A stretch of DNA of 25,537 nucleotides, from positions 1-25,537 of the IMG/VR virus record IMGVR_UViG_3300031787_000751, one strand, 5' to 3'. The notes under the pieces are model-generated. The model was not told where the DNA came from. It did no database searches and was given only the letters and a program-made list of their open reading frames with translations. Each line of letters starts with the position of its first letter. The stretch's first letter is position 1. The translations under genes were made by a program, and so were the position numbers. This DNA is from a virus. This document shows positions 1 through 25,537 of the stretch, piece after piece.

Positions 1-416
1 GCAACGTGATGCTTCAGGAATTGCAGTTTGTCAGCGTAATCAATCGAACCACGGTTGAGCGATAGTCGAGCAAGGTATGCGTCAGCCAGCCTCAACTGGC
101 CAATCGTCGTCTCGACCAGATCGTCCCACATCTTCAGGTTGGATTCTTCCAGATGCTGGAATCGAGCCTCGTCAGCAGCCTTCTGCTTGTCAGTTTTCTG
201 CGGAGGTTCGCCGGGAGTCTTGGACTTCTTCAGTTCGAACAATCCCTGCCATTGGTTGGAGATGGATTGATTGACCACCTCAGCCTGATCGTTACCAAAC
301 TTCGCGAGTTTCAGTGCCATCGCATGTTCGGATGCAGGCTTGATCGGTTTCCGTATCGCCTTCCTGAAGGCTACCCACCGTTCCCATGCTTCCTGATCTA
401 AACCCTGTATATCCAT
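1..416 (-). CDS. Partial gene: phage replication-associated helical protein (5' part)
   Basis: This reading frame starts at an ATG at 416-414 and stays open to the left edge, giving at least 138 residues with no stop. It is preceded by an AGGA Shine-Dalgarno about 8 nt upstream. The N-terminus (MDIQGLDQEAWERWVAFRKA) is followed by a basic stretch with IRKPIKPAS, then an FGNDQAEVV...WQGLFELKK segment and a charged linker rich in K, Q and E. Short helical regions of the WxxWVxxRKxIRKPIKPAS...GLFELK type recur in phage proteins encoded next to replication initiators and helicases, so a role in replication is likely but inferred. It is read in the same direction as the regulator at 796-1023, the arrangement of cro followed by replication genes in lambdoid phages. 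The real C-terminus and any further domains lie outside the window. The coding call is strong and the function tentative. Confidence 0.75.
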   Translation of the reverse strand, partial: MDIQGLDQEAWERWVAFRKAIRKPIKPASEHAMALKLAKFGNDQAEVVNQSISNQWQGLFELKKSKTPGEPPQKTDKQKAADEARFQHLEESNLKMWDDLVETTIGQLRLADAYLARLSLNRGSIDYADKLQFLKHHV

Positions 417-438
417 CGTGTATATCCTGTATTTGATT

Positions 439-514
439 GTTATGACTGTTGGTGAATTCTGCGTGGTAAGGACGGAATACGCCTATGTCCTCATCACGCA
501 GTTATGACTGTCGG
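439..514. repeat. 14-bp direct repeat overlapping a 15-bp hairpin
   Basis: GTTATGACTGTTGG at 439-452 recurs as GTTATGACTGTCGG at 501-514 (13 of 14 identical). Between and partly overlapping them lies an inverted repeat: CTGCGTGGTAAGGAC (459-473) pairs with GTCCTCATCACGCAG (487-501) with one G-U pair and one A-C mismatch around a 13-nt loop. The second direct repeat begins on the last base of the hairpin. This could be an origin iteron/hairpin, a regulator site or an RNA structure upstream of the replication-like gene. Confidence 0.6.
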
Positions 515-621
515 AGCCATCCTGCCGTCGACAACTTTTCACAGGTTTCCCTGCTGTGGTTCGCGCTTCTCGACGATGTGCTGCGCGTTCAGAGGCCCAC
601 TACCCCGGTCTGAATCTGAGT

Positions 622-654
622 CTGTTCTGCGCGTAGTTTCCCCGACCAGAACAG
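622..654. repeat. Perfect 8-bp inverted repeat
   Basis: CTGTTCTG at 622-629 is the exact reverse complement of CAGAACAG at 647-654, with a 17-nt loop. It lies between the direct-repeat region and the TTGACA promoter. It could be a protein-binding dyad or an RNA hairpin; nothing further can be said from sequence alone. Confidence 0.4.
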
Positions 655-670
655 CCGAGGGAGGGAGTGT

Positions 671-699
671 TTGACAGTAGTAGTACACTAGACTACCCT
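671..699 (+). promoter_or_regulatory. Sigma70-like promoter for candidate small RNA
   Basis: A perfect -35 hexamer TTGACA (671-676) is followed after 17 nt by TACCCT (694-699), which matches three of six -10 positions. The predicted start is near 706, immediately before the first of three stem-loops. The weak -10 keeps confidence moderate. Confidence 0.45.
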
Positions 700-705
700 A
701 TCTCC

Positions 706-778
706 ACTCACCTACCCTGTGAGCAAAATAGATCGACCCACTCGATCCGTCAAGCCCCCGAGAGGGGGTTTGTCGTTT
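706..778 (+). ncRNA. Candidate small RNA of about 70 nt (OOP-like position)
   Basis: Downstream of the TTGACA promoter lie three stem-loops: CTCAC (707-711) with GTGAG (719-723); GATCG (731-735) with CGATC (743-747); and the terminator stem 751-759 with 764-772. There is no ORF. The RNA would be read opposite to the regulator gene and to the replication-like gene and would end about 20 nt before the 3' end of the regulator gene. Lambda OOP RNA occupies the equivalent place beside cII/O. Its existence is inferred from promoter plus structure plus terminator. Confidence 0.4.
751..778 (+). terminator. Intrinsic terminator, best oriented on plus strand
   Basis: CAAGCCCCC (751-759), loop GAGA, then GGGGGTTTG (764-772) make a 9-bp stem with one G-U pair, followed by TCGTTT. 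The U-rich side is on the plus strand. On the minus strand the stem is followed by ACGGATCG, so it should act poorly on transcripts coming from the regulator gene. Confidence 0.65.
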
Positions 779-795
779 AAGCCCTCCAGAGTCCA

Positions 796-1023
796 TTACA
801 GCCGCTTACTACGCAGGGGCTGCTCTTGCATCAACTTGCGTATATGCCGAACGCTGTAGCCTGCTGGAAGTTTTACGAAGCCTAGTTGCAGCCGCATCAC
901 CTGAGCAGGCGGCACCACACCTTGGCGAACCCATCGCGAGACAGCCGGAGCCGAAACCCCGAACGCATCCGCGACATCCTTTTTGCGGCCGTTGAAGACC
1001 GAGAGAATGATGTTGATATCCAT
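796..1023 (-). CDS. Cro/YdaS-like helix-turn-helix transcription regulator
   Basis: This is a 75-aa DNA-binding protein, the usual size of phage Cro and YdaS-type regulators. Residues about 12-33 form a helix-turn-helix (GRKKDVADAFGVSAPAVSRW). The tail is basic (QEQPLRSKRL). It is divergent from the early operon and codirectional with the replication-like gene at the left edge, the position of cro in lambdoid phages. No cI-like partner lies between it and the early operon, and only 153 bp separate the two start codons. Its promoter (TTGCCT...TAAGAT) carries an operator-like dyad over the -10 box, suggesting autoregulation. No clear Shine-Dalgarno precedes the ATG and the predicted transcript start lies only 3-4 nt upstream. 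Whether it acts as Cro or as the sole repressor cannot be decided here. Confidence 0.85.
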   Translation of the reverse strand: MDINIILSVFNGRKKDVADAFGVSAPAVSRWVRQGVVPPAQVMRLQLGFVKLPAGYSVRHIRKLMQEQPLRSKRL

Positions 1024-1032
1024 AGCCCGTGC

Positions 1033-1062
1033 ATCTTAACCGCCGTTACGAGAAAAAGGCAA
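1033..1062 (-). promoter_or_regulatory. Promoter of the regulator gene
   Basis: Read on the minus strand, TTGCCT (1062-1057) and TAAGAT (1038-1033) are separated by 18 nt. TAAGAT matches four of six -10 positions and the same hexamer occurs in the promoter at 2008-2035. The predicted start near 1027 leaves a leader of only 3-4 nt before the ATG at 1023. Confidence 0.5.
1036..1049. promoter_or_regulatory. Operator-like dyad, site 1
   Basis: TTAAC-CGCC-GTTAC, a 14-bp dyad with one mismatched pair. It overlaps the -10 box of the regulator promoter. It shares its arms with sites 2 and 3 and its CGCC spacer with site 3. Confidence 0.5.
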
Positions 1063-1110
1063 AGGGAATATGCACGGCAAAATATGTACCTATTTTTTCT
1101 GGGTGGATGG

Positions 1111-1137
1111 TTGCAAGGGCTTAACTTGTGTTAATGT
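1111..1137 (+). promoter_or_regulatory. Early operon promoter (candidate)
   Basis: TTGCAA (1111-1116) lies 15 nt before TAATGT (1132-1137). The spacing is short, and GGTTGC at 1109 would give 17 nt. The -10 region overlaps operator-like site 2. A start near 1144 would leave a leader of about 33 nt before the first early gene. Confidence 0.4.
1121..1134. promoter_or_regulatory. Operator-like dyad, site 2
   Basis: TTAAC-TTGT-GTTAA is a perfect 5-bp inverted repeat with a 4-nt spacer. It lies in the early operon promoter, centred 85 bp (about eight helical turns) from site 1. This is the most symmetric of the three copies. Confidence 0.55.
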
Positions 1138-1176
1138 TCACCCATGCCAGCACGGTGCTGGAACAGGAGAAACAAA

Positions 1177-1485
1177 ATGCAATACGCCAATCACATCGGT
1201 TACAGCGACGTCAACCCGTTCGAGATCATCCGCAAGATTAGCGACAAGACCATCGAGATCCGCGCCATGAATGCCGAGCGCGATCCGAACTGGAAGCCTG
1301 ACTTTGTCGCTGGCGGGTTCTGCGGCACGGTTGTCAATCAGCGTGACCAGCGCTGGATTATCTCCAGCAGCGCGGATGCCCCGGTTGTTCGCATTCGCCT
1401 TGGCAAACAGGGCTGGAAGGATGCCAACGGTCGCCGCTTCCAACTCTCTGATGAGCCGGTCAAGTTTTACGACTACAACTTCTAA
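1177..1485 (+). CDS. Conserved small phage/plasmid protein, unknown function
   Basis: First gene of the early operon, 102 aa. The ATG at 1177 is chosen over an upstream in-frame ATG at 1144 because AGGAGA lies 6 nt before it. The protein starts MQYANHIGYSDVNPFEIIRK and ends PVKFYDYNF. The middle contains WKPDFVAGGFCGTVVNQ and a basic RIRLGKQGWKDANGRRFQL segment. Proteins with this layout (HIGYxDVNPxE...IEIRAM...WKPxF...GGF...FYDxNF) occur as small accessory proteins in phages and plasmids, with no function known to me. It looks soluble, mixed alpha/beta, without a signal peptide or membrane segment. As the first early product it may act on the host, but that is only inference from position. 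Confidence 0.85.
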   Translation: MQYANHIGYSDVNPFEIIRKISDKTIEIRAMNAERDPNWKPDFVAGGFCGTVVNQRDQRWIISSSADAPVVRIRLGKQGWKDANGRRFQLSDEPVKFYDYNF

Positions 1486-1493
1486 TCACTAAC

Positions 1494-1530
1494 GGGCGGG
1501 GACTTCAAACCCGCCCCTCTCACAGGAGAC
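1494..1530 (+). promoter_or_regulatory. GC hairpin plus Shine-Dalgarno block (copy A)
   Basis: GGGCGGG (1494-1500) pairs perfectly with CCCGCCC (1510-1516). The block CCGCCCCTCTCACAGGAGA (1511-1529) follows, placing the AGGAG just before the ATG at 1536. Near-identical blocks occur at 1738-1757 and, on the minus strand, at 21498-21517. The hairpin has no U-tract, so a role in mRNA stability or translation control fits better than termination. Confidence 0.5.
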
Positions 1531-1535
1531 ATCAC

Positions 1536-1736
1536 ATGAGCCGTTACACCTACGTCGAACACCCCGCCCACGAAGTCTTGCAGCCGGTCACGTTTGACTC
1601 GGCCCCGCGCATCACCCAGCAGCAGCGCGTCGATGTCTACGAGGGCGACACGCTGGTTCGCGCCTTCATCCACAACGCATGGCATGACTGCAATGGTCGG
1701 CTGGTGCGCTACACCACAGACGAGGTGGCGGCATAA
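1536..1736 (+). CDS. Small early protein, unknown function
   Basis: A 66-aa ORF with a strong AGGAG 7-8 nt before its ATG. The sequence (MSRYTYVEHPAHEVL...) is acidic to neutral with several aromatic residues and no Cys motif, signal peptide or membrane segment. The pattern of alternating hydrophobic residues (RVDVYEGDTLVRAFIHNAWH) suggests a small beta-rich fold. It is not recognised as any named family. Its place between two other small ORFs with the same upstream SD block suggests co-regulated accessory genes. Confidence 0.75.
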   Translation: MSRYTYVEHPAHEVLQPVTFDSAPRITQQQRVDVYEGDTLVRAFIHNAWHDCNGRLVRYTTDEVAA

Positions 1737-1737
1737 G

Positions 1738-1757
1738 CCGCCCCTCTCCACAGGAGA
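1738..1757 (+). promoter_or_regulatory. Shine-Dalgarno block, copy B
   Basis: CCGCCCCTCTCCACAGGAGA matches copy A at 1511-1529 except for one inserted C, immediately upstream of the ATG at 1763. Here there is no GGGCGGG partner arm, so only the 3' half of the element is present. Confidence 0.45.
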
Positions 1758-1762
1758 TTGAT

Positions 1763-2011
1763 ATGAACAGCCTTATCCGCATCCCTTGGAAGTTTTACAT
1801 GGATCATTACGAGCGCGGCTTGCCAACCCCAGAAGAGGTTCGTACCACTAAGTCGCACGTTTACATCAGCACTGACGATCCGCACCTTAATTCCTTGTGG
1901 TCAGACGCTGAGTTTTATGCCCACAAGTTCGGGCCAGATCTTTGCCCATCTATCAAGGCCAGTGCCAAGGCCACGCTTGCAGCCATTGAAAAGTCTTCAC
2001 AAATTGCTTGA
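1763..2011 (+). CDS. Small early protein, unknown function
   Basis: An 82-aa ORF with AGGAG about 7 nt before its ATG. It contains RIPWKFYMDHYERGLPTPEE near the N-terminus, an acidic ISTDDPHLNSLWSDAEFYAHKFG segment, and a C-terminal helix (ASAKATLAAIEKS). The DDPHLNSLWSDAEFYA stretch reads as an amphipathic helix. The protein is not recognised as a known family. Its stop codon (2009-2011) overlaps the -35 box of the next promoter, so this gene may be separable from the genes downstream in timing or amount. Confidence 0.75.
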   Translation: MNSLIRIPWKFYMDHYERGLPTPEEVRTTKSHVYISTDDPHLNSLWSDAEFYAHKFGPDLCPSIKASAKATLAAIEKSSQIA

Positions 2012-2035
2012 CTCTTAATTCACCGCCGTTAAGAT
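2008..2035 (+). promoter_or_regulatory. Internal early promoter with operator-like site 3
   Basis: TTGACT (2008-2013) and TAAGAT (2030-2035) are separated by 16 nt, the best sigma70-type match in the window. A dyad TTCAC-CGCC-GTTAA (2019-2032) overlaps the -10 box exactly as site 1 does for the regulator promoter, so the same regulator probably controls it. It would drive the recombination genes downstream. Confidence 0.6.
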
Positions 2036-2062
2036 AGACACATAACGAAACAGGAGTACGAC

Positions 2063-2254
2063 ATGAACGACTTCGTATGCCGCGAGTGCAAAGTAGAAGA
2101 GCCAGTCTGCGACGATTACTGCGTCGAGTGCGAGATCAAGTTCTTCCGCGCTAACCCCGACGAGCAGATGGATCTCATCCTGCAAGTCGAGAGCGACCCG
2201 GATTCGTTCGCCGCTTGGATTCCCGTTGTCAAGGCTTTGCAGGAGGCTGCATGA
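2063..2254 (+). CDS. Small zinc-ribbon-like protein
   Basis: A 63-aa protein with AGGAG before the ATG. Two CxxC knuckles are visible, C6-C9 and C20-C23, with an extra C16, in MNDFVCRECKVEEPVCDDYC followed by VEC. This spacing fits a small zinc-binding ribbon. The second half is acidic and helical (DEQMDLILQVESDPDSFAAW). It may bind nucleic acid or a host protein, but no specific function is recognised. It is the first gene after the promoter at 2008-2035, and its stop overlaps the next start (ATGA). Confidence 0.8.
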   Translation: MNDFVCRECKVEEPVCDDYCVECEIKFFRANPDEQMDLILQVESDPDSFAAWIPVVKALQEAA

Positions 2255-2427
2255 ACAGCCCCGTGTATCACGCCGAACTGGATCGAATCACCAAGTCGCT
2301 CACGGAGTTGATCGACAACAAGTCACTCGACCCGCTCGTTGTGCAGGCAATCAACTACGCATACGTGCTTGGCAAGAACGACGGTTACGTCGCAGGCGTC
2401 AAGGCAGTTACGGAGGATCAGCGATGA
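2251..2427 (+). CDS. Small early protein, unknown function
   Basis: A 58-aa ORF. The ATG at 2251, overlapping the previous stop as ATGA, is preferred to the upstream in-frame ATG at 2215 because AGGAGG lies 5-6 nt before it. The sequence is predicted mostly helical (MNSPVYHAELDRITKSLTEL at the N-terminus) with a central AINYAYVLGKNDGYVAGVKA segment. Phage proteins with a short helix followed by AYxxGxxDGxxxG are common but uncharacterised. Translation is probably coupled to the zinc-ribbon gene upstream. Confidence 0.75.
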   Translation: MNSPVYHAELDRITKSLTELIDNKSLDPLVVQAINYAYVLGKNDGYVAGVKAVTEDQR

Positions 2428-2546
2428 AATCACCTTGGCCACAGTTTATCGGGATCGCCCTTTTGTTTTTGCTAGCCGCTGCGCTCGACCCGTGTGGTGA
2501 CGGTGGTTGCACTCAGGCTGAGGAGGTAGCCAGCCATGCGCGATGA
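2424..2546 (+). CDS. Tiny membrane or exported protein
   Basis: A 40-aa ORF whose ATG overlaps the previous stop (ATGA), with GGAGG upstream. The N-terminus MKSPWPQFIGIALLFLLAAA is one hydrophobic segment after a short positive start, followed by a polar tail with two Cys (DPCGDGGC). It could be a single-pass inner-membrane peptide or a secreted one; a canonical lipobox is not clear. Phage-encoded membrane peptides of this size often act on the host envelope or superinfection, but that is only a possibility. Confidence 0.6.
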   Translation: MKSPWPQFIGIALLFLLAAALDPCGDGGCTQAEEVASHAR

Positions 2547-2709
2547 AATGCCGTGGGGTAACGACGACCAGTCGTGGTGGCAACAGATGGACGAAGAACT
2601 ACAGCAACAGGAGGAGGCGGAGCGCATCGCGAAGTGTGATGCGGCTCTGGCCGAACTCCGAGCGATCATCGAAGACGAACTAATGAAAATCTACAGGAGC
2701 ATGAACTGA
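2536..2709 (+). CDS. Small acidic helical protein
   Basis: A 57-aa ORF starting inside the end of the preceding gene (11-nt overlap) with AGGAGG about 9 nt before the ATG. It is rich in E, D and Q (MRDEMPWGNDDQSWWQQMDE at the start), then a charged helix with heptad-like spacing through ERIAKC and ALAELRAIIEDELMK, so a short coiled coil is likely. Its TGA shares its last base with the ATG of the DUF1071 gene at 2709, implying coupled translation. No family is recognised. Confidence 0.65.
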   Translation: MRDEMPWGNDDQSWWQQMDEELQQQEEAERIAKCDAALAELRAIIEDELMKIYRSMN

Positions 2710-3338
2710 TGTCTGATCTTTTGCGAATCAATGTGAACGACCATCTCGAAAAGAAGAATGGTCTTTCGTACTTGTCGTGGGCGTGGGCGTGGGCTGAGGT
2801 ATTGAAACTTGATCCGAGCGCGACATGGGAGGCGGTCGAGTACAACGGCATGCCAGCCTGTTTCCTGCCCGACCAGAGTGCGATGGTGAAAGTACGAGTG
2901 ACGATCAAAGATCACTCGAAGACCTGCGTGTTGCCGGTAATGAATCACCGCAACCAAGCGATCAAGAACCCAGACGCATTCGCGATCAACACCGCTATCG
3001 TCCGATGCCTCGTGAAGTGCATCGCGTTGTTCGGTCTCGGCTTGTACGTGTATTCAGGTGAAGACAGCCCGGAGGGTAATGTGGAAGGAATAACGGTAGA
3101 TCCGAGAGGCGATCTCGGACAGGGAGTTGACGAAGCAAAGCGCGACCAGTTCGTCGCCAAGTTCCGCACGGCATTCGATCTCGATGCGGAAGAGCCTGTC
3201 ATCGCGCAGGCCGTGTTGGAGGTACACCGAGAGATCAACAGCGACCACGATCTGTACATCGCCGTTGCGGACGCGATGCTGCCGAAGGAGCGCAGCGCAA
3301 TTAAGGCTTATCTGAAGATGGCAAAGGAGCAGAAGTAA
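2709..3338 (+). CDS. Single-strand annealing protein, DUF1071 family (Rad52-like)
   Basis: This 209-aa protein has the family signature near its N-terminus: NVNDHLEKKNGLSYLSWAWA followed by WAEV, then a beta-rich core with CFLPDQSAMVKVRVTIKDHS and PVMNHRNQAI, then AFAINTAIVRCLVKCIALFG and LGLYVYSGED. DUF1071 proteins belong to the phage single-strand annealing proteins with a Rad52-like fold. They coat ssDNA and pair complementary strands during phage recombination and replication. The C-terminal part (from about residue 125) is a more variable helical tail. The gene starts on the last base of the previous stop and its own stop TAA overlaps the ATG of the next gene, a possible ssDNA-binding protein, which fits a recombination pair. 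No exonuclease gene is visible beside it. Confidence 0.85.
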   Translation: MSDLLRINVNDHLEKKNGLSYLSWAWAWAEVLKLDPSATWEAVEYNGMPACFLPDQSAMVKVRVTIKDHSKTCVLPVMNHRNQAIKNPDAFAINTAIVRCLVKCIALFGLGLYVYSGEDSPEGNVEGITVDPRGDLGQGVDEAKRDQFVAKFRTAFDLDAEEPVIAQAVLEVHREINSDHDLYIAVADAMLPKERSAIKAYLKMAKEQK

Positions 3339-3592
3339 TGCAGTACGACAACAACAACCGTGGGGCTTTATTCAAAAACGACAAGCAGGGGAATGAGAAA
3401 CGCCCCGACTACAAGGGCGACCTAAATGTCGAGGGCGTCGAGTACCGAGTTTCGGCGTGGATCAAGAAGTCGAAGGCAGGGATGAACTTTATGAGCCTGT
3501 CGATTGAGCAGAAGGACGGGCAGAAGTCGAAGTCGCCGCCGGTACAAGTGCCGGTCCAAGACTTTGTCGACGACGAACTGCCGCCGTTCTGA
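3338..3592 (+). CDS. DUF736-like small protein with SSB-type acidic tip
   Basis: An 84-aa protein beginning MQYDNNNRGALFKNDKQGNE, then PDYKGDLNVEGVEYRVSAWI and KKSKAGMNFMSLSIEQK. The pattern NRGALFKNDK..PDYxG.....G.EY..SaWiKkSkaGmnFmSL is a phage/plasmid family resembling DUF736. The C-terminus is DFVDDELPPF, an acidic stretch ending in a hydrophobic Pro-Phe, as in bacterial SSB tails (DDDIPF) and similar to T7 gp2.5 in logic. With its position directly after the annealing protein this suggests a small ssDNA-binding or replisome-contacting protein. That function is inference; the family match is by eye. Translation is coupled to the preceding gene by TAATG. Confidence 0.75.
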   Translation: MQYDNNNRGALFKNDKQGNEKRPDYKGDLNVEGVEYRVSAWIKKSKAGMNFMSLSIEQKDGQKSKSPPVQVPVQDFVDDELPPF

Positions 3593-3610
3593 GTAAGGAA
3601 TTTTCCTTAC
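3593..3610 (+). promoter_or_regulatory. Hairpin sequestering the ninB ribosome binding site
   Basis: The entire intergenic gap is GTAAGGAA-TT-TTCCTTAC, an 8-bp perfect inverted repeat that contains the only Shine-Dalgarno-like sequence (AAGGA) for the next gene. Folding in mRNA would hide it. The loop could shrink to a 7-bp stem with four unpaired T. It may be a translational switch, or a DNA dyad. Confidence 0.55.
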
Positions 3611-4015
3611 ATGCAACGAATATTTCCTAAGGGAACTCAACCAGACCAGATCGCTTCGGCGGTCTCGGTCTTGGTTCGGGAACTCGACCCGACAATCAGT
3701 TGGAAGGTGGTCATCGAGGCGTTCAAGCCTAAGCGCACAGACGCCCAAAATCGGTTCCTCTTTGGGGTGGTATATCCCAGCATCCTAGAGGGCGGCGGAG
3801 AGGCTCTCCGTGGCTGGAATGCGATGGACCTGCATACCTTCTTCCTCGGCGAACACTTCGGATGGGAGGTCGTCGAGGGTTTTGGCAAGAAGCGCCACAA
3901 GCCTCTGCGTCGGTCGAGCAAACTGACCAAACAAGAATTCAGCGACTATCTCGCATTCATCGAGGCTCGGTGTGCGGAGATGGGCATACACATACCGGAA
4001 CCCAGTTATGCGTAG
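3611..4015 (+). CDS. ninB: NinB-family recombination protein
   Basis: A 134-aa protein close to the length of lambda NinB (146 aa). The family pattern is visible: a central KRTDAQNRFLFGVVYPSI, WNAMDLHTFFLGEHFGWE, then SSKLTKQEFSDYLAFIEARC and MGIHIPEP at the end. NinB (Orf) binds ssDNA and helps exchange or replace SSB during phage recombination, bypassing host RecFOR. It follows the annealing protein and the SSB-like gene, so these three probably act together. The ATG at 3611 follows the hairpin described at 3593-3610. Its 3' end overlaps the next gene by 8 nt. Confidence 0.8.
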   Translation: MQRIFPKGTQPDQIASAVSVLVRELDPTISWKVVIEAFKPKRTDAQNRFLFGVVYPSILEGGGEALRGWNAMDLHTFFLGEHFGWEVVEGFGKKRHKPLRRSSKLTKQEFSDYLAFIEARCAEMGIHIPEPSYA

Positions 4016-4463
4016 GAAAGACATACCAGTCGAGTTGACTGCGATGGAGATGTATCAGGCCGGGATTGTCGGGATTGCTCGACGTATCGACAGCATGCGT
4101 CGAGGGCTGAGCAACACTACCGGCGTGACGAACAGTTGGAACATTGACATCGAAGGTGCGCTTGGTGAGATGGCCGTGGCGAAGGCGTTGAACCTATACG
4201 CTGGCCTGCCGATCAACAACTACAAGGATGCCGACATCGGGCAATATCACGTACGCGCCACAGAACTCGACGACGGGTGTCTGATCGTACGGCCAGAAGA
4301 CAAACTCGATTGTATGTACATTCTGGTCACAGGCCGGAATGGCAAGTACGTCGTTCGTGGCCAGATCGAAGGATACGACGCGACAGACAAGCGGTTCTGG
4401 CGCAGCCCCAACGGACGGCCGGGTGCGTGGTTCGTCCCACAGTCAGCGCTGATCGGCATATGA
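4008..4463 (+). CDS. Phage protein with PD-(D/E)XK-like pattern
   Basis: The start at ATG 4008, overlapping the ninB stop, gives 151 aa; an upstream in-frame ATG at 3972 lies deeper in ninB and is less likely. After an N-terminal helical region, the protein shows GALGEMAVAKALNLYAGLPI (E54), KDADIGQYHVRAT (D76, V82-R83) and CLIVRPEDKLDCMYILVTG. A Glu helix followed by D...xVR and a beta-strand pair with YILVTG resembles the core of PD-(D/E)XK nucleases, with Arg where Lys is usual. The family is found in phage genomes as hypothetical proteins. Nuclease activity is inferred and the atypical Arg weakens it. It sits between NinB and the DUF1364 gene, both nucleic-acid proteins. Confidence 0.7.
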   Translation: MRRKDIPVELTAMEMYQAGIVGIARRIDSMRRGLSNTTGVTNSWNIDIEGALGEMAVAKALNLYAGLPINNYKDADIGQYHVRATELDDGCLIVRPEDKLDCMYILVTGRNGKYVVRGQIEGYDATDKRFWRSPNGRPGAWFVPQSALIGI

Positions 4464-4744
4464 ACCTACGCAAAGAAGCCCGTGGTCGCGGGTGCATGGT
4501 CCGTCTTGAAGGGATCTGCAATCACAACTCAGAGACGGTTGTGCTTTGTCATTACAGGCTGTCTGGCGTATCTGGAATGTCCCTAAAATCAGACGACGTT
4601 ATTGGCAGTTGGGCGTGTAGCGCATGCCACGACGCCATCGACCGCAGATCGCACACCGATCTCGACAGAGACTACGTGAAGTTGGCGCACCTAGAAGGCA
4701 TGGTGCGAACCATCGCGCAGTTGCGTCGAGAGGGCAAGATATGA
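4460..4744 (+). CDS. DUF1364 protein, YbcO-like putative nuclease
   Basis: A 94-aa protein starting at ATG 4460, overlapping the previous stop (ATGA). The DUF1364 layout is clear: MNLRKEARGRGCMVRLEGIC (C12, C20), NSETVVLCHYRLSGVSGMSL (H31), then GSWACSACHDAIDRR (C53, C56, H57) and a C-terminal helix with MVRTIAQLRREGK. The four Cys can bind zinc and the His residues fit a small His-Me-finger-type nuclease, as proposed for E. coli YbcO from the DLP12 prophage. In lambdoid prophages such genes lie beside nin-type recombination genes, as here. The catalytic role is family knowledge and inference, not shown by this sequence alone. Confidence 0.8.
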   Translation: MNLRKEARGRGCMVRLEGICNHNSETVVLCHYRLSGVSGMSLKSDDVIGSWACSACHDAIDRRSHTDLDRDYVKLAHLEGMVRTIAQLRREGKI

Positions 4745-5289
4745 CGTTCCTTGTAGATACACCGTATACACCGGCTTTTGTCCGAAACGAATTCCTGCAC
4801 GATCATCAGGAAGGGCATGGAGACTTCAGCGCTTGCGTTGTGTTCGGCTTTAGATCTGAGCCAGCCCGAGTACCCATGTTTCAGATCATGCTGGATAACG
4901 GAGCGCAGTGGGCAAGGATTCCAATCCATGCGCTCTGCTCAAAGCCCTGCGACCCGATACCGCTTGATATCGCCTGCTGGTGGGATTCGTTCAGTAGACA
5001 TTGCACCGTGCATCAATTCGACTTCTTGATCGGCCACCGTGTCGAAGGGCTTGGGCGCGATAAGGTGATGCGACCCGGTAAGTATCTGTTCACGGTCGAT
5101 TGGTGCAACGGCGGGTGGTCAGAGATCAGCGACCAACACAAGAACCACCACGTCATCGAACTTGATGCAGGCCCGTGGATTGCGTATCCCAATAACAGGC
5201 TTTACTGGAAAGACTCTAGTTGGATCAAAAAGCCTGTCACCCCAATGCGATCACCGTCGCAAAGTTATAGTGTCGAAGGCTTGCCGTGA
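4741..5289 (+). CDS. Conserved phage protein, unknown function
   Basis: A 182-aa ORF taken from ATG 4741, which overlaps the preceding stop (ATGA); an in-frame ATG further upstream lies deep inside the previous gene. The protein begins MTFLVDTPYTPAFVRNEFLH and has ACVVFGFRSEPARVPMFQIM, ARIPIHALCSKPCDPIPLDI and YLFTVDWCNGGWSEISDQHK. It is rich in aromatic residues, His and Cys (ALCSKPCD, DIACWWDSF), looks soluble and beta-rich, and ends in a Ser/Pro-rich tail. I know similar sequences only as uncharacterised phage proteins. Position among DNA-processing genes is its only functional hint. Confidence 0.8.
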   Translation: MTFLVDTPYTPAFVRNEFLHDHQEGHGDFSACVVFGFRSEPARVPMFQIMLDNGAQWARIPIHALCSKPCDPIPLDIACWWDSFSRHCTVHQFDFLIGHRVEGLGRDKVMRPGKYLFTVDWCNGGWSEISDQHKNHHVIELDAGPWIAYPNNRLYWKDSSWIKKPVTPMRSPSQSYSVEGLP

Positions 5290-5495
5290 CCTGCCGCAGT
5301 TGCAAGTATTCCCGTTTCGAGAACAACCAGTTGTATTGCTGGCACCACGAATGGCCTGCTGACTGGAAGTGCAATCATTTCGTGTACGAACCCGGAACAG
5401 ACGAGGTCGAGTATGACAGTGGACAATCAAAGCCCACCGGGCGCATGGGCAGAAGAACTCAAGGCCGCACCGTGGGCGTACGGCCAAGAGCGTGA
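5286..5495 (+). CDS. Small Cys-rich protein, GTG start
   Basis: A 69-aa ORF beginning with GTG that overlaps the previous stop (GTGA), with AAGG upstream. Cys residues at 3, 6, 18 and 29 (MTCRSCKYSRFENNQLYCWH, then CNHF) suggest a small zinc-binding domain. Short phage proteins starting CRxC...YC...C are common. The last 25 or so residues (SGQSKPTGRMGRRTQ...) are read out of frame over the next gene and look unlike a natural protein end, so an ancestral stop near 5413 may have been lost or a frameshift may have occurred. Confidence 0.6.
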   Translation: MTCRSCKYSRFENNQLYCWHHEWPADWKCNHFVYEPGTDEVEYDSGQSKPTGRMGRRTQGRTVGVRPRA

Positions 5496-5625
5496 CTGGC
5501 GCATCGATAACGCACTAGCCAATGTCAGGATGCGCGGCCTCTGGTCGGAGGCCAGCACCCTAGCAAACGAGATCAACAGCCTGAAGGCTGAGATCGCTCG
5601 GCTTATGCGTTCACAGACCGGCTGA
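5413..5625 (+). CDS. Small helical protein, last gene of early operon
   Basis: A 70-aa ORF with GAGG about 7 nt before the ATG, overlapping the preceding gene by 83 nt in another frame. The N-terminus (MTVDNQSPPGAWAEELKAAP) is followed by a Trp/Arg-rich segment and a C-terminal helix (ASTLANEINSLKAEIARLMR) with heptad spacing, likely a short coiled coil. Function unknown. Its last 23 nt overlap the 3' end of the tailspike gene on the other strand. Confidence 0.7.
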   Translation: MTVDNQSPPGAWAEELKAAPWAYGQERDWRIDNALANVRMRGLWSEASTLANEINSLKAEIARLMRSQTG

Positions 5626-7858
5626 TCTCCGTCCAGTACACGCCGCCAACGCCAGAGGTGTCGCCGGTTTGTAGCAGCGTGATGATGTCGTATTGGCTTG
5701 CCGTGAAGGCCGTGCCACCGGACAGTCGCTTTGCAGTCGCATTCAAGACGAACGCCGTCGAAGAAGGCGAGTGAATATGAAGGATCTGACCGTATACACC
5801 ATTCGTGAAATTTGAAATTTCAGACGCTGCATTGCTAGACGTAACGTCGATCCGGACGATTTGGTATCGAGACAGCGCGGCTATGTTCACATTCACAGCC
5901 GCTCCACCTCCTGCGTTATTCACCGTAACGCGATAGATGGGTGACGCCAGATCGCTTGTCAGGAAGTCATTCGGGACAACGTATCCAGAAGATGTCGCAG
6001 CAGCAAAGTCGTTGCCAGCAAAGTACGGCAGCGTCGTGATCTGCTCGGCGCGAACGCCAACCAATCCAGCCGTGCCACCGTTGGCCTGCATATTGTTATT
6101 GGTAATCGTGAACGTATTGCCGAGCGATGTCGTCGTCTCGATCATAATCGCGTTCTCTGCACCAGCAGCCGTACCGCCGATCTCAAGGAACGTATTGCTG
6201 TCGATCACCATTGACGAACTGGCCGTTGCCACAATCGCAGCGCCGCCCCACTTCTGCACAATGTTCTCGGTCAGAGAAGCATTCTGTACATACACCGCTT
6301 GGATTGCGCCCGAGTTGGTGTTGCCGAGGATGCCGTGAGCGATGACGACGTTGCCTTTGCAGACCACGTTCTTGTGGTTCAGCGTTGAACCGCCATTCAG
6401 ATTGATGCCGTAGTTGTCGTTCTCGTAACCAGAGGCAGAGCCGTCCGGATTACGCGCATCGACGACATTGTTCGTGATGACGTTATTCGCGCCAGCATAG
6501 GCAGCAGCGCCACCGCTCGATGACGAACATGCGATGCCGCCGTAACTCGCGTAGACCTTGTTGCTGTCGATGGTGATCTCGTATCCACCGTGACAGTCAA
6601 TCGGTTCCCATGCGTTGTACGCAGCGTAGTTGTAGCCAACATACCAGTCCCAGCAGAACGGATTCGCGGCGAGTTTAGTACCCGCATTCGGATCGCTGCT
6701 GTAGCCAGTCGAGTCATGCGTCAGCGTGATGCCGTACATGTTTCCGACCGTGCCCGGCGTAATATTCAAGAACTGGTTCTTGGTGGCGACGCCGTGGTTG
6801 CAGGATAAGAACGACGCGCCCGAGTAACCGCAGTAGTGGATCTTGCAGGAGTCGAGAAGGATGTCGTCGACGAACTGCGCGTAGATACCGTGACCACCGA
6901 ACTGGGTGATCTCGACATCGACCAAGCGCAGGCCAGACTTACGCACCGAGGTTGAGGTGCCGATCATGTGAATGCCGTTCTCGTTCGGGATGTACACGGA
7001 CGCAGCCGGTCCCTGCAACTTACCGCCTTCGATAGCGAAGTTGTTTGCGTTGACAGTGATCGCCTTCACGCCTGACCCAAGAGTCGGGAAACTCAGCACC
7101 GCGCCAGCATCGAGTATCAGCGTGATGTTAGCGTTGCCGACCGTCAGCGCACCGCACTTGTACGTTCCCTTCGGAAAGTAAATTGTGCCGCCAGAAGTCA
7201 GCGCATTGATTGCAGCCTGCACGAAGGTGGTGTCGGTCGTCGATCCGTCACCAGTCGCGCCGAAGTCTTTGACGCTCACGAGATCGCGCAAACGGTCACG
7301 GACGTTACGGATAACAGCGCCAGATTCAGCGCGGACATAGGACACGTCGACCGAGTCGTACGGAGTCGCAGGACCGGACGCCACAGTCGGGTTACCAGAC
7401 GCATCAAAGCCGAGATACTTCTCAGCGCGATCCGTCGCATTCGGAATGTTGCTGAGCGTACCGGAGTCGGTGACCGGCGCGACCAGAGAGCGATCCATGC
7501 GCTCGTCCAACTGCTGCACGATCATCGTCAATTTGTCGACGGTTTGCTCCAGACTCTCCGCAGGCAATCGGTCGTTCGGCAAGAAGTCTGTCTCTTGCGT
7601 CAGCGACACGTTGCGTACGATGGTCAGCGTCGTACCCGTAGCGGGTGCGCTGGTCATCAACACAGTGCCGCCAGCCGTGCTGCCGGCTCCGGTCACCGTG
7701 TAGTTGGTGCCAAGCGTCTGCACGGTTTCAACACCAGCGGAAGACCGCAGGATGACCTGCAAGTCGCCGTTCGCCAAGAAGTACCACGGCACAGCGAACG
7801 AGGTCGTCGTTCCGTTCCCGCTGTACTGGATCTTTGCAGTCGTACTCGATACGGTCAT
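5603..7858 (-). CDS. Tailspike: T7 tail-fibre N-domain plus pectate-lyase-like beta-helix
   Basis: This 751-aa protein is the receptor-binding protein of the virion. Residues about 1-130 match the T7 gp17 N-terminal attachment domain (start MTVSSTTAKIQYSGNGTTTS, later FLPNDRLPAESLEQTVDKLT and QQLDERMDRS). Near residue 193 VKDFGATGDGSTTD marks the pectate-lyase/tailspike beta-helix entry, followed by GTIYFPKGTYKC and many short Asn/Gly/Val-rich coils (NNVIT, SKIHYCG types) to about residue 690. The C-terminal part (residues about 690-751, ending YWTEISRSVNA) resembles the end domain of other tailspikes. It likely binds and may cleave a surface polysaccharide; catalytic residues cannot be assigned. 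It is the last late gene, preceded by GGAG and a small hairpin, and it replaces the slender T7 fibre with a spike. Confidence 0.9.
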   Translation of the reverse strand: MTVSSTTAKIQYSGNGTTTSFAVPWYFLANGDLQVILRSSAGVETVQTLGTNYTVTGAGSTAGGTVLMTSAPATGTTLTIVRNVSLTQETDFLPNDRLPAESLEQTVDKLTMIVQQLDERMDRSLVAPVTDSGTLSNIPNATDRAEKYLGFDASGNPTVASGPATPYDSVDVSYVRAESGAVIRNVRDRLRDLVSVKDFGATGDGSTTDTTFVQAAINALTSGGTIYFPKGTYKCGALTVGNANITLILDAGAVLSFPTLGSGVKAITVNANNFAIEGGKLQGPAASVYIPNENGIHMIGTSTSVRKSGLRLVDVEITQFGGHGIYAQFVDDILLDSCKIHYCGYSGASFLSCNHGVATKNQFLNITPGTVGNMYGITLTHDSTGYSSDPNAGTKLAANPFCWDWYVGYNYAAYNAWEPIDCHGGYEITIDSNKVYASYGGIACSSSSGGAAAYAGANNVITNNVVDARNPDGSASGYENDNYGINLNGGSTLNHKNVVCKGNVVIAHGILGNTNSGAIQAVYVQNASLTENIVQKWGGAAIVATASSSMVIDSNTFLEIGGTAAGAENAIMIETTTSLGNTFTITNNNMQANGGTAGLVGVRAEQITTLPYFAGNDFAAATSSGYVVPNDFLTSDLASPIYRVTVNNAGGGAAVNVNIAALSRYQIVRIDVTSSNAASEISNFTNGVYGQILHIHSPSSTAFVLNATAKRLSGGTAFTASQYDIITLLQTGDTSGVGGVYWTEISRSVNA

Positions 7859-7871
7859 GTCAGTCTCCGAT

Positions 7872-7886
7872 ATGCCTGCGAGGCAT
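7872..7886. repeat. Small hairpin upstream of tailspike start
   Basis: ATGCCT (7872-7877) and AGGCAT (7881-7886) are a perfect 6-bp inverted repeat with a 3-nt loop in the 34-nt gap before the tailspike gene. On the minus strand TATAAT (7890-7885) abuts it, but no -35 box is found at the right distance. It may be an mRNA processing or stability element. Confidence 0.35.
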
Positions 7887-7892
7887 TATAAA

Positions 7893-10800
7893 TCACTGGG
7901 GTGGTGCGCCGCCGACCAAGGCGACGGGGTTCTGGGTGCGACCCTCGCTCATAGCGATCACACCATCGATGGTTCGATTGATCTGCGCGGACGGCAGGTG
8001 CAGAGCGATACCTGCCACGTTCACACCAGCACGAACGAATGCGCGGTCGAGTTCGTCCTGATTCGCTTGCTGTGCAAACTTGTTCAACTCGTTGAAGAAG
8101 CGCAGGCCAGCAGGACCGTTGTAGCCGAGGCCACCGGAAGTCGACAGACCGAACATGATCTGCGCTGCACCAGCGGCTTCACGTACGCCGACCATCGTGC
8201 CGAACAAGAACGACACCTGCTCTGCGGCTAACTTCTTTGCGATCTCTTCGTCGTCGTCCTCGTCGCCGATCTTGAATGCTTCTTTAATCAGCATTCCGAA
8301 TACGGCAGGAACCGAGTAAATCAGCAGCAGATCTGTTGCGAGTCGCGCTACTTGTGCAAGGCTGCGCGGGTTCGTGCCACGGATTCGCTCGACGCCAAGG
8401 TTGTACGCCGTGTTGAAGTAGCCGTAGAACACCGTGAAGATTTTGACGAACTCGGAGCCGCGCTGGATTGCAGCCAGATCTTTCATCTGACCACCGCCTT
8501 GCGATGCTAGTACGGCCTGATCCGCAATCTGGATTGACGTGTCTTCGTCGTACCCTTCGGTCTGCGCCTTCTGGTACGCGCCCCACCATGTCGGGATATC
8601 AACCGTCATCTGGATCGCAGTCATCGGCAGGAACATCGCACCGTCAATAAACTGACGGGACTCTGTCTTGCCGCGCAAACTGTTTCGCAGATCGTTCAAC
8701 TCTCGGTTCTGCGTACGCTTGCGGTTACGCATGAACGAAGACTTCTCCAGCACCGTCGTTCCCAACTTGACTGGATTCTTTGCGAATGCCGCTACGCCCT
8801 GTGCGATGTACTTCGGACCGACACGCACAATCGACTGCGACAAGCCAAGCGGCTGCATAAGGGCGTTGACAATATTAAATCCGAGGCCGGCCACCATCGA
8901 TCCGATACGGATGTGACGCAGCGGTTTGTCGAGTGCATGCGGATTGTTCTGCTCACCCGCTGCAATCGCTTCGACAGCAGTACGCAACTGCCGTGTCATC
9001 TCTGCGCCGTAACGCTCACGGATCGTGCCGTCAACAGCGCGAAGGATTCGGTTGGCATCGACCAGCCATTCCTTGTAGGCAAGGTAATGCACCACGTCTG
9101 TTAGGCCGTTGAAGGTTGCGTCCATCGTCAGCAAGATCGGACGACCCTTCACTTCCTCAGCGCGACCCTTCACAAAGTTGCTGCGAACTGTGGCCGCAGT
9201 ACGCGCACCACGCAGTTGCCGCTTGGCCTCTTCTTCAGCAGCCATCTGCTCAGTACGCAGGCTCTCAGCAGGATCGTACACGGCAGGGTAATAGCCGCCG
9301 CGATACGTGCCGAACTTTGTTTGGATAGGCACAGCCTCGATCCACTCAGGTTCTTTGCCCATCAGGCTGCGCTCAACCCGTGCAATCTCGGGACGCAGGC
9401 TTTCGAACGTATCCCACACGCCCTGCACAAAATCCCACTCCTCCTTTGACAGAGAGTCGAGGACTTGCTGCACACCGTCTGTCGTCCAGTTGCGACCATC
9501 TAGCAATCGTTGACGGTTGCCGTCGTTGCCCCAGTTCAGCGCAACAGCCAGACGCGCTTCCTGATTTAGGCTCACGCCGATACGTGGGAAGAACTGTCCC
9601 TTGCTGAATGCGCGTTCTTTCGGCAATCCCTTTAGCAACTGCGCGAGGCGTGTAGTCAGTTCGGCTTGCTTGTCTGCTTCCCAGTTACCGCGCTCGTTCG
9701 CAGTACGCACCAGCGCATCCCACAGCGGACCGCCGTCTTTGAATCCGTCGATCTCATACACGATGCTAGCCATCTTGCGATGCGCTGCCGTGAATCCTTT
9801 GAATGCACGAACGAGAATACTGCCGAGATCCGTACGGGTACGATTGTCAGCAACTCGGCCACGGTCGTTTGCGATGACAGACTCGCGGATCTCTGCCATC
9901 AAGGCATCAAACTCGCGCTTATCTTTGGCGAGTAACAGTTTGCGCTTCAGTCTGCCGAAGTGTTCTATCTGACGGATACTGTCTACCAGACCCGCAAACT
10001 CTTCGACGGTCAGGTTTTTGTAGTTGACCGCTTGCGCTTCGTTGACGATATGCGCCGGGAGATCCGGCTCAATGCCGAGTTCCTTTTGGTTCTCGATGAA
10101 CTGCGCCAGAGCAGACCGTCGGTCGAGTTCGCGCAGCGTCTTCTGCCGCAGGTCGAATCGCTCCAGTATCCGGTCGATCTGATCGAGATACTCTGGATCG
10201 ATGTTTTTGCGAGTGCCTTCCTTTGTGAACTTCTTCAGGTAGGCAAGGCCGCTCTTCACGTTGTCGAGAGCCTCTCCCGCAAAACGTGCAGCGTAGTTGT
10301 TGACTAACTGGTTGCGCTTCTCCAGCGCAGCCTCAGCCAACTTGCCGCGCTTCACGGCACGGTCAGCGTTACGAGCAGCACGAGCAGCGCTGCCGCTGTA
10401 CTGGCTGACGCGAACGTCGCGGATCTTCAGGCGGTTCACCACCGAACGAGCGAATGCCTTTGCGGCACCCGGCAACGTACGCTGTCGTCGACCACCGACA
10501 ACCACACTCGCAGCCATCGCCTGCTCAAGGGCAGACAGTTCCGTCTCGACCATCCGTGTCCGGGCGTCGTTGGCAAGTGCAGCGTTGACCGCATTGTTGC
10601 GACCCTCTGCTGTCGACAGGTTCGAGAAGTCACGCAGCATCCGAGCGTCGGTCTCGGCATTGATCGCTTCGTCCGGGGTCGGCGATGCGAGGATGGCGCG
10701 GATCAACTCGGAACCGCTGGAGAACCCGAAGGTCTCCGCAACCACGTCCGGGTGTTCGCCGCTGACTCCCTTCTTGATATCGGCAGGGCCAGCCACCATT

Positions 10801-13800
10801 CTCAGTTTCCGCAACTGGGCGACAACTTCCTTGCTGGCCGTGACCTGCTCGACGTACTCGGGATCGAACCGGCTTGTCGGCTCCGCATTCGGGTCGTCAG
10901 TGAGGGGGCCAGTCAGGTATGACCATGCCCGGTAGACCGGCTGAGACATGATCTCCGGCCGTACCGCAGAGCGTACACTGCGCCGGGTTTCCTTCTCTTC
11001 CTTTTGCAGTTTCGTCAATAACCGACTACGAGCGTTTTCCAGCCACTTCATGTCTTGGATCGACTTGGCGGCTAGGTCGCTAATCGCTTGCTGCGTAGCG
11101 GCCTCTCCTTGCGCCTGATAGGCATTCCAGTCGACACCAAACTTCTGGGCTTCGGCTTCGGTCTTGAACAGCATGCCCATAGACTGGGCGGCTTCCCTTG
11201 CTTCGATCTCCTCCTGCGTGGCCAACAGGCGGTCGAACACAGCGCGAACCTCGTCGTTGAGTTCGGCTTGCATCGCCTTACCGAACGACACCTCGCGACC
11301 GAAGGTGGCCTTGGCGCGTTCCATCAACGACCGATAGACAGACATCAGCCACGAGCGGAAACGGTCGAACATCGGTTGCAGTTCGGTCGATGGCGCTTTG
11401 CCTTCTGCAAGGTACACCTCGAAACTACGGGCGAACCGTTCGTGACTTGGGCGCTGCTCGTCGACCGACATGTTGAGCCAAGTGTCGAACTGGTTGGTCT
11501 CAGGCGTACCCTTCACGCCGAACCAATTCAGGATCGTCTCGGCGTCTTTGCGTACGTCAGCAGGGGCATCCGGCCGAGAGGCCAGATTGACCAGCATGTG
11601 CAGGTAGAAGTGACCGCTCTCGTGCAGGAACGTCGAAAGATCCTGCGCCTTGGTCAGGCGGATTGTAAGTTCTTCGGGACTGAAAGATCCTCGGACTTCT
11701 TGCCCTTCGCCTTGGAAAAGCCGGGGCGCAACTCCTGCGGCACCAACTCCATCACCTCTGCCGACTCCGGCACCCCTTCCGGGTACGCCAGTCTCAGGTA
11801 ATTGTTCAGCGTAAGAGGAATCCGCTGCCGCTTCATTAGTTCCAGCAGGGGATCTAACCCAAGCGGGATCGGCAATTCCGCCAACCAGTTCCGCGATTTG
11901 GTTTCTTGCTTCGGTGACATCGAGTTTTCCCTCAGCGACATTCTGCCATATCTGGTTAACTGCCGCCTTGTTTTTGGCAGTCTTCTGTTCCGGGCGGAAC
12001 ATGCCGCGCACGGCCTCCCATGTAATGGACTGCATCTCACGGGGCAGCAGGCCGACCTGCTCAGCCGCACGGCGGTAAGCCTCGGCATAAATCGAGTACG
12101 TGCCGTTCAACCCGGTAATCGCGCTGTTGGCTGGTCCGGGGATAGCAGGCTCTGTAACCTCGCCGGTCTTCTTGTCTTTGACCGCAGCCTTGCCGCTGCC
12201 GAAGTTGTGCGAGACTTCGATGTCGTTCGAACCCAACGGACGCAGCAGCGCAGCAGCCACCGCATGTGTGTCGATGGTTACGTCGCCGCCAGAGTACGGA
12301 GCGATGATGTTGTTGTAGAACGAGCGCACCTTGTGGTTCGCGCCAATAACCTTTGAGATCTCGTCCGGCGTTTTGGCCTTTAGAATCTCCAGCGTCTTTG
12401 CAATCGTGGCGAATGACTGCCATCGCAGGGCGACGGGCTGGCCACCTTTGGTCTGGTCAAACTCGTTCGTGAATGCGCCTTCCGGCGTGATGATACGTGC
12501 AACCTGCGGGTTGTTCGCTTCGTCCCATGCGCGAATCCACACAGCCATATCGAGCAACGAGCGGTCCCAGTTCTCAGCGTCAAACAGATCGCGCAGAGTC
12601 TTACCTTCAAGGCGCGAGATCTCGTTGACCGGAACATACCCAAGTTCTTTGGATAACTTGCCGCCCCAGTCACGCGAACGAACAAGGTCGGACATCTTGC
12701 TGTCCCACGCCACGTCCGAGTTGTTGATGACGGCTTCAAGAATGCGCTCGGCAAGCGAGACGTTCTGGAACCAATCCTTCTGCGGACTAGTCGCGGCGAT
12801 AACACCGGCTACCTGTTGCGGCTCAATACCGAACCGAGCAGCCCATCGGTGTGCGATGCGGTTACCGCCCACGTACCACATGCGCGAACGATTGCGGTAT
12901 TCAGGCTTCCAGTTGTTGTGCAGCCATACCAGATTCTCGACCATGTCAGAGATCATCTTCTCGACACGAGTCTCAGGATCTCCGGTAAGCCCAACGAAGT
13001 TTGGGTACGCCGACATCAACTCGACGTTCTTCGCTAACTTGGCAGGCTCACGTTTTGCGGTATCCAGATCAGGCTGCAATCGCTCGTCAGCCAACGGATC
13101 TTCCGTCACCTTCACCGAAGTCGGCAGGCGCGGAGATACGCGCATTCCAGTCAACGAGTTCTCTTGATCTTGATCGGTTTCTTCAGACACGCCGACTTGT
13201 TGGAACTCCGCAGCAGCAGGAAGCGCAAGCAACTGATCAGGGGTGTATTCGTTCAATGCTTCAGGCGTAGTGATTTGGACCGGCGCTGCACCCGGCTCCG
13301 TAACCGCAAAGATGCGCTCTCCAGCGTTCAGCCTGTTACGAGCGTCGGCAACATCTGCAACACGAACACCTGAATCTTGCAAAGCCTGACCGATATCAAC
13401 TTGTTCAAACTCACCACGGCCTGCGCCGAGAACACGCACTCGCTGTTCACCGAACAGTTTGTCTGCGGTCGTCCCCATGCGCTGCGCCATGACGTGATAG
13501 AACGTCGAGGTCAGCAGGGCGTAGTTGTCAGCGACGTCTTGCGTCACGCGACCCGTAGCCATCAGTTCCTGAGCGACGGTATCGCGCACCATCGTTCGTG
13601 CTTCCTGCGCGGCAGACTCGTTCTCGCTCTGCGCCAGTACAGTCTCGACCTCGGCACGGAGTTGTTCGCCGCGAGTGCTAACGTATTCCTCTGCCTCCTT
13701 CTGGCTCATGCCGTTCGGATCGACGCGCATGTCAGGCAGCAGCGGTGACAGTTCCTGATTGAACCTGCCCATTACCTCAGCGGTCGGGATGCGGATCATG

Positions 13801-15098
13801 GTTCCCGCGCTGGCCTGCTCTAACTGAGCCGCTACGGTCGGCGACTGCCCAGCCAATACCTCGGCAAGGCCAGACTCCATAAGCGTCTGAGAATCGATAT
13901 ACAGCGACTCTACGGGCGAATCCTGCGTGACCGTCTGCAAGAATCCCTCGAATGTGTCTACGTCGCGCTCTCGCACCACAGATGCCTTGGCTAAGGTATC
14001 TAGTTCACGCAACAGATCGGCAGTCTCAGTGGCTTGCTGCGAGTACGTGTCGCGCTCCAGCAGCATGTTGACGCCCTTGGTAACAGCGACGTTTCCGCCG
14101 ACACCGACAATCGTTGCTACCAGCGTTTGAACCGCAGCAGCAGGGCGCTCGGCAAGATACTCTTTAAAGGGCTTCTCAGGGTTAAGGTTTGCCCATTCGT
14201 TCAGATCTTGCAGGGCGGTCGCGGCTTGTTCACCGGGAATCTCCAGCAGGATCTGCTTGCCGAGAATGTTTCGAAACGATTCATCAACCTTTAGGTCTTT
14301 GAATAACTGAAAGACTGGAGCCTTTTCAGTCCAGTATTCAATTAAACCTTGCAAAGTCGCGTACGGAGCAGCCTGTGCATAATCCAACTGTTCACGAGCC
14401 TTGACGTATTCCGCGCCTGTAACTGACGCAGTCATCAAATTTAGCGCATACTTTGGATTGCGCGTAGCAAGGCCAGCGGCCAATGCAGGCAACTGCTGCC
14501 CAATCGTTTTTAAGCCATCGTAGATGCCGCCAGAGATCGGGCCACTAATGGCCTGCTCACCAGCCACAAATTCAGCAAACCCTTCTTGCGCTTTAGCCTG
14601 TTCAGCAAAGAACTGTTCAGCAGCGCCGCCAGTCGAGAATAGGGTTGCGGTCGGACTCAGCGCAGCAATGCCAGACTTGTTGACGTAATCACCAATAGTT
14701 CGCAGGGAGCCTGCCGCAAGAGACGCAGTACCAAGGATGCCCCCAACTAAACTAGGCGCACCAGAGAGAATTGCACGAGGGACACTTAGCGTCTTTTCAA
14801 TCAGGCTCATGTTCTCGACATCGTCCTGCACGGATGCAGCGACAACGTCAGGCTGTGAGTTCAGCCATTGCTTCAGAGCCTTGGTCGATTGCACCGTGCC
14901 GGATGCACGAGTCAGTTTCTCTTGCTGTGCAAGGTCTGGGTCAGGCTCAAACGGAGTCAGCGCAGGAGGGATGTTGTTGGCACGAGCCTGCTTGACCGAT
15001 TGCGCGGCCAAGTCAGGATTCGCGTCAGAAACAGAAAGCAGTTTGGTTGAGACATCCTGATCATTCTGTTTGCTTAGCCATTCCTGCAATGTCGGCAT
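7893..15098 (-). CDS. Giant polyvalent internal virion protein (2401 aa, zincin motif)
   Basis: This 2401-aa ORF sits where T7 has gp16, the largest ejected core protein (1318 aa), but no lytic transglycosylase domain is recognised. Visible parts: hydrophobic Gly/Ala-rich stretches at about 110-135 and 325-350; a region at about 708-1036 with AGVIAATSPQKDW (771-776), VTIDTHAVAAAL (D943-H945) and a QSITWEAVRGMF end, resembling the DUF7178 phage family; a Gly-rich linker at about 1100-1126; a zinc-metalloprotease motif HESGH (H1159, E1160, H1163) followed by HERFARSFEVYLAEGKAPS; a long charged helical stretch to about 1900; and hydrophobic segments near 1990-2020 and 2245-2275. This mosaic is typical of large polyvalent proteins that are packaged and ejected with the genome. 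The start overlaps the previous stop (TAATG). Protease activity is likely; target unknown. Confidence 0.85.
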   Translation of the reverse strand: MPTLQEWLSKQNDQDVSTKLLSVSDANPDLAAQSVKQARANNIPPALTPFEPDPDLAQQEKLTRASGTVQSTKALKQWLNSQPDVVAASVQDDVENMSLIEKTLSVPRAILSGAPSLVGGILGTASLAAGSLRTIGDYVNKSGIAALSPTATLFSTGGAAEQFFAEQAKAQEGFAEFVAGEQAISGPISGGIYDGLKTIGQQLPALAAGLATRNPKYALNLMTASVTGAEYVKAREQLDYAQAAPYATLQGLIEYWTEKAPVFQLFKDLKVDESFRNILGKQILLEIPGEQAATALQDLNEWANLNPEKPFKEYLAERPAAAVQTLVATIVGVGGNVAVTKGVNMLLERDTYSQQATETADLLRELDTLAKASVVRERDVDTFEGFLQTVTQDSPVESLYIDSQTLMESGLAEVLAGQSPTVAAQLEQASAGTMIRIPTAEVMGRFNQELSPLLPDMRVDPNGMSQKEAEEYVSTRGEQLRAEVETVLAQSENESAAQEARTMVRDTVAQELMATGRVTQDVADNYALLTSTFYHVMAQRMGTTADKLFGEQRVRVLGAGRGEFEQVDIGQALQDSGVRVADVADARNRLNAGERIFAVTEPGAAPVQITTPEALNEYTPDQLLALPAAAEFQQVGVSEETDQDQENSLTGMRVSPRLPTSVKVTEDPLADERLQPDLDTAKREPAKLAKNVELMSAYPNFVGLTGDPETRVEKMISDMVENLVWLHNNWKPEYRNRSRMWYVGGNRIAHRWAARFGIEPQQVAGVIAATSPQKDWFQNVSLAERILEAVINNSDVAWDSKMSDLVRSRDWGGKLSKELGYVPVNEISRLEGKTLRDLFDAENWDRSLLDMAVWIRAWDEANNPQVARIITPEGAFTNEFDQTKGGQPVALRWQSFATIAKTLEILKAKTPDEISKVIGANHKVRSFYNNIIAPYSGGDVTIDTHAVAAALLRPLGSNDIEVSHNFGSGKAAVKDKKTGEVTEPAIPGPANSAITGLNGTYSIYAEAYRRAAEQVGLLPREMQSITWEAVRGMFRPEQKTAKNKAAVNQIWQNVAEGKLDVTEARNQIAELVGGIADPAWVRSPAGTNEAAADSSYAEQLPETGVPGRGAGVGRGDGVGAAGVAPRLFQGEGQEVRGSFSPEELTIRLTKAQDLSTFLHESGHFYLHMLVNLASRPDAPADVRKDAETILNWFGVKGTPETNQFDTWLNMSVDEQRPSHERFARSFEVYLAEGKAPSTELQPMFDRFRSWLMSVYRSLMERAKATFGREVSFGKAMQAELNDEVRAVFDRLLATQEEIEAREAAQSMGMLFKTEAEAQKFGVDWNAYQAQGEAATQQAISDLAAKSIQDMKWLENARSRLLTKLQKEEKETRRSVRSAVRPEIMSQPVYRAWSYLTGPLTDDPNAEPTSRFDPEYVEQVTASKEVVAQLRKLRMVAGPADIKKGVSGEHPDVVAETFGFSSGSELIRAILASPTPDEAINAETDARMLRDFSNLSTAEGRNNAVNAALANDARTRMVETELSALEQAMAASVVVGGRRQRTLPGAAKAFARSVVNRLKIRDVRVSQYSGSAARAARNADRAVKRGKLAEAALEKRNQLVNNYAARFAGEALDNVKSGLAYLKKFTKEGTRKNIDPEYLDQIDRILERFDLRQKTLRELDRRSALAQFIENQKELGIEPDLPAHIVNEAQAVNYKNLTVEEFAGLVDSIRQIEHFGRLKRKLLLAKDKREFDALMAEIRESVIANDRGRVADNRTRTDLGSILVRAFKGFTAAHRKMASIVYEIDGFKDGGPLWDALVRTANERGNWEADKQAELTTRLAQLLKGLPKERAFSKGQFFPRIGVSLNQEARLAVALNWGNDGNRQRLLDGRNWTTDGVQQVLDSLSKEEWDFVQGVWDTFESLRPEIARVERSLMGKEPEWIEAVPIQTKFGTYRGGYYPAVYDPAESLRTEQMAAEEEAKRQLRGARTAATVRSNFVKGRAEEVKGRPILLTMDATFNGLTDVVHYLAYKEWLVDANRILRAVDGTIRERYGAEMTRQLRTAVEAIAAGEQNNPHALDKPLRHIRIGSMVAGLGFNIVNALMQPLGLSQSIVRVGPKYIAQGVAAFAKNPVKLGTTVLEKSSFMRNRKRTQNRELNDLRNSLRGKTESRQFIDGAMFLPMTAIQMTVDIPTWWGAYQKAQTEGYDEDTSIQIADQAVLASQGGGQMKDLAAIQRGSEFVKIFTVFYGYFNTAYNLGVERIRGTNPRSLAQVARLATDLLLIYSVPAVFGMLIKEAFKIGDEDDDEEIAKKLAAEQVSFLFGTMVGVREAAGAAQIMFGLSTSGGLGYNGPAGLRFFNELNKFAQQANQDELDRAFVRAGVNVAGIALHLPSAQINRTIDGVIAMSEGRTQNPVALVGGAPPQ

Positions 15099-16876
15099 TA
15101 GAACGTTACTCCATCCAATTCGGCTGAGTACAGAATCTCGATACCACGCGCAAAGTCATCGCTGGTAATGGTCTTGTTCGGCGTCAGCGTAATGCCAATC
15201 GAGTCACGAACATCGGGACGTGTCTGGATAATTCGGTACAGCCGCTTCTGATCTTCAGGGGGAATATCCGCATAATTGTAACGGAATCCGTACCGCTGCA
15301 TGTCCGCTTCGGTTGCCTCAAAACGGCGCAACTTAGTATCTCCGCTCCAGAATCCGCCAGAGTTAATCAATCGACCTTCGCGCAACAGATCAAGGCCAAT
15401 CTTGCGAGTCTCGTTCAGCGTCAATGCGCGGCCTTCTTGTTCGGTCTTAGCAACAATCGCTTGAATTAACTGTGACTCAAAGTTGGCCAGTTCAGTAGCC
15501 TGCGGAGTTCCTTCTTTCGGCGTAACATCAATGCCAGCAGAAATCAGGTTATTTCGCAAAGACTTGATGGTCGCGGCAGAAACCTTGGCCGCTTGCTGTC
15601 CTTGCAGGTCAGCCTTGCCAGCAGATCCGCGCCGAGTCAGTAGAGAGTTGTACTGACTTGCAGATAGGACCGTACGCAGGCTTTCACTATTCTGATCAAA
15701 CTCGCGCATAAATGCGGTCGGATCGTCTGCGCTCATCACGAACAATCGAGTGAATTCAGCATCGTCGCCCTGCACGTTTCCGTTGTTCGTAGCGAAATTG
15801 CTCAACGTCTGCAACTGGCCTTTCCCTTTCGCCCAGTTGTACAGATTCGGCGGCATGTCAACGATAGGCTTGCCGGGATTCTGCAAGATCCACTCTTGTG
15901 CGCGGCCAGACATCGAGTTGTTAAACTCGGTTTCGTTGGCTTTTGCTGCGGCTTCATTGCCATTGATTCGCGTTAAAGTTTGGTCGCGCACATCAGCGGT
16001 AATCTTGCCAGCACGATACATGTCGTCCAGTTGTTTGCGCTGACTAGAGAACGACAGTTTTTTGTCAGCCAATTCAAGCGACAACTTCAGACTGGCATCG
16101 CGAGTGTCAGCAGTCTCAACCGCATTCTTCAGTTGCGCGGAACGCTCAGCGCCAAGTTGGCCTTCGTACTTACCGCCCTTGTCGAACTGCTTCATGTACT
16201 CTTTCACGAAGCCGAAGTTGTTGTTGCCAACCGCAGCAGCCAGTACCGAGTTGTGCGCCTCGGCAAGCGATGCGTTGACCAGAGCGACCTGCGCGTCGCC
16301 CTTGATGCCTGCGCTGTTTGCGTAGTTCACGGCATTGTTGCGGATACGATCCAGAGACAGCGCAACAGACGCAGGGTCGTTGTACGTCGTCGCAGCAGCA
16401 GCGGACTCGGTCTTCACTACGCCTTCGAACGTCTGCTTGTTGTACGCATCCGTTTCGTTCAGGACGTGGTTACGCAACGTCGACTGGTACTGCGCGTTCG
16501 CAGCAGCAGCCCGTCGCTTGAACAAGTCACGCTGGCGCTCGTTCTGTAAACCGGACGCAGTCTCCTCGATGGACTTATCAAAGTCGTCGACGTACTTACG
16601 CATGAAGTCAGCCGATACAGCATCAGCAGACTTCTTCGACAGGAACCCTTCGTTCGGGTCCATCATCAACTTGGTTTGCGTCTCGCGTAGTTTGTTAAAA
16701 GCGTCTTCAGCCTTGACAGTGTCGAGCCGCTCAAACATCTGAGCAGCAGTGTCGGTCAAACTCTGTACCGCTTGAATCGCTTGCGCGGTTGATCGGCCAG
16801 CCTCGGCGATACCTGCCCCGCTCGGCGTGACAAGGTTCGGCGCGACCTGCTGTCGATAGAATTCAAGTTTGGCCAT
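15098..16876 (-). CDS. Internal virion protein, gp15-like
   Basis: A 592-aa protein in the T7 gp15 position (747 aa in T7), between the gp14-like gene and the giant protein. It begins MAKLEFYRQQVAPNLVTPSG and is mostly long helices rich in A, K, E and Q (AEDAFNKLRETQTKLMMDPN; NERQRDLFKRRAAAANAQYQ). It lacks Cys-rich or membrane segments and no lysozyme or transglycosylase motif was seen. Phage proteins starting with this AIQAVQSLTDTAAQMFERLD type of helix form the ejected internal core. It probably polymerises with the gp14-like and giant proteins to form the channel across the periplasm. GAGGATAAATC precedes the ATG. Confidence 0.8.
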   Translation of the reverse strand: MAKLEFYRQQVAPNLVTPSGAGIAEAGRSTAQAIQAVQSLTDTAAQMFERLDTVKAEDAFNKLRETQTKLMMDPNEGFLSKKSADAVSADFMRKYVDDFDKSIEETASGLQNERQRDLFKRRAAAANAQYQSTLRNHVLNETDAYNKQTFEGVVKTESAAAATTYNDPASVALSLDRIRNNAVNYANSAGIKGDAQVALVNASLAEAHNSVLAAAVGNNNFGFVKEYMKQFDKGGKYEGQLGAERSAQLKNAVETADTRDASLKLSLELADKKLSFSSQRKQLDDMYRAGKITADVRDQTLTRINGNEAAAKANETEFNNSMSGRAQEWILQNPGKPIVDMPPNLYNWAKGKGQLQTLSNFATNNGNVQGDDAEFTRLFVMSADDPTAFMREFDQNSESLRTVLSASQYNSLLTRRGSAGKADLQGQQAAKVSAATIKSLRNNLISAGIDVTPKEGTPQATELANFESQLIQAIVAKTEQEGRALTLNETRKIGLDLLREGRLINSGGFWSGDTKLRRFEATEADMQRYGFRYNYADIPPEDQKRLYRIIQTRPDVRDSIGITLTPNKTITSDDFARGIEILYSAELDGVTF

Positions 16877-16885
16877 GATTTATCC

Positions 16886-17377
16886 TCAACCTCCGCCCAT
16901 GCTCCATGAGGCGGGGTTTAATCCACTAGTTCCGCCGCCGCCACCGAACGAGCCGCCACCGGCAGCGTATCCCTTCGCACCAGCAGCGGCCACGCGCAGC
17001 AATCGTTGCGCCCCTGTCGGTTTAGCAGCACGAAGCAACTTGGCTTCTTGGCGTATCGCAGACCCTTGTACGCGGCCGCTGTAGCCCATCATCATTGCAT
17101 CCAGTTGCGCTCTTGTCGCAGATTGTCGGTAGAGATCCGTGAATGTCACGTTACTAGACAAACCTTCTTCTTCAGCAGAAGCGCGTAGTTCACCAAACTG
17201 CCTTTGTTGCTGGCTAAGCAGCATCTCTTCCTTCATCCCGGCTTCTGCTTCAGCCGCGCCAGCAGCGACATCCTTGACTCGTGCCTGACCTTCCAGCGTC
17301 GCCTTTTCAGATTCGACGGCGGCTAGTTCGGCACCAGCCGAAAGCGCAGCAATAGCCCATGAAACTGGATCAGCCAT
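16886..17377 (-). CDS. Internal virion protein, gp14-like
   Basis: A 163-aa protein (T7 gp14 is 196 aa). The N-terminus MADPVSWAIAALSAGAELAA is a hydrophobic helix, followed by a long Ala/Glu/Gln helix (VAAGAAEAEAGMKEEMLLSQ, QQRQFGELRASAEEEG) and a Gly-rich tail (AAGGGSFGGGGGTSG) ending SMGGG. This layout, a membrane-active N-terminal helix, a coiled coil and a Gly tail, is typical of the internal protein that forms the outer-membrane pore when ejected. It lies between the gp13-like and gp15-like genes, with GGAG inside the end of the upstream gene. Confidence 0.8.
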   Translation of the reverse strand: MADPVSWAIAALSAGAELAAVESEKATLEGQARVKDVAAGAAEAEAGMKEEMLLSQQQRQFGELRASAEEEGLSSNVTFTDLYRQSATRAQLDAMMMGYSGRVQGSAIRQEAKLLRAAKPTGAQRLLRVAAAGAKGYAAGGGSFGGGGGTSGLNPASWSMGGG

Positions 17378-17380
17378 GAC

Positions 17381-17815
17381 TCACTCCTTGACCAAGGAAT
17401 ACATGTACATGTGTCGGTCGCCCATGAAGTTACGCATCGCCAGCGGGGTCTCCAGCCGAAAGCCTAAGATCCGCGCCCATTGGTGTGCCGCTTCAAAGTC
17501 TTCGTCCACGTACGCCTCGATCCTCTTTATCGAACAATCTTTCAGAAAATTACGAACAGCCCGGTGCAGCGACATGAAGCAGTGCGGGATGTCTCCCGCC
17601 AACAACGACCATGCCATGCCACGTCCGGCCCACAACTCAATCACACCCGCACACGCGATGACGCGATCACCCGCGAACACCGTATACGCAGGACCAGCGT
17701 CCGCAAATGTCGAGCCGTAATCCGGCTTCATCACATGCGGACTCAAATACGCCTGTGCAGGTTGGAGCGTCAGCCGTTTCAAATGCTCAGGCTCAAACTG
17801 CACCACCTCAATCAT
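17381..17815 (-). CDS. gp13-like virion protein with GNAT acetyltransferase fold
   Basis: A 144-aa protein starting at ATG 17815, which shares one base with the stop of the tail tubular B gene (TGATG). T7 gp13 is 138 aa. The sequence (MIEVVQFEPEHLKRLTLQPA...) contains YTVFAGDRVIACAGVIELWA in the place of the GNAT central strands, HCFMSLHRAVRNFLKD as a helix and KRIEAYVDEDFEAAHQWARI followed by LGFRLETP, the usual GNAT end. T7 gp13-type proteins share this fold but are assembly factors for the internal core; acetyltransferase activity is unproven and the acetyl-CoA loop (Q/RxxGxG/A) is degenerate here (WAGRGMAW). Confidence 0.8.
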   Translation of the reverse strand: MIEVVQFEPEHLKRLTLQPAQAYLSPHVMKPDYGSTFADAGPAYTVFAGDRVIACAGVIELWAGRGMAWSLLAGDIPHCFMSLHRAVRNFLKDCSIKRIEAYVDEDFEAAHQWARILGFRLETPLAMRNFMGDRHMYMYSLVKE

Positions 17816-20676
17816 CAACCAGCCGTCTCCAGTTCTGGATACAGCGCCACCACCGTCAGCGGCAGCGGCTGGTCAGCCACAACCCAGATCCGACCGTCTG
17901 TCTCGTAGCCGCCCGGAAACGCCAGAACATCGGTGTCGCCGGTCAATGTCGGTGGCACCTCATCAAGCAGGTCGTTTCCACGGCGATAGATGATCTGGTC
18001 CACATTGGACTGGCTCGGGCCAAACTTGCCGCCCAGACTCGCGTATAGCCGCATAGCGAGTTTCTGGATGCGCTTTGTCTTGGCCTGCGCCGTGCCTATG
18101 GACGCGCCGGATTCAAGCCTCTGCGTGGCTAGGATTGACGTATACGGCAATCCTACGATTACACGAGCAGCCGGAAACGGCAGCGTCACAGATCCGTTGA
18201 GTACGGTCAGGTTCTGCACTTCGGCACCGTCTGCAAGTGCGGATACCGTCTCGCTCTCCAAATGCCACAGCCCGGAGAAGGTCGTCGCGGTCATGCGCCA
18301 CGTACCCGCCGCAAACGTGTTGGACGGGAATGCAGCGATAATCGTTCCGCGAACCTCGGTTTCAGACACGAACGATGTGATTAAGGCACGGGCTGTGCGC
18401 CACGTTTCCATGTCTTCGTCGTAGTACCGTGCGCGAATTTCGCGGCCGACATCCGAGGCAGTAAAGATCGCCTCGTCAGTGCCGAGTTCGTCGCCGTCTT
18501 CGGTCAGCAAGATTTCGTCGGCTTCGGTCGACAACTCGTAGTTCGTCGTGACCGTGAATGCGACATTGGTGGTGCCGACTACGTCGGAATCAATACCCGC
18601 CGTCAACTCTTCGTTGATCGCAGGGTCATACTCCAGCGCAGAATCGAGGTACACAGCGCCTTGAATGTCGTCGCCGTCTTCCAGACTCTGGGCGAAGTAT
18701 TCGACGTATCGCTTGGTCGACGTGCCGCTGACTTCGGTCAACATGTAACCGCCGTCTTCAGCGAGGATCGCGCCGCTGTCTTCGGCAAGAATCAGATTGT
18801 CGAGATCGTCTGCGACCGTACGCGCAACAACCATCCACACGTCATCAACATCGCCGTTCGGCCCAGAGATAACCTGCACCGATTCAACCTTTGCGTTGTC
18901 GCCGCCAATCGGGTGCTGGTGCCAGCCGTAGACGTTCTGCTCTCGATCATAGGTCAGGCCGATCAGGCGACCGTCACCGAGAACGCACCAGATAATATCG
19001 TCGGGTTCCTTTTGGTATGCGATGTCGACAATCCCAGACTTGGTGATCTCGGGATACAGGACGTTCATGTCTCTCGGTACATACGCTTCGGTCTGGATGT
19101 CGTACCGCAATTCCATGATGCGACGACCGCCGATACGCACGAACAGCGCAGAGTCTTCGACCAGAACCGGGTCGACCTCACGCGAACCTTCAGCAGATTG
19201 CAGGTCGAACTTCACGTTCTCAGGTCCAAGCGCTTGACTTGAAATCGCTTCACGAATCGCAATCTCAGATCCACCGGTACCCACGAGCAGCGCGTTACCG
19301 GCCTTTAGCCACCGCACCTTGTCGACGTTGCCAATCGCAATCGTCAGGTTCAGCGCATTGTCAGCGAGAATCTCGCCCATCGTGTCCGGTGCCATCGACT
19401 CGTAGTCGCCAGACACAGAACCGTAAATGTTTTGTCCGCCAGCCCACCACAAGCGACCGCGCCAGAACGCAGTCTTATAGGGATAGGAGCCGCCCATTCC
19501 CTCGCCCCATGCTCCGAGGCGGTACAGCGATGAAGCGCCTGAGGTGAGTTCTGTGGGCGCTACACCGGGGCCGAAAATGTCAGCATCGACATCGGTCGTG
19601 CTGTTGACGGCGGTAATCTTCAGGACCACGTATCCGGGGTGCAAGAACTTCCACAACACACCCGTGTTGCCGTCGTAGTCTTGCCCTTCTTCGTGGATAG
19701 GACGAACCGCACCAGTAGTGGCCGTGTTCATCGCTTCGTAGAATTTGTTGTTGCTCTTGCGGATATCGCCAGCAGTAATTGATTTGCCGGTCTCCCACTG
19801 CGTTGTGGTGATGTTGATCGGCTGCAAACGGATCAGCATTCCGACAGAGTTGGAGTCAAACAGCGGCGTGGTCGAGGTGACGTTGACGTTACCTGTCGTC
19901 GCGCTCAGCGTAAACGTGTCAGGCGTCAGCGGCTCTCGCTGAAATGGACCATCGGTCGGCGCATACGTCGCGAACGACCAACTGATGTTTCCCGCTCGGG
20001 TCAGTGTGCGCGGCTCGTAGCCTTCGCATCCAATGTACAGAACGTCACCAGACTGCGAGATCGACAGTGCAGGCGTACCTTCAGCCGTGACCAGATCCGC
20101 TTCGGTGTACGGCGATGCAATCGTATACACGCGAGAAATGTCGCCATTCCCTGTGTACGCACCGTATGACGTGGTATCAATCGCGACATCGTTCAGATCA
20201 AAAAGTTCAAACGTCTTTGCGCCTGCGTTGACGTTGGCAACCTTGACGTATTGCCCGTTGATCTCGGCCATGCCGAACACGCCTTCGATGTAGAACCAGT
20301 CTCCGTTTGAAGGGTCAGCGCCGAGGTAGGTCAGTACGCCAGTGGATGCGTTGGTAATGTTGACGATGTCTTGCGCGTCTTCCAGAACCACGCCGCGATC
20401 CGTGTAGAACCGCACGTATTGATCGCCGAACTCCAGCACGTAGGCTTGGTCGAAAGCAAATTCGAATCGCCTCAACCAGACCTTCTTCCCGGCTTCTTTG
20501 GTTTGCAGTACGTACTTCGTTCCCGGTGTGCGCTTGGCTGGGCCTTGCGCTGTCGGGATGAATCGGCGCATGCGGTATGCAGTCGACGGATACTTCTCGT
20601 AATCCGTTCTGCCGCTCAACAGCGGTCCAACTTCACCGCCGTTGAAATTGAGTACAGCCGGGTTTGCGTTTGGCAT
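17815..20676 (-). CDS. Tail tubular protein B, gp12-like (nozzle)
   Basis: A 953-aa protein (T7 gp12 is 794 aa). The N-terminus carries the family signature: NPAVLNFNGGEVGPLLSGRT followed by DYEKYPSTAYRMRRFIPTAQ and GPAKRTPGTKYV. Further on are LRRFEFAFDQAYVLEFGDQY, PYKTAFWRGRLWWAGGQNIY and a C-terminal VVALYPELETAG. It forms the tail nozzle below the gp11-like ring. Between about 625 and 650 there are degenerate repeats (ILAEDSGAILAEDGG) and again ILLTEDGDE near 716-733, in an acidic part absent from T7 gp12, which explains some of the extra length. The start overlaps the gp11-like stop (TAATG). Confidence 0.9.
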   Translation of the reverse strand: MPNANPAVLNFNGGEVGPLLSGRTDYEKYPSTAYRMRRFIPTAQGPAKRTPGTKYVLQTKEAGKKVWLRRFEFAFDQAYVLEFGDQYVRFYTDRGVVLEDAQDIVNITNASTGVLTYLGADPSNGDWFYIEGVFGMAEINGQYVKVANVNAGAKTFELFDLNDVAIDTTSYGAYTGNGDISRVYTIASPYTEADLVTAEGTPALSISQSGDVLYIGCEGYEPRTLTRAGNISWSFATYAPTDGPFQREPLTPDTFTLSATTGNVNVTSTTPLFDSNSVGMLIRLQPINITTTQWETGKSITAGDIRKSNNKFYEAMNTATTGAVRPIHEEGQDYDGNTGVLWKFLHPGYVVLKITAVNSTTDVDADIFGPGVAPTELTSGASSLYRLGAWGEGMGGSYPYKTAFWRGRLWWAGGQNIYGSVSGDYESMAPDTMGEILADNALNLTIAIGNVDKVRWLKAGNALLVGTGGSEIAIREAISSQALGPENVKFDLQSAEGSREVDPVLVEDSALFVRIGGRRIMELRYDIQTEAYVPRDMNVLYPEITKSGIVDIAYQKEPDDIIWCVLGDGRLIGLTYDREQNVYGWHQHPIGGDNAKVESVQVISGPNGDVDDVWMVVARTVADDLDNLILAEDSGAILAEDGGYMLTEVSGTSTKRYVEYFAQSLEDGDDIQGAVYLDSALEYDPAINEELTAGIDSDVVGTTNVAFTVTTNYELSTEADEILLTEDGDELGTDEAIFTASDVGREIRARYYDEDMETWRTARALITSFVSETEVRGTIIAAFPSNTFAAGTWRMTATTFSGLWHLESETVSALADGAEVQNLTVLNGSVTLPFPAARVIVGLPYTSILATQRLESGASIGTAQAKTKRIQKLAMRLYASLGGKFGPSQSNVDQIIYRRGNDLLDEVPPTLTGDTDVLAFPGGYETDGRIWVVADQPLPLTVVALYPELETAG

Positions 20677-21278
20677 TAGAGCCTCACGCTAATCCAAGTG
20701 GTATCCGCGAGGGACTCCGGTGGGCTTTCAATAGCGTTGGAGCGAATCGCATCGCTCAGTGCAAGACGGTAATCACGCAAGGCTGATTCCTTCTTTTGAG
20801 ATGACTGAGTCAGCGCCTCGCAGACGTTGTACGCCAGAAGCGAAGCGAACGCATCATCGAACGCAGGATCAAACTGGGTAGGATCAGTAACGCGACCAAG
20901 GTACCGCAGATTAAGAGGACCACTGTCGTAGGTAAGGATTTTATTCCCTTCAAGTTGGTACTCTGCTCCGCTGCCACTGATCAGGTCAGACAGATCCGGT
21001 GCCGGGTAATAGTCCCCGACTTGCAGGATGCGAAGACAATCGGATGGAATCGGATATTGGTTCTCGTATTGGAAAACCGGTGTCTCGACTTCCGCTGCCA
21101 GTTGCACACGTTTGACGCAGAAGCGCCAGTTATACGTGCGCTGCAACTTGTCGCGCATCATGTCGTAAATAGCCAAAATCTCACGGGCAGGCTTAGTGTT
21201 GTCCGTGAGATTCGTGATCCTCAGATCCCCGACTTTCGTCAGGGCGAGGTTGGCAATGGCGGTATCGCTGCTAGCCAC
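20676..21278 (-). CDS. Tail tubular protein A, gp11-like (adaptor)
   Basis: A 200-aa protein, almost the size of T7 gp11 (196 aa). The GTG start at 21278 follows GGGAG. The sequence has MASSDTAIANLALTKVGDLR, then ILAIYDMMRDKLQRTYNWRF, YPIPSDCLRILQVGDYYP and LNLRYLGRVTDPTQFDPAFD, with the C-terminal helix ESALRDYRLALSDAIR. This is the classic order of T7 gp11-type adaptors, which connect the portal to the tail nozzle. The GTG start might reduce yield. It is immediately followed by the gp12-like gene with TAATG coupling. Confidence 0.9.
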   Translation of the reverse strand: MASSDTAIANLALTKVGDLRITNLTDNTKPAREILAIYDMMRDKLQRTYNWRFCVKRVQLAAEVETPVFQYENQYPIPSDCLRILQVGDYYPAPDLSDLISGSGAEYQLEGNKILTYDSGPLNLRYLGRVTDPTQFDPAFDDAFASLLAYNVCEALTQSSQKKESALRDYRLALSDAIRSNAIESPPESLADTTWISVRL

Positions 21279-21296
21279 GGGTGACTCCCGAGACTA

Positions 21297-21491
21297 TTAA
21301 GCGGGTGGCCAAGTATCCTGAAAGATCGCTTCCTTCAGAACATCGATTGCCAGAAGGACTTCTTGCTTGCTCATGCCGGGGGCAAGGTCCACACGCACTT
21401 CAACGTCCGTGGTCGCCGTCGAGGACGATCCTTCGGTGACGTTACGAACGCCTTGCTCACCACGATCAATTCCGTAGAAACGGTCTGCCAT
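21297..21491 (-). CDS. Small virion-operon protein, unknown function
   Basis: A 64-aa ORF between the head accessory gene and the gp11-like adaptor: MADRFYGIDRGEQGVRNVTE at the start, a Ser/Thr linker (GSSSTATTDVEVRVDLAPG) and a C-terminal helix (SKQEVLLAIDVLKEAIFQDT). Small proteins beginning with MADRFYGIDRGE and ending in this helix recur in phages with the same gene order; no function is known to me. It is led by a GC hairpin and the CGCCCCTCTC...GGAG block, unlike the tightly overlapping genes nearby. Confidence 0.75.
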   Translation of the reverse strand: MADRFYGIDRGEQGVRNVTEGSSSTATTDVEVRVDLAPGMSKQEVLLAIDVLKEAIFQDTWPPA

Positions 21492-21497
21492 GTCTGT

Positions 21498-21539
21498 TCT
21501 CCGTGAAGAGAGGGGCGAGTCCTGTTACAGACCCGCCCC
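21498..21539 (-). promoter_or_regulatory. GC hairpin plus Shine-Dalgarno block (copy C)
   Basis: Read on the minus strand, GGGGCGGGTC (21539-21530) pairs with GACTCGCCCC (21521-21512) with one G-U pair and an 8-nt loop. It is followed by CGCCCCTCTCTTCACGGAGA (21517-21498), which supplies the Shine-Dalgarno of the 64-aa gene. No U-tract follows, so it is not a standard terminator. The same layout occurs at 1494-1530 on the other strand. Confidence 0.5.
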
Positions 21540-21545
21540 GCTTTA

Positions 21546-22049
21546 TTACGCCGTGTAACGACCGATGAGTTTCACCGTGCCGGTAGCGTCAGCCGCCGCC
21601 GTCAATGTGAGAGCCACATCGTAGAACACCGCCGGGTCGCTGGTAAGACCGAGGGCTTCCCACAACTCCTTGCCGGAGTTATCAATCGTGAACACCGCAG
21701 CCTCATGCAGAACATCCGTGCCGTTGAGCGCACCGTCCTTGAGGGACAGGGCCGAAGCAAAGAAGTCAGCATCCTGCACAGCGCCGCCGTCTTTAGCGGT
21801 GCGATACAGGCCGATGTCCGAGATCGTCGTCGTGCCGATGTCCGGCGAGTAGATACGCAGATCGGTCATCACCGCATTCGAGGGAACGCGGAACATCCGA
21901 TAGGTTGAGGCGATGCTATCACCAGAGGTAATAGCGGCCGTCGCAACCTCGATACGCTCGAAGCCACCGTCTACACGGGGGCTATTGAGAACGACCGGGG
22001 TCGCATCTGCGTTGGTGATAAGGGTTGATTTAACTGCTACAACTGCCAT
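21546..22049 (-). CDS. Head accessory/decoration-like protein
   Basis: A 167-aa beta-rich protein directly downstream of the major capsid gene (14-nt gap, AAGGAAA before the ATG). It has MAVVAVKSTLITNADATPVV at the start, VDGGFERIEVATAAITSGDS, a SNAVMTDLRIYSPDIG segment and a hydrophobic C-terminal strand ending GTVKLIGRYTA. Proteins of this kind often follow the capsid gene in related gene orders and are annotated as head or hypothetical proteins. Decoration of the capsid is the best guess from position; a head completion role is possible. A GC hairpin follows its stop codon. Confidence 0.7.
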   Translation of the reverse strand: MAVVAVKSTLITNADATPVVLNSPRVDGGFERIEVATAAITSGDSIASTYRMFRVPSNAVMTDLRIYSPDIGTTTISDIGLYRTAKDGGAVQDADFFASALSLKDGALNGTDVLHEAAVFTIDNSGKELWEALGLTSDPAVFYDVALTLTAAADATGTVKLIGRYTA

Positions 22050-22063
22050 TTTCCTTTACTCCC

Positions 22064-22951
22064 TTATTCCGCGCACAGGATGTCAACGACCTTCTTCTCT
22101 TCCGTGCGCGTGGCACCGAAGGTACCCATCAGATAAATCTGATACGGGTGCGAAGACAAATCGCGACGCTGCGTCACGTTCGACATGATGTCGTTCCACA
22201 TGCCGAGATGAACACCAGACGGCACCCACACCGGGCAACGACGATACGTTGAACTGAGCGGCAAGCGCTCTGAGTGGATGAAGTTGATGCCCAAGAACTG
22301 CATGATCTTTCCGTCCTTCAGCACCGGCGTGTCGCCGTTGAAGTCAGACGAAACAACCTGCATCTGACCGAGAAGGTCGTCGTGCTGCTCGGCCGAGATG
22401 GCGCAGTACACCGGCTCAGCGTCGAGATCGACTTCGTTCTCCATCAGGATGCGACGGGCTTCACGCAACTTGTCGACCGTGAGGCCCACGTTGCCAGCGG
22501 CAGCGTAGTTCACAGCAACGCGCTGGTTCGACGTGTCGAAACTAGTGGTCGTGCCACCAGACTCGCCCGTCTTGTTGTCGTTAAGCATGCCGGCGATGAT
22601 CACGTCGTCAAGAGCGCGGCCCATCGCATACAGACCGTTCTGCGTGTAAGCAGACTGCGGGTCAGCAAGGAGACGCAACTTGTCGAAGTTATCGATCAGG
22701 TCAGCCCAGTCGAAGTCTTCCGGGAACACCCAACGACGGGCGTTCGGCGTATTGACCGGAACAATCGGGCTGTAGCGGGTCGAAACCGCACGGGCCGAGG
22801 TGGCACCGTACTGCGTGACGACTTCAGACGCCTTGCCCTTGTACGAACCCATAGCCACGGTTGACCGCAACTTGGAGCCTTTCTGCTGGAGCAGAATACT
22901 GACGTTGGTGCCGTACTGTACGGCATATGCACTAGCAATTTGATCGGACAT
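22064..22951 (-). CDS. Major capsid protein
   Basis: The start is ATG 22951 (295 aa) because GGAGGG lies 6 nt before it; an upstream in-frame ATG at 22975 has no good ribosome site. The sequence contains MSDQIASAYAVQYGTNVSIL, RVFPEDFDW-type VFPEDFDWADLIDNFDK, QSAYTQNGLYAMGRALDDVI, VGLTVDKLREARRILMENEV, YCAISAEQHDDLLGQMQVVS, FLGINFIHSERLPL and the C-terminal GTFGATRTEEKKVVDILCAE. This ordered set, especially DDVIIAG, the LTVxKLREA helix and GATRxEExKVVxIxCAE, defines a family of HK97-fold phage coat proteins seen in podo- and siphoviruses. It is preceded by a long leader and a terminator, which suggests expression separately tuned from the scaffold gene. Confidence 0.9.
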   Translation of the reverse strand: MSDQIASAYAVQYGTNVSILLQQKGSKLRSTVAMGSYKGKASEVVTQYGATSARAVSTRYSPIVPVNTPNARRWVFPEDFDWADLIDNFDKLRLLADPQSAYTQNGLYAMGRALDDVIIAGMLNDNKTGESGGTTTSFDTSNQRVAVNYAAAGNVGLTVDKLREARRILMENEVDLDAEPVYCAISAEQHDDLLGQMQVVSSDFNGDTPVLKDGKIMQFLGINFIHSERLPLSSTYRRCPVWVPSGVHLGMWNDIMSNVTQRRDLSSHPYQIYLMGTFGATRTEEKKVVDILCAE

Positions 22952-23200
22952 GATAGTCCCTCCATGAAAACACAAAAAACACTATGTTCTCGGAAGGCTT
23001 GTCCGTTGCCGGGGCCGTAATCCTTGCGAGATACGCTCTCACCAAGCGACCGTCTTTCCGGTTGTCAGCGGGGTCTTGCGACTTGCCCGTTCCTGTAAAA
23101 AAACCGGGGGTGTTACCCCCCGGCCAAAACAGACCCGAAAAGCGAAGGTCTCTATACAGGAGTTCGAGTTAATGGTACCCCTCGGCTAGCACACTCGCAA
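22952..23200 (-). other. Capsid mRNA leader / scaffold-capsid intergenic region
   Basis: This 249-nt gap is the largest in the late operon. It contains the terminator at 23097-23123 and about 145 nt between it and the capsid ATG. That stretch has several small dyads, for example GAGA-gcgta-TCTC near 23030 and CCG-CGG pairs, and ends in the strong GGAGGG ribosome site. I found no convincing sigma70 promoter on the minus strand; CTGACA and TTGGTG lack good -10 partners. Either an atypical late promoter or read-through must supply capsid mRNA. Confidence 0.5.
23097..23123 (-). terminator. Intrinsic terminator between scaffold and capsid genes
   Basis: On the minus strand, a GC-rich stem (CCGGGGGG with CCCCCGG, loop TAACA, one bulged base) is followed directly by seven T (23103-23097). 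This is a textbook rho-independent terminator in the direction of late transcription. On the plus strand no T-run follows. It lies about 80 nt after the scaffold stop. Confidence 0.85.
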
Positions 23201-24067
23201 CTATGAAGTAAAGAGTTCCGGGTTAGCCATCCGTTGCAATTCCATCATCTCGTCGATGGCACCTTGACGGATCTTCGGATCTTGGTTCATGTACCGGGAC
23301 ATAAACTCGTTGTCCGTGAACTTGGCCTTGATCTTGGCGTCGGCCTGAGCCGGAGTCATCCTGCCGCCAGAAACCATATCACTTGAGACGAACGTGCCTT
23401 CTTGGAACGACGATCCGATCTCGTGGAACAACTTAATCAGTTTCGCGGTACCGATGGACTTCTCCATCGCGTCAAACGCAACCTCATCAAGGCCAGCCTT
23501 TTTCGAGAATTGAATAGCCGCTCTACGGGCAATCTCTTCGTTCTGAGTAGCAGCCACGCCCCACTCCTTTTGCAGGGCGGAGTATTCGGCGTCGACCTTC
23601 TGTTGGAAGGCCGCTTCCTGCTGCTCCATCATCGAGCCGCTCATCTCATTCCACTTCTCGGCGATGCCCTTGGCCTGCTTGCTTGTCAGGCCGTACTCGT
23701 GGAAGACCGGAGCGAAAGCGTCAGCGAACGAGCGGTCCTGCCCTTCAGGTACAGGCAGTTCGTATTTGTCGGCGCTCTCAGGGCGTCCTAGGCGGTTATA
23801 GACCGAGTTCCAGCCCTCTACGTCGTCGTCACCCTTCGGCGCAAGGATCGTGCGGCCAGCCTTGTCAGCGCCGAACACCTTCTCCAGATTCTGGTAAGAC
23901 ATCAGCGCCTCGCTGGGATGCTTCCAGCCCTTGGCCTTGACCATCTCCCCGAGTTGGCTTGCCTGCTCAGGAGGCATTCCATCCATCGCAAACCATGACG
24001 GTGCGCCTGTATTCCCGGCGCCATCGCCGGGTTGCCCGGTCATGCCGGACCCGTTGTCGTCACTCAT
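23201..24067 (-). CDS. Capsid scaffolding protein
   Basis: A 288-aa protein directly before the major capsid gene, close in size to T7 gp9 (about 300 aa). It starts with a disordered, Gly/Asp-rich tail (MSDDNGSGMTGQPGDGAGNT), then AKGWKHPSEALMSYQNLEKV, WNSVYNRLGRPESADKYELP, a long charged helix (EQQEAAFQQKVDAEYSALQK) and a C-terminal basic/helical part ending NPELFTS. The YNRLGRPESADKYELPVPEG motif recurs in podovirus scaffolds. The acidic, helical character, absence of Cys and the neighbouring capsid gene support the call. It overlaps the Bbp19-like gene by 8 nt, with GAGG about 8 nt before the ATG. Confidence 0.85.
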   Translation of the reverse strand: MSDDNGSGMTGQPGDGAGNTGAPSWFAMDGMPPEQASQLGEMVKAKGWKHPSEALMSYQNLEKVFGADKAGRTILAPKGDDDVEGWNSVYNRLGRPESADKYELPVPEGQDRSFADAFAPVFHEYGLTSKQAKGIAEKWNEMSGSMMEQQEAAFQQKVDAEYSALQKEWGVAATQNEEIARRAAIQFSKKAGLDEVAFDAMEKSIGTAKLIKLFHEIGSSFQEGTFVSSDMVSGGRMTPAQADAKIKAKFTDNEFMSRYMNQDPKIRQGAIDEMMELQRMANPELFTS

Positions 24068-24374
24068 TAGGTAAATCCTCTTGTAGATTGGTCAAGGTCT
24101 TTTCGTCCAAGTGCAGCGCCTCGACAATCAACTGCACCGTCTCTTGTCGGCCAACCATCCGGCCAACTTCGAACATGTCCGTCGCTCCCGTCCGATCATT
24201 GGCGACCGGCGGCTTGCCGTACTTGGCGAACCGTTTTAGGTGAGCGAGTACTGTCGCGCCTTCCTCAGACAGTTGTGCGCCAGTCTTCGCATCACTGAAG
24301 AGCCGCTTGTAGGCACGGGATCGGAACAACGCACGATTCACCCGTGCGCGTATTAACAGGTATGGGCTTGGCAT
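24060..24374 (-). CDS. Bbp19-like head-module protein
   Basis: The start is ATG 24374, sharing one base with the metallophosphoesterase stop (TAATG) and with GGAG 6 nt upstream; this gives 104 aa. The sequence starts MPSPYLLIRARVNRALFRSR, then AQLSEEGATVLAHLKRFAKY, DRTGATDMFEVGRMVGRQET and a C-terminal LHLDEKTLTNLQEDLP. The pattern (G...VLxxLxxFA...EGRR-like GRMVGRQ...) resembles the small Bbp19 family first named from Bordetella phage BPP-1, found in head gene clusters upstream of scaffold genes. Function is unknown. The match was made by eye and is moderate. Confidence 0.65.
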   Translation of the reverse strand: MPSPYLLIRARVNRALFRSRAYKRLFSDAKTGAQLSEEGATVLAHLKRFAKYGKPPVANDRTGATDMFEVGRMVGRQETVQLIVEALHLDEKTLTNLQEDLPNE

Positions 24375-25438
24375 TATCGGCTCCGCAGCCAAGTGAGATA
24401 TTCAGCGCCTTCTTCAGGCTCCCACCAGACCTTGACCATATCGGGATGACTGTCAGGCAGGGATGGATTGATCGTTGTCAGTACGCAGGGCGACAGCGCG
24501 TTATCACGGAACCCTCGCTCCTTGGCGTAACGGTCGTAGATCTTGTATGACGCAGCCTTGATCAAGTGCATTGTGATACCCGAGATCGGGTCTTTCAGCA
24601 CCGAGTAAGCGCTTTCGTGCTTATGGCCTGCGACGTAGATGTGATCGCGTGTTCCGAGCATCGCGGCTTTCATCGGCCCGTGAGCCGGGTTCCACACTGA
24701 CGAACCTGCGTGATCGTGTCTCGCGTTGACGCGCACTTCGCGGCCGTTTGGAAACTGCAACGAGATCCGTGCCTCGCTGGATTTGTACAGCGCGTTTTGC
24801 TGCTTTGCGATCCACTTCAGAGGATCTCCAGATCCGCTCCACATATCGTGGTTGCCGCCAATCATATACAGCCACTGGCATCGACCAACGAACCATTCAG
24901 CCAGTCGCCAAGCCTGCGAGGCAGACGTAGCCTGTTCGCCGTAAAGCCTTGCTAAACGGCCTACCCAGTTATTGGTCGTATCCCCCAGATTGCAGGCGAA
25001 TAAGCCTTCTGTCTGGTTGCACAGATCCGTGTGCCGCTCCAGCGCTTCGATGTCGGTGCCGTCGTCATCGACGTGCGGATCGCCAAAATGCAGTAAGCCG
25101 ATTGGGCCTCGCATCTTGATACGAACCGGAATGAGTTTCGATGATTCTTCGTGATCGCGCTTGTGTTGAAACTTGCGCTTGCGTTGAGCGATAAGTTCCT
25201 CGATGGGAACGTCGTCGTCAGGGACAGGCGTGAACTCAAACTCTTTCACGGCCTGAGTCTGGCGTCCGGGCTGATATGTCGAGACTGGAATCGACGCACC
25301 CTGCGCCTTCATGCGCTTGAGGCGGTGCAGGAACGTGCGCTCATTGAGCCCCAGTTCCGCAGCTGCTACCGCCCGTACCCCATTGTGCTTTCGTAACGTC
25401 TCAAGTATCTGATCGTCAGTTGCCTTTGCGGCTACCAC
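24374..25438 (-). CDS. HTH-metallophosphoesterase fusion protein
   Basis: A 354-aa protein from a GTG start at 25438 (an in-frame TAA lies a few codons upstream) with AAGGTGA as ribosome site. Residues about 8-44 form a Fis-type helix-turn-helix (AVAAAELGLNERTFLHRLKR). A charged linker follows to about 110. The rest is a calcineurin-like phosphoesterase: GDPH (D120, H122), GDTTNNW (D153, N156/157), GNHD (195-198), HDH (241-243) and GHKH (271-274), so all metal-binding blocks are present. Such enzymes cleave phosphodiesters, often DNA or cyclic nucleotides. The HTH suggests DNA binding. Position at the head of the capsid module hints at a role in DNA processing or packaging, which is inference. 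Confidence 0.85.
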   Translation of the reverse strand: MVAAKATDDQILETLRKHNGVRAVAAAELGLNERTFLHRLKRMKAQGASIPVSTYQPGRQTQAVKEFEFTPVPDDDVPIEELIAQRKRKFQHKRDHEESSKLIPVRIKMRGPIGLLHFGDPHVDDDGTDIEALERHTDLCNQTEGLFACNLGDTTNNWVGRLARLYGEQATSASQAWRLAEWFVGRCQWLYMIGGNHDMWSGSGDPLKWIAKQQNALYKSSEARISLQFPNGREVRVNARHDHAGSSVWNPAHGPMKAAMLGTRDHIYVAGHKHESAYSVLKDPISGITMHLIKAASYKIYDRYAKERGFRDNALSPCVLTTINPSLPDSHPDMVKVWWEPEEGAEYLTWLRSR

Positions 25439-25442
25439 AGCA

Positions 25443-25537
25443 TCACCTTTTGCGAGTTACCTTGATGCCGAGTTCCTTTCGGCGCTCTGCTGTCCGGACA
25501 TCGTCCCTGACCGCAGTCCACTCCAAATGACCGTCAA
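25443..25537 (-). CDS. Partial gene: C-terminus of an upstream late protein
   Basis: The frame ending at TGA 25445-25443 is open to the right edge (30 residues plus stop). Its end, LEWTAVRDDVRTAERRKELG followed by IKVTRKR, is a charged helix with a basic tail and looks like a natural protein C-terminus, unlike the other two frames. Its stop overlaps the ribosome site of the metallophosphoesterase gene, so the two are cotranscribed. Too little is visible to name it; portal and terminase genes are expected in this direction. Confidence 0.55.
   Translation of the reverse strand, partial: DGHLEWTAVRDDVRTAERRKELGIKVTRKR

Follow-up and report, generated by a model that had tools for sequence, protein, structure and literature searches.

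A Cro-type regulator and operator dyads that vary with its recognition helix: probable control of early genes in a freshwater podovirus

Three matched dyads lie beside the gene of a 75-aa Cro-type helix-turn-helix (HTH) regulator in a stretch of viral DNA, and we asked what they do there. The window (25,537 nt, the whole stretch of IMG/VR record IMGVR_UViG_3300031787_000751 that was analysed) covers part of the genome of a freshwater bacterial virus, a small podovirus. The regulator (796-1023, minus strand; recognition helix SAPAVSRW) is divergent from the early genes. An initial annotation, made from the DNA letters alone, had described three matched dyads with a 4-nt spacing, and their coordinates and sequences proved correct. 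The first, Oa (1036-1049, TTAAC-CGCC-GTTAC), lies between the -35 and -10 boxes of the regulator promoter. The second, Ob (1121-1134, TTAAC-TTGT-GTTAA), is a perfect 10/10 palindrome that overlaps the first early promoter at its -10 box. The third, Oc (2019-2032, TTCAC-CGCC-GTTAA), occupies the spacer and the -10 box of a second early promoter. All three sites fall within a promoter spacer and overlap the -10 box, the latter as had been claimed.

The regulator promoter (1033-1062, minus strand) consists of a -35 box TTGCCT (1062-1057), an 18-bp spacer and a -10 box TAAGAT (1038-1033), a layout shared by relatives. The first early promoter (1111-1137, plus strand; TTGCAA at 1111-1116, 15-bp spacer, TAATGT at about 1132-1137) is weak in the window; the same position in relatives usually carries a good TTGACT/TTGACA-N16 promoter. 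The second, internal early promoter (2008-2035, plus strand; TTGACT at 2008-2013, 16-bp spacer, TAAGAT at 2030-2035) is kept in relatives, and this TTGACT-N16-TAAGAT promoter was the only one of the three to pass a generic promoter scan of the window, the calls for the other two resting on conservation rather than on that scan. As the regulator ATG follows 9 nt beyond the -10 box (6 nt in some relatives) and no Shine-Dalgarno sequence precedes it, the regulator mRNA is probably leaderless. Between Oa and Ob, at about 1066-1100, relatives conserve a second element (ATGCA ... TATTTT), which forms a direct repeat (AATATGCAC/AATATGTAC) in the window and is partly deleted in one relative (L008).

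Are such dyads more frequent than chance would produce? Scanning the window with TTNAC-N4-GTTA gave four matches at three places, because the perfect palindrome, a single site, scores on both strands. In 100 shuffled sequences the mean was 0.43 matches, and none reached four. When two mismatches to TTAAC-N4-GTTAA were allowed, the count was ordinary (6 versus 4.2 expected in the window), indicating that the signal resides in the exact arms. Across eight related records (277 kb) the same pattern occurred at 25 places, 24 of which were the three homologous positions. The initial annotation had proposed a scan of this kind and had named frequent occurrence in coding sequence and poor conservation in relatives as arguing against operators; the sites turned out to be rare elsewhere and to recur at the same three positions.

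To describe this conservation, we compared 24 regulator-bearing contigs gathered by protein and pattern searches. Measured from the regulator ATG, all 24 had Oa at 9-13 bp and Ob at 83-99 bp. Oc, at 402-996 bp, completed the triad in 22; it was not seen in L005 or L048, both of which end in or near the gene cassette that follows Ob. In the alignment of the Oa-Ob region the operator arms were the best-conserved blocks. Ob had the highest symmetry of the three sites in most relatives, and we predict it to be the strongest. The Oa-Ob distance of 85 bp from centre to centre is correct for the window, but a meaning of it as eight helical turns is not supported, since the spacing is unconserved: 85-87 bp in most relatives, 70 bp in G003, and 32 and 44-45 bp in other lineages. 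DNA looping or phasing between the two sites was rejected on the same grounds. An IMG/VR scan with a promoter plus operator pattern returned 27 stretches, about 21 of them from this regulator family; the six outside it (L059, L064-L066, L073 and L075) were taken as unrelated. In one of these (L073, at about 1907), an apparently unrelated phage, an XRE-type regulator adjoins a dyad with identical arms (TTAAC-N4-GTTAA) on a TTGACA promoter. In the contig L053 (IMGVR_UViG_3300008110_001149) the regulator frame stops at 43 aa, just past the recognition helix, and all three operators are intact, reflecting either an assembly error or a real loss.

If the regulator binds these sites, operator sequence would be expected to follow its recognition helix. 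To avoid circularity, we assembled loci without using operator or regulator, anchoring them instead on a structured-RNA motif that adjoins the regulator gene. Among the matches listed, this operator-blind set held 115 distinct loci, 92 with a regulator homologue and 23 without. Two or more TTAAC-N4-GTTAA-type sites (no more than one of the ten arm bases differing, and within 900 bp) were present in 29 of the 92 loci and in none of the 23. Within the 92, such sites accompanied 29 of the 30 regulators whose helix is PAVSRW and none of the 62 others (Fisher 4e-23, a value that is indicative only and overstates independence, because the loci share ancestry). A de novo operator search that combined 1024 arms with five spacings recovered TTAAC-N4-GTTAA for the S[AQR]PAVSRW group (19/19 versus 0/47 others) and a different dyad, GTTTA-N6-TAAAC, for the TKG/TDG group (14/19 versus 0 others). 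The latter is the operator of sister TKGAVSQW regulators (L179, L256, L257 and others); over all GA[VI]SQW-helix loci it was found in 14 of 20, with no such motif in the remaining six, against 0 of 72 others. In five smaller helix groups the search yielded no convincing operator; recognition-helix types seen among the sisters further include SRASVNRW, TPPAVLRW, SRAAVQKW and TRAYVSRW. By these comparisons, operator and recognition helix clearly change together. As the site and the repressor vary together in about 90 related viruses, we infer that the pair very probably controls the early genes of this virus.

The same data bear on two other explanations of the dyads. A host transcription factor might bind them, the adjoining regulator being incidental, and the overlap of the sites with promoters does resemble that of host operators. 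However, the operator follows the helix of the phage regulator (29/30 versus 0/62) and paired sites are missing from all 23 loci where no regulator homologue was found, so that we regard a host factor as very improbable. Nor were there paired sites upstream of homologues of the first early gene (encoding 102 aa) in other contexts, which also led us to reject a linkage of the operators to that gene instead of the regulator. Alternatively, three -10 regions might simply look alike by chance, as TTAAGAT-like promoter sequence containing no operators. The right arm GTTA shares bases with the -10 box at all sites, and this alone would conserve part of the motif. Yet the left arm TTAAC, which lies in the promoter spacer, is equally conserved, and sister phages with similar promoters and another helix do not have it; chance likeness is, in our judgement, the least probable of the explanations considered.

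Together, the best explanation, to which we assign a probability of roughly 78%, is that the three dyads are operators through which the 75-aa regulator represses its own gene and two early promoters. In the proposed mechanism, a regulator dimer would bind each TTAAC-N4-GTTAA site and, by covering the spacer and the -10 box, exclude RNA polymerase. At Oa the regulator would repress its own gene; at Ob, the promoter that serves a swappable small-gene cassette; and at Oc, a second promoter that may serve as the recombination operon's own start, independent of the cassette upstream. As the regulator accumulates, it would shut off itself and both early promoters. On the simplest reading, Oc would give the conserved operon a regulated start while cassettes come and go.

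What would such a circuit be for? Its description in the initial annotation combined control of regulator, early and recombination genes by three operators, which the sites, their conservation and the tracking of the helix support, with the term 'switch', which in its lysis-lysogeny sense is not supported. Tyrosine integrase (Phage_integrase) had no match in 11 records, and neither serine recombinase (Resolvase) nor a CI/S24 repressor had one in nine; each of the nine contained a single HTH_3-like match, namely the regulator itself. These absences are provisional, as all records are unclosed metagenomic fragments without end repeats and an integrase or CI could lie outside them. Given that the searches found neither an integrase nor a CI-type repressor, we consider it most likely that the circuit serves to shut off early genes, in a phage that is lytic or at least has no integrase, and does not act as a lysis-lysogeny switch. 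An unlikely alternative is that the same small repressor forms a one-protein immunity system, maintaining an integrase-free (plasmid-like) prophage or providing superinfection immunity. In its favour, the regulator gene diverges from the early operon, and its mRNA is probably leaderless, as is lambda cI mRNA from PRM; Ob, as the most perfect site, would hold the early genes off tightest; and an O-like replication gene adjoins. Against this lysogenic function stand the lack of integrase, resolvase and CI in the records and of any prophage relative in 84,980 bacterial and archaeal genomes, a scan in which only close relatives are detectable. Moreover, HTVC010P-related freshwater phages have been predicted to be lytic because they lack an integrase (PMC6811365).

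The regulator showed significant sequence similarity to P22 Cro-type repressors. A profile of ten regulators searched against the PDB identified P22 Cro (1rzs, E=1.4e-5) as the nearest solved relative, followed by 5w8y (2.3e-4) and 3bd1 (2.2e-3); by name, the closest solved proteins are P22 Cro, XPH1 and Xfaso1 Cro. The regulator did not reach the Pfam gathering scores of P22_Cro (PF14549; 20.8 versus 30.2 bits) or YdaS (PF15943; 20.4 versus 30 bits). It is, as far as profiles tell, related to P22_Cro and no curated member of that Pfam family. Its predicted structure comprises five helices (pLDDT 83), and several of the top Foldseek matches of this model are Cro proteins, all weak (E above 0.5). 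The regulator itself weakly matches DicC. We take it for a P22-Cro-like HTH protein that is probably all-helical. Among annotated phages we found no similar regulator apart from one 25-residue match.

The window system resembles those of P22 Cro, DicC and N15 Cro in its small HTH protein and in short dyads overlapping divergent promoters, and differs in that no CI partner was found. The operators also differ: N15 and phiKO2 have the motif TA-N10-TA (PMC4997575), compared with TTAAC-N4-GTTAA in the window. Moreover, phiKO2 Cro binds only OR3 and was suggested not to repress itself (PMC4997575), whereas Oa sits on the regulator's own promoter. With the lambda CI/Cro switch (OR/OL) the window shares repressor and early promoters that diverge and each carry operators, and another operator on a further promoter. 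In contrast to lambda, where there are two repressors and operators come in triplets, it has one repressor, operators that stand singly and a third operator inside the early operon, and no integrase was found. The major capsid protein (43% identical to that of HTVC010P, 50% to that of MW202898) and the small podovirus genome ally the window with HTVC010P-type podoviruses of Pelagibacter and their freshwater relatives, from which its early region differs by carrying Sak/SSB/NinB genes and a Cro regulator. MW202898, MW202691 and HTVC010P were considered as a source of known regulation and set aside, their early regions being too distant. In the window the genes for tail and internal virion proteins are on the minus strand, and a single open frame of 2401 aa (7893-15098, minus strand) lies among the structural genes.

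Between Ob and Oc lies the variable early cassette (1177-2011, plus strand), which in the window encodes proteins of 102 aa (1177-1485; 113 aa from 1144 in the ORF list), 66 aa (1536-1736) and 82 aa (1763-2011). Over 22 contigs this slot was filled from 14 families of small ORFs, with one to three genes per contig, and some families are common to different regulator lineages. A PHROG search with nine cassette ORFs and the CxxC gene downstream matched none of known function, and an antirepressor in the cassette was rejected on that basis; the small genes are candidates for anti-host or anti-defence functions. The operator pair marks an exchangeable early-gene slot and hence a place to seek such functions. 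The first gene after Oc encodes a 63-aa CxxC protein (2063-2254, plus strand), and a gene of this type directly follows Oc in most relatives, L051 and L052 excepted. Further downstream on the plus strand are genes for a Sak annealing protein (2709-3338), SSB (3338-3592), NinB/Orf (3611-4015) and HNH/YbcO (4277-4744). A 221-aa protein (4624-5289, plus strand) matches PHROG 3704 (annotated as ferredoxin, moron/host takeover; E=9.5e-42). It may be, with the chances about even, that in a large clade of uncultivated freshwater podoviruses one Cro-type repressor without CI is the sole early regulator, helix and operator have co-diversified into many natural specificity pairs, and the two early operators bracket a hypervariable cassette. 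An abundant type of aquatic phage would then be shown to employ a Cro-like repressor that has no CI partner.

The window itself is, judged by DNA identity, a natural recombinant that combines one lineage's regulator with another's operators. For the regulator gene, identity is 87.5% with L007 and 58% with L044; across Oa-Ob the order is reversed, with 66% for L007 and 95% for L044, and the junction lies near Oa. Such a swap is the expected outcome if the regulators of both lineages recognise the same site. Dozens of natural pairs of regulator and operator, set in an unvarying promoter arrangement, make it possible to test directly how HTH specificity evolves; at least two pairs are decoded (PAVSRW with TTAAC-N4-GTTAA and GA[VI]SQW with GTTTA-N6-TAAAC). 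Diversification of helix and operator into many such pairs, if true, would provide a ready-made library for the Cro-DNA recognition code.

The structured RNA on which the locus set was anchored is itself an unannotated candidate (430-778, plus strand) between the regulator and the nearby, divergent O-like replication gene, with 18 bp between its end and the stop codon of the regulator. Covarying stems lie in its last 110 bases. Of 76 distinct sequences, 51 kept a stem of 5 bp or more in the hairpin before the terminator (shuffled mean 10.8, maximum 15) and 41 had CCC in the loop of that hairpin (shuffled mean 2.3); its stem took 31 distinct sequences. The loop of the terminator (GTCAAGCCCCCGNRAGGGGGTTTGTCGTTT) varies mostly as GNRA. 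Alifold scores by themselves do not separate the strands; GNRA loops and G-U pairs indicate the plus strand. An Rfam search with this RNA gave no family match. Among IMG/VR matches, the core motif was present in at least 120 stretches and the terminator in at least 100, and the structured RNA occurs in over 100 phage contigs.
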